Below, in pieces: positions 1 through 64,000 of a stretch of 64,000 bases of DNA. Source of the stretch: Paralvinella palmiformis (Eukaryota > Annelida > Polychaeta > Terebellida > Alvinellidae). The stretch covers positions 2,098,501 to 2,162,500 of the forward strand of contig JAODUP010000012.1 of NCBI GenBank assembly GCA_025642065.1, read 5' to 3'. The position numbers and the translations under genes are program-made. How positions within the stretch are numbered: position 1 is the first letter of the stretch; every line of letters begins with the position of its first letter. The notes under the pieces are model-generated. The model saw only the letters and a program-made list of their open reading frames with translations. It made no database searches and was not told the origin of the DNA.

Positions 1-1193
1 TCACTGATGCTCATCTACGTAAATGTTTGCTTAACTTAAAGAAATACTGTGAAGTTTAAACTGTTTCTATAAAAATGCCAGTAGTTGCTTTTTTTCACAC
101 ATTCCTTTAGATTTTAAAGAATGGTTTTGGTTTATCGCTGAACCTATGTTTACATTAATGTTTATCTTTTAAAATAGAACAAATATTATAGAAAATTCTT
201 TTGTATCTCGTCTCAAGATTCCTTTTAATATGATTAAATAAATTTACAAAGCATAATTATCAAACCATTTATTATTATTTAGTCATTAACTTTTTACAGT
301 TACTGATCAAGATAGCTTGAATTATTTAATTTTAGTTTTGAAAAACTATAGATTGATAAACTATATAATTCTACATTTGATCAGATCTGCAAACCATATA
401 TTTTTTATGTCATCCACATAGATATTTTTAAGAATTAAATACTTTAACAAATAAAGTGTGCTTTGTAAAATATTTCAGTGCAGTAAAGAAAATATTAACA
501 ACTCTTCACCTACCCAGAATTTTTGCATTGTGATGTACAAGGTTTGTTTTAGTATCATAGTTTGGGGCCAGTTTATAATTTTATTTATGTTGCAAATCCA
601 GATCATATACTTGTTGATTTTGTCGTGTGATTTCAAGACCGAGTAATTTTACTGTATTTAATCTGTGATATGTACACTTATACTTCCATGGTCGTTTTCA
701 TTACTTTGGGTTTTTGAGTATTTTAAACTGTGATTACCATCAAATATTTGACACATTATATACTTTTATCTGTAAACTTCATATATTAGCTGTGGTATTA
801 TTGTTTTATTTAAAATACATTACTTGTATTTGATGGTTGACAATAATACAATGTTTTATTTGATTCAGTCAAACAGCTGTTATTCCTTTGCTTTTTATTT
901 GATCAGTATTTTGTATTGGTTGTTTCAAAACTGCTCGGTGTAATCAAGGAAATATTAGTTTTCAAAGCAGGCCTTTAAGTTTATGCATTTGTCCATCATT
1001 AATCATTATGCATAAAAAATGTATGCTTGGTGTAAATGGAATATTGCCCAGTGCTGGAATTAGTATTGTTTTGTTTGTGTCACATTTGTTAATTAATGAA
1101 ACTGACTACTTAGCCATCATATCTGTACCATTTATCTATTATGGGCAGCATTTACTGACATTGGAATTAACATCTGTCAAAATATTTTTGTTA
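1..1193. other. AT-rich sequence without a recognised gene
   Basis: AT-rich DNA with only short chance open frames (for example 458-646 and 1008-1220). None has a recognisable motif or flanking splice signals. It lies downstream of the SLX1 3' end. I see no promoter, RNA gene or transposon terminus here. Confidence 0.5.
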
Positions 1194-1199
1194 TTTATT
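1194..1199 (-). terminator. Candidate polyadenylation signal of SLX1
   Basis: AATAAA on the minus strand, about 165 nt downstream of the SLX1 stop codon. It is the only perfect hexamer I see in that interval. In such AT-rich DNA a chance match is possible. Confidence 0.4.
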
Positions 1200-1361
1200 A
1201 ATAAATGTAAAGGTAAATAAATTGTTGCTGTTCAATCAATATTTTTAAGCTTTATCTTGTGATTAGCATTTTGTGTACACTTTCTAAGTAGGTTTGCTAA
1301 CTGCAGCATTGAAATAGTGCTTTATATTAAAGTTTTAACACAAAACAATTGAGTCTCCCAG

Positions 1362-1391
1362 CTAATATGTCTCCATTTCTTCTTCTTCTTC
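1362..1391 (-). CDS. SLX1: SLX1 exon 5 (terminal, 9 codons plus stop)
   Basis: Acceptor TTTTGCAG|GAAGAA, then an acidic run (EEEEEMETY) and TAG. Phase 0 fits exon 4. Short, so somewhat less certain than the other exons. Confidence 0.75.
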   Translation of the reverse strand, partial: EEEEEMETY

Positions 1392-4300
1392 CTGCAAAAC
1401 AAGTGTTGGAATTAATTAATTTATAGGCTTATTTGGCAGAGCCATAAAGTTGGACAAATCAGAAAGTAAATGACAAACACTCTGAAACAACTCTGAATTG
1501 TGATGTTATTTGCACTTATTTAATTAATTAAACCAGGTTCCACTGAAGTAAGCTGACATATAATGGGATACAGTTCATTGAGATTTATGGCATTAATGTG
1601 GTGTAAATATTACCTCTTTTAAGTTCTGATAACATCCATTCTTCAGTCTTATCAAGTCTCCCCAGAGCATCAGTGTTTTACACTTGGGACACTGACCCTC
1701 TACTGGCATCATTTGGTTCTTTTCAGATCCCAGAAAACATTTAGCCAGGCAAAGTGTATGGGAGACAGCCTTGCAGCGAGTAATGATACAGTGCAGGGTG
1801 TTGGATTCAGGCTGAAAGCAATACAAATCTTAATTCACAGACAGTGTTTCATAAACTACATAACCCTCATTAAACAATTCTCATGTCTTTATCAAGATGA
1901 TAGTCCTACATATGTAAATATGATATAAATAACTTATTTAATAATTACAATACTGTGCAATTATTACCATACAGACAAATATATGTGCCTGCATACACAT
2001 GCACACATGATGTGCATCTAAAAAAAGTATAATCTAACAACCTTGGGTTCTTACTAAACCAACCAGGACATGGAGATGTTTTTAACCAACCAAACAGGAC
2101 ATGGAGATTATTTTTTCAACATCATCATTCAACACCAATACTGTCTTCAGCATAAAGGGGCTATTTCTTATTGCACAATGTATGGATAGTGTAGCATGTA
2201 CATGTAGATTTTTCTGATGTTTCACCCGTATTAACACCAGTAAGTCGGACGCCACCATAAGCTGCATGTTGACGTAACTGCACCCAAATAGCAATAAATA
2301 TTTCACTCCCTGGTATGATAAGAAAACAAATTAATACTAAGAAAAGACGTGATAATGATTGCTTTAAATATAGGTACCACATAATGGGTTATATTTTCCT
2401 CATGGGTCGCCCCTTGGCTATATCATATGTCCCAGGTGTGACCAGTGCCTAAAGTAACAATTCGCTCCCGGCGAAATGTAGTGCAGCCATCACAAAGCAC
2501 AACTCCACTGCTACAGTGTCAGTTCTACTGCCTCAGAAAAGACAAAGATTTCAGTCTCCACCCTGTAAGCATCAAGCACTCTCCACACCCATCATCCAAA
2601 TGGACACGTAGTGGCTCATTGTCAAAACATCTACGGTAGATGTCTTGACAATTTCTTTACCAAGGGAAGCATTCCATTCAATGCAACAGAACATGCTCTC
2701 TATGCCAAAATCTTTGGTATGGCTGGCCCAGGATATACACCACCAAACAGCAAACAATTGGAAACAAACTGCCAGATAATGGGCATGATCAATTAAAAGA
2801 GGATATAAAGAAATCACTGGATGGCAAGATTGCTACTCTTGTGCTAGTCCAATGTGTACAATCGGATAGCTAATTGTCTGCAAATGGATGGGAAGACATT
2901 TTTTCTAGATAGTAATGACACTAGTTCTATGACTAAATCAGCTGACAATTGCAAACTTCTATGCAAAAATTCTATCAAGACTGGCAAGAAAAAGTTCAAC
3001 TGCACAGTAATGAGTGTCATGACTGATAATCCTAAAAATATGGAAAGGATGAGACTCATGAGAGCTAGCCTATGTGAAGATGACATGGGTATGTTGATCT
3101 ATGGATGCTTAACCCACTGGCTCAACCTTCTACTTAGTTCTAGGTCAGGATATTATACCATCTTCTGTAATGATGCATGTCACTGAAGTGCAGAAACATT
3201 TCTGTAACCACCACAAGCCTAATGGATGGCTTTCAGAATGTAAGGAAAGTGTGAAACCTCAGTTTCCCAATGACACTAGGTGGAAAAGTCAGCTAACTTG
3301 CCTCGACACTTTCATAAAGAACAGGACTCACTACATGATAATTGTACAGGACCATGAAGATGAGATGGATGCTAACATTGCCAAGAAAATCCAGGACTTC
3401 AAGAATGCACAGGATCTGGCTGCTCAACTTCGGCCAATAGGATATGCCCTGGACAAATCTCAAAGTCGGAACTGCTCGAATGCTGTTGGTTGTCGTATCT
3501 GGATACAGTTAAAAGTGGAGCCTGTTCTTGAACAGAACATTTGGTTGCAAAAAAACGTCATCCCAGATATCAAGGTGAAAAAACTCACAATGACGCAAAT
3601 GAATACAGTGAATGAGTGGCTTGTGGCTAAAGACCCAAAGTACATTTGGTACCTCATTGCTTATGAAGCTAAAGCTTCTCCCTTCCCTCCTTCATTCTTC
3701 ACAGACAATGCAGTCAGCCTATCCCCAGTAACATAGTGGCAGGCCCTCAAAGCTTATGGCATCTCCCAGGATTTCCTTAAGCTTGCAGTTCAACTGTTAT
3801 CTGCACCAGCATCGTCTGCATCAATTGAACAATAGAGGAATAGGTTGAGTGTTGAAAAGGCATCAAAGCTAGCACTGAATGCTATCATCTGCTAAAGGGT
3901 AAAGTTGAGTTGGACTACTAGTATTAAGTGTAAATCATTATCATTAGATATTATGCACAATTTTATACATACATACGTGTCTGTATATCAAATGGTGATC
4001 ATATAAATTATAATGTTTTTAAATCATTGCTCATGTAACATAACTTAGCGTTCAGTGTAGTATATTAAAATCTATATGTTATTCTACAAACTTGTTATTA
4101 CTTGTCTGTTTATTTATTTCCAAGTATGAATACTGCATATTTTATATATTGTACATTTGGTTGCATATAAACTTAAACTTTACTTAAATGCATTATTACA
4201 AATAAAATTATGTCTGCAAATTGTTGTTTTGTTTCATTCCCAGCAATATTATTAAAAGCAAACTCCCAACAATATAAATAAATGCATTCTTATCACAAAC

Positions 4301-7300
4301 ATAGGCATCTAATCTACAAACATGACATCCAAAACTACCAATGTACCATAGTGGTTTTTCACATCAAAAAGGGTTTTTGACGGTTCAAAACAGGTTTTTG
4401 ACAAAGTAGGTCTCTGACATCAGAACCTGAATGCTGCTCCAGGGAGATCTAGCTGATGAAACAACCGACATACATTTGTAATACTCAAGTTAGTTATAGC
4501 CAAGTGTTACAGTGTATCAAAAGACTTGAAATGAAAATAAAGGAGATAGTCCTTATATTTGTCACCATTGGGATCAGTGTCTCCTTCCCATGAAGGATTG
4601 TATTTGCTTTCACTTTTTCCCCCATGGTGAATTCATCAAGTTATAGATCTATATTATTTACAATAAATCATGTATTAGGAGCCATGTCCAAGGTATTCCA
4701 AATGTTTCCTCCCCCCCCCCAAAAAAAAAAAACCCAATGGATATGGGCCCCTTATTCTGGGATAATTTGTAACTTTCATTGACAAAATGTACAACCTTTT
4801 ATATCCCTCACCCGTTCTATTTTTTTCAGTGCAAATTCAGCATGAATGGAGATACCCTAACCCTTATCTTTAGCCTTATCTAGAATACATACAGGTAGAG
4901 AGCCAGTACCATATGGTTTAATGTTTTGATGAAAGAAGCCAATGCTCTGTGTGATATCTTAATACCCCTTAATAAACCAGTGTTTTATTGGAGAAGGAGC
5001 TCAATTTGAAAGTATAAGTCACTTGAATACAATTACACACTCAATTATGAGGGAAATAAGCAAATAAAAATGAGATTTGTCCCCCAAAAAGGAGGAAATA
5101 AAGGAGATCTAGCAGAATCATGAAATAAAGGAGATTCTTTGAAATAAAGGAGATGTGGACAATGTGTTACCTGTGTTTATTGGATACTTAAAAAAAACAT
5201 TTTCTATTACACATCATATAAATGCTGCCCTAATTCCAAAGCTTCAATGGTTAAACTTTAATTAGGAAATATAAATACTTCTTTATCAAACCACTACATG
5301 ACTAATTATAATGCTAACATGGCAATAATCCAACATCAGTAATCTGACATTTTCTTACGCGACGAAAACTGCTGGAATATCCTGGTCTGACTACACACAT
5401 ACATACACTCACTCACCAAAATCTTCTGTAGGCAGATAGCACACCTGGGCCTCGTGTTTGTCAGCGATGTCATTGAGAAGATTTCATCGCATTTATCATC
5501 CATTGTTTCTCTATCCATAGTTTTTGCCTGAGAGTTTGCTACAGTTGATACTTTGGTGCTTTTCACTGGTCCATAAGCTATGGGCATGTGTGCCGGAGGC
5601 TGTCGTTCTGGATGAAAATCTTTCTGATACTCCTGTTTGAGCCATCTGATAGTTAGTGGAAGACGATTCCATGGTCCGGTTCTCACCATTTCAGACACAA
5701 TCCTCAGTTTGAACTCGTACCTTGTCTCCTTCTTCTTTTTTCCTATCAAATGGCGCAGTCGTCTCGATGTCTTAGGATTCTGCCATGCCCATTCGAACTG
5801 GAGACGTTCAGCAAGAGATAATAATAATTCTTTTATTAAAACATCAGCATAGAACTCCATGGATAATACAGAAGAAATGTATTCCTTATTACAACAAGAC
5901 TTATAAAGTTATATTATACATTAAAAGTTAGTATCTCATAATTTCTAGACAAATTTAAACCAAGAGTGCAGTAAATTTATCACATCTTACATCTTCTATG
6001 TTTATTATGATTATTTAACCCTGTAAATTGCCATTGAATGAATTGTATTACTTGAATAAGGCACTGCATCGATTTTGGCATTTAATAATTTTTACTATCT
6101 TTAACAAATAAGATACAACATGAAATCAGTAAACATACCCGTAATGCTGCTATTTGATTTGGAAATCCATGAATTATGAGAACCATTTCCCTGCAAAACA
6201 ATGTATATGTATCACACATGAATACCAAACAATATTTTTATGCTTGGCTATGTACCTTCCGCACAACTTTCAACTTTTAAAACCATGTGTAATCTAAATT
6301 GTGAAATTAAGCAGATCAGGCAATCAAATCTCTTGTATTTTTAGAAGTATAATTTTTGCAGGTTAATTTTTTTATGACATGGAATAAATGGATCTATCAT
6401 TTTTATTTATTTTTAATAAATACTGGGGAAAAAACTTAACCTTACTAGCAAAGTCTGCTGACTCTAGTTTCAAACCAGTATTGTAAATATTGTTTTCAAC
6501 AATGAAATTTTTATCATACTTACTTCACCTCATTATCACACTGATAGAATATTTCTGATATACACATATACATGCCAGGATCTTGTCTAAATACAGAGTA
6601 TGCTGTAATCCCACTATCACACCTTTTAATAGCTTGAACCACACTTCCTTTTTATTTTCAAATTGCTCATTCAAGCATTTACTAATGACCAATAAAAAAC
6701 AAACTACAGCTGTACCAGACCTGGTGTTTTCATACAGGAGTTAAAATATCTCTGCTCGCATTTAACTGGCTTAATATTGACTACAGATGTTAGCCAATGA
6801 CAACTATAAAATGGTCATGTTACATGATCAAAGCATAAGTGACAGAAATAAGGTCATTTGGGTACTTTGATACAAATATTGCTTTCTCCTGCACAGAATT
6901 TCATCGATATGCTGTTTAACCACTCAGTTTCAGCATCATGTTCCTCCATATGGTGCACATTATTGACCAAAGTGAAGTAATGTCAAAGCTACCAACATAC
7001 ATACGATACAGATACATACGGTATATAGTAACCAAAAATGACACTAAATTCCATCAAAAATATCAAATGATAAATAATTCCCTAGATAACCAGAACCCAG
7101 AACTTTTCCTGTATAAACCTTTATTGGATAATACAAAAGATAAATATTTGATCATAATCCAAAATACTGTCATCACTGGTAAATGGTTTAGTGATATTAG
7201 CAATTTATATAATTTGTTCCTTTAAATATTATGGCATTATTAATTTAGCAGATAATCATGATTGATGATAACAAATGGCATTGTATGTGGTTATTAATAT

Positions 7301-8210
7301 TATATATAGAGATGTGTATAGCTAATACATTTTAATCACAAATTATTTGAAATGGATTCTTCATTTTTTTTTTCATTTTAGAGACAGTATCAATATTAAA
7401 TGAACTTTAAACATGATTATTATATACAAACATAAATAACTAGGGACTGCATTGGTTATGTAGAAAATAATTGATGTACTTGCATCAAGTACTGGACTTA
7501 GACAAAACGGCATGGGATGGTGGTTAAAGTGTATTTGAGCCATGTCTGATGTTTTGTGTCTTATAATGACCACAGCACAATTGGACATGGAGGTAAATAT
7601 CACCATGACAGCAGACATAACAGAATGTTAAAAACATGCACATCTTCCAGCTGCTGTCAAAATGATATAGCAATCTATCTGTGAACTTTTACCTAGCACA
7701 AAGAGTTTGGTGTTATATCAACAGAGATGCCTTTCTCAGATAATTTCTAGTACTGTGCTCTCTTCCCACATAAAGATATATTTGTTACTTTCCCCTGAGG
7801 CTAAAAGCTAGTTATTATATAGTTATTAATACTGTATACTAGTATTATAAAAATTTGTTCAGATGCACTGATCATCAGTCAGTTTAACTTGGGAATAAAG
7901 CTTATTAATGCATTAAATACTATCAGTAATTTAAGTTATAATATCTCACCATACATACTATATACATTGTCATGTTTATGTCATTGCTAATGCTAGGGTA
8001 ATAATTTATATTCTGTAATTATATGTTATCAACATCAGAGTGTATCATGTAAATATTATTATGCCATTATAACATATCATAAACAATATATGCATGATAC
8101 TCTTCCTTTTTGTATTTTTATCAAATTACTATGTATTGGTATTTTTGCAAATGCTTGGATGAATAACTGGATTTGGTAAAACTGAAAATACTTGAAATTG
8201 TAATTAAGTA

Positions 8211-8246
<36 letters not shown>

Positions 8247-8660
8247 TATCACTATATGGGTCATGTACTTAACCCATCTCTGATTAGTAGTTAGTTCCAC
8301 TAAAACAATCTATAATGATATATCTATTATTCATTTATTGGGTGTTTTAATTAACTAGATATATATCATATACTGATATAGACTATTAGACCCTCTCACG
8401 GGCCTCTGTCTAGACTAGACTAGACAATAGAGTCTAGTAACTAGACTAGTGTCTAGTCTATCCTAGAAAGCTAGATTCTAGTCTCACCATGGACCTTTGC
8501 CACTTGTTCGTTTTGCACCTCCTGCTTGTCGACCACGATTATGTTGCTTCACTCTGCGATTCGGATCAACAGTGAAGCCAATGTATGTGTGACCTTTATA
8601 CTTAGGATTAGTACAATATAATAAATAAACACCAAAGAAATTTTCTACTTCGACGACCAT
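1362..8660 (-). CDS. SLX1: SLX1, GIY-YIG structure-specific endonuclease subunit (5 exons)
   Basis: Joining 8488-8660, 6139-6190, 5417-5797, 1614-1811 and 1362-1391 (complement) gives 834 nt, or 277 residues, close to the 275 of human SLX1. All four introns are GT-AG and phases agree. The family is the catalytic subunit that works with SLX4 on flaps, replication forks and Holliday junctions in the nucleus. Visible motifs: the GIY-YIG nuclease core starts with GVYLLY (residues 10-15) and YIGFT (26-30). Arg36 in the NRRV context aligns with human Arg41, and Glu77 in FEWAW aligns with human Glu82, so both catalytic residues are kept. The C-terminal zinc finger has CAIC, then C-x4-C, SHTLC and GQCPKC, followed by the family signature LLWGDLI as LMLWGDLI. 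The gene looks intact. It sits head-to-head with the FABP gene, and its 3.6 kb third intron carries a hAT relic. No better alternative identity. Confidence 0.94.
1614..1811 (-). CDS. SLX1: SLX1 exon 4 (zinc finger)
   Basis: Acceptor TTTCAG|CCTGAA. Encodes the remaining zinc ligands (HCIITRC, SHTLC, GQCPKC) and [10 protein letters not shown], which is diagnostic for SLX1. Donor AAAGAG|GTAATA, phase 0. Confidence 0.92.
2055..2108. repeat. Short tandem duplication
   Basis: Two adjacent near-copies of a unit containing CCAACC and AGGACATGGAGAT, inside SLX1 intron 3. Confidence 0.6.
2430..3900 (+). pseudogene. Broken hAT-family transposase in SLX1 intron 3
   Basis: Several frame-shifted plus-strand pieces (about 2611-2796, 2854-3186, 3170-3736 and to ~3895) read in order like a hAT transposase: an RNase H-like core start resembling the family DGWSN motif but with a stop, then GKTFFLDS, a VMTDNPKNM block with the conserved Asp-Asn, [11 protein letters not shown], and a C-terminal dimerisation block with [13 protein letters not shown] followed by a stop. 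At least three frame breaks and two in-frame stops make it non-functional. Termini and target-site duplications were not identified. It lies antisense to SLX1. Confidence 0.8.
4530..5165. repeat. Reiterated AAATAAAGGAGAT motif
   Basis: The 13-mer occurs at about 4534, 5096, 5123 and 5141 in SLX1 intron 3, close downstream of the hAT relic. A related AAATAAAGGAATT motif appears in reverse orientation near 13.9 and 14.45 kb. Possibly subterminal repeats of a decayed DNA element. Confidence 0.4.
5417..5797 (-). CDS. SLX1: SLX1 exon 3 (end of nuclease domain, first zinc ligands)
   Basis: Acceptor CTCCAG|TTCGAA; the exon opens with [14 protein letters not shown], whose Glu is the predicted metal ligand. 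It ends in phase 0 after the first Cys pair (CAIC), donor TTTTG|GTGAGT. Confidence 0.94.
6139..6190 (-). CDS. SLX1: SLX1 exon 2
   Basis: A 52 nt exon too short to be found as an ORF. Acceptor CTGCAG|GG and donor CGG|GTATGT; it encodes [17 protein letters not shown], matching the human SLX1 stretch that precedes FEWAW. Confidence 0.93.
6191..8487. other. SLX1 intron 1
   Basis: A 2.3 kb AT-rich intron. I see no exon or RNA gene. It contains an (AT)n tract near 8215-8241 flanked by inverted GTATACTATA/TATAGTATA sequence and, beside the exon 1 donor, a cluster of CTAGACT-like words (8398-8483). Confidence 0.7.
8398..8483. repeat. CTAGACT-rich cluster next to the SLX1 exon 1 donor
   Basis: About ten overlapping CTAGA/TCTAG words within 86 bp, ending 5 bp from the exon. 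Low-complexity in character; function unknown. Confidence 0.6.
8488..8660 (-). CDS. SLX1: SLX1 exon 1 (GIY-YIG core)
   Basis: Start ATG at 8660-8658; the first residues [15 protein letters not shown] match the family N-terminus. Donor CATG|GTGAGAC, leaving two bases of Trp58. The exon contains the YIG strand and the catalytic-type Arg36. Confidence 0.93.
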
Positions 8661-9065
8661 ACTGACAGTGATACTATCAGTAATAGGCTAATGATAATAA
8701 GTTCATAACGGCTAAAATATACCCGCCATTTGGCCCATTACAACCAATATGTTTACTATTACAAATGGCAAACAGTCTTTCAGTATAAAATTAACATATT
8801 TTCAGCGAAACTGTACGCCAACATGGCACCGTCCATCTTCGAAAGATGATTTCAGATACAAAGTCTATAGGCGACCTATATTTCTCGCAGGCGAATGGTA
8901 AACAAGGGAATCGGGGTCGGTCAAGGGTCAAGCAGCACATGGCGTTAGCTTGACAGCTGGCCGACAGATTTATGAAAATATCCGGCTCTCGGGTGAAGCA
9001 TTCCAGCTCCAGTCTCTCGTTTGAGTAGCATCGTCCATCTTGATCCTGTATCCGCTGAGTTCGCC
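8661..9065. promoter_or_regulatory. Shared head-to-head intergenic region SLX1/FABP
   Basis: The start codons of SLX1 (minus) and FABP (plus) are separated by 405 bp, so both promoters and both 5' UTRs must fit here unless non-coding first exons lie elsewhere. It is less AT-rich than the flanks and has CpG-containing stretches (GATTCGGG-type words near 8910-9010). I see no obvious TATA box on either strand. Confidence 0.55.
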
Positions 9066-9135
9066 ATGTCTAAATTTGTAGGACAGTGGAAGCTAGAAGG
9101 CTCTGAGAATTTCGATGAGTATATGAAGGCATTGG
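9066..9135 (+). CDS. FABP: FABP exon 1
   Basis: ATG at 9066, [20 protein letters not shown]; donor TTGG|GTGAGT in phase 1. The first in-frame ATG matches the family start. Confidence 0.95.
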
Positions 9136-12100
9136 GTGAGTAGAATTTTGACCCTTTCCGCTTTTGTGGGATTAGATCTCGTGAGAAATCCAGACATTAA
9201 AAGTAGAAGTCTACTGTACCAGTCTCTGAGCCTGTCTGGACAGTCACAGTGACATTGTGGCCGTCCATTCGTCATTTCGTGGACATGAATAGTTTTATCA
9301 TTCTGACGCCACGATAATATTGTATCAAACCTTCTTGGGTACGGACTACGGTGGATTAATATATAGCCTGTGTAGTGTATTATAGATTAGATATAAATCT
9401 AGTAGATACTTGCAGGAATAGATGGACTTCATCAGTTAACCTCGTGTTAAGATGACATAATCATGATAATTATTATAAGACATAAGTCTAGACGCTTTAT
9501 ATACTAATATAGGTACGTGACAAAACTCGGCACAAGTTTATAGACTAGATCTGCGCCTCCGTGGTCTAGCGATTATGATATATTAAAGTCTAATTATTAT
9601 TTTCTATTTGAATTCAATTTATTTTCAACATTGATTCATTGATTGAACATGTCTGGTGCTTGGATGTTTCCAGTAATTAGTAATACTGCTGCCTATGTTT
9701 TCATAACTTAAGACTAAGTCTAAGTGTGTGGTATTTTATATTCTATGCCAGTCGCCCAGTGCTATACTTTCAACTTTGTAGAGACTAGATCTAGTTGTGA
9801 AATATATTTCTGATTTGTAGTAGCTACCATTTAATATGTGAACTTATTATAATTGTTGTTCATGTCTTGTTTTATCTGTGTTTTGTTGTTGTTGTGATGC
9901 AGTATCTAGTTGGTAAGTGATATTAGTAATTAACTGTGCGTTTTATGTTATTATGAAACCGTGTTAATCAGTGATAATCTTGGTGTTGATCAGTTAAATT
10001 GCAGTTAACACACAGTATTGTTCATTATGTTCAGTATAGAATTTGGTTTTTAGTGCATGAATAGTTTAGCATTTCAGCTACACAAATAACACGCTTATTC
10101 TTCTGTATTGGTGGCTGAATAACTAACTGGTAGCACTAGACTGTTAAATTTATAGAGCACAGTATGATTTTAATAATACAGCCGTTGAACATGCAGTGTG
10201 CACAAAGGTGGCAGTAAAACACCAATCATCATCATCCTTGAACATGCAGACAGTTATACAGACTGACAGACAAACACACAGTTCTTATATACATGCATAC
10301 ATTCATATATTTCTACAAACTACATAATTGTTATCATACATAGTGTTATTTTACATAGTAACAAACACATTTAACGAACAGTAATTGAGCTATTAAATAC
10401 AGTAACTATAGTCAGCACCAAAGTCATTTATGTTAAAACAGTTTGCTGGAAATGTGTAGACTTGGCTAAAAATAAACCACAATTGATTACTGTGGAACTG
10501 GTGAGAATGATATTATAATTATGGATTTTTTACTACATTTAAACAAGTTGCTGATACATTTTGTGGGAAAATAGGATCGGCCATATTCACTCTGTGAAGT
10601 AATTTCTGCAAAGAGCGCATCATTTTTTTAAAGGATAATTATTTGCAAGATGTGCTTTCTCCCAACAATGGACGAAAACAGACGGTTATTATTATTTGTA
10701 ATGTACTGAAAGCTGTTTTACGTTGATATTGAACCATGTGTTGGAAAAACCTGTTGTCACAAGTGTGCCATCACCAAATGGGGAATGTACCTCGATTAAT
10801 CGGTGGGTATTGATCGAGTTTGAGATACTGGCATGAACACCTGTTACACGGTGTCAGCAGATGTGTGTCTAGTGTGTAGATGTTCACATGGTTTGGCTGA
10901 GCAATTGATTTGGCACAGAAGAGCAGAATTTTTCACCTGCCAATAGCCCTCCCGTGATCAGAGATTCAATAATCACACATTTATGTGTTATGAAAGTGTT
11001 CATTCGAACAGTTTCATGTGAGCTCTGTCACTATTGTAGGTGATGCAGCCATGCTATTGGCGTTACCGAGTGTTACATAACATCCCCAGTATTTAGTTCT
11101 TCTTACTGTGTTAACTTAGCATTTTAGGCTTTTGTGAAAGTTATGTTGTAGTTAGTACGTTTCGAAAGCTGTATAAAACTAAACAAAACCCGTGATCTTC
11201 TTGAGTGCTGGTGTATAATCATTTTGAATTACTGTACTCCATATACTGGCTTGCCTTACCCGAGTCTGTATCAACATCTGGTTAAATATTTAACCAGGTG
11301 TAGATCCCCAAATAACATTCCCATCTTCCCATTCTACCAAAATTTCTTCGGCTGATTTCAGCCAAGATACACTGAAATAAGTTAAGCAAACCATTTTCGA
11401 GCGACCAGTGCACATCTCAAGCTAGCCCGGCCTAAATGGAAACTGAAAATGGTCTTATCCGGGTCAGATATAAATAAATGTCAGGCTCATTCTTATTTAC
11501 AATATTAACCTTCTAACCAAATCCATATTATTTGTACAGCGCCTTTGAATGGCTCCTACTAGTAAGGGCGCTTTATTAAATATACAATATTATAATATAT
11601 ATATATATATATAACCAAGGTTAATGCAGTGAATATAGATTACTTGAGTCTTAACTATAAACGGCAATGTTGATCATGCTGACGAATGGATGTCTTTTAG
11701 TGAATAAGCTACGGTTGCAGCAGGCTGTATTATTATTGTTTGTTGAGCTTGGAGCCAATAAAGTGCAACCTGTGTACGTGATGTGGATGCTCAATGACGC
11801 TCGTTCGGCAGCACGTGTTCCCAAACAGCCCCAGGCTCTCGCAAATGAGAACGCGTTGTGAATGAAATAGAATGAGCGTTCACAGTTGAGCAAGAGGAAG
11901 GCTCAGTCTATGGAGATCGCAAGCTAAACCTGTTCTGTGTGCCTTTGTACTGAGGCAGCCGGGGTGGGGTGTATGCGGTAGTATATGTTGTCGGTCATTC
12001 CAGGCGTCGGCGAGGTTATCTCTTGTCAGCCTGCACTTAGCACTCTGTATACCGTGGCACCAGCATATGGTTGGTCATTCGGGTCATAATGCGCTGTTTT

Positions 12101-15100
12101 GACAGGCCCGTACAATATGGCTCACTTGTGACTTATATTAACACCTGGGTTTAAACCCCGACCGAGATATGTCAGAAAGGTGTTTCATCTTTGAGTTTGC
12201 CCCATTACCATTGGAGGTCGCCCACCCATTATTTAGACTACCATGTGCACAAAAGTAACCGTGAAACAGCAATATTTACATTTTACTTGTGACGTGTCTA
12301 AATATTTAAACACATCTTATTCTATTGACCTCTAACAGTCTTTGCCATCACAAAACAATGTCCTGTATAGTATCACCGGAAAAACGGAGAACACATTCAG
12401 TTGGTGTTTAATTAAAATTAGTAATTAATTATGGCCCTGATGGCCAACCGTATTATCATGTTTATCTGTAGGGGCAGCCTAACCGAAGTAATGTCTTTGT
12501 GCTGCGGAATGGGATGAAACTCGGCCATCTGGACTTTATTGTAGTTCTAATGGCCATAATGAATCCCCCTCCATTCTCCCTGGTTTAATGGTCGGTTATT
12601 TATTTGTTTAGTCTTTGCCCTTCAACTTGGAGGATTTACTGATAGTAAGCGTTTGTTATGGAAGGCTTCGCGTACAAATAGTACGCTGGGGCCGAATGAA
12701 AAGCCGTAAGCCAGACTGTGCTGATTAAGCGACAGCCTGGGGATTCTCCCCGAACAACAAAACCAATGAAAAGCCGTAAGTTCTGTAATTATTGTGCTGT
12801 ATGGAGGGCTGGCACCATTCAGCCGTTAATGGGCTATTTATTATCAGCCTGTGGCATCATTTACAGCTAGTTATGTAAAGACTAGCCACATATTAATCAG
12901 TTAAGCTGATCTGTTTTCCTATAGCCGTTACGCAGACAGCCCCTCGTCCATCACTACATCCTGGTGTCATCAGCCTTATCATCTCCTCCCCCACTCTTGA
13001 TGACATCATGGCGGCGACTGCAGTAATTTCGTCATCAGTTTGACCAATAGATGCTGACCTCTTGACCCATTGATAATTGTGTTCGTTACATCCTACATGG
13101 TGTACTTGAATGTCTTATTTTACCATTATCCGGGCGGACGTCGTTCACTCTTAATGATGTCTCGTTTGTAATGATCATTATTGTTCAGTAATTTAGCGTG
13201 TTTGTACACACTGTGCTGTCCCGTTAGTCGTCTAGCAATTTGCCTAATGTATGGCGAATGTAGATGTTGCGCAGATATAACAAAAATTTGGCAAAATACT
13301 AACAGATAGAAGTCACCACCGTATCAACAACGTGGTGCAGTTATCGTATCAACAACGTGGTACAGTTATCGCAAAAATTGATGCTTCCAAAACAGTGTTT
13401 ACGATAAGTGGCAATCCAATGCTGCTCGGATTACCGCCTCTAATGCACCATCAGCATACTCTGACTGACGTTATCTTTGATATGTTCAACATAAACCTTG
13501 TTGACGGGTCACTATTGTTTGCATTTTGTTTCATTATCACTGTTGTCTATTGTTTTGGCTGCTAAACAAATCCCACTTGGACCTAGTCGTACCGAACAAT
13601 GAATGCGACGGTCTGTTTAGAGTAAAGATCGGCTTAGCATAGATATCTTCTCATTAACTAGCAGATCATGACTTCAGATTTTGAATAAGTTCTTCTTTTT
13701 GGTTGACTTTACATTGAATGATTTGCTATAATCCGTGATTCATGTTTGAGTTATCATTGATTTGGCCATTGTCCTCATCACGCGCTTGTACTGTACATAC
13801 ACTCACACACAAATCGGTGGAGTACACACTAACTCAGATATGTTAATAAATATTACTAATCATAGGGATCGCGATATTTCTTTATTTGAAAAGAATTTCC
13901 TTTAAATTCCTTTATTTTGGCAAAAATTCCTTTATTTTTTTTATAAATATTCCATGAAATTCCTTTTTTCTATGGAAGGCAAAATTTGTGAAGATTGTCT
14001 AGATGTCTTTTGTGTTAGCCTGTTATAATTTTGAATTTCACCAGCTGAAAAGTTGAGTCTGCTAGTCAGCATATTTCTTGAAATAATTCCCTCACCTTGG
14101 ACCTGTCTTCAACCTGAAGAAACGTTCACAGTCTGCAAGGTGCAGAAATGGCCCAAACTCCTGAATTTTCTTGACTCATTACAACACAAGGTGTGAGAGT
14201 CAACCCTGTGTCTGTGAACGTTTACTCAGAAGAAAACAAGGTCGTAAGCAGCTAAAACAGTTCTGTTTGTATCTCTGAATGTAAGTATGATGAACAAAAT
14301 CAGTGCAATAACATATGCAAGCAACCCGGTACCACATTTACCTAAATAATAGATTCAAGTCTTATATATTAATAAGCAAATTGGTTGGTTTATATTTAAC
14401 TAAAACTTGTTGGAAAAAGTGCATAAGGATTCCTATATTTTTCATGAAAATTCCTTTATTTTTGCAAAAACTAAATTCCTTTTTGGGGTAGGGAGGTATG
14501 ATTTCTGTAATCACTTCTGTGTACTTCATATAACAGTTTGTCATGTCATTTACTATGTAAGGATTACAACCAACAAAGTAGTTTAGTTTTAATAACTTTT
14601 AACTAGTTAATTGGACTCGGTAGAGTAACCCAGAGACTAACATATTTAAAGGGTTAATGGGATTTTTTCTTGTTGCAGGAGATGTTGATGTTTTTATGTT
14701 TATAAAAGTTCATGATTACTAAGCTTGTTTAAGTTACATACTGGGCTGTGTATCAGACCTGCTGTGATTATACATTATGTTTGAACATAGTAATAAGTGA
14801 ATTACAATGTTATTTATATTTGTAAAAGAATGAATACTGATAAATTAATTTGTGATATTTTTGTATCTAGTTTGGAATATATTCTTGTAGGTTGGCATCT
14901 GTACACCTTATAATTGATAACATCAAAATACAGACAGAAGAAAGTTACTGCATAGCATTATTATTAGATAAATAGTTTTTGTTAGAATAAGCTGCAAAAG
15001 TAGCTTGCTCTCCTTCTGTCTGTTGTGTGTGTGTGTGTGTGTGTGTCATCTGACAAAGCTCCCTAACTCACTCACCCATTCCCTTACTCATCATTATTAA

Positions 15101-15330
15101 TGTATGTTACTGGATGTACACAGGTGTTGGATTTGCCACTCGTAAGCTTGGCAACCTGGCCAAACCCTCACAGATGATTAAAATAGATGGAGATACCTGG
15201 ACTATTGAGACTCACTCGACATTTAAAAACACCATTATAACATTTGAGCTGGGTAAGGAATTTGAAGAGAATACAGCTGATGGCCGGAAGGTCAAGGTTA
15301 GTATTTGTATTTCATGTGTGGATGTTTATG

Positions 15331-15367
<37 letters not shown>

Positions 15368-18300
15368 GCTGAACTTTGTTGATTAAACTTAACATAAATT
15401 TAACCTGTGATAGATTTTGTTTATTATGATTGTTTTAGTTAATTACATTGTTTATTTTCTTGACAGACCACTTGTACACTAGAAGGTGACAATAAGCTGA
15501 TTCAGAGTCAAAAGGGTGAAGTAGATTCTACATTAACCAGGGAATTAACGGATGACAACACTATTGTTATGGCAAGTAGTGTGTGTGTGTGTGTGCTCAG
15601 TAGTTTATTCTATGTGGTTCTTCTAATCAGATTAGTCTGTGCTAAAACTTGGGCATTGCACTTCATCTGATATCAGTTTTAATTCCATCTTTGTTAAGTT
15701 GATATATATCACGATGTAACGTGTTTGGTTTAGCCATAGATATGTCATCTGTTTTTTTGGCATGTGATGGCCATTAATATTATATTGTGGGTAAAATGTT
15801 CCGGATCTAAATTGTTTATGTACTGTCTAGTGAAATCACTGCACTGTGTTCGGATCTGAAATAATATTTGCATTATGTCAGCTGAGTTCATTGGATTCTG
15901 CTCAGGCTGATTCTACACCTGATATAACCTCAGTTTTTCTGTTGAAAACATTTGAATCACAATATATATGACCCTGCTGTCTTTAGAGAAGTGCCATGTG
16001 CCAAAAGCTGATTTCAGCGGCTTTATGACAATAGTGATACTAGGTAGGTTTCCTGTGCTGTTGGTGTTGTGAGATCATCTGGGCCACCTTGACTGGGTTA
16101 GTATACTGTGGAATGGTTCTAAACCGTGAAACCACAGGGAGTTCAGCTTAACACAGATTGGTCAACAGATTGGTGGCATTATGTATATAGAGAGAAGATT
16201 GCTCTGTAGTAAACTGGGTTGACCAGATTAACTAACCTGTGGTTACAGTGACTCCAGTTGGCTACTAATAAATTATCTTTTGGATGAAGTCCAAATTGAT
16301 AACTTGGTATGCTGCTTCTTTATACCTCAGAAAAATTGCTTTTTGGCTTCAGTGTTTTCTTCACAGTATCTTCTCCTCTTTGACTGAATGTTTTCTGGAA
16401 CTGAGTCTAAACAAATTCAGAATTAAAGTTCAACTTAAAGATAAATAAATTTCCAAAATTATTAGAAATCAAGCAGGGATAATTATATTTTTTGTTATGA
16501 ACATAAAAGGAACAGTTAGCCCTCAGATAACATTATTTAAATCTGTAATCCTTATAAAAGTAACCCCAAAATCCCAATACAATAATCTTGAACTCTACTT
16601 GGTATCATAGATGTAAGGAAATAATCCTGATTATTGGAAGCTTGATGCTGTAATATATTTATGGGAAGGGAAGTCACCCGTTCTGACCTTGGATGGCACA
16701 AGGATTATGTGGCCAATAGACCGATCCAGGCGAAATTCATTGCATCGGTTACCAACTGTGGTCTTGGGTTAGAGACAGCTATGGGGCCTACTGTTAATAG
16801 GGGATAGCAAATTTTCACTAACGTTAAATACTGGAAATCTTTCAGCAAATTATTTCATATTAAAAGGAGCCTCAGACTAGTAATTTAGCTGAAAAATTGT
16901 GTCTTTTCAAAGGATTTAACACAATACTTATCAAGATATAACTCGATGATTGAGCGGACCAATCTATCCAGATGAATGACACAACTCTAAGCTTTAGTTT
17001 ATTCATCTTACTGATGATTTTAAAATATTTAATGTAAAGTTTTGGAAATATTATTTGTACTTGTATCTGGGAACCAATTATATATGTATCACCTGTATAT
17101 TATTAAATAAAAACTTGTTATTACATTAGAATATTACCACCCTTGACATTTACATGTAGTAAACATTGTACAAATGGCTGATTCAGAAAATAAAATAGTT
17201 CACTTTTAATACAAGATATTATGCATAAATAACAATATTACAGTAAGAGGAATTACCCATTGAATTATAATCTATGTGATCATTGATTTTATCCAATCAC
17301 TTCGTCATGTCAGATGGCAAAAGTTCTACAAAAATAAGTTTAAACTAAACAGGCCAGACTATGACAGCCATGCAAATCATGCTGAATGTTACTTAGTTTA
17401 GTGGCATATATCTATTGGATGAAGTCTATGCCAAATCTAGAGATCCCATACTCTTAATGGACTATAAATAAAATCCTAATATAGCTGGTAAATAGCCTAA
17501 ATACAGCTTTTCAGTAAGACATTTATTCTTAGACTTCTAACCTGAGACCGTAGTGTGAAATTCAGCCGTATGGTGGTGCCAGGGGTAATTGAATCTGTCG
17601 TGGTCCTAGTTCATTAACATAAATCTGACAGCTCTGGTGGATGCTTCTTTTTACAAAAGCATAAAACAATAGTCTGAAGGAATTTTGTTGTATAGTTTTC
17701 TTTAGCCATTTCAGTAACATATGAGGCTGTTTGGACCAACTATACTCTAATGTTCATAAATACACCTTTGTTCCAAAAAATACTTGTTTGACTGACCCCT
17801 GTTTACATTGTTATAACAGGGTAATAAGTGACGTCAGATTTTAGAAGCATCCTCTGCCTGGCTTCAAAATGGCGGATAGACCAATTATAGTCAGCTGACC
17901 AGCAACTTGAACTGGATTATTTAATAAGTGTTTGATCATAAAAATTTGAAGGTGAACTGCTCCTTTAATACATCGCTGTGAGGCATAGGCTATACGTGAA
18001 GTAATTTCCAATATTTATTGTGCAGATGTAGTGTTATTGGGTATATAACCATTGCAGCCACTAATGGGGATGAATACTGTGTTTATAGAAGTTCGCTCTT
18101 TCTTGAGTCTTACACGTGTATCAAAACTAGTGAATTGTGCAACAGAACAACATCATCACGACAAATACACTGTTTGTGTGATAAATATTGGTTTGGATGT
18201 TGATTATATCACCTGGGAAAATCACTACTGTGGCTATGTATGTTATATCGTTGCGGATGGTCATGTTAAATTGTTTTCACTATTAAAGAAATGTATATGC

Positions 18301-18692
18301 TTTGTGTAGATGTGCCTGTAGTGGAAAGGTTTTTTCTATTCACTTTTTTAAATATTGAATTCCCCGGCTTATTGTTTACAGCTTGAAAAGGAAAGAGAGG
18401 TTCATTAGTAATGTATGTGATTGCAATTGATGAACTAATAAACACGAACACAATATTATTGTCAATGTATTTAATTTTTGCACCGGTGATCAGTGTTCAT
18501 TCATTGTGCTTGCAATGGGGCTTTCAGAGCATTTGTCTACTTAATGTCATACCATTCATTCTGTGAAAGATGGAGATAGAAAGCAGAGAATGTGTGAAGA
18601 AAAATGCCCTTTGATAACATTATATACTTGTGTTTCAGACTTGTGTGGCCAAGGATATTACTTCCAAGCGGACCTATAAAAGAGAGCAGTGA
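9066..18692 (+). CDS. FABP: Fatty acid-binding protein (4 exons)
   Basis: Joining 9066-9135, 15124-15296, 15467-15571 and 18639-18692 gives 402 nt, or 133 residues, the usual length of an intracellular lipid-binding protein. These are cytosolic beta-barrel carriers of fatty acids and other small lipids. Seen: [21 protein letters not shown] at the N-terminus (family signature), [22 protein letters not shown] and the C-terminal SKRTYKRE, where Arg127 and Tyr129 form the R-x-Y carboxylate-binding pair. The four-exon layout is the one conserved in this family. Introns 1 and 2 are GT-AG; intron 3 has a GC donor (ATG|GCAAGT). The gene shares a short intergenic region with SLX1. Which ligand it prefers cannot be read from this. 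Confidence 0.95.
10196..10237 (+). repeat. SINE 3' tail fragment
   Basis: TGTGCACAAAGGTGGCAGTAAAACACCA followed by (ATC)n matches the 3' tail shared with the copies at 12.2, 27.87 and 37.4 kb. Confidence 0.5.
12060..12275 (+). mobile_element. tRNA-derived SINE copy (degenerate)
   Basis: Contains a box B-like GGTTTAAACCCC, a body with GGAGGTCGCCCACCCAT, and the tail ACCATGTGCACAAAAGTAACCG. Body and tail align by eye with the minus-strand copy at 37.4 kb. The left boundary is approximate. Confidence 0.6.
13321..13372. repeat. 26 bp tandem duplication
   Basis: GTATCAACAACGTGG followed by G/ACAGTTATC occurs twice head to tail with one or two differences. Function unknown. Confidence 0.8.
13880..14490. 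repeat. AATTCCTTTATTT-rich segment
   Basis: Clusters of AAATTCCTTTATTT near 13897-13945 and 14435-14485 bracket 450 bp. The reverse complement resembles the AAATAAAGGAGAT motif of SLX1 intron 3. Possible ends of a decayed element. Confidence 0.35.
15124..15296 (+). CDS. FABP: FABP exon 2
   Basis: Acceptor TACACAG|GTGTTGG and donor GTCAAG|GTTAGT; 173 nt, as typical for FABP exon 2. Encodes [10 protein letters not shown] through DGRKVK. Confidence 0.95.
15467..15571 (+). CDS. FABP: FABP exon 3
   Basis: Acceptor CTTGACAG|ACCACT; 35 codons ending LTDDNTIVM. The frame requires a GC donor (GCAAGT) at 15572; the next GT, 4 nt downstream, would shift the frame. Confidence 0.93.
15572..18638. other. 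FABP intron 3
   Basis: A 3.1 kb GC-AG intron, nearly half of which is the terminal-inverted-repeat element at 16504-17970. Short open frames at 18018-18309 have no recognisable features. Confidence 0.75.
16504..17970. mobile_element. Non-autonomous DNA element with short inverted termini, full-length copy
   Basis: Left end TAAAAGGAACAGTTAGCC and right end GGTGAACTGCTCCTTTAA are imperfect inverted repeats. No transposase frame is visible inside. Two partial relatives in the window define it as a dispersed family: the left part near 22785-22930 plus the right part near 24045-24215, and the central/right part at 33525-34010. The flanks read TTAA- or TA-like, so the superfamily is not settled. 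Confidence 0.7.
18639..18692 (+). CDS. FABP: FABP exon 4
   Basis: Acceptor GTGTTTCAG|ACTTGT; encodes [17 protein letters not shown] then TGA. Contains the ligand-binding R-x-Y. Confidence 0.95.
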   Translation, partial: TCVAKDITSKRTYKREQ

Positions 18693-19378
18693 GGCGAGAA
18701 AGCACTGATGTAGACTTTCATATAGTATCCATAGTATTAATAGACTAGACATGGTAGGAAACATTGTTCTATGTTGGACTTGTAGTCAGTATTTCTATAT
18801 CTAGTTAACCACCTGTGCTATAATTGTTGTCTTCCAAACTGTAGCGTTATTCGTTATTTCAATTATTTTCTCCAGTCCATTTTAGATAAATGAATTTCTG
18901 TATTTAAATAATGCTGGAGTATTTTTATTGTATTTTTTTTCTTCAGACATGGATGATATACTGTCTTCATTAAAAATTCCTGATTTATGTGTTAGTAACA
19001 TCAGTATTAATGTAGAGTAGTACTCGTAGAAAAGCAATGATTGGCAAGATAATTGATATTACTGTTTCCAGAATGAGTTGTGTTTCAGCTTTATGAGATT
19101 CATTGACTATTTTTTTAAGTACTTTAGGAAGGTCTTGATATAATCACTTGCTATTTTGTATGAAGTTTATTTTTCTTTATATTTTATTCAATCACATGAA
19201 TTATGTATGAGAAATTGTAACTTTAAGAAAAAGATCATGTGTTTTGATCTTAGTATTTTGCTAGTCTGAAGATCAGTATTTCCATACTGGATTTATTAAA
19301 CAGTGTTGAGCTATGTTTCAACTACTCAGAACGGTCACTCAACTGTTTTCATATTTAACTGAATGAAGAAATGTGAAG

Positions 19379-19384
19379 AATAAA
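19379..19384 (+). terminator. Candidate polyadenylation signal of FABP
   Basis: AATAAA about 690 nt after the stop codon. Nearer perfect hexamers were not noticed; the 3' UTR would be about 0.7 kb. Confidence 0.45.
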
Positions 19385-21757
19385 ATGCTTTGCTATGAGT
19401 AATCAAGGTGTGTTCATCGTATTTCTTCCAAGTCTGTGTATAGCTTCAAAGGCAAACATTAGGAAACAAATATTGTAATGGAAGTAATCTAGTGTAAATA
19501 CTTTCAATTTGAGCAAACCCTCCTGTTACATGAATGTAAGAAATTTTAAATGCTAAATAGCAACTATATAGCTAACCAATTTTTTCTTCACAATTACAAC
19601 TTTCCAGTTTTTTTGGTATGGAAATCATATAGAAATATAAACGAAGTGTACCTTTCCATGCACTGCAAGATATAAAAAATTGCGAACCTTCACGTTTAAT
19701 CGTCTTCGTCTACCTTCTACCTAATGACCTTTAGGAAATATTTGAGACACTTCACCCTCTGTCCATTAACCTGACGAAATTCAACAGGTACATAAACATT
19801 ATGATCGTGTTTCATTTATTACATTACGCAATGTGGAATTTCTTTAAGAAAATAGAAGGGAATTATAACTAGTAATACTATCAGAAACAACATACTGAAT
19901 CATAACTGTATATTGTTAAATAAGGATCAGTGATAAAAAAGGTCACTGGATGTGATGGATGATATAACGTCGGGATACGTAATAACGTTCATAATTTCAA
20001 TTAGTTTACAGACACCCACTAATTCAGTTCTTACCTCAGAAAATAAAATGCTTTTATTGCAGACACAAAAAAAGTCGAGAAAGCTGCATCAGCAACATCA
20101 GGATGGCATACTTTCATACAAAGGAAGCTAGCAGTTAGAAAATTCCACACGTTGGGAACGCTGTTCTAGTGCACTAAGTTTAATTTGTGGGCGTACTCTG
20201 GATATTTAGTTTTTGATTGAAGTTAACGTTAAAATCAAATTGTCATAAGTCAGTAGTTATGAATAGCATGATTATTGTTCATGTGTTAGCTTTTGATATC
20301 ATTTGGCTACAAAACGTTCACACAGTCTATTCGGTTCTGATGATTGCTCCTGATCAGGACATGCAACTGGAAGTTACAGATATGGTGACGGTTACCGGCT
20401 AAGTGGATTTTATTTCCTAGTCTGATTCATTGGTGCTGAATGCTATATAAATAACTGATGGAAGTGTATTCAAGAATCTGTAGTAGCTTTTTCCACAATC
20501 GACTTTATTGCTAAAAAAACTATTAACAGGCTATTTCTATGCATGACATTGTGTGTTCCATTATCGGATTCACGCAACATTAATAGGCATTTTCTTGTAT
20601 GTAAGTGAATCCGTTAGGAGAGAATGTCTTAATTCTCCAATGAAATCAAACCCACGGAAAAAATTGCCTACATTCGGGCACGAGTTAATCATGGCTGCTG
20701 AAAGTTACCAATCTCCAGCTATAGAGAATACTAACCAACAGTCAAACCTTTGCGCAGAATGCTTTGAATCAAGCAGCGTGTTGATTGGACAACGATTCCT
20801 GAAACCACTCAATATTTGCTCCAGGTCAATATTTGGCATAACTTGCGTCTGCAGGAGTTGCATGAATAAGATGGATTATAAGATGACAGAAGTCTGTATC
20901 CACAGACAACTTCACAGTCTTAACATGGTGATAATTAAGAGTTGGGCTTTCTCTTGGAGAGGTTAATACGAAGTATACTGGAGATGCATACTGGTTCTTA
21001 GAAATAATGGTCCACATGCCTATATTCCCAACCCAGGCTTACCATCTGGCGAGAGTCAGAGTAACTAGAGGTAGACACCTATAACAGACAACCTGGGCTG
21101 GTATTTTAAAGCAATTCTTTGTAAATTTCCATTCTATACAGAAATATACAATTCCCTATTTGAGCTGTAGAAAAAAGAGTTATCCTAGCCATTTATTTAT
21201 TAATAGTTTAATTTTATTAAACACTAAAGACAATATAAAGCGTGGCTATTTTGATTGTGCGTACGTAGAAATTCGGATATCGAGTATCGATCGGGCATCC
21301 TCATGAATATTTTGGTTCTGTTCGTTTTGACTCGGCAAGCTCCGCTGACACAGTTGTGTACTAGTGACGTCATCAACATGTGTCCGTTTTAGTATAAGTT
21401 TGCTCTGTTATGTGTATAACACGACCAACGGCGTCATTTCCCAACGCTGAGCAATAATTAGTCACATGATAGCCAGCTCAAAGTGATCGGTGTAAATACA
21501 AACGTTTCGACAAAACACGTATTTGGTGTATAATTTTCAGGATTTAAGTGATAGGATGACTAATAATGCCAATAAAAGTTATGGCTATTAGAATAATAGG
21601 AAAAAGTTATTGGCCACAAAAGAATTATTTTAAGCTGGTAAGTCGATAATTCACCGATGAATCGTACTCCGAATATCTGTAACATTGGTTAAACGATAGG
21701 CCATGTTCACAAATAAGAGCATGACACGTTTAGGTTAAATAACAAAACAAATGCATA

Positions 21758-21758
21758 T

Positions 21759-21813
<55 letters not shown>
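21758..21813. repeat. (CA)n(TA)n microsatellite
   Basis: Compound dinucleotide tract. Confidence 0.95.
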
Positions 21814-21817
<4 letters not shown>

Positions 21818-22036
21818 TCTCCTAAGATATCGCACACCAAACTGTGTGTTTATAAAATCAAAGCAATACAGCTTGATGGTAAATTCGATCGTTCTATTTC
21901 ATGTTAAACATAATACGTATCAGCAGAGATACATTCTTGCGCGTTGTTTTATAATATAAGCAACACAGACTTAATATTTAAATGTGGGTTCAGTTTATTA
22001 CACGTTCTCTACCACACATCACATATATTACATATC

Positions 22037-22071
<35 letters not shown>

Positions 22072-22784
22072 AAGGACTTGCAAACTACTAACAAACAAAA
22101 AACGCATCAGAACAACATTTATTATCTTGTGCCAATTTTCTAGTGTATTATAAGTGGCAACAATTAACACTGAGTATCAGTATCATTCAACAATAACATT
22201 AGTGATAACAAACAAGCATATGTGTCTTTGTACTTTAAACATGAGCAGGTAGGCAGACACACATTTTATTATATAAACCTGCATAATTGGAGCGTAAAGA
22301 AAACTTAGGACATGTCCCTTTAATCATCTAGTTATTTTTATAATTGTTCTATAATTAAAGTAATAATTAACAAAACAAATAAGTTGCACTCGACCAGCTA
22401 TATTCAACATAGATCGTAATCCAATGCCTGCAGAATCCCAAGCACTATATTCCAGTTTCAATAATGTAGTTTTCCACGTATGCATACTTTATATGCCTAT
22501 GAAATGTTGAGATTAAATTGCTAATGCACTAGCCTATCTGGTAATGTATACAAATGGATAAATGAAGCAGATCTACCGAATATTCCACCTAATTCCATGT
22601 TATACTTAGATATTCTATTCCACAAGTGAATCATAAAACCGTTTCAACGCAAATCCGTAGGATTAAACGATTGAATTTCGCTTTCTTAGAATAATAAAGA
22701 CAGAGGAGAGATTTATAACCTTTCCAACAGACGGAGATACATACTTTATATAATCCTAACAAAATCAGGATTATATTGAGTCCA

Positions 22785-24215
22785 ATTAAAGGAACAACTT
22801 AAGTCACTCTCAGACGATATGACCCAAAATGTGTAATGCTTAGAAAAGTAACTCCATATCTCCCAATAATATTCACGAACTATACCTGATATCATAAGTA
22901 TAAGGAAACAGTCTAAATTACTGGAGGGAGTCGCCATTATGGGTTCGACGTATGCCAGATGGTACGGTGGATAGGATAAAAGTAACCGACTCGGACGTGA
23001 AATAAGCCTGAAGCATGATGACGTCACAAACCAAACAAACCAGCCGCGCTTTGCATTGTGGGATTTATAGGGGGTCCGCTGAGCGATAATACCGGAGTAT
23101 TCCCGCCATTTTAACCTTAAACGTCAATGTTCCGGATCTGTTATAATCATGCCAAAAACTAACTTCTGTGTACCGTTTAACCCTGCTTCGACACCGAAAA
23201 AGTCGACACTGTTGAAAAATTGTATTCCAAAACTGAAAATCAGATTATAACTATATGCTAATCGTCCGTCATTGTTACTTTATAAATGATAGTAAAGTGT
23301 GGTATTCAACATTGTAAACCATAGTACAATAGTATTCACTGCACATAACAACGACTGTTAAAATGTGGTGTTCATAGTAAATCATACTAAAATTATATTT
23401 AACGAAAAGAAGAAGAATAGAGTCCAGTATATTGGTAAATTTAATTCATTATTTATGGATATTATAATATGGTAAATGACACTTTATTTCCCAATATTAT
23501 TATCCATCAGATCATAGATAATAATATTGGTAAATAAACTGTCCGTTAAATATAAATTACACTTTATTTGCGCCTTTCACTGTTTCAGTCAATCCTTACA
23601 CTGGCACTGTAATTATAAATTTGACTCGCAGATTGTCATTTCGAATTAAAACTACCCAACGCTTTCTCAGCGTTTCATCCCACGGCCAACACATGCCAAC
23701 TTAAATGTTTCTATCGCTTACTAGTGGCATGACAATACGGTACGCAGGAGTTAGTTTTTGGCATGATTATAACAGATCCGGAGCATTGACGTTTAAGGTT
23801 AAAATGGCGGGATTATCACGGTATTATCGCTCAGCGGACCCCCTATAAATTCAACAATACAAAGCGCGCCTGATTTGTTTTGGTTTTTGACGTCATCATG
23901 CAATGGGTCTATTGACACAATGATCGTGTGGTCACCTGAATCCTGATCAAGTCAGGTCACAAATGGTCTGGCTCTTAGTCATATTCGTCACCTTATCTGC
24001 CTCGTGTTTGAACGGCAGTCGTCGGTTCATCTACATAAATATGACAGCTCGGTAGACGCATTGTGTTACAAGAGCTCAAAACAATCTTCATATAGAATTT
24101 CATTCTATAGTTTTCTTAGCCATTTCAGTGTTATATGAGGCTGTTTGAACCAACTATACTGTAATATTCGTAAATATGTTTTTGTTCCCATGTGATATGC
24201 TTGGCTGACAATTGT
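22785..24215. mobile_element. Second, rearranged copy of the 16.5 kb element, interrupted
   Basis: Left portion (TTAAAGGAACA start, then TGATATCATAAGTATAAGGAAA) and right portion (TAGTTTTCTTAGCCATTTCAGT, ATGAGGCTGTTTG, CCAACTATACT) match the element at 16504-17970 in the same order and orientation. The middle is replaced by an 889 bp inverted-repeat element, which suggests nested insertion with loss of the original centre. Confidence 0.6.
23013..23901. mobile_element. 889 bp element with ~152 bp terminal inverted repeats
   Basis: Arms 23013-23164 and 23749-23901 are reverse complements at most positions, both starting GCATGATGACGTCA and ending in GCCAAAAACTAACT. Shared inner blocks include GGGGGTCCGCTGAGCGATAA and CCGCCATTTTAACC. 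The core has no coding frame but contains a smaller hairpin (CCAATATTATTATC against GATAATAATATTGG, near 23492-23537). A MITE/foldback-type element. Confidence 0.85.
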
Positions 24216-24718
24216 TTACATTTAACTGTTATTACCGGATCATATAAACAAACTTCAGGAGCATTCGGTCTGTGTCTGGCTCTTTATCTCGACAGCTTCT
24301 TAACCCTTTTTGAAAAATACAAATATCTGTGGAAGAACATCGACCTTCTATCCACACGATATTGGCTTGCATCCTTTTCTTTTACCAAGAAATGGTGTTG
24401 TCACATATTGAACAAAGTCAGTAAATTAAATAGGTTAATTTTGGGACATGTTTTAAGAGTTGCTATGGTGAAATATTGTATTCAATATTTTCTCACCATT
24501 TTTCAGTTCTCATCGTACCGTTTCCGTGGATACTGTTACTACCGTATAACGGTAAACGATACTGACCAGACCGTTTCAGGTAAACGTTAGGTATTACAAA
24601 CATTACAAACTAGACCTACGTTATCCATTTGATTTGGGCCAAGTACCTAGCCAGTAGCGCCTCGTTACAGCCAACTCGGGATCCCTATAAGCCATTGACC
24701 TAAATTTAGGTCAATGCT

Positions 24719-26478
24719 ATAAGCAAAGACTATTTATAACAAGACGTGTTACTTCGCGTTTTAACATGGGACGCCATTTTGAATTCATGGAGCCAACATG
24801 GCGCCTAATGGCACTGGTTCATTCTGCGTCGCTTTCGGCTGCAGTAACAGAAAAACTATGCACAAATAAAGACATCCCCGAAAGGAAATGAAAGCTAGTG
24901 TAAATTTTTTATATGTTCTGGCTTTTTTTAAATAAAGGATATTTAAAAAAATAAGCATAACAATTTGAGTAGACACGCCCCTACTTGACATGACCCAAGC
25001 AGTAGGCCCAAGCAGGATCTATCTAGATCTATATTTGTTTCAGACAAAATTTTATTGAACAATATCAACCTGTTAATCGGTCCAGTTTTCTTTCAAGTCA
25101 ATGGGCATATTGAAATAGTTTATTTGATCATCTGTTTTCTAGTCAAATTACACCAGAATATACACTACAGTATGCCAATGTAATGAATGGCTATTTAGCC
25201 TGACAATAAATTATGAAAAACGTCTGTCTGGATTATTCTAACTAACGAAGGAATTTGTCATTCACTAGATGGCGCATAAGCAGCATCACATTGACTAGAT
25301 GGCGCTGATGCATTATTGTAGATATGTAATGTAGAGCTTATAGCAGAGAGCTTAAATATAGAGAGGCGTTACTCTTGCCGTGCCATGTTGAATTTTGAAC
25401 CAGTGGCGCCTCCAGCGACCGGAGGTATTTCTCAGATAAACAAAAGCTCTCTGGTTGTCCACATGTGATCGTGTACCTGTGTGCGATGGTTGAAATGAAT
25501 TGCCAATACTAAGTACTATATGTTACATGATCGCATACTCTTTTATTAATAAACACTTTAATTGTGCACACATGATATAGTTACAATCAGTCATTTGTTA
25601 TCAAATGGACAGAATAACCCAAATTGCTTCCAGCTCTAAACAACCACTACTACAAAAATATGATATTTAGTCCAGATCAGTGAACTATTTAAAGTTAGAC
25701 AGAATATACCCAGAGATGTAATAGACACATGCATTGACTACTGTAACAGATAACTCAAAATCATCTATCACATCCAACACCAGTATTTCTATCCAAGAGA
25801 TTGGCCTGTTTACATGGTATCTCATCATCATATAACTTCAAGGACTGAAACAGAACAATATCTTGTAAAATAATGACTTGAACCAAATGCATACAAGTTG
25901 GTTAAAGAATTTGATTTGATATGCATTTAAGTTATGAAGGTCAAGAAGTATACCAAATAAAGCACATGAGCTGAACATTCAGATACTAATTCAGGTGCTT
26001 GTAATTCTTTTTTGTATTAAGATATTAAATGGGCTGATAAAATTTCATGGGTTTGATGCCTTGTTTCTTATTTAATTAATTTTATAATACCAATTTTCAC
26101 CATTAATATTTATAAATATTAATTACCATCACAGCTGGCCCTGTCTGCTGTATAGGTCTCATATCTGTTAATACCTTCCTCTTTGATTTCAGTGGATGTA
26201 TGTGATGGATTTGGTACATAAAAAATAGTTGGAATAGCATTCTAGATAAGTTTATCTCTTGTCTGGTTAAGGAATTCCATTTCAGTGAAGTGCAAATCAT
26301 ACATTCTACAATTAATATTCAAGTATTTTAAATCTTTCCTCGTCATATATCTGAACGACAACAATTACTAACCCATCTTTTACTTCGGTCAATAGAAAAA
26401 ATAACAAAATGAATATTTCTACCATTAGTTGAGGTATTTAATAATTAATTTCATAACATTTAAATTATAAATAGAAGT

Positions 26479-26532
<54 letters not shown>

Positions 26533-27133
26533 TCAATTGCTTACGTTTAAAAATAAATATGGATGCAGGTGATCATGTAAATACTCAGCTACTTGTAATT
26601 ACTGTAATTAGGGAATAATTATCTGATTATAGTAATGCATATTATTAACAATAACAAAGTACAATATACCTCCCGCCCATAACATCTTCAGTGACTCCAG
26701 TACATGTAACTGTAAGCTTATGTATATCTTACATACCCATTTTGTGATTAACAGGTTGATATTGTTCAATAAAATTTAATAAGATTTTGTCTGAAATAAA
26801 TATAGATCTAGATAGATCTTTATTGGGCCTACTGCTTGGGTCTTGTCAAGTAGGGGCGTGTCTACTTCAAATTGCTATCCTTTATTCATATCAAATTTGT
26901 ACACTAGCTTTCATTTCCTTTCGGGAATGTCTTTATTTGTGCATACTTTTCCTGTTACTGCAGACGAAAGCGGCGCAGAATGAACCAGTGCCATTAGGCG
27001 CCATGTTAACAAAAGAGAGCTGTCCGTGACAATCTACCTCCGGCCGCTAGGGCTCTGGCGCTCCATGAATTCAAAATGGCGCCCCATGTTAAAACGCGAA
27101 GTAACACGTCTTGTTATAAATAGTCTTTGCTTT
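24719..27133. mobile_element. ~2.4 kb element with long inverted arms
   Basis: The left arm (24719-25079) and right arm (26750-27133) are inverted copies over several hundred bases, for example AGCAAAGACTATTTATAAC, GTGTTACTTCGCGTTTTAAC, GGAAATGAAAGCTAGTGTA and GAACAATATCAACCTGTTAA on the left against their complements on the right. The right arm carries about 50 extra bases near 27025. A third related block lies inside at about 25369-25447. The 1.67 kb core has no convincing reading frame, so this is a foldback-type non-autonomous element. Confidence 0.85.
26479..26529. repeat. (AT)n microsatellite
   Basis: Pure dinucleotide tract in the core of the long-arm element. Confidence 0.95.
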
Positions 27134-27829
27134 AATTACGCAGACAAAACAGAAATCGGGACCACGATAACACAAGCAGCCTTCCCGCCAATTATAATAG
27201 CTCAGAATATCTACACCTGACAATAAAGGAGAATGAGTTTCAACATACCCCCTTGAAGTGACAGGTGTCGATATCTATTCACCATCTACTCGTACCCTAA
27301 TGTAACAATAAAATGGGATGTTTCTGTCACCAAAACAATGCAATTAAACTTGATTGACATTTTCATATTGGTTGTTGCATTTACAATTTCATTGATCACA
27401 ATGGTCAATGGACTTACTGACAATTGAAATTTGAAAAATCGTAATTCGTTATATTGATTTAATGCTGCTGGGACCGAAAATTTATTTCGATTTAACCAAT
27501 TTTTCGTTGTATAAATGTTATATTCCAGTTTCTTTACTGTGAAAGCGAATGGACGTTTGGCTGGACCAGCTAACCACTTCGAATAAATATACTATTTCGT
27601 TATTTATAACAAAATTTTACTGTAATTGTAATTAATGAACAGATAGTTAGTGTTACTGAGCCAGTACTAAAACAGTACCAAATATAGATCAGTACTAAAA
27701 AGATACCGAATGTGTTAATAATTATATTGGTAGAGTATAGGCCCTGTAACGGGACATTATTGGGTCAATACGGTAAAAATGTACTGGGCCGATGTAAACC
27801 CAATAACGCTATAACCAATTGTCGTTGGC

Positions 27830-27915
27830 GTATACTGAAGCGCGGCCCATTTAGCCTACCATGTGCACAAAATTGACCGTAAAACACCAACCATAATAAT
27901 AATACTGAAACGATA
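27830..27915 (+). mobile_element. SINE 3' end fragment
   Basis: GGCCCATTTAGCCTACCATGTGCACAAAATTGACCGTAAAACACC followed by a TAA-rich tail, written here in part; it matches the 3' ends of the copies at 12.2 and 37.4 kb. The tRNA-like head is not recognisable upstream. Confidence 0.55.
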
Positions 27916-27959
27916 ATGTTCAATTAAAAGCAACACATGTTGTAGTAGTAGCAATATTA

Positions 27960-27982
27960 CAAGTAGTAGTAGTAGTAGTAGT
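27960..27982. repeat. (AGT)n microsatellite
   Basis: Trinucleotide tract close after a SINE tail. Confidence 0.9.
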
Positions 27983-30900
27983 ATCTTATTTCTATTTTCT
28001 AAGAATAGAATCCTGATATAACAAAACAAAGTACCGTCTATGTCAAGCTACATGGTTGGACGTAACGCTGATATAAATAAATGTAAGTGACCGAGTTATG
28101 GCTCAGTTGAAACTTTATATAAATTGATTTTTCTATCGTAGGAGACAATCTTTACAGGATAGATTTCTACATTTGACCGACGGAGCTAAACTGATAGTAA
28201 TTTTCTTTGTATTCCATCTGTAAAGTGAGATTTAGAAGTAAAAATAGTTCAGTGCGTATTCAGTTGTTCTGTATATGTGGTAATGTGTAGTTAATTAATC
28301 TACTTCAAAAGGCACGCCGTTCTGACAATTTCAATGAATATAGCGACAGGGCTCTACGTGAAATAAAAACACTCAAACATTTCGTATTCTAACATGAAAT
28401 ATGCCCTTTATGAATACCAAAATACAAACCTTTGTCATCACCAATTTGAGATTGCATTAAAATATTGTCATATTGTCAGAGGTTGATATTTATCACAGTT
28501 GAAAACTTCCCCAATATCGATTAAGTCAAATGTGAAGGAAAAAAACACATCACCAAATAGATCATAGAAGAATATTGATGATGTCGTAAGTTCATCATCA
28601 TATTAGTTTATTTATCGTCTTCGGGAACAAATAAGAGAACTTAAAATGAATTATATAAAGTTACTATTATGTAACCATTAATGCACATATAATTCTTAAC
28701 AATATATTTAATAACGACATAATAACATTGATACATATCTTTGTGTAAAATTGTGGCCCTTTGTTTTAGTAATATTATTTTTTTTATTCTATCATATAAA
28801 CTAATAATTTCTCTAATTAAAATATCCGTTAGAATGTAACCATTCACATATGCCGATAAAATATTCAGATATTAATTTAAACAACGTTTGTGTGATTAAT
28901 ATAATGTATTGATTTAATTATGACAAGTTCTGTTACTGAACACCTTTTGGGTATTTATGACCTAGTATCAGGTGTTTGTTTGTACTTAGAGCGTATGTGT
29001 CAGCCGGAAACAGGGTACCCTGGAATTAATCCGCAGAGTGGTGCTATGATGCAACTAACTTATTCCGAAGATCGTATATTCTATATGGTCTTTGGCTATT
29101 CACGCTAAGCTTGCCAGTTGCTAACATTGAAATTTCCCGGTGAGTATTTTCTGATATTTCCAAATCATAATTTCTCAAAAGGAATGAATATATCAAAACA
29201 TGGCCAAGAAGTAACTAGTTGATTGGTTGAAAACATAACAATCTAAGACATTTGGGCAAGAGAAAGGTTTATCCTAGAACTATAATAAACGCCTTAATAT
29301 TTAGGCAGCGAGAAATTCACAAGTCCAGTGGGCACCTTTCCCATAATGCTAAATTTTATTATCGTTGTTAAATATTTATGAATGATAATTAAAAGTACGT
29401 AATCATAAGAAATATAAATTTAATAACCGGAAAGTACCAAAATATTCATTCTGATTGAACTTTAATTCTTCTTTGCTGTCAGCTTTTAGTATTCTGTTTT
29501 ATACTGTGAAATATTTATCTCTCTAGATAGTTCCTAATCATTTGTATTAGTAGTATAAATTTTGTATCTAAATAATTTTAATTAAATCTAAATGCTTTTA
29601 AAGTATCATGCCTCTTTCTAATCAAATTATTATATGTTCGTAAATTTCCAGATTCTAATTCAAAAATATTTAATAACCGAAAACTACCGAAAATACATTA
29701 TCTAATCCAGTTCTTATTACGTGTTTGTAGCACTTTGCTTGGTGGGAAGTATTATTTCTATTTATATGACCTGATCTCTTTCACACTGGATATATGAGTT
29801 TACACCTTGCTCATCTTTTTCTCAAGTATCTCACATATGAATGATTTATAAATGTTTATTTGATTTTCAGGAATTGTCTGTACTAGAGGAGGGTGGGAAA
29901 CACATATTTCTCAAGAAAATTTTCCCAAGGAAACACATATTTCTTATATATATATATATATATTACACACACGCACACAAATTTAGCGTTCTTTTAAATT
30001 CTTTTCAATTCCAATGCAGCATTCCGTAATTTCTACCAACTGCCAAAGTACCAATCTATTAAAAGTCTCCACGTAAGTGAGTAAACAGAAACAGTTTTAT
30101 GTGACATCTTTAGTTAATGGTACCACTGTAAATGAAGATTCACCAAATTCAAGTTTGCTAAGTTGAAGTATAACAGTTTGCAACAAGTTAGAAAGTGTGA
30201 GAGAGATAATCATATTGGACGGTAGTTATTTGGTACCGAAGCATCACAGCTTGACATTTTTAGTATTACTATTAGCATACCGTTTCTAAATTATTCAAGA
30301 ACAATTACAAACTGTAGACATTTATCAAGTACAGAACGTCTCTACGCTATCAATTTCGTCCAGTGGCACATGTGTTCAGTGGTGACATTCGGGTTTGATG
30401 TAGAACCCATTTTCATTTTACTAACACAGTTTTCTGCTATAAAATCGTGACCAATAATAGCCATAAACAGTTGCTAATCCAAATGTTTCCTTTTAGGAAG
30501 GACACAATTTTTCTGTATCTGCAATAAAACTGTTTTTAGGATATTCACCAAATAGAAATATCTGTTTGTATATTATAATTGTCCCTTTTGCTAGGTACAC
30601 GAAAGAAATATAAAATATTCAGTGGTAATTATTGCCAGCAAACAAGATTTTTGCCAAGATAATGTATTGTGGTGACTTTCGAAGTTATGAAAACAACACC
30701 TGTTTACAATTTTGCAATATACTACATCACGAGGTACAGGTATTCAGGTGATTCTTGGTATTTTAATAATAGTTTATTGATCCTCTTGCTAAACAGTTAT
30801 CATTATCTTATATTATGAATCGCTATTATATAAAGATAGCACACCTGTAACATCACATGAGCAATAATATATGGAAAATGGGCTAACCCCCCCCCCCCAG

Positions 30901-31481
30901 ATAGTCATATATGCCTAAAAGTATACTGTATTATTTGAATTTAAGAGAAGCTAAACTTATAGGTTTATTGTTGGGTCTAGCATTATATAAATTGTGCAGG
31001 GGTTTAAGTAACAGATTGTTACACATGTAATATTAATAAGTAAATAAATCCCTCTTCATCAATATTACCAGGTTATCTTATGCTAAGACAACTCTATTCA
31101 CAGTGGATGACTAATCATGGGATGCATTAGAATTAGAACTGTGCACAAAAGCCTGAAATGTGTCCAAATGTTTGACATGGATTTATTGCAAAAAGACTTG
31201 TTAGACTATACAAATTATCGTATGGTGGGGTATTGCATCAAATAATATAGATATACATAGGTCTACCGCAATGAGTCAGAGTATTGAATGTAGTCAAATA
31301 TCACAGTAAAAATATCGACCCTTCAATACCGTGTTAATAAAAGTCCACATTAGGGCCATGCCTATATTAATAATTACATATCATGAGGTGGCATTCTGGT
31401 CCCAAATGCCCTACTAACACTGAACAACAGGTGAATCCTGTATAATGGATTTCAGGTTGCCTAATAAATCACATCAGAAGC

Positions 31482-31560
31482 CGTCGGTGGTCCAGTGGGA
31501 AAGATAAGCAGTTTGTGATAGCTCTGCTTGACTGTTCCCATGAACCTAGTATATGTTTAC
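31482..31560 (+). mobile_element. Possible tRNA-like SINE head
   Basis: GCCGTCGGTGGTCCAGTGGGAAAG resembles a box A region (GTGGTCCAGTGG). A weak box B-like segment follows. Uncertain; no family tail was found. Confidence 0.3.
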
Positions 31561-32352
31561 ACTTCATTAATTATTAATTATATATAGCCGTTACATGCAT
31601 AAATAACAACATCTGGGTTTGATCTATGTAGTTGCGTAATGCGGCAGGTTGTCTGTCCACATAAATTAACTGGCACTATTCTTATTTGAGTATTGCTGTA
31701 AACTACCAAACGTTACTTCGAAGGTCGAGTAGCTGAAAGTTCAATGTCAACGTAGCGGTGGCACGATGAACAGCTAAATTTTCTGCCTCGGCTAAAAATT
31801 ATCCATGGCAATTAAATTCGTCTTTTGGAAAAGTTAAAGGTGCGACGTTGGTGTGTGAATTGTGTAGGAACAAATTCAAACCGAATCCCATCGTTTTGTA
31901 AATCAAGTCATAGATTATTTTCTAAAAAGTCACATGATCAAAATCATGTATAGTTGACCTTCTGGAATTTCCGATGGATAATTGGTTTGCCAACACACGT
32001 ACTTATGCCATTCGTTAATTATCTTATTTATAATTATATTTATAGTATTTATTTATAAAAAATGGTTGTTCAATATATCAATAAGAAAGAAAAATTCCGC
32101 TATATAAATTTGAATTTCCAACAATAACAAAACATTATGAAACTTTACTTAATTATCTATACACAGATGTCGACAACGATGTTTGTATAGAGCGTTCTCT
32201 TTTATATTTACAGAATTCCCAATAAACAGTTGTTTATATTAAATAAACGTAAACATTCTTCGGGGCAAAATCCCCGAACATAATAAATACAAAGTTAATC
32301 GAAATATATTTAGTTCGGTTAACCAGACTAACGCATACTGAAGAAAGTCAAA

Positions 32353-32358
32353 TTTATT
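32353..32358 (-). terminator. Candidate polyadenylation signal of gene B
   Basis: AATAAA on the minus strand about 230 nt beyond the gene B stop codon. Confidence 0.5.
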
Positions 32359-32585
32359 CTTGCCTTTGTTGGTTGATATTTTTTGTGAGGATTCAGTCAC
32401 TGAACAACTGAGTCGAGTTTTAACGTGCAAGTCGTAATTGTAAAATGTAACCATCAACGAAATGAGAATTGTCACAAACTCACTCATTTAAATACAACAA
32501 ATATCTGTCCCCGGGCGCCATACAAAACGGAACCAATCGGAAATCGTTCTTCGCGTACTCTGCGGCTGAAAAATGTCTTACAAGT

Positions 32586-33175
32586 TTAATCGTAACAAAC
32601 AGAACTGGCGATCTCTATGGCTACGTCGCTCAGGACATCGAAGTTGTTCGCCTTAAAATAGTACAAACTGTTCGATATGATGCTCAGGATTTCGTTCTCG
32701 TTTATGTTGTAGGTAACCCCAACACCCATGATGCTGACGGACTCGTTCCGGATCTTGGCAGCCGTCGGTAGCAATAATTCCGGATCACCTGTGTTCTCGC
32801 CGTCAGTAATCAGTATCATCAGGTCTCTGGCGTTTGGCCGATTTCCGCCTTTACCTTTGGCTATCAGTTCCCGTTCGGCGAGAAGCAATCCGCCTGTTGT
32901 GTTGGTGCTGTAGCCCATGAAGGGGAGGTCCAAGACCGCCTTTATAACCGCTCCGTAATTTGATCCGTATTTTTTAAAGTCGAAGTCAAGTCGGGCCTCG
33001 TTCGAAAAGGTGACGACAGCAAATCGCATATCGGCGTTCTCCTTGGCCAGGACCAAATCGATTACTCGCACAATGAAGTTAAGGATCTTCTTCCAGTTAT
33101 CCGTATTGTCATCGATGTTCGTATCCCGAATGCTACCCGAACTGTCGACCACGAATATGATATCCATAACACAAC
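32586..33175 (-). CDS. Gene B terminal exon (VWA domain)
   Basis: 590 nt, acceptor TGTGTCAG|GT, phase 1; opens CVMDIIFVVDSSGSIRD and ends SSVCYD-stop. MIDAS motifs DSSGS, NTTGG and TDGE are present, so divalent-metal ligand binding is plausible. Same length and end as the gene A terminal exon. Confidence 0.9.
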
Positions 33176-35472
33176 CTGACACAACAAGAACAATTAGAAA
33201 TGGCGTTCCTCATAGACATGGGGTCAATTCAATTCTGGAATTGACATTGACCATCAATTCCAAAATTGGAATTAATTGTTTAAAAAAATAGCATTGGAAT
33301 TGATAAATTTTGAATTGAAAAAACACAAATTAATTAACCATAAATGTTTCTTCCATGACAATTCTACTTGGAATATATGTTAAGTATTCCAAGTAGGTAC
33401 TCGGGAGTACCTACTCATGGTAAAAAGTAGTAGGTAAAAAAGAATTGGTAAAAAACGGAATTGGAATCGATACATTTGGAATTCGAATTGATAAATTGGA
33501 ATTGACCAAATGGAATTGATTCGAACAGACCGATCCAGACGAAATGCGTTGCGTCGGTTACCAACTGCGGTTTCGGGTTAGAAACAGCTGTGGCGCCCAC
33601 TGTTAACAGGGGCTGGCTCCTTTACACTAACGATAAATACTGGAAATCTTTCAGCAAATTATTTCATATTATACGGAGACTGAGACTAGTATTTCAGCCG
33701 AACGATTGCGTCTTTCCAAAGGATTTAATACAATATTTATCAAGACATAAGCCAATTATTCAGCGGACCGATCGTTCAGATGAATGACACAACTAGTTAT
33801 TCATGCTGACTTGTAGCAGATGTTTTAGCATGGGTTTCAATGTATTAAATAAATTGATTTTAAAATTAAAAGTTTAGCTGAATGTAAATTGATTTTAATG
33901 AAGATTAAAAAAAGTTTTGGAAATGTTATTTTTATTTATACCTGGGAACCAATAATATACGCATCACCTGTATATTATTAAATAAAAAATATTTTTACAT
34001 TAGAATATCGGTTATTCTTGCCTTCGCATATGGTGTTGGTTCGAGGCTGGTCAGCCGTGGTTACTTCATGCATGTTCCATCGATAAAATATGGATTTTGT
34101 TAAATGATAGAAGCAGAATAGTACATGAACGTGTTCACCAAATACAGACACAACAGCAAGTTCAACACACTACGTTCAAAGTATACAATAACTGTGGATG
34201 GATCACATTCTGCTGCCTCAAGAACATTTAATAAGGTTTGCTAGGTTGTCTGGGTTTTTCTTTGAAGGAGACCATATGCTAGTGGTTGGAAGAGATTGTC
34301 GACTAGTCCCTCGATAACATAGAGTTGAGCGAATAAGTGAGGTGCAACAGAGAAGGTACCGTCCATACACCAAGTCTCACAAGATGTCAGGTGGCAGAGA
34401 TGTTCTCTGGTTGCAAACACTAGGATGCATTCATCTGCTTCGGGTCCATTGTCATAATGAAGGAAATTGATTGGATTCTCGCCGACTGTTTGAGCAAATA
34501 TAATTTTTTCGCCAAAATGTCCTATCTTCCAAAAAATAACTGGCCGAAACGTCCTAGGTCAAAACGTCCGCTGGCCAAAACGTCATAGATTCGGTAAAAG
34601 CATGTCGTGTTTCTTAATCGCTCGAAATTTGGAAAAGATAACACATCAATGATTTGCTTACCAAAATTATTCAGATCATCCTCTGAAACTGCTGAGCACT
34701 TAACACGCATATAAACATCAGTGTCTATGTTTTCTTTCAGGCTTGTTAGGAAATCCTTGACATGTATTGAACAATGTTGCTTATTCCTGACGAATTCGAA
34801 CCCAACACAACTCGTCATCGCTAGGCAGTGATCTTTGCATTTATCTACGGTGTGTATGCCAGACACCGTGCGTCCATTCCCAACCATATCCGGAATCTTC
34901 TCAAAAACGTCATGGCAACCTGAAGAAAATATCGGTTAGTTGAAGAAAAGGACAAAACATATTTAGCTGATTAAAGACCACATAACAAGTGTACACAAAT
35001 ACATATCCATTTGGGAATTATTAACTTTTACGATTCCCATTATTATGAACAATAATATACTACTCCATATTATTTACACAGTTATACGCTTATAGTATAT
35101 TGTATATCTGCAGATTCGGACAATCCATTTCTCTGGATACATCACAACCAATCAAGGGATAGGCCGCACGAAACAGCAAAACCATAAACAATTCTGCAAT
35201 AGTTTCTTATTATTGTGCTTATAATAAATGATTCATTTATTTTGTTCACAAATTCAAGTGCAAGTTTAGCATGTAAATTGAATTCGTTTGGAAAACACGA
35301 AGTCAGAGAATCAAAACCTTATTTTTGGTCATTCCGGAATTTAAATAAGACAATCATGTATCACACACACACAAACTTACACAGTCATGTATCAGCCCGA
35401 TGCAGAGCACACACGCAAGCACAGACACACAAACAAACACAAGCATGCACAAATACATAAGCACACACACAT

Positions 35473-35527
<55 letters not shown>

Positions 35528-38500
35528 CTACATGCTTGATAATATATTATTCCACAATTGAAAAGCTTTTGTCTACCGGTACGTTATGACTAATCTTCCA
35601 CCATAAAATTTGAATACCTGTCTCAGCCTTTCTGCGCCGTTAATGATCTGACTGTCTCTGTGTCCATTTGGCAGCGACACCAGACTCACAACTTTCAAAT
35701 AACACTAGATACAATGTATACTATTGGTATTGACTGACACAGTATGATTTTAGTGAAATACCATGTAGATACTTTTGCTTTCAGCTTCAATTAGATTAAA
35801 AGATCAAATCAAATGTCATTAACTTAACAATATGATGCTGCAATTTGGTTTTGAATAGTTACCATATAAATATTATTGAAACTTTGAATTTAAAATCACG
35901 GGAAATCATTCACATGGAGAACGAAGCTAGTGAGTGTATTTGGAGGCAGATGCTCCTTATGATGATCTGTTTAATTTAATTTCAGATAAATTGATACTAT
36001 CACGATTTTATTTCGCAATTAATTTAGTTTTTGGCTGATTCCAACTGAGACTATTACAACTTGCATTAACAATAATAATAATAGCCTAAATGGCATTTGG
36101 CTTAGCTAACTCAAGTGAGGGAGACGCATATTGCCTGTAATTTACTGCTTCACAACGAAGACTAATTCAAAACGAATATAGAATAGATGGTATATTCGGC
36201 GGAGAAAACCTTGCCAGTTGCCTGACAGGATGAAAAACTCCCCCTACTATAGTGCTGGGGGCTGGACTTAGACCTCCGACCTCCCGCACAGCATGACCAT
36301 GAGTAAGAAAATCGCACCCTCAAATTCATGAAGCCAAAGAGGTAACAGTATTAAAATGGATAAATTATAACCTGGATTGACACATATATCCTTTGTTAGG
36401 GTAGAGATAACCGTATCTCGACCACATCCATTTGCTCGCTGAGCAGCTCCTGGTTTAATTATTATCCATATGATACTAGTTCCACGTGGTGTGTCTGATT
36501 AACCATCAAACAGTAGCTGATTCAGTTTTGGCAACCATCCATTGACAGCTCCCTATCTACTCCCATGTTAATGTCTGCCGAACTGAAGCAATTGTTATAT
36601 GCGTTTTGGAAGAAATTCTTCAATAACAATCCTAGAATTAGATAGAAGTGTCTGGCGTGGTTCTAGAATTTGACGAACTATTAGAGTTCGAAGTCGATGA
36701 GATAATTGTGAGATAATCTATTTATGAATTTGGTGCTATAAATGCAGGTTATCAATTATGTTATTTTGTACGCACGGAGAGCTTTGGGCCTAGATTGATG
36801 TCTGTATTAAATTTTTTGGTGAGTGTGGGGGGGGAACGGTAGTGTGAATTAATAAGGAAGCTACCACTGAATCAGCCATATGCCAATTCATATAAACGTT
36901 TAATCCGAACCGAGAGAATTACAAGCGAATAAACTAATAAGTCAAATGATACTTGCTTTCGATTGGGCATTCTTTTTCAAACCGTAAACAACAAGAGTCG
37001 GGTTTTCTCCATTCTACCACCTGATGTTTGATACACTCGTTATTTTTTCTGTTATAATCTACTGCCTGACATTGGGGATCTTTGGTACATATGTCAGCAC
37101 ATGCTAGAGCATTGGGTACCTGGCCAACATTATATCCACCGTTCGAATTGTGTTCACGATACTCGAATATTCCACAGGCTGAATATGTAAGGTAAGAATA
37201 GAAAAAAATTACAACAACCATTACTCAAACATTTTTACAATTAATATGCAGTTCATCTAAACACACACGCACGCACACGCACACACATACTGTCATATTT
37301 GCACATATATACGCGTGCGCACACAAACATTTCTGTTTTAAGATTTTGTGTTTGTTTGATGTTTTACAGTCACTTTTGTGCAGAAACTAGGCTAAATGGG
37401 CCGCTCGACCTCCAAAGGTAATGTCAATGATGAGAGACCCTTCAGGCATACCCACACCGAGATCTGAACTCAGGTGGTTGAGATCTGTGGTCAACCGCGC
37501 TACCAGTTAGACCATGGAGGCACCCCATTTGGGTTGTAAGAAAACTGTTGATTACGTGTTTGACGTCTGGGAGTGTTGAGCAGAGGAGAATTAAATAAAT
37601 AAATAAAGAAACAAACATGCAGGTAGACAGGTAGGCAGATCGATAAACAAACAAACAAACAAACCCCAAAACAAATACTTACCTGGTTTAAGAATAGTGC
37701 ACACCACACGCAAGTAGGCATCACTGTACTTGAAAGGCGTGAGACTGCTGACAAAATCCATCCTGTACGTCCGACAACGACTAAGGCGCTCGATGAAGTC
37801 GAACCCACGACAGTTTCTGTCAGCTAAACAATATTCTTTGCAATGAGCTAACGTGCTGACGTCATCAACTCGTTCTGCATATTTCGATATCATCCCCTTT
37901 ATTTTCTCGAACTTATCCCGGCAAGCTTAAAAAGGAACAAAAAATGAAAGAAAACACCCTTTTTTTCGAATCGGACCGAAAGGTCATTTCAGTTGACCCA
38001 TTTCGGACAAATCCAAACCAGAAACCGAACGAATAACCCAATCGCCACCTACCGCCATTCGGACAGACCTTCTCAAAGCGGATGCAGCAGGTGTCGTGCT
38101 TTTTGCCCTTCATGTTCGTGTGCATGTAACATTTACGCTCATTCTTCCTATAATCCACTGCTCGGCAGCTGTGGTCCTTGTTACACAAGTCGGCACATGC
38201 GGTGGCGCTTATTACATAGCCAAGGTCCTTTCCGCCTCGGGAACTGTATTCTCGATATTCAAACATTCCACAGGCTTTTAACGAACAGAAAGATGATTGA
38301 ACACAGTGGTTGAGGAAATTAATGAGTGGCTGTTAAACAGGAGTGCAGACAGACGGACATCCAGACACACAGACAGCCAGACACACAGTCAGACAGCCAA
38401 CCAGACAGACAGACACACACAGAAACATAACACAGGAGCATTAATAGTTTCTAGAACAAGTACCCGTGCATATATGCACTTATATATACCTGATTATACA

Positions 38501-38857
38501 CCTATGTATAGAGTGAATATGGGTATACAGAAATGTTAACAGGACTAGTGGATGTATGCAATGATGGATGGATGGATGTAGTGGGTGGAGTGAGAGTGAT
38601 GATATAGAAAGGGATTTAATAGATTAAATTTAAGAAATTAATGTCACATATCTGACTTACCTGCTGTTTCATCATTATGCAGTTCTGAAATTGACCAAGT
38701 TGTGTTTTAAAATAAACGGTTTAAATGAAAAACAATGAAAATGAATATGTAAGAGAATTGATTATTTAAAGGTAGAAAATAAATCGTACACACCTGTTAA
38801 GTAATCTACTTCTGTTATATCAGATGGTGTAACAGACCATAATTAGGTTTTAAATGC

Positions 38858-38926
<69 letters not shown>

Positions 38927-39950
38927 AGTCAGATAGACAGCCAGATAGTTAGGCGGACAAACAGATAGACGAAAACACAGACAGACAGATAGATAGTTAA
39001 ACGGACACACGGACATATATGCATACAATGAGTAGATAAATAGACAGACGTACCGACATATATATAGATAGATAGAAATAACAGAGATTTTTTAAATGTA
39101 GAAAACAAAGCATACACACCTGCCTTATAGCCTGGTTGAGCAGTATTTGATCCTGTAACAGACCATGAGCAAGAATAAGCAAGAATGGTGGAAATAAAGA
39201 TATGTCGTGACGGACAGACAGATGGACCGACGAACGTAGAGAGAGACAGGCAGACATGGTGGATAGTTAAACAGACTGACGGACAGATAAATGGAAAATA
39301 GATGGATGGATGTACAGATGGTTAGATCGATAGCTAGATAGAAGTACCGCAGCATTGAGATAGAGAAACGAGCAAGAGAGCTGATTATTAACATCTAAAG
39401 GGAAAATAAACCCACAAAAAACATACCAGTGATACTACATTAGAATAAAACTATTTATAAACAATGACAGACAATCAGCAACAAACGGGCACACGGACGA
39501 ACAGAAAGCTGATTCAGGCAGATATACGTGGATAAGTGTTTCTCCTGGTAAATACGTTATTGAAGAAAAAACTAAACAAACAGTTAGGAAATATTATAGA
39601 CAAGTGATCCATACCTGTACAATTTTCCCTCCTTAATTTCACAATTGATCAAAACGAACGTTTTCTCATTTGGGCCAACACCACACAACATCTACTACTG
39701 ATTTGGCATACAACATTCAAAGCCATGTTGAACGTTACTACAAACACGCAAGTTACGCTAGATGGCGCAGTCATCGCTGAAATAGTTTAATAGGCGATTT
39801 TTGCGATCGTTACACTTTAGTTGAATGTAGTTAAGTTCAACTTATCAGTGGCTTGCATGTGTCTGCTAAGGACTATAACGGGATAGTTCCATAGACTGAT
39901 GAGTCGTCCGTACGTAATAACAGTGTGCAAGTTTGTGAGTGTAGATTTTT

Positions 39951-40000
<50 letters not shown>

Positions 40001-40765
40001 ACAATTTCAAAAGATGTCTAAGCACAAGAACATCTCGTGTTGTTAATAAAAATCTTTGACGATAATACTTAACATGAAGCGTTTAAAACAATAGACTGGA
40101 CATTAACACGATTAACAAAGTCTGAAAGGTTGTACGTGGGATAAGTACAGAAATGGCGATCTGTTACGTTGCTCGGAAGAGAGCCATCGAGCAGAAGGAT
40201 CAGAAAACGTTAAAAGGGCTGGCTTATACTATGGATTAGATCCATACAGTGACATTTAGGACTCAGTTTTATCCAAATCTGAAACACCTTTTAAAGCAAA
40301 TCACTTAAATGAAGAACAATGGAAATAAATGTACAAACAGATAGGCAAAGAGACAGACAGACAGACTGACGGACGGACAGACGAACAACAACACCAACAA
40401 CACACAAACGCGCGCGCGCACACGTTTGTGTGTGTACGCTCATGAGAAGTATAATTCTGAAAGCGATATACAGTCGTACCCCGTTCTACGTCATTAATAG
40501 GTTCCAAAATCCGTGACGTAACCCTGTTTTTGACGTAAACCGAACGTAATAGATCAAATATCTCTAAAATGCATTTCGATGTCAATAGTTAATTGCATAT
40601 ACATTTTTATTGTATTGTTTTTGTTTAGCTTTTAGAAATTGAGAGATTGAAAGATATTTTAAGAACTTTAATAAATAATCTGATATACCTGTCATATCTT
40701 GTGACTCAAGTGTATCTATATCTGAAACATTTAAAAAAGAAATCACTTAAAGTTTAACAATGGAA

Positions 40766-40810
<45 letters not shown>

Positions 40811-43800
40811 CACACACACAATCACACGCACGCACGCACACGAGACAGCGATAAATGTTCGTCAGATTCAGAATTAGATATGCTGTCTTGCTTCTCGAAA
40901 AGTAACCTATAACTCACACAATATTTTGCTTGTGTGTGTTATTTCTATACTCTTACTTGTTGTGTATAGTATAATTTACTGTGTTAGTATTTCGAAGTAT
41001 TTAGCCGTCTTTTAGATTATAGTGGGTTGTGAGGGTTGTGATACGGGTATTTCTTAAAATTTAAGAAATAAACTTATCTACCTGTCGCAGCTTCTAATAT
41101 GGCTGTCTCCACATCTGAAACAGTAGTTTGTTTTAAAAGTAAGTCGTTCAAAAGAAATATAGTGGAAATATATGTACGAACAGACAAACAAACAGACAAA
41201 CTGGTGAGAAATTATACATGTCCGAGTAAGAAAAGTCCCATCTTTGTATGTACCCTGATGAATCGTTTATATCGTTTGTATTCACGATTCGAGATTTGTT
41301 ATGCTAGTACCTTATTCCATACTACTAAAACTCACACACAGGTACAAAAATAATAGTTTTCAGAACAAATATAACCAGATATATACATATTACGTTCGAT
41401 TAAAACACAAACCAGAACATTAAAGATTTTATACGTTGACAGAGCTGAATATAAACCTAAGCCACACACTAGCTACTCACCAGTCAATGGACAATTCTTT
41501 TCAAATCGTACACAACAATTGTTGGGCTCCCTTCGCTCCTTCGAGTCGTGTTTCACACATTGTTTCGTCTCTTTGTGATAATCAATAGCTTCACAGTCCG
41601 GATCACTCTTACAGGATTTGGCACACGCCAACAAATCCGTGGTAGTGGAATTGTGTTCTCCGAACATAGAAAAGTAGCCATCATATTCGACCATGTTACA
41701 TTCTGAATGAACGGAAACATATTCGGACAAATTAAAGCAAAGTGGTTCATTGGTGTTTAACAGAGAGAATATTCTGCCATCTTGTGCTCAATTTTCACGC
41801 ATTGGTCCATTTACAGTGAGAATACGTTAATCCGACAAAGTTTGTCACATGATAATATGTCGGATACACGTTAATGTCGGAATGTCGAGCCCGTGACATA
41901 CCGGTAGTCTGTGTCACACACTTTTATATCATAAAGATATGCCGTTTGATGAAGAAAAAAACCCCGCAACATCCACTGGAACCACCATAACACTTATAAT
42001 CTCACGGTCTATTTATATATACTCGTATCACTTAGTACATAATTTCATGTACTGAAGAAACTATCCAGTATTGTATCGTATCGGATAGTGTTACTATTTT
42101 TGAAATCATTATACAAAAGGCTTTGATTAAAGTATTAGAGAAATACAATGACGATATCAATAAAGCACATAATAATTTCTTGGAAATAAACTGGCCTAAT
42201 ATGAAAATCACAGTGAACCTGACATCTAAAGTACTATATATCTGATATGAAAAACATTGAACTTTCTTATATAATGTAGATGCGTTTTAGGAGCAAATAG
42301 TAATACATCAGAGTATTTATAAATTCCACCCAGAATATATCGTATAAAATGTGTTATATTTATATAAATAAAAACGAATGTCTATGTCTCGCAAAGAATT
42401 CTGGAAAAAGAGTGTCTTAAATAGTGGTGAATATGACATTGGGTGGATATATGATTGGGACTATGATGTCGGGTGATGACCACTATGTTGGCAATATCCA
42501 TGTCAGTGGTGTCCATCATGTATTTTGTTTTCATGGTTTTGAATGAATAAGAAGCATGCGATTCGATGTTTCGGCAGCTGCTTTTCAGTAGCGGAAGTAT
42601 TATTCATTGCGCCGATGGGTGAATATCAGCGGCTGCTTACTTGTATGCCGCCGATATAGCGAAAACGGTGCTGCCATCTGTTCACCAAATGACGAATAAC
42701 TCGATCTGGATAGGGAACTATTAAAAAAAATTTGATCCCGACCAAAAGAAAACCACTGAAATATGTCTAATTAATGGCTGCATTTGTGCTATATGTTATC
42801 ATTAAACTGTCACGTGTATCATAATTGTCGTATATAAAATTCTGCACCTGAAATATACACTTCTTTGTTATTTGAATTGTAAGTGTCAAGGTTTAAGACA
42901 AAATGGCACTGCTATAACACAATCACTTTTAATGTCACTGTTATAACATCAACATGGGATAGCAGTATATAGAGCTCTAGCATAACACTTACGACACCGA
43001 ATGGCTTAAATTGTACCGATGTGCCGTTATACAACATTCATCCATCTAGCATATCATTAATAACATTCACACAGAATAATGACATCTATTTTGTTAATGA
43101 AAAACTTCAATTAGTTAGCAAATGGTGTACAAGGACTGACACTTCCATTGTAGTATATTTGTATTAAATAAGAAATTCAAAATTTTTCTCCAATCACAGT
43201 ATTATATGATAAATAATCATAGAAATTTAACAGAACTAAAGATAACAAACGTTTAAACTAGTTATTACGTTGACGGGTCTTAGTCGATCACGAACGACAG
43301 CTAGATCTATGAAATCCGGAGTTAAGGCTTGTTAAATTACTGATATTGGACAGGGATGATATGGGTGTCTTCGATGGTAGTCTTCAGGAGTATACTGCTA
43401 AAAAGTGATACTTCATTATCCTCCCACTAGGAACGTTATTATGGATTCTATAAAGTCAATGTCTGAATGAATGAAAGGGTGGCTATCTGGTAGTTTCCCC
43501 AGTAAGTGTATTCCCCAGTGGAAGACAAAGAACATAAACTGACTGTTGGTAGGTCGTGCGAGTGGCTAGTAGAGTTCGCAGTATGTGGTTGTGTTGGCGC
43601 CTGGTACCAGCATCTGCTGTGATAACGATTACAGGCAAGCTGCTGCACAATAGTCGGTGATGAATTTTAAAGAACAATGTGACATATCTTATGTACCTTC
43701 GTGTGTACAAAGAGTTTCACATGAGATTAACACACATCGCCCCGACGCTTGAAGTGCTAAGTGTGATGTGGAACGTTGCACTTGCTCTATTGTTTGAATG

Positions 43801-46800
43801 CCTGTGGGTTGCTAACGCTAAAGTAGCATACTCTAGCGTCGGCCGCACGAGTACTTCGTAAGGCAGTTGTTTCATTTGTAGTCATGCCGCATACAATGTT
43901 TTTTTTTGTAAGCCAAATGTCTTCCTGACTTTTTTCTGCATCTTGTTGACATGTGGCTGCCAAGATGATTTGGCGTCGATGGTAACAGCCAAGTAGTCCT
44001 GGTTTTTAGTCCGTTGGATATGTTGACACCCCAAGAGGTAATGGTAGGTCAATATGTTCCTCTTGGTAGTTACTGACAGAACAACACACTTTAACCCATT
44101 AAGAACCATCTGCAATGTCTTTGCCCAATGAGGAAGTTGATTCAAGTGTGAATTTGACGGTAAACAATACTGTCGTCAGCAAACATGCGCATATGTGAAT
44201 CTACTCCTTGTGCGATGTGGTTGATCGATAAGAACAAAATAGGGACCCAAAACTGTTCCTTGTGGGAATCCCGAAAGGACGTCATTTGATTGCGATGTCT
44301 ACTTGATTACGACGACTTTTTGGGTGTGTGATTTAAACTTCGTGTTTACATTTTTTTGGTGTACCGGACGTACATTGTTGTACTACCATTCGTTTGGGAA
44401 TTTTTCGTAGACAGGAACGTGTTCATGATATGTATATACTATGTGGTGTATTTGTATAAATAGCGGTGCTGATATTGTAGCCTTTTTCGAGTATTTAAAT
44501 TTTGTTTCGATATTTTGAATTCTTTCATTTTAGATTAAAGTCTTGTAAAATGTGATTAGCTGTGAAGGATTCATCTACAAAGGTTGAAATCTGGATAGCG
44601 AAGAATGTGTTAAACTCTTGTGCCTTCTAGCTGGCATCACTGAAATTCCTATCTTTAACTACAATTGTTGATATTCAAGTTTTCGTTTCTAGGTTGAACG
44701 TCAAATGTTCCTTTTGGATAATCTTTGGATCAGACAGCGTTTATGCAAAATGTTTTTGCAGTTTGGTTTTCTTGAATCTCTTGAAGCCGTTCTCGTTTTC
44801 CTTTAAATTTCGTTTTTTAACTTTCGATGTGACGCGAGACTTGCTTTGATGCTGATTTTTCATAGTATTATGTTTCCTTTATGATTTTTATTAACATATC
44901 CTATCAGTTGCTATAGTTGGTGTCAAAATCAGGTTGATTTCGAATAGTTTTCTTTAAGTGGCTACGTGGTGTTTCATATATAGTACCGCCTCCAGCCATT
45001 CTTGCTCGATCTTTACCTTCAATGCATTATTCATCTATTCCAATTATACTGCTGTTGGTGTTATAGTCGGTGTTCAATTTCATACATTTTACCTTTAGCT
45101 GGTTCCGTTCTTGCTTTTCCTTTAGATCGTTGCTGTAAACTGCACATTTTCATGACAGACGGCAATTGCCTTTTCCTGATTACTTGTTATTCTGGTTCGA
45201 ACCGATTTTTCCCCATTACCCTCTCTGGAACCACAATGACCGTCAAGTGAAAACTTTCCGAGGGGAAAAAAGAATTTGTTTTATACAAACAAGCATAGTT
45301 TGTTTTACTGTCTAATGTGGTTTATAGGTCGCTGGAAAATATTAAGTTTAGATAGTAGTTGATTGTTAGTGGTGATGACATAATATTGACGGAGTGATAT
45401 TTTAGGCAATCCGACCAATTGGTGCATTCTTACTCTTTGTTGGGAATTGTATTTATTAATTTGTTTTTGTAGATGTTTGGGTAACGCTATTAGATCTCAA
45501 ATAACGATATTTTCAAGTGTTTCTCCCGGTATATTATATCTGTTGTGGTCGGTAATCGTTTTTTAAAACAATTTTCTGTAGTTTTCCATCAGTCATTTAC
45601 CCAAAATAGTTATTGTTCAACATACACATAACAGTGAATGCCAGATCCACCTATGTGGAGCAAGAATATGCTTGTTTAGATACTGCTTGCGAGTCGAGTG
45701 ACCAGATGATCTACTTAAATAATTTAGTTTAATATGTTTCCATTAGCATATAATGTATTGTTTTGACTTCATGCATTCATCTTTCTAGGCGAGAGCAAAT
45801 ACATGTTTTTATTGATTATATACTGTTGCCATGAAAGTTTTGAATTCTCCCCAAAACTATAATATGGCTGCATTCTAGCCGGCAAAACGAAATAACCTTA
45901 CCTTCGTATAATGTATTCTTGATATTACACGGCGATATTGGGGCGAATGACCTTGAACGCAACAACTCAACACCCCCGAAGCGGATAAAATTTTACACTC
46001 TTGATGCATGTGTCCTAATGAGGGTAATTTGAGTTATAACAAAGAATATTTCTGACAGTGAAACACACAAATCTTCGATTATTGACATGCTGAGGAAATT
46101 AGAATAAATCAACAGGTTCCACTTCAGTGACCCGATGAAACTTGATATTTATTTACAGGAGGTGTTTTTCCAGCTGCAAAATATTAGTAAGGGTCTACTA
46201 CAAGGAATTCACATTCTGGGGGGAAAGTAATCTAGACCCCTACGCTCTCTCTCCTAGATTCGCCTGTCTGTGGTCAATTTATTTGTACAAAATTCTTTCA
46301 GTTTTAGCTTCTAAATGGTCACTGGATTATAATAATCCAAATTGGTTGCTTTGATTATTCGTCACTTCCTAGGCAACTACAAATAACTAGTTCGTCTAAA
46401 TTCCACACTTTAGTCACACGTCTCCCCATGAACGATATTCGTTTTCATCCCTATAGTATAGTGTTCGTCCCCAGGAGGCTCAACACTAAAATAACACTTA
46501 CGAGAGACACACGTTCATGGACACACACAAACCAGCACACACACACTTGTGCAAACAAACACACTATCACAAACAAATAGCTAAGAATGAAAACAAAGGA
46601 ACAAACCCCAAGCAAAGTAAGTGGACTAACCTAACTTACCAGTATCCTGGAAGTGAGACTGAAACAAAAAGAATATAATCTGTAAATTGGCATGTTTGAA
46701 CCTGTCGAGTCTAGGACGGCCGTCCAGTCTGGACGCTCAGTGTAGGGCGAGTGAGGAACTGGATTGTTGTGAACGAAGTAACATCCCCGTTCACAGTAAG

Positions 46801-47379
46801 GACGCCGGCAATGAGGTGGGGGTGTTAGCTCATCTCTGCGTATATCCTGTCATATGATAAACAACCAATTACTGAATTAGAGGAAGCCGTCGTTGACCTT
46901 CTCGCCGCCAACGACGACGACAGGAAGACGGTCCAGATTGGCTCTCATCCTGAATCTTATCGTTTGTGAAGTGCGTGATTTCTAATAGCCAGATAGTGAA
47001 CGGTGAAACGGCTTGTGTGTGTGTTCCTTAACAAATATTGTTTGTTGTTATTGCTTTGTGTATGTTGTGTGCGTGTGTTCCTTAAACATTTTGTTTTGTT
47101 GTTATTTCATGCTCCATTTTATTTATGTGGCGAATATCCGTGCACTTTAATTTGTACACAATCATTAGTGTGAAGTTATTGATAAAATACTGCTTTATTT
47201 GGAGAGTTTGGAAAGATTCTAGTCATTTATGTGCGGGCACGATTATCTGTAAATATTTAGTTCCGACAGCTGCTCACTGTGCTGCTGCTATCAACCCTAA
47301 AACGTAAGTGTAGTTTATAGTGTCTCATATCATGTGTCAATACGTTGTTTGTCAAACTAGTCCGTATCATCTCATATCA

Positions 47380-47427
<48 letters not shown>

Positions 47428-48737
47428 TATATTCATTGTAAACGCGAACAGTAACGACTACTAATAGATCTAAATATTTACATGTCGGGGGACACGCACA
47501 CACACACACACACACACTGTATAAACCTCTCTGCATCTTTAAAATGGCAATATACCACATATTATTGCTATTACTATTGTTATATTGTCAGACGTGACAT
47601 TGGTTTGATTTGTTCATTAGACAAACAAGAAACAAATAAAATACCAGCAATTAATCTGGGTCAGATCAGTTTACTAATAATAGATTCGGACACGTGTATG
47701 GTTACCATGACGATGTCAGATCTGACACGTTACCCAGACATACGTTATTAGCGCCAATACATAAGATATAAACATTATCTTATTAACGCCGTAACGGGGG
47801 TCTTATCAATATTTTATATATTCAATTTGCTTTTAACAAATCTCTAATATTAATTGTTTCGTAATGTTTTCTTTCTTTTAATACCGACATACTTGCGTAA
47901 CAAGTTTTTCAACAGACATTTAAAGAATACACACACACACACACACACACAATAATATGTTATTGCTACAATACACAATATGTTATTGCTACAGTAATTA
48001 ATCATTTCATAATTAAACTTGTATGGATTTTGTGTTGTTTCATAATAAAATATATAATTATGTCTATTGACTATTCATTTTGGAATGTTTTTAATGTTAT
48101 GTTAGGGGGGTGGGGTGGTGATTATATAAGCAATGCTTCAAACATCCTCCTTTTTAGCATTCTATGTGTTTGCTTTCATTAAAATTGTGTATTAAGAAAC
48201 TTATGTATTATGAATGTTGAAATAAATGAATTAAATTGAATTAGTTTTGAAGAAGAAAAAAACCCAGCATACACACACACACACTTGTGCAAACAAACAC
48301 ACTATCACAAACAAATAGCTAAAAATGAAAACAAAGGAACAAAGCCCCAGCAAAGTAAGTGTACAAATCTAACTTACTAGTATAATTATCCTGGAGAGAG
48401 CCTGAAACAAAAAGAATATAATCTGTAAATTATCTAATACTTCCACAATTCCGAAGGAATCTATGTCATGAGATAGATTACGTGGTGCACAAGAGAACAC
48501 ACACACACGCGCGAGCGCGCGCATAATGTGTACACTATGATCATGATGATGAAGGGATAAACAGAAAGTACTGTGATACATTGGTAATCTACCGATTGAC
48601 TTTTGATAACAAGCTAAATAGTAAATGCATTCAAACACAGATAATGTTCTGTTCAGACATCTTCACTTACCCATTGAGTGGCTGACGATATGAATTAGCA
48701 CCAGCAACAATTCCTGAACTGTTCTAATTCGATACAT
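32586..48737 (-). CDS. Gene B: secreted PAN/apple-VWA protein with microexon linker
   Basis: Model, complement of: 48671-48737, 48378-48401, 41481-41702, 41082-41114, 40689-40721, 39120-39152, 38794-38811, 38661-38684, 38053-38274, 37683-37925, 36957-37178, 34662-34919, 32586-33175. It sums to 1989 nt, or 662 residues. Every intron is phase 1. Order: signal peptide (1-22), short linker, PAN-a module (31-104), microexon linker (105-151), PAN-a/PAN-b (152-306), PAN-a/PAN-b (307-466), VWA (467-662). Known: PAN/apple modules bind proteins or sugars; VWA domains bind ligands through a metal site, here with DSSGS, TNTTG and TDG intact. Inferred: an extracellular adhesion, matrix or immune-recognition protein. 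Odd points: a GC donor after 36957, and the first PAN-a lacks its PAN-b partner. I know no named family with this order. Which microexons are used needs RNA data. Confidence 0.82.
33222..33525. repeat. AATTGGA/TCAATTCC-rich low-complexity block
   Basis: Repeated GGAATTGA and TCAATTCC words in both orientations over 300 bp, with a TTCCAAGTAGG hairpin-like region at 33378-33415. It abuts the truncated element at 33525. Confidence 0.55.
33525..34010. mobile_element. Partial copy of the 16.5 kb element
   Basis: GACCGATCCAG...CTGGAAATCTTTCAGCAAAT...CACCTGTATATTATTAAATA matches 16719-17130 in the same orientation at roughly 80-85% by eye. Both outer termini are missing. It lies in the last intron of gene B. 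Confidence 0.8.
34490..34590. repeat. CCAAAACGTCC-type iterations
   Basis: Four spaced variants of GCCAAAACGTCC within 100 bp just downstream (minus sense) of the PAN-b 3 exon. Resembles subterminal repeats of a small DNA element; compare 48907-49103. Confidence 0.45.
34662..34919 (-). CDS. Gene B exon PAN-b 3
   Basis: 258 nt, phase 1-1, acceptor TTTTCTTCAG|GT, donor TTTTG|GTAAGC. Six Cys in the PAN-b pattern: CHDVFEKI, KCKDHC, SCVGFEF, QHCSIH, YMRVKC. Confidence 0.86.
35455..35522. repeat. (CA)n(GA)n microsatellite
   Basis: Compound dinucleotide tract in the gene B intron between PAN-a 3 and PAN-b 3. The remainder of this 2 kb intron shows no recognisable exon. Confidence 0.95.
36957..37178 (-). 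CDS. Gene B exon PAN-a 3
   Basis: 222 nt, phase 1-1, acceptor ATATTCAG|CC. The donor must be GC (GAAA|GCAAGT) to keep the 222 nt length and phase 1; the nearest GT gives phase 2. Opens CGIFEYREHNSNGG and contains DSCCLRFEKECP. Confidence 0.86.
37355..37526 (-). mobile_element. tRNA-derived SINE, best-preserved copy
   Basis: The minus strand starts GGGGTGCCTCCATGG, then box A-like TGGTCTAACTGGTAGCG and box B-like GAGTTCAGATCTC, then a body and the tail CTGCACAAAAGTGACTGTAAAAC. It lies in the gene B intron between PAN-b 2 and PAN-a 3. Confidence 0.75.
37683..37925 (-). CDS. Gene B exon PAN-b 2
   Basis: 243 nt, phase 1-1, acceptor CCTTTTTAAG|CT, donor CCAG|GTAAGT. Six Cys: CRDKFEK, HCKEYC, RNCRGFDF, SRCRTY, YLRVVC. 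The C-x3-C and GF/FDF pattern is that of a PAN/apple domain. Confidence 0.87.
38053..38274 (-). CDS. Gene B exon PAN-a 2
   Basis: 222 nt, phase 1-1, acceptor GTTAAAAG|CC, donor GGCG|GTAGGT. Opens CGMFEYREYSSRGG; Cys pattern as PAN-a 1, with DTCCIRFEKVCP. Confidence 0.88.
38661..38684 (-). CDS. Gene B microexon m5 (24 nt)
   Basis: GGTCAATTTCAG|AA...ACAGCAG|GTAAGT. Phase 1-1, encodes LHNDETA. It lies just before the second PAN-a exon. Confidence 0.6.
38794..38811 (-). CDS. Gene B microexon m4 (18 nt)
   Basis: GATATAACAG|AA...TTAACAG|GTGTGT. Phase 1-1, encodes VDYLT. The m3-like acceptor upstream (GGTCTGTTACA) has lost its AG, so the exon seems to have shrunk to a new acceptor. Confidence 0.5.
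38863..38924. repeat. (AT)n microsatellite
   Basis: About 30 AT units in the intron between m3 and m4. Confidence 0.95.
39120..39152 (-). CDS. Gene B microexon m3 (33 nt)
   Basis: GGTCTGTTACAG|GA...AAGGCAG|GTGTGT. Phase 1-1, encodes SNTAQPGYKA. The intron after it (TAGAAAA, ACACACCTG on the plus strand) resembles that after m4. Confidence 0.55.
39953..39993. repeat. (AT)n microsatellite
   Basis: AT tract between the microexon relic and m3. Confidence 0.95.
40246..40278 (-). pseudogene. Relic of a gene B microexon
   Basis: The acceptor GTGTTTCAG|AT and LDKTES match m1/m2, but TAA follows in frame and the donor position lacks GT. It has the same upstream intron words as m2. A decayed duplicate. 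Confidence 0.6.
40689..40721 (-). CDS. Gene B microexon m2 (33 nt)
   Basis: AATGTTTCAG|AT...ATGACAG|GTATAT. Phase 1-1, encodes IDTLESQDMT. Flanking intron words (AAATCACTTAAA, ACAATGGAAA) recur beside the unit at 40.28 kb. Confidence 0.6.
40760..40814. repeat. (CA)n(GA)n microsatellite
   Basis: Compound tract beside microexon m2. Confidence 0.95.
41082..41114 (-). CDS. Gene B microexon m1 (33 nt)
   Basis: ACTGTTTCAG|AT...GCGACAG|GTAGAT. Phase 1-1, encodes VETAILEAAT. Similar to m2 in length, phase, acceptor sequence and the -T-G end. Confidence 0.6.
41481..41702 (-). CDS. Gene B exon 3 (PAN-a module 1)
   Basis: 222 nt, phase 1-1. Eight Cys in the order C...C-x3-C-x5-C...C...CC...C with the signature NNCCVRFEKNCP shared by all PAN-a exons. 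Acceptor TTCATTCAG|AA, donor ACTG|GTGAGT. No PAN-b exon follows it, unlike the other two. Confidence 0.85.
43700..44290 (-). pseudogene. Non-LTR retrotransposon reverse transcriptase relic
   Basis: In shifting minus-strand frames: SGFPQGTVLGP (about 44240-44275), FADD catalytic box (44172-44183), LNGLKC, YLAVTIDAKSSWQPHV and LVRPTLEYA. These are successive blocks of a jockey/CR1-like reverse transcriptase, broken by frameshifts. Lysine/arginine-rich frames up to about 45.2 kb may be its upstream part. It lies in gene B intron 2, same strand. Confidence 0.75.
46530..46695. repeat. ~160 bp duplicated segment, copy 1
   Basis: CACTTGTGCAAACAAACACAC through AAAAAGAATATAATCTGTAAATT is repeated in the same orientation at 48275-48432 with few differences. 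The unit carries gene B exon 2. Confidence 0.85.
46640..46658 (-). pseudogene. Duplicate of gene B exon 2, frame-breaking
   Basis: Same intronic flanks and splice sites as exon 2 (GTTTCAG|TC...ACTG|GTAAGT), but 19 nt long instead of 24 because of a 5 nt difference, so inclusion would shift the frame. Either dead or a regulated poison exon. Confidence 0.5.
46960..47745 (+). pseudogene. Trypsin-like serine protease remnant inside gene B intron 2
   Basis: Three pieces in order on the plus strand: SNSQIVNGETA near 46982-47012 (activation-site type IVxG), HLCAGTIICKYLVPTAAHC around 47224-47280 (the TAAHC box with catalytic His), and RRDIGLICSLD from 47592 (DIxLI box with catalytic Asp), then a CMVT segment. 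The His piece ends AAAAC|GTAAGT (phase 2) and the Asp piece starts TTGTCAG|A (phase 2), so they can splice. Against function: Gln instead of Arg/Lys before IVNG, only about ten residues between the His and Asp boxes instead of roughly forty, and no GDSGG exon found in the following kilobase. Probably a broken gene copy. Confidence 0.6.
47384..47423. repeat. (AT)n microsatellite
   Basis: AT tract between the His and Asp pieces of the protease remnant. Confidence 0.95.
48275..48432. repeat. ~160 bp duplicated segment, copy 2
   Basis: Partner of the segment at 46530-46695; contains the in-frame 24 nt exon. Confidence 0.85.
48378..48401 (-). CDS. Gene B exon 2 (24 nt microexon)
   Basis: TTTTTGTTTCAG|GC...TACTA|GTAAGT. 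Phase 1 in and out; encodes about eight residues (SLQDNYT). A duplicate lies at 46640. Confidence 0.6.
48671..48737 (-). CDS. Gene B exon 1 (signal peptide)
   Basis: ATG at 48737-48735 encodes MYRIRTVQELLLVLIHIVSHSM, a short basic N-terminus plus hydrophobic core typical of a secretion signal. Donor ATGG|GTAAGT, phase 1, matching all later exons. It is the only candidate start in the right place. Confidence 0.75.
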
Positions 48738-48906
48738 TTTTTCTCTTCTTAAAACACAGTAAATGTTACCTTACAGTAGAACGTAATTAAAATAATTTGA
48801 ATACGGCTATCATTAACAGTTAAATAATAGCGCACATACTAATCCGCGCTCGTAGTTTGAATACGAACCGTTAACGTCTTCAGATGACACGTTTGAATTA
48901 GGGTGT

Positions 48907-49103
48907 AGGTCAAAAGCTTCCATGTCAAAAGCCCCCAGGTTAAAGGCCCTCACCTCTTATTTTAAAATAGGTAAAAAAAAACACTTTCAGTTTAATACCC
49001 TAAACCCTAACCCTATGTGTACTTTTTATATGCCACTATTAAAAATATTACTTATTATATATATGAGGGCTTTTGACCTAGGTGGCTTTTTACCGGAACC
49101 CTT
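48907..49103. mobile_element. Foldback element with telomere-like core
   Basis: Left AGGTCAAAAGC...AGGCCCTCA and right TGAGGGCTTTTGACCT...GGCTTTTTACCGG are inverted, with internal CAAAAGC iterations. The centre has CCCTAAACCCTAACCCTA, telomere-repeat-like. Immediately upstream of gene B. Confidence 0.6.
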
Positions 49104-49489
49104 GAATTATTGCATAGAATAATCCAGACTAACCTCTGCCGCCATCAGAACTAGCACAGTGTTAACTCAATATACACCGATTTGAACACAAATCTGGATC
49201 CCCGCTATCAGTTCATTGCTCACTGATCCGGATCGAATAAAAACACTCGGGTCTCGTGTTCTATTATCACCCGTCATGCCGCCTCCATCTGGTGAGTTCC
49301 GTTTAATAGATAGTAACTTCTCGAAATTATGCTAACTTATAAACAAACGTTCAATAAATGGTTCTTTTACGATAATTATTAAAGTTTTCCCAGGTTTTAT
49401 TGAGAGGGTGAAAATATAGAGATTTACCAAATGACTGTTGACAAATATGACCCACAGGTGAGGAGAATATTAATTAGATTCGAAAACAG

Positions 49490-49740
49490 GAACAAGGTGA
49501 CATACCCATAAATTGGCAAATGAAAGATCTCGTCTACTCTTACATAGCAAATTATTTGGACTCAGAAATGTCAATACTTGGAAGGGCTTCCCTGATCAGG
49601 TAGTTACAGCATCAAATATGAACACATTCAAGCATAGGCTAGATAAACTGGAGTCAAAGCATCCCATAATCTATGATATTGAAACATTAGGCACGATAAC
49701 CGGTACATTGTACTATGATCTGATACGAATGGCTGAAACA
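49490..49740 (+). pseudogene. 3' end of a non-LTR retrotransposon ORF2
   Basis: HKLANERSRLLLHSKLFGLR followed by VNTWKGFPDQVVTA and NTFKHRLDKL matches the typical C-terminal block of LINE reverse transcriptase ORFs (RVVNxWNxLPxxVV...FKxRLD). No upstream RT domain adjoins, so it is a 5'-truncated copy. Confidence 0.75.
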
Positions 49741-50015
49741 TAGCCTGAAATCAGTAGTGAGAAGAGGACTTATAAGCATACCTGTAAGTTACAGAAATAT
49801 TGCTGGAACGTGTCATAATTGCGAATTAGTTGAAGACACAGCATGACTGAAACAGATGCTGCCAACATCTTTATCCATTAACATTTGAACGGAGAGGTTC
49901 TCCATAGATCCAATATTTGTTGGAAGAAAATGAACTTAATAAAATACGATGTGCATGGCAGTTTATTTTTCGACTATAATTATAACGTACATTCATTTTG
50001 TTATCATGACATTTG

Positions 50016-50017
<2 letters not shown>

Positions 50018-50076
<59 letters not shown>
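50018..50076. repeat. (AT)n microsatellite
   Basis: Pure tract in the intergenic region. Confidence 0.95.
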
Positions 50077-50078
<2 letters not shown>

Positions 50079-50244
50079 TATTTGAAAATTCTTGTAATGA
50101 ACAATCTGTACAGAGGTGTACATGGCTTATTTTTCAGGGGAGAACTTCTGGTGTGAGTTTTCTCTACAGTCCCTTGTCATAGTTTCGTTATCTTTGATTC
50201 CTAGCAATTTATAGTAATTATCAATAATCCCTGCTTCGTTATTG

Positions 50245-50325
50245 AAACGTTGCTGTTTTACGCAGTTAAACCCAGTCGCTAGAAGTTTATGGTCAATCGC
50301 TCTACCAGTTAGGCCACGGAGAGGT
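50245..50325 (-). mobile_element. tRNA-like SINE head
   Basis: The minus strand reads CCGTGGCCTAACTGGTAGAGCG (box A-like) and GACTGGGTTTAACTGCG (box B-like). Similar to the head of the copy at 37.4 kb. A solitary fragment. Confidence 0.5.
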
Positions 50326-52219
50326 CGGCTTCATTCTAGTGAAAAGTGAGCCGGTAATAAAACAGAAAATTGTGTGTCTTTTTTTTGTTTAGGCCGTTTG
50401 TGCTATCTGTCATAATCGGTTTGTTTAGGAATATATCCGAAATTCGCGCCGTAATTTTTTTAGAGTCACAATCTGCTGTGACAGCTTCGACGTCCCTATT
50501 TTTCCGTAAATTTATATCCCGTGTATCGTTCGTTGATCAGAAATCGTTGAAACTGAGACAATGGATCGCGTGGAAACGTCGAGTGTAGATATTACTCTTT
50601 CAGTTGATCCGGACCATAGACTGTGTAGTCTGGATACAGTTGTCTCTCTCGTAGTCTGTCTTTAAAGAACAAGGATGTTCCGTCCGCTAAGTCTAGATTC
50701 GAATCCGATTATTATCTCTTATGTTTGCATGATATGTTTTTCGTGAGTTGAACATCGCTCATATCCCATCCGCAGATCTGAACGGAGCCGAGGCTAAGAT
50801 AAAAATCCCACCGACTCGCACCACAAAGAAGAGACGACGGAACGACTCTAAACTGTCAGATACCAAAATGTCAATCTATCAATGTTTCATACAATGGAGA
50901 GGCTGATAACACTCTTATTGATAAGTCTGTTGTTGTTTTTTTGTGGAAAAGAAGATGAAGTGCACAAATATGAATTTATTATAGTTAAGAGGTGCGACGA
51001 GTATTTGGCGTTGAACTCTCTAGTTTTCGATTGATGACACATGTTGTTCAAAATTGCAAAGTTTCCACATAAATTCACATTTACATAATGACATATAGAT
51101 GGAAAGACAAGAGTAATTTTCAAAAAATAACTCTTAAAGTCCGGATGAATTAAATGGTTGAGAACGTGCTTCTCTCTACCCAACAAACACATACATTTAT
51201 AAAACATTGCATATAAGTAATGCAAATAACATTTTCAACAAAACATTTTAAAATACATTACAAATGTGATCATGGAAAGTTTCAGACCACAAAATTAAAT
51301 ATATTTAAAACGTTTGAATAATATTTAGAAATAATGTTTCCAAATAATATTATTTGGATGTTATCAAAACGCCATTGGGTATATGGCCTGTTCAGTAGAT
51401 CTACCAAGTATTATTAAATATTCTTGGAAATGTGATGTTTCTGCAGCCATAACATCGTGAATATTCTTTTGTGTGTATTTGCCTTCTCGGCCGTCCGGGC
51501 ATTTGTGCCTGAATTATATTCTATGATTTCTAATGAATGCTATTGCCGCCCCTTCCTCCTAATTAATCCATCAGATAACTCAAATTCTAATGTTAAGGGG
51601 CCTATATGCAAGCTCACATGGAGTTTTGTAGACATGTATGCAGGTGTGAATTCATCATTAATGATATAATTGTAAAATATGTCCATATAGCTATCTTGTA
51701 CATTCAGATACAAATTGGATAATTCTGCATTGATGTGATATATAATTCACATAGTGTAGTGAGGGAAGTCGATGATAAAACGAAGTCCTATTTTGCCTCG
51801 GCCTACCCTATTGTACCATTGGTCATTGATTGTATTGGTCACTGATCAGGGCAGGGAGTGGGTAGTAGACTAGTTGTGCTCTTTTGGGCAATTAGATATT
51901 GATTAAAAAGCACTGTATATTTGGCGAAATAAAACAAAATGTGTGTGTTTCCTGAATTTAAAAATATGGTAGATAGGTAGGGAAAATATTTTATCAAATA
52001 TTTTACTACTGAAAATCTAGAGTATGCACCTAAACTAAATATTTTCTTTTATTTCCAGTTTAAAGCAGAGTGCTATTGTCAGATGTTAGCATTGTTTTAA
52101 ATCACACCCCATCCATTTTTAGGTTCACCGGTCCAAGGCTTTATCTATGGCATTTGTTTTCGTATAAATATTCAATTAATATTGTATGCGGTGTATAAAT
52201 AAAAGAATTTGCATTATTC

Positions 52220-52588
52220 TTGTATATTATCAAAATTTTATATTTGGAAGATTGCCACATCCTTGTATGCATATACCCGCTACATAAAATTAAATGGACT
52301 TCTATTACAGAAGCAGTAAAAAGGTGTACACACATATCAAACGAGAGCGATGTGATGACAAAGATTGCAGATGTGCTAAGGAATGCGTCAAATCAACCTG
52401 CTGGTTCCAACTACAAAAGTCATTATTCCAATATCAGAGATTGCAAAAGATGTCAGACTAAGGCCAAAATATTGTACAATTTCAGCAGGGTTCCTAAAAT
52501 AGTTGAACTATGTTCAAATGTATGGTTTATTGGCGCAATGTCCTGTAAACATAATAACAATGAAATCACTGTAAAATGGACAGTTTAA
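52220..52588 (+). other. Unrecognised 122-codon open frame
   Basis: Contains several Cys/His residues (KRCTH, RDCKRCQTK). I do not recognise the family and see no clear splice sites. Could be a transposon fragment or chance. Confidence 0.2.
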
Positions 52589-52689
52589 CAATAGTATTGT
52601 CTAAACCTACATGTATAGTGATGGAACTGATAGTACAAAATTAAGAAAAATTCATGAAATGAAATGATAATTAATACGGATTTAAATCA

Positions 52690-52692
<3 letters not shown>

Positions 52693-52741
<49 letters not shown>
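52693..52741. repeat. (AT)n microsatellite
   Basis: Dinucleotide tract. Confidence 0.95.
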
Positions 52742-52743
<2 letters not shown>

Positions 52744-53586
52744 GTTTATTGATTGCAGGTGTGAGCAGCAAATACATATGATCCAGAAGCTAGTGCATCA
52801 AATAGAATAGTCTCTAGTTATGATTCTAATTAAATATGGAATAAATTGTCAAATATTTAATACATATTTTTTAAATGTTATGATGTTGCTTTTTAAACAT
52901 TATAACAACCTTCTAAAAACGTTATAATGTTGTTTTTTAAATATTGTGATGACGTTATTTATAATGTTGTTATTAAATTAGAAAACCCTACACTTTCACA
53001 TAAAAAAAAAACAATAGCATAAACATTATATTAACATTTACTAAACATTTACATAATGTTTAAAAAAAATGTTTGCGTTTGCAGTGACTGAGGGAAAAAA
53101 CAAGCCAGCTTAGATAAATATAGATTTATTAATATAGATTAAGTATTTATTGTACAGTGAAATATATTCTTAATTGGCATGATAGAAAACATTTAATTGC
53201 CGAGGTAGTCAAGATAAAATCCAAAAGAAGTTAGTATCAACATTACACACTAACTAAGACTCTATTAGAAATGATGATGCTATATAGGAAGTTGAATTTG
53301 ACTAAAAAGCTACTTCTACATTCGTAGACAATATCAACGGCATTAAGATTAGTAATTAGTTAAAACTGATAATGCGCCTAAAGCTAGCATGACAAACCTA
53401 TTTACTAACAAAACATGGATCAATTGATTTCCATTAAGACTTAATGGAAGCAAAAACGGTTAATTAAGATATTAATCACAATGAATAGTCGAACGAGATG
53501 AAAAATACATCGGGTACAGTGTTATTATTCTACATTCACAGTGCGGGCTTCTAAATTATTTCGGCATATATCATTCCACACTTAAA

Positions 53587-53592
53587 TTTAAT
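53587..53592 (-). terminator. Possible polyadenylation signal of gene A
   Basis: ATTAAA variant on the minus strand about 330 nt after the stop. Perfect AATAAA matches occur further on, near 53.13-53.15 kb. The choice is uncertain. Confidence 0.3.
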
Positions 53593-53922
53593 TAACTAAC
53601 ACGATTCAATGGTACGTTGGCGTACGTACGTGCGTTGCTATGAATCAGTTACACAAAGCAAGAAATATCAGCCGATTTTCATGATCGAGTACAAACATCA
53701 AAGAACTGCGAATAGATACAAAGGGCATGATTCCGACACGATCAATACTGAAATCGTGCCTTCGAGCCAAGCCCATCTTTCTAATGGCGAAAGCATTAAT
53801 GTTTCGGTCAGATTGGGAAATATCGAATTGACAGTCGCCATTCCTGCCCGGACTCGTGCCCGGACTCGTGGTTTTGGCGGCGGGCGCTTTGTCAACACTA
53901 TAAATAGTCGATATTTTTCTCA

Positions 53923-54512
53923 TTAAAGGGGACAAACGATGTTTGTGACCTTCCTAGCGGTGATGGCTAACTGGTCAAAGTTGAGAGCCGTAAAATAGTA
54001 CGATTGGTCCGATATCAGACCTCTGATTTCTTCTTCGTTTATGTCCTTCGTCACTCCGACGCCGAGGATGTCGACGGAACGATTTCGAATCCTGGTGGCT
54101 GTCGGCTGCAGCAGCTTCTTGTCATAGGTGGCCACACCGTCGGTGATGAGAATGATCAAGTCCTTGGCCTGTTGACGATTTCCGCCATTCCCGCTGCCGA
54201 GCAAACGTTGTTCGGCGACGAGAAATCCCCCGGTCGTGTTTGTGTTTGATCCCAAGTACGGAATGGATAGGACAGCTTCTGCTATCCTGTTGTATTGGTC
54301 GCCGTATCTGTTGAAGTCGAACTGGAGCTCGCCGCGATCCGAAAATGTTACGACGGCGAATCGCGGATCGGCGTTATCGGTGCCGGCTATCGTGTTGACT
54401 ACTTGCTGCAGAAACTGGAGGATCTGATCCCAGTTGTCCACGTTACCCTCGACATTCTTGTCTCGAATGCTACCCGAGCTATCGACAACGAATATTATAT
54501 CGGAGTCGCAAA
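53923..54512 (-). CDS. Gene A terminal exon (VWA 6)
   Basis: 590 nt, acceptor CTTTTGCAG|TT, phase 1. CDSDIIFVVDSSGSIRDKN, GSNTNTTGG, ILITDGVA; ends NIVCPL-stop. Same length as the gene B terminal exon and closely alike, including SSGSIRD and (M/L)GVGVT. Confidence 0.92.
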
Positions 54513-56652
54513 CTGCAAAAGATTAGAAACGATGCTTAGCCGTAACGGCGAAAACTTACAAATTTCAATGGCAAACACATTCGAGCGGCTACTTACAGGA
54601 CGGAATCGGAGCAGGAGTTGGCGCGGGAGTCGGCGCGGGAGTCGGTGCTGGTGTCGGCGCCGGAGTCGGCACCGTCTCCGCGCATGCTTCTTCAAGGATT
54701 CTGCTCGTCTGGTCTAAGAGTTCATCGAACCGCGCCACCTGGAAGACGTATCTGTCTCCGCTGGCTATTTCTTTCAGTGTGTCGATGTTCACTTTGTCGG
54801 TGACGCCAATAGCAGCGACCAGAGCGGGGAAATCGCGCAGATTACGAGCGGCGATCGGTAGTCGATCCACATCTATGGTCGGGTGGCCATCTGTCAGCAC
54901 GATGACAACATCCCGTATCCAAGCTCGATTGCCCTGTGACATTAGTACTTCATCCCGGACTTTGTCTAAGCCAAGTGCCGTATTCGTGTCCCCGCCTTGG
55001 TAATATTTCGCGATGGTGTTACTGATGGCATTCTTGTAGTCTTCCGCCGTACGGTAGTTGTTTTCGAGGTTGAAGAACACGTTGGCATAGTTGCTGAAAT
55101 CGACGACGGCAGCTCTCACTTGGCTGACATCAATTCGGTCGAAGATTCCCTTCAGGAAGTTCATCATTTCGTTCCAGTTGTTCGCGTTCTGATCTTTAAT
55201 ACTGCCGGAGCTGTCCACCAGTAGAACCATATCAACGGGACAACCTGTCAGAAAGTAACAGATGTGCTGATAGTCAATGTATCACGTATACAAATGAACT
55301 GGGGAGCTACGGCTTCGGTTGATATATAATTAGATATTGTTAGAACAATTTGAAGCGTTGATATTAGATATTAAAACGTGATTATCGTTATGGATTAAAT
55401 GCATTGTTATTCGTTAAAGAAACATAGAGTTTATTTAAATTCCAAATCCTATTCATTCGTCACAATGCCACTTACTTTGACGGTGCGATGCTAGAAGACA
55501 AGCAAGCCTCGTCGAAAGAGCGTATTTGTACGCCTAGCTATACACATACCTGGTTTAGTCAATTGATTTTGGCTTGATCGTGACGAGAGGCCTGCAGACT
55601 ATTGCATACCTGCACGTTTGCCTGCATCGACCTTGGTACAGTTTGAAGTCGTGCCACATTGGTCCGACTTTAGAAGGTATTTACTTTTATACGACAAAGA
55701 ACCCTTGCCCGTTTCGGGTGTAGAATTGAGCCCACTATATCCTGCAGCATGTCTTCCGATTCCACTAAAAGGAGGTGCCACCAAATAAACACTTATTATG
55801 GATGTTTTGTTACATCATACTCGCTTATTCAACAACGGCCAACGTTTTCACCGTCACCGAGTGACACACAGTTACATCTTACTTCGTCTCAGCACTGGTC
55901 ACGTATGTGACACACAATCTAGGAGCCAGTGCATTGGGCAAGGAGACGATCAGACAGAATATCGTTACAGAAGGATGCAAAACTCACCCGACACAGGTAA
56001 CGCTGGGATTCGAGCAAACTTATGGAGGTCTGTAACACATTAGGATACCGACCACGCTCCCTTCCTGATTTAAGTAATATAATACACATCTTACCAAAGT
56101 CCGTACAAAAAATAGTGTTTGAGCCATACCGTTGACTCCCAGATTTTATAATTTAAACGTTGAAAAGAATCAAAAGCAATTTTTCCAAACTTACCCGATT
56201 CAGCGCGAACATGAAATAGAAGACAGTTAAAAGAAAGTGGAAAAAACTGTGTCTGTTAGAGGACTGAACGTTTCTTTGCGCTTATATCTTAATTTGGTAC
56301 TCCGTTTTAGCTCATTCAATCAAAACGCTGCTTGTTAATAGTGAGTGTTTCGATGTAGGAAAGTTATTGTTTGGAACAAGATGCAAGCAGTATAGAATAA
56401 CTACAGGAAGTAAAGTTATTATTTTATTAAAAATTACAAAAGTCTATTTACAGTATTCAGTATAATCTACCTAGTCATATGTTATATTTTGTCTTACATG
56501 TCTGATTCACGCACTTGGCCAAAATGTACAGAAATACTATTAATTTGCTAAATTCCTAAGTACAATGAATGTAAGAATTGTTACCTGAAGAAAACTATAA
56601 GAAGATAAACGAAGCAAATGACGCAAACAGACGTATAACTTAATCGTTCAAA

Positions 56653-56701
<49 letters not shown>

Positions 56702-58279
56702 TCGTTTGCACATATATTTGAACATAGCTAGCGAGTACAGTGCGTCTGTTGACAGTCATGTAGTCATATTGTAACTATGAAATGTAACAACCAGAAATAT
56801 ATAAATATGAACAATTTACACCAAATGTATCACAGGTGACGATCCAGACATTTGCGATAAACTGATAGATCTATTTCCAGATTGTAACCGAGTAAACAGT
56901 GCTTCTTTATTTGACATATTCAATCAGCCCACTAACTCTATATTTACGTGCACAACTCGAGGTAGTTGAACAATTACCACAGCACGTTCAGTTGAGTGCA
57001 CGTCAATGCCTGCTGACTTAACCCTGGCCCAAGGAATGCCATTTAGGATTCAATTATTACCTGTATTAGTAGTCTAAACGTGCGTTACAATTATCGACCC
57101 ATATGCTACAAAATACATGCGAAATATACGACTTAATGTTTCATACTGAGTGGTGGTGGCGGTGATGGTGTGGCTGTGTGGGAGATTTATACACATAAAT
57201 TTAGAAATACACATTTCACCTCAGTAACTCGATGCACACACCAGAACAGGGTGGCATGAACTATCATTCATCAGAGGGACGATAGAATGAACGGAAACGT
57301 CTAGGTTCGGTTTGATGACGATTCGTCTAAGGCGAGAAAAAGAACCCAGAGAGGATCGATTTGAAACAAATTATTGGAACGTTAAACGGCAACTTAGCGC
57401 TGTCCACTAGAAGGAACGGTACACGATTTCGATAGGATATTGTTTACTTCAGCTTCTAAGCCGCTGAAATTCTCCACCCTATAGACCAACTTGCGGCCAT
57501 TCTCGTCCGAAGCGGCTTGCTCCAGTTTGCTTTGTACGACGTCGTGGGTGACCCCGACTGCAATGACCTTCATATGCGGAAGCGCTTTTATAACCCTGGT
57601 CTCCTGCTCGTACAAGTTCGTCTCGACAGTTACGTTGCCGTCGGTTATCAGCAGAATGACGTCGTTCACGTCGAGCCGATTGCCCTGGCTAGAATCCTGG
57701 AAGAACGACTTTCTCGCCAGTCGCAATGCCCCGGTGGTGTTCGTCGAGCCGCCGTCGTACGTCATCTTGTCTATGGCGTCGTAGTATTGCTGTTTCGATT
57801 GGAAGCCGTTGTCGAAGCCAAACTGGATGAATGCCGATGTTCCGAACGATATGGCGGAGAATCTGACCTCGCTAATGTCTAGAATTTTAACCACTGACTT
57901 GATAAAATCTTTTACGGTGTCCCAATTGCCAGCACCTTTGTCTTTTATGCTACCAGACGAATCCACCACAAACGCAAAGTCCAAGGCACATCCTGTTCAG
58001 GAAAGCAATGCTATATGGTTATTAGAGAGATAGATAGATAAATAGATAGATAGAAAGATAAAGAGAGAGAGAGAGAGAGAGAGAGAGTGAGAGAGAGTGA
58101 GAGAGAGAGAGAGAGTGAGAGAGAGAGAGAATGAGAGAGGAGCGAATATGCAAAGCGTCAATTGATGAGACATAGAGAGATGTATATGCTATGCTATGAG
58201 AATAATACGGGAAGTCGAATGAGACATGCTTATGAAAGAAAATGAGACATGCATACATTACAGTTCCCCCCATCGTCTA

Positions 58280-58330
<51 letters not shown>

Positions 58331-58794
58331 CGTAAAAGCTATTATTTAATAGTTTACATAAAGCAGACTCAAATATGGGGATAGGCTTGGCATTTCGGGA
58401 ATCAGAGAAGAAAGAGATGGAAGGCATTTTAGCAGATAATGCTGCTGCTGATGATTGACGCATGACTCACTATATTAAAATGGTATTCCTAGAATCTAGA
58501 AGAACATATTTGCATAAATAATCCCTATCTTAAATCAATTTAAATCGAGATAAATGATGTTTAAAATTATTTATATGGCATTTGATTTTAATTTTGATTC
58601 CATATGAACGAAAGTGAGCTGTCAGATTCAATGGGCTATCAGATTAAAGACTCGAATAAGAAACTTTCGTCTGCATATCTCATTTGAGACATTGCATTTT
58701 CAAAACTCGTTCTGCTATTTGTTATTACTGCGATAGCTGAAACCGTGGTTACATACTCTGTCGCATTTTTACCAACATTTGTAAATCATACATG

Positions 58795-58862
<68 letters not shown>

Positions 58863-59065
58863 ATGTTTGAGTTTCATAATCTTGGTAAAGAAACATCAAA
58901 GTTAAATCCCTATATTTAAGGACTAGGGGACCACATATAGCCACATACATTGGAGTCCTTTCATTTATAAAGCTGCCATTATTGTTCAACTAACAGTAGG
59001 AAGTCATAACAGGGTGCTTAATGCCTGACGGTAGATGCTATATCAAAACTGGCACATATACATAC

Positions 59066-59133
<68 letters not shown>

Positions 59134-61785
59134 CATATTTCTATAGAAGTTGCTTTCATGAACGACCATAATGAATAATATATTATTCATAATATACATA
59201 ACTGGACGATTATTATTAGCATGAAAATGCAGATTAGAAGACCATATATTCAATGTTTTCAGTAACTTTATAAAGAGAGGCAGCAGGATGGGTATATCTT
59301 AAACAAATATTCAGCGCTGTATTATCGTGTTCAACTGACTTCACCTACATAAAAGTATAATCAATCGAAGATACGCGCTTTTAGTTCACATATTTATGAA
59401 TTGCATCAAGGCGAAATACAGCTAATGATATTAGGCCAAATCCGAATATTGAATGGAATGACCTTTACAACATCTATTGAAAAAATGACAATCTGTTCAT
59501 TTCAATAAGTTGACTCTGGCTTCCATTAAAAAGCACAGATATCTGAAATTGCCAAAAGGAACACCAGTGAGAGCTGGAATGTGGTTAAATGATTGGTTAG
59601 CTGATTTTCGCTTTTTGTCGGTTAAGAAAGAATGAATTATGCAGGGTGCATATTTTGTAAGTAACCCTCGACCTTTTACTGCTTCAACAGATTTATACCA
59701 AGCACAGAAATGACAGTATGAACAACGACACAAAATTGGTAAAAGGTCAAGCATTCACATGCCTGTTTTAAATACTCTTATACCCCCTTTCTAGAATAAT
59801 AACTTAGGTTTATGAGGATCTGCTTTCAGTCAAACTAATTCCATGTATCTCAATATTCTTGTTGACTAATTTGTTTTCCAGCAAGCCTGATCCTACCAGT
59901 GGGTATAATTGATGATAAATCAGCCAGGAGGTTTAGAGGTGAAGCACTCAATAGTTTGATTACGTATATTTATGACACGACACAGAGCAGCGTGTATTGT
60001 TTAGTATAGAAAGTTGAGTGAGTAACACGTATATTAATATATATATAGACGTATAGAAATGTTTTGTCAATACAATGCTATTTAATCATCATGTCGGTCA
60101 ATCTGAATATTTGCTGATGTTATTGTATGTTATTGTAACCCTGAAATCGTCAGATGCAATCGAAGCAGTTGGCATCTATAGGATTCTACAATTAAACGAG
60201 CTGTCAAGCACGTTGACTGCATTCTATGTAAATGGGACAATTAGAACAAGCAGACATGAACTGGCATACGATTCTTTGCTTATTTCGCGTGTTAAAAATC
60301 TTTGGGTGAACAAAATATCTGAATTGGACACGTCCTTAATGTAGGATGACCTGAACAGTTACGGAATGCAGTCGGAATTGATTACTACAGGCGAGCTAGG
60401 AACACGATCGCTGTTTACGTCAGTAATATTGGATGACAAAGGATAGATGATTACATTTAAAGCAACTACTTGTCAGTGGTTTGACCTACTTGGCGGTGCA
60501 GGCGTCGTTGGCACAGGCGTCGTTGGTATGATGCAAACGCTTCCAGCGATCTCGTCCAACCGACCCAGCAACTCGTTGAATTGAGTGACGGCGAAATATA
60601 AGTTGTCAGAGACGATGTTCTTCATCACCTGTGTGTCGACGTCACCAGCCACTCCGACGCCGATAATCTGAGTTCCGGACGGCAGGCCGTGGCTCTTTAC
60701 CCTCCGAACTTCGTCGTAGAGTTGCGACTGCGGGTTAAATTCGACCGTCGGACGCCCGTCGGTCATCAGCAGGATCGCATTTCGTGCTTCAGGTCGGTCG
60801 CCCCGGCTCTGGACGAAGACCAGCTCCCTGGCTGTACGCATGGCTCCCGTCGTGTTCGTATCGCCATAGTCATAGAACGTTGTATTAATGGCGGCCTGGT
60901 ACTCTTTGACCGTGTGGTATTGATCGAAATAGAAAGTGACCCTCGATATAGAGCCGAAAGTTATTTCGGCCAGCCGTATGTTTGTCAAGTCGATTCGTTC
61001 GACTAGCTGCCTAAGAAACTCCAGCACATCATCCCAGTTTTTAGGGTCTTTTTCTTTTATGCTACCCGACGAATCAACAAGAAGTGCCAAATCTAGGGGG
61101 CATTCTGTCGGGGGGTGGGGTGGGGGCGGGGATAAAAATGTAACGCGCTCATTACTCGAAGTAGCAAGCTAGAGCTACTCACCTAAACAACACCTTATCC
61201 GCCATATCTATCTATTTATCTATCTATATATAACCGCCGCAAACCAACTCAAAAGAAAACCCAACAACCCATCTTCAGCAAGTACACTGCCAAACAAACA
61301 CCAAAACATAATTGGTTATTAACACCTACGCCAAAAAACAACACACATATTCCATATTCCGGTATTACACCACATTGCTCTACACGTCCAAACCCGTACA
61401 CCACAAGCCTAAGACGAATTGCAGTCCTGTCACCGATATTGACGAATTAACCTAAATTCTTACAGGAAGTGAGTATTTTCATGTCCCTCGCGGTTTTTCG
61501 ATGATTTTCGTGTCTATGGAAGAAGCGTCAGATGTTTATATGTGAATGGTTTAACAGATTATTTAGCCTTATCTAACAGGAGATGTTTTATTTCGAACTA
61601 TGATTTCACACAATCCTTATTCATAGCCCAAGAAGAATGTGCGATGTTGCCGATTGCTCATGACGCCGTGTCTTCGTCATCTCTATCGTCATTATATCCC
61701 TATACGTAAGTGCGTCCTTTGAATAGGCAAGAGTTGTCAGATGATGTTAGTACTGAAAGCTAACTAAATTTGTTAATTCCCTGCC

Positions 61786-61818
<33 letters not shown>

Positions 61819-61822
61819 AGTG

Positions 61823-61870
<48 letters not shown>

Positions 61871-63766
61871 GATGGTTTGCACTAGCCAAAGTAGACGGAT
61901 TAGTTAGTCTGGAGCGGAAGAGAAACCTTTACCTACCTCTCCTTGACGGAAAAGATATTTACAATCCGCCAGCAGAAATCTACGTCTCTATGTGAGCCAT
62001 TTTATTCGTAAATGTCGCCGAAAGATGACCGTAAAGCCAAACAAGGCTCAGTTAATATACCTACTGTATAGGTCGTCTGTTGTAATTAGTTCCGTAGTCG
62101 GTTGTGTGGTGGGAAATCTGCACGCCTGGTTGATGATAGCGTTCAACTTCGATGCTACTTGATCGAACTGGTCGACCAGGAAGACGTCGTCTTCCCTCGA
62201 CACCATCGACCTCAGCGTGACGAAGTCGATGTTCTTCGTGACGCCAATTCCTATTATTGTTACCCCGGCGTCCAGGAGGAGGCGCACGTCGCCTGCAAGC
62301 CGATCCACGTCCACCGTCGGCACGCCGTCAGTCAGAATGATTACGAGATCCCTGACGGATATCCTATTCGATTTGCTGTTGATGTAGTCCAGACGGACTT
62401 GTCTGAAGCCCCCGGATGTGTTGGTAGAGCCCCCTTGGTACGCCAGAGTGGACAGCCTGGACAAGTATTCCTCTTCTGTCAGTCGTTCTTCGAAGCGAAT
62501 CTTGCTTTCTGCGAACGTGCTAAACGTGACGACGCCGACCTGTACGTCAGCCAGATTTGGAATACGGGATACTATATTTTTCAGGAGATCTTTAATCACC
62601 GACCAGTTGTTCGGGTCGTCGTCCTGGATACTTCCCGATGAGTCGACGAGGAGTACCATGTCCAGTGGACAGGCTACATCGATCAACAGTCGGGAACAAT
62701 GTATTGCAACACACCATTAAATCCGTGTATCTGTGTGTGTGTGTGTGTTCGCGCGCGGGTGTGCGTGCTCGTGTGTGCGTTTGTGTCTGCGAGCACACGC
62801 GCGTGTGTGCTTGTAAAACTGCACAAAATTAACGAGGTAAGCGCTTAGGCTGGTTAATGACATGCAGAGATTAATGTTTAGTCAACACGTAACCATCTCC
62901 CTTTAGGCAATATTAAAGAGTAATACGTGATTGGTGGTTAATATAATCAACACCACTCTCCGATAACCATATCATTATAATTGTCAATAATTGGATGCCG
63001 AAGCGTTTCAAAGTGATAATAATCATTTCACGTTTCACGACTAATTAACTCGTACTGAAGATCAAAACGTTTAATATAATCGCTGCTATCATTTTACTAG
63101 TATGGATGGTAATAGATAACAAGATTATCTGTACAGGTAACATCCGGTAGCATGTCTCTACGCTACTGGATCTTTCTACTCACTGATTGGAACCGGTTTA
63201 GGCGTCGGGATGGGAGTATTGGTTGGCTCCGGTGCTGGCGTTGTAGACGACGAACAGATGCCGAGGCTGGCAAAGTCGAGGGAATTCATCAGCTGATTGA
63301 AGCTGTTGATGTAGATGTTTCTATCTCTGCCCGGTGCCGTGATTGATTCCAGCTGAATTCGATTCACTTGGTTGCCAACTCCAATCACTGGAGGACACAG
63401 AAATAGGTTTGCATCGATTATAAAGATGCCTGTATGTATTCGAACGCGCTCGAACGCACGCATAGGCGCGCGCGCGTACACACATAATTTAGCACTGTTT
63501 GCGTACTCACCGATTATTTGGTCTGCCTTATCTTGGAGACTAGTAATTGCCCCAGTGAGGTAGGGGTTTGTGGATGGTTTGGCTGACACCATTATGACAA
63601 TGTTCTTCTCATTCCTCCTGTATCCTCCTGCCTCAGTGAAAACAACGTTGGCTGCCGAGTTCAGGCCACCAGCCATGTCTGCTTGGCTCGTACCCTGATA
63701 AGTGATCTGATTTATTTTGGTTATCATGGTCGTAATATCCATAATATCGTTCAAATCAAAGGCAAC
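53923..63766 (-). CDS. Gene A: tandem VWA-domain protein, 3' part (5' end outside window)
   Basis: Seven exons (complement): 63511-63766, 63184-63387, 62065-62673, 60490-61104, 57408-57992, 54597-55244, 53923-54512. They total 3507 nt, or 1168 residues, and run in from beyond the right edge. Six VWA domains follow one another; domains 2-6 are one exon each, with phase 1 at every domain boundary. DSSGS, TNT(T/S/A) and TDG MIDAS motifs are intact in domains 2-6. Domain 1 is split by a phase 1 intron and has MVSAKPS where TDG is expected. Thr/Pro linkers join domains. Known relatives by architecture are collagen VI-, matrilin- or shell-matrix-type multi-VWA proteins; role in this animal is inference. 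Same strand and direction as gene B, whose terminal exon it resembles. Confidence 0.85.
54597..55244 (-). CDS. Gene A exon (VWA 5 with TPAP repeat linker)
   Basis: 648 nt, phase 1-1, acceptor TCTGACAG|GT, donor TCCT|GTAAGT. CPVDMVLLVDSSGSIKD, GGDTNTALG, IVLTDGHP. The C-terminal linker repeats Thr-Pro-Ala-Pro five times with near-identical 12 bp DNA units at 54609-54668. Confidence 0.9.
54609..54668. repeat. 12 bp coding minisatellite
   Basis: GGAGTCGGCGCG-type unit on the plus strand, about five copies, encoding TPAP on the minus strand. Prone to copy-number change without frameshift. Confidence 0.85.
55551..55778 (-). other. Possible extra exon(s) between VWA 4 and VWA 5
   Basis: A 60-codon minus-strand frame ending CGTGCAG|GTATGC (phase 1) and a 42 nt segment TCTGCAG|GC...AAACCAG|GTATGT at 55551-55592 (phase 1-1, LSSRSSQNQLTKP). 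The two would be only 18 bp apart, so both cannot be used together. No domain recognised. Confidence 0.25.
55985..56065 (-). mobile_element. Possible tRNA-derived fragment
   Basis: The minus strand has GCTCGAATCCCAGCG, close to a box B, preceded by GTGGTCGGTATCCTAATG resembling box A. Probably a SINE or tRNA pseudogene inside the gene A intron. Confidence 0.35.
56654..56701. repeat. (AT)n microsatellite
   Basis: Dinucleotide tract in the VWA 4-VWA 5 intron. The rest of this intron (55245-57407) apart from the entries above shows nothing recognised. Confidence 0.95.
57408..57992 (-). CDS. Gene A exon (VWA 4)
   Basis: 585 nt, phase 1-1, acceptor CTGAACAG|GA. CALDFAFVVDSSGSIKD, GGSTNTTGA, LLITDGNV. 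The donor TCTA|GTGGAC is weak but keeps phase 1; an alternative is that readers find an RNA-supported site nearby. Confidence 0.82.
58036..58137. repeat. (GATA)n/(GA)n tract
   Basis: GATA units passing into GA-rich sequence 45 bp upstream (minus sense) of the VWA 4 acceptor; on the gene strand it is a long polypyrimidine tract. Confidence 0.9.
58275..58330. repeat. (AT)n microsatellite
   Basis: Dinucleotide tract in the VWA 3-VWA 4 intron. Confidence 0.95.
58795..58860. repeat. (AT)n microsatellite
   Basis: Dinucleotide tract, same intron. Confidence 0.95.
59067..59130. repeat. (AT)n microsatellite
   Basis: Dinucleotide tract, third within one 2.5 kb intron (57993-60489); I see no exon elsewhere in that intron. 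Confidence 0.95.
60490..61104 (-). CDS. Gene A exon (VWA 3)
   Basis: 615 nt, phase 1-1, acceptor TCGACAG|AA within a C-rich tract, donor CCAA|GTAGGT. CPLDLALLVDSSGSIKE, GDTNTTGA, LLMTDGRP, then a PTTPVPTTPAPP linker. Confidence 0.9.
61786..61867. repeat. (AT)n(CA)n(AT)n microsatellite
   Basis: Compound tract about 200 bp from the VWA 2 exon. Confidence 0.95.
62065..62673 (-). CDS. Gene A exon (VWA 2)
   Basis: 609 nt, phase 1-1, acceptor GATGTAG|CC, donor TACA|GTAGGT. CPLDMVLLVDSSGSIQD, GGSTNTSGG, IILTDGVP; MIDAS intact. Confidence 0.9.
62729..62812. repeat. (GT)n with alternating CG
   Basis: Purine-pyrimidine alternating tract (GT with GCGCGC blocks), Z-DNA-prone, just upstream (minus sense) of the VWA 2 exon. 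Confidence 0.9.
63184..63387 (-). CDS. Gene A exon (VWA 1 end plus linker)
   Basis: Acceptor GTCCTCCAG|TG, phase 1; IGVGNQVNRIQLESI matches the fifth strand of VWA domains. After the final Cys comes a Thr/Pro linker (TTPAPEPTNTPIPTPKPVPI). Donor ATCA|GTGAGT. Confidence 0.8.
63511..63766 (-). CDS. Gene A exon (VWA 1, middle part)
   Basis: Acceptor CCCCTAG|GTTGCC in phase 0, donor ATCG|GTGAGT in phase 1. Encodes VAFDLNDIMDI through LQDKADQII with the GTSQADMAGGL block. The DxSxS start of this domain must be in an exon beyond the window. IVIMVSAKPS replaces the usual ILITDG. Confidence 0.75.
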
Positions 63767-63908
63767 CTAGGGGAGAGAAAAAAGTACATTGTTACTGAAA
63801 CAGTAGAATACGATCGAGTGGTCACATTAACTTAATAATCCTTATGTTCTCTGTGAATCAAATCCCCACTAAAGTAAAAGAACAATGATTCCATCTATAA
63901 ACCTATAT

Positions 63909-63909
<1 letters not shown>

Positions 63910-63962
<53 letters not shown>

Positions 63963-63984
63963 GCGCGCGCCACACACACACACA
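63910..63984. repeat. (CT)n(CA)n microsatellite with CGCG block
   Basis: Compound tract at the right edge, in the gene A intron that precedes the first visible exon. Confidence 0.95.
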
Positions 63985-64000
63985 CTCTTTTTCTCTGTCT

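What the first reader, a model, noticed from the sequence alone, without database searches (positions are those of the whole stretch)
38661..41114. Tandem array of 18-33 nt symmetric microexons between PAN modules
Five intact-looking microexons (41082, 40689, 39120, 38794, 38661) all start after two codon-completing bases and end with one base, so each can be skipped without shifting the frame. Three are exactly 33 nt. Two share the GTTTCAG|AT start and similar peptides, and a sixth unit at 40246 has a stop and a dead donor. Recurrent intron words next to them show the array grew by duplication of exon plus intron. This would make a linker of variable length and sequence, a combinatorial splicing device in an adhesion-type protein.
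Basis: partly seen in the sequence, partly recalled or inferred. Interest (0 to 1): 0.78.

Follow-up and report, generated by a model that had tools for sequence, protein, structure and literature searches.

The report
Tandem linker microexons between PAN domains
An unnamed animal's large secreted-type gene has a row of very small, skippable exons, copied in tandem, that would spell the flexible link between two protein modules; related genes nearby and elsewhere in the same genome show the same design, so it looks real, but no RNA data show how it is spliced.

Summary
On the minus strand, between two intact 222-nt PAN exons (41481-41702 and 38053-38274), five intact phase-1 microexons (33, 33, 33, 18, 24 nt) and one broken copy lie in homologous exon-plus-intron units. 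A profile of the units finds no other copy in the window or in the other fetched DNA. Simulated neutral decay rarely leaves 5 of 6 copies intact (0 to 0.0017 in ten settings).

The strongest support lies outside the window. The adjacent paralogue (gene 1) has Thr-rich symmetric microexon candidates in 9 of 15 scanned introns, including a second tandem array of four units; an unlinked paralogue (contig C542) has six more. In both, a single microexon sits at the joint (PAN, then PANa-type exon) that carries the array here. The array is most likely a local expansion of a linker microexon in a gene family that builds linkers from microexons.

The 'combinatorial splicing device' is untested. Symmetry is no evidence for it: the other exons of this gene are phase 1 too. 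Exon interiors are no more conserved than introns. Closest known: schistosome SmPoMuc and micro-exon genes; membership not met.

The parts
48671..48737 (-). possible first coding exon with a signal-peptide-like sequence (MYRIRTVQELLLVLIHIVSHSMG), phase-1 donor TGG|GTAAGT
   Evidence: one of four candidates listed there; weak, not confirmed as part of the gene
41481..41702 (-). PANa1 exon (222 nt, phase 1-1), upstream neighbour of the array
   Evidence: Pfam PF00024 23.1 bits over cut-off 21.4; boundaries
41082..41114 (-). microexon m1, 33 nt, DVETAILEAAT
40689..40721 (-). microexon m2, 33 nt, DIDTLESQDMT; donor GTATAT is weak
40247..40278 (-). m3p, broken microexon copy: acceptor kept, in-frame TAA, no donor
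39120..39152 (-). microexon m4, 33 nt, GSNTAQPGYKA; no near-identical unit elsewhere in the 594-Mb genome
38794..38811 (-). microexon m5, 18 nt, EVDYLT; aligned ancestral acceptor lost, new one used
38661..38684 (-). microexon m6, 24 nt, ELHNDETA; consensus donor CAG|GTAAGT
38053..38274 (-). PANa2 exon (222 nt, phase 1-1), downstream neighbour of the array
   Evidence: (24.1 bits)
37683..37925 (-). PANb1 exon (243 nt)
   Evidence: (27.9 bits)
36957..37178 (-). PANa3 exon (222 nt if the GC donor AAA|GCAAGT is used)
   Evidence: (29 bits)
34662..34919 (-). PANb2 exon (258 nt)
   Evidence: (29 bits)
32586..33175 (-). terminal VWA exon with stop
   Evidence: Pfam PF00092 107.4 bits

Best explanation
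The array is a set of real, very short coding exons that supply the linker between PAN module 1 and PAN module 2 of a secreted-type PAN/VWA protein. It arose when a single phase-1 linker microexon, of the kind that still sits alone at the same joint in two paralogous genes, was duplicated in tandem with its flanking introns. One copy later broke and another shifted its acceptor. If all five intact exons are spliced in, they add a 47-residue linker rich in Asp, Glu and Thr. Because everything is in phase 1, any subset keeps the frame (32 sequences, 0 to 47 residues). I think at least some are optional in practice, with about 45 percent confidence: the acceptors score low on average and the exons are short. 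Shown here: anatomy, homology of units, paralogue design. Inferred: splicing, translation, optional use and linker function.
For: Units are homologous with the introns included. The most conserved six columns of the unit alignment are the acceptor TTTCAG/TTACAG, in all three alignment settings. Five of 6 units still carry a usable phase-1 exon, whereas neutral simulation gives P(>=5) of 0 of 3000 runs in 8 of 10 settings and at most 0.0017. Gene 1, the adjacent paralogue, has Thr-rich symmetric microexon candidates in 9 of 15 scanned introns. All 24 minus-strand candidates of that region, taken without selection, hold 60 Thr of 212 residues, against 24 of 415 on the plus strand of the whole 104 kb and 5 of 78 on the plus strand of the same region. 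Its second array has units 79-81 percent identical for u1-u3. C542 has six Thr/Ser-rich candidates among the 15 on the coding strand. Single microexons lie before the PANa-type exon in gene 1 (ETTTPTIGPI) and in C542 (ATTPGQQPTFSTT), the joint that bears the array in gene 2. m4 shares TAQP with gene 1's APSTAQPT. The array peptides are enriched in Asp/Glu (12 of 47 against 35 of 407, one-sided p 0.001) and weakly in Thr (7 of 47 against 24 of 407, one-sided p 0.03); both residues were chosen after seeing the peptides.
Against: No transcript or protein evidence; no homologue found in the protein collection. Exon interiors are less conserved than flanks in 7 of 8 pairs compared and equal in one, although only 1 of 8 differs at p<0.05, so nothing shows constraint on the peptide. 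The earlier, simpler neutral simulation is less decisive: P(>=4 of 6) is 0.007 to 0.13 at divergence 0.18-0.24, and 0.002 to 0.37 over all settings tried. At stricter scanner cut-offs the array does not stand out. Mean acceptor score is lower in the array (0.8) than in the 14 gene 1 microexons I picked (3.3), though mean donor score is similar (5.0 against 4.7); single array acceptors (-0.8 to 4.5) do overlap those of this gene's PAN and VWA exons (-0.5 to 5.3). m1 and m2 donors lack G at +5. Peptides are not Thr-rich like the paralogues' linkers.
Confidence: 0.72

Rival explanations
1. The microexons are real and all five are always included: a fixed, patchwork linker with no isoform diversity. 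(Shares with the best explanation that the exons are real.)
For: All five intact copies keep sites and frame; m4, m5 and m6 have good donors (6.5, 6.5, 8.6); one of gene 1's single microexons has strong sites (APSTAQPT, 4.6 and 9.3).
Against: Low mean acceptor score and two weak donors in the array. Very short exons are often poorly recognised without helpers (recalled, not tested).
Confidence: 0.35
2. A decaying array: an ancestral linker microexon was duplicated, but most copies are now rarely or never spliced, and PANa1 usually joins PANa2 directly or through m4 or m6 alone.
For: One of six copies is dead and one has lost its aligned acceptor. Exon interiors are not conserved. Three of the other four gene 2 introns scanned yield no microexon candidate; the fourth (37190-37670) yields two overlapping hits at one acceptor.
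Against: In the scanner simulation neutral decay mostly left 0 to 2 intact copies, not 5.
Confidence: 0.2
3. A mutually exclusive or poison-exon switch: one copy is chosen at a time, or inclusion of the broken copy m3p with its stop turns the protein off.
For: [quoted passage not shown] m3p keeps an acceptor and has an in-frame stop. Two (TA)n tracts about 1 kb apart flank m4 and could pair.
Against: Lengths differ (33, 33, 33, 18, 24) and every combination keeps the frame, so nothing enforces exclusivity. m3p has no matching donor. TA/AT tracts are common here.
Confidence: 0.08
4. Chance: one pseudo-exon in intron DNA, copied by tandem duplication and read by eye as exons.
For: Loose microexon-like hits occur about once per 3 kb, and 1 of 35 control tiles reaches the array's count.
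Against: Retention through divergence, the acceptor as conservation peak, and Thr-rich microexon candidates at joints of two paralogues, with 0 such hits on the plus strand of 104 kb (C542).
Confidence: 0.08

Closest known systems
Schistosoma mansoni polymorphic mucins (SmPoMuc), exon 2 array (PMC2576457; passages seen)
   Same: A very short in-frame exon (27 bp there) together with its introns is repeated in tandem, with microsatellites between units, giving a variable segment of an extracellular protein.
   Different: There the units are about 1 kb with introns over 94 percent identical, up to about 20 genomic copies coding 9-residue repeats of a few types, shown in transcripts; here six diverged units (flanks 33 to 74 percent identical in pairs) code different peptides, in a multi-domain PAN/VWA gene, with no transcript evidence.
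Schistosome micro-exon genes, MEGs (PMC10526429; passages including part of the abstract seen)
   Same: Runs of very short exons, mostly multiples of three.
   Different: MEGs consist of 10 to 20 very short exons; here most coding sequence lies in 222 to 590-nt module exons and microexons only link them.
Neural microexons controlled by the eMIC domain of SRRM3/4 (PMC8797185; passages seen)
   Same: Short in-frame exons.
   Different: The UGC motif enriched near the 3' splice site in that class is present in only 1 of 5 intact microexons, and three of five are 33 nt, above the usual size limit of that class (limit recalled).
Tandemly duplicated mutually exclusive exons (PMC9013439; passages seen)
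   Same: Origin by duplication of exon plus intron.
   Different: No equal length and no frame constraint that would force one-only choice; exclusivity not testable here.

Membership tests
Schistosome micro-exon genes (MEG) | gene built mainly of very short exons (10-20 of them) | tested here: not met
   Defined PAN and VWA exons are 222-590 nt; five microexons total 141 nt
Schistosome micro-exon genes (MEG) | short exons mostly a multiple of three | tested here: met
   5 of 5 intact microexons; the broken copy is 32 nt
SmPoMuc-type exon arrays | tandem units of microexon plus intron | tested here: met
   Units homologous with introns
SmPoMuc-type exon arrays | units separated by microsatellites | tested here: inconclusive
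   Tandem Repeats Finder lists a microsatellite (AG, AT or TA) in 3 of the 5 gaps between units (m1-m2, m3p-m4, m4-m5)
SmPoMuc-type exon arrays | near-identical units coding repeats of a few types | tested here: not met
   Exon identity 0.38-0.69 between units
SmPoMuc-type exon arrays | intron-coded hammerhead ribozyme | tested here: not met
   No Rfam match in the 64-kb window at gathering score; upstream loci not searched
eMIC/SRRM4 neural microexons | UGC motif close to the 3' splice site | tested here: not met
   TGC within 30 nt upstream in 1 of 5 intact microexons
eMIC/SRRM4 neural microexons | neural inclusion dependent on the eMIC factor | not testable with these tools
   no RNA data
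Mutually exclusive exons | one and only one exon included | not testable with these tools
   no RNA data; every combination keeps the frame
PAN domain proteins (PF00024) | match over Pfam's curated cut-off | tested here: met
   Five PAN exons at 23.1 to 29 bits, cut-off 21.4

The most novel reading that the evidence does not exclude
A gene family that sets the spacing and chemistry of its extracellular modules through a fast-turning-over set of in-frame microexons: many PAN-PAN joints carry one or more optional linker exons, arrays grow and die by exon-plus-intron duplication, and the linker peptides change at least as fast as their introns, so that one gene yields many spacer lengths and glycosylation patterns.
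Probability: 0.25. Interest if true: 0.75.

Novelty: new variant of a known kind. Interest (0 to 1): 0.56.

Why it matters
Microexon arrays that vary an extracellular protein are known from schistosomes. It gives a concrete, testable case of how linkers between repeated modules are born, multiplied and lost, and of whether exon skipping is used to tune spacing between modules. It also warns that automatic gene models will probably miss these exons.

Tried and rejected
Protein homologues: the joined 632-residue gene 2 product and one PAN exon frame found nothing in the protein collection, so no relative in a named species and no organism could be given. Phage collection: no match. Rfam: none in the window. 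PDB sequence search only confirms domain types (VWA nearest collagen VI alpha 3 and a proximal thread matrix protein; PAN nearest plasma kallikrein and factor XI, weakly). Interspersed-repeat explanation rejected for what was searched: the unit profile finds no copy outside the array in 40 fetched records, 345 kb with overlaps. The genome-wide DNA searches exclude only near-identical copies, since they missed the sibling units themselves; units m1, m3p, m5 and m6 were not searched genome-wide. eMIC class rejected on UGC. Other PAN-rich loci: C1776, C2152 and C15 gave no Thr-rich candidates, C84 gave 3 over both strands and C1895 2, so the design is not general to all PAN genes. C1895 may be a milder case (ATSSPDP, GTTTRAP). 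Paper searches for a parallel gave listings in which I recognised none in a mollusc or other lophotrochozoan outside schistosomes; the lists were capped (12 of 23, 8 of 1,034, 10 of 24). The micro-exon paper by DeMarco 2010 is not held.

Selection to declare: the 14 gene 1 microexons were picked by me; nested hits, hits inside PAN exons and two non-Thr-rich intronic hits (AEVNSPAVSYSTRC, DTFNQNFKT) were dropped. The unselected comparison is that. The six C542 microexons were picked from 15 hits. The splice-site weights in all scans are recalled human-like values, not fitted to this genome.

Full report
What was checked. They lie in a 3.2-kb interval between two 222-nt PAN exons, PANa1 and PANa2. 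The rest of the gene runs PANb1, PANa3, PANb2 and a terminal VWA exon with stop; PAN and VWA are over Pfam's cut-offs. The PAN exons are phase 1 on both sides and the VWA exon starts in phase 1. PANa3 fits 222 nt only with a GC donor. Because phase 1 is the rule of the gene, the symmetry of the microexons is required rather than remarkable.

Homology of units. Exon and flanking intron are shared between units, strongly for m1, m2, m3p and m6 and for m4 with m5, weakly for some cross pairs (the m5-m6 score is no test because the two stretches overlap). A profile of the six finds no further copy in the window, nor outside the array in 40 fetched records of 345 kb with overlaps. Genome-wide, the m2 and m4 units have no near-identical second copy in 594 Mb (m2 also gave a 31-nt microsatellite-type match); those searches are blind to copies as diverged as the siblings. 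This points to local tandem duplication rather than a dispersed repeat.

Real exons or chance? A scanner for AG, open phase-1 exon of 9-51 nt and GT finds about 1.1 hits per 3.2 kb in 35 control tiles of the window and 6 (one nested) in the array; one tile also reaches 6. At stricter cut-offs the array does not stand out clearly (3 hits at acceptor 0 and donor 1, reached by 2 of 33 tiles; 1 hit at 4 and 3, reached by 2 of 33; none at 5 and 4). Since copies inherit an exon, counting is not enough. Simulating neutral decay from an intact ancestor at each unit's own flank divergence (0.21-0.38), 5 of 6 intact copies occurred in 0 of 3000 runs in eight of ten settings and at a rate of at most 0.0017 in the other two. 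A simpler simulation was milder. The best conserved six columns of the unit alignment are the acceptor, in three alignment modes. Exon interiors are no better conserved than introns (up 0.58, exon 0.50, down 0.44 mean identity).

The decisive context is outside the window. Flanking DNA shows that the neighbouring gene, whose VWA exons lie at 54-64 kb of the window, is preceded on the same strand by a PANb, a PANa and 12 further PAN matches plus one weaker one. That all of these belong to one transcript is inferred. The introns between them hold short symmetric microexon candidates of 12-36 nt: ASTT, VITSTATSPT, VTTPS, VTTATLTTA, VTTSS, VTTTTLTTA, ATTSSSTTTITQ, APTTTATKS, then a second tandem array ARDETT, AREVTT, AREVTT, AVTERSTTKP (L009 6336-7297), then ETTTPTIGPI before PANa (L009 2756-2785) and APSTAQPT after PANb (L009 1822-1845). 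Nine of 15 scanned introns carry a Thr-rich one; five have no candidate and one has only a non-Thr-rich candidate. With a Thr/Ser/Pro filter, the minus strand of 104 kb gives 15 hits (two nested, two inside or at the end of PAN exons) and the plus strand 0. Over 170 kb of both strands from this and other PAN loci, 13 filtered hits (two nested) fall on the 20-kb gene 1 strand and 5 on the remaining 320 kb of strand. Thr codons in the 14 picked microexons are ACT 21, ACA 15, ACC 8, ACG 2, so this is no simple repeat.

A third locus. PANa-type exons number five genome-wide at E <= 0.001 with PANa2 as query: three in this gene, one in gene 1, one on contig C542. Around the C542 exon the coding strand shows PAN matches and the microexon candidates AQPSTTA, ATIGTT, ATTRATTTPA, GRTTVSTS, VASSTP and ATTPGQQPTFSTT, the last directly before the PANa exon (15 candidates on that strand in all, 28 Thr of 147 residues; 9 on the other strand, 7 of 84). 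Thus the joint before a PANa exon bears one microexon in gene 1, one in C542 and six units in the given gene. I read the array as an expansion at an old linker-exon site. The array peptides differ from the paralogues in being acidic rather than Thr-rich.

Hints on evolution. In gene 1 a 704-nt block is duplicated at 99.6 percent identity; 2 of its 3 substitutions fall in the 42 nt of microexon and both change the amino acid. Three events prove nothing, but together with the unit comparison they suggest that linker peptides change at least as fast as introns. Five of six array units start with an acidic residue, then V, I or L, then D, E or H, m4 being the exception (sequences).

What it works like and what it is. 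It works like SmPoMuc exon-2 arrays and micro-exon genes of schistosomes in layout, but defining features of both fail (membership table). Functionally I propose linkers of adjustable length; splicing itself, its regulation and the protein's role are inferred. The organism is not identified; a mollusc-like or other lophotrochozoan source is my guess from recalled features only.

Noticed in passing
L009 6336-7297 (minus strand; joined coordinate 70336-71297): Second tandem microexon array in the neighbouring gene: three units 79-81 percent identical (18-nt exons ARDETT, AREVTT, AREVTT) and a diverged fourth (AVTERSTTKP, 30 nt).
   Followed up: partly
L010 3296-4002 and 4042-4748: 704-nt near-identical tandem duplication containing a PAN exon and two microexons; one PAN copy carries two single-base insertions that shift its frame. 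Could be a recent duplication or an assembly artefact.
   Followed up: partly
window 36951-36956, minus strand: PANa3 appears to end at a GC donor (AAA|GCAAGT), i.e. a GC-AG intron.
   Followed up: no
window 32586-33175 and 53923-54522: The two terminal VWA exons, each with its own stop, are 55 percent identical: tandem gene copies, or alternative last exons of one very large gene.
   Followed up: no
window 38861-38924 and 39953-39999: Two long (TA)n tracts about 1 kb apart flank microexon m4 and could pair in the transcript.
   Followed up: no
window 47086-47307, plus strand: Reading frame resembling a trypsin-like serine protease piece (CAGT...TAAHC; motif recalled) on the opposite strand, inside the presumed first intron.
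   Followed up: no
L019-L020 (contig C1895): Another multi-PAN gene with ten PAN match regions and two or three possible Thr/Ser-rich microexons.
   Followed up: partly
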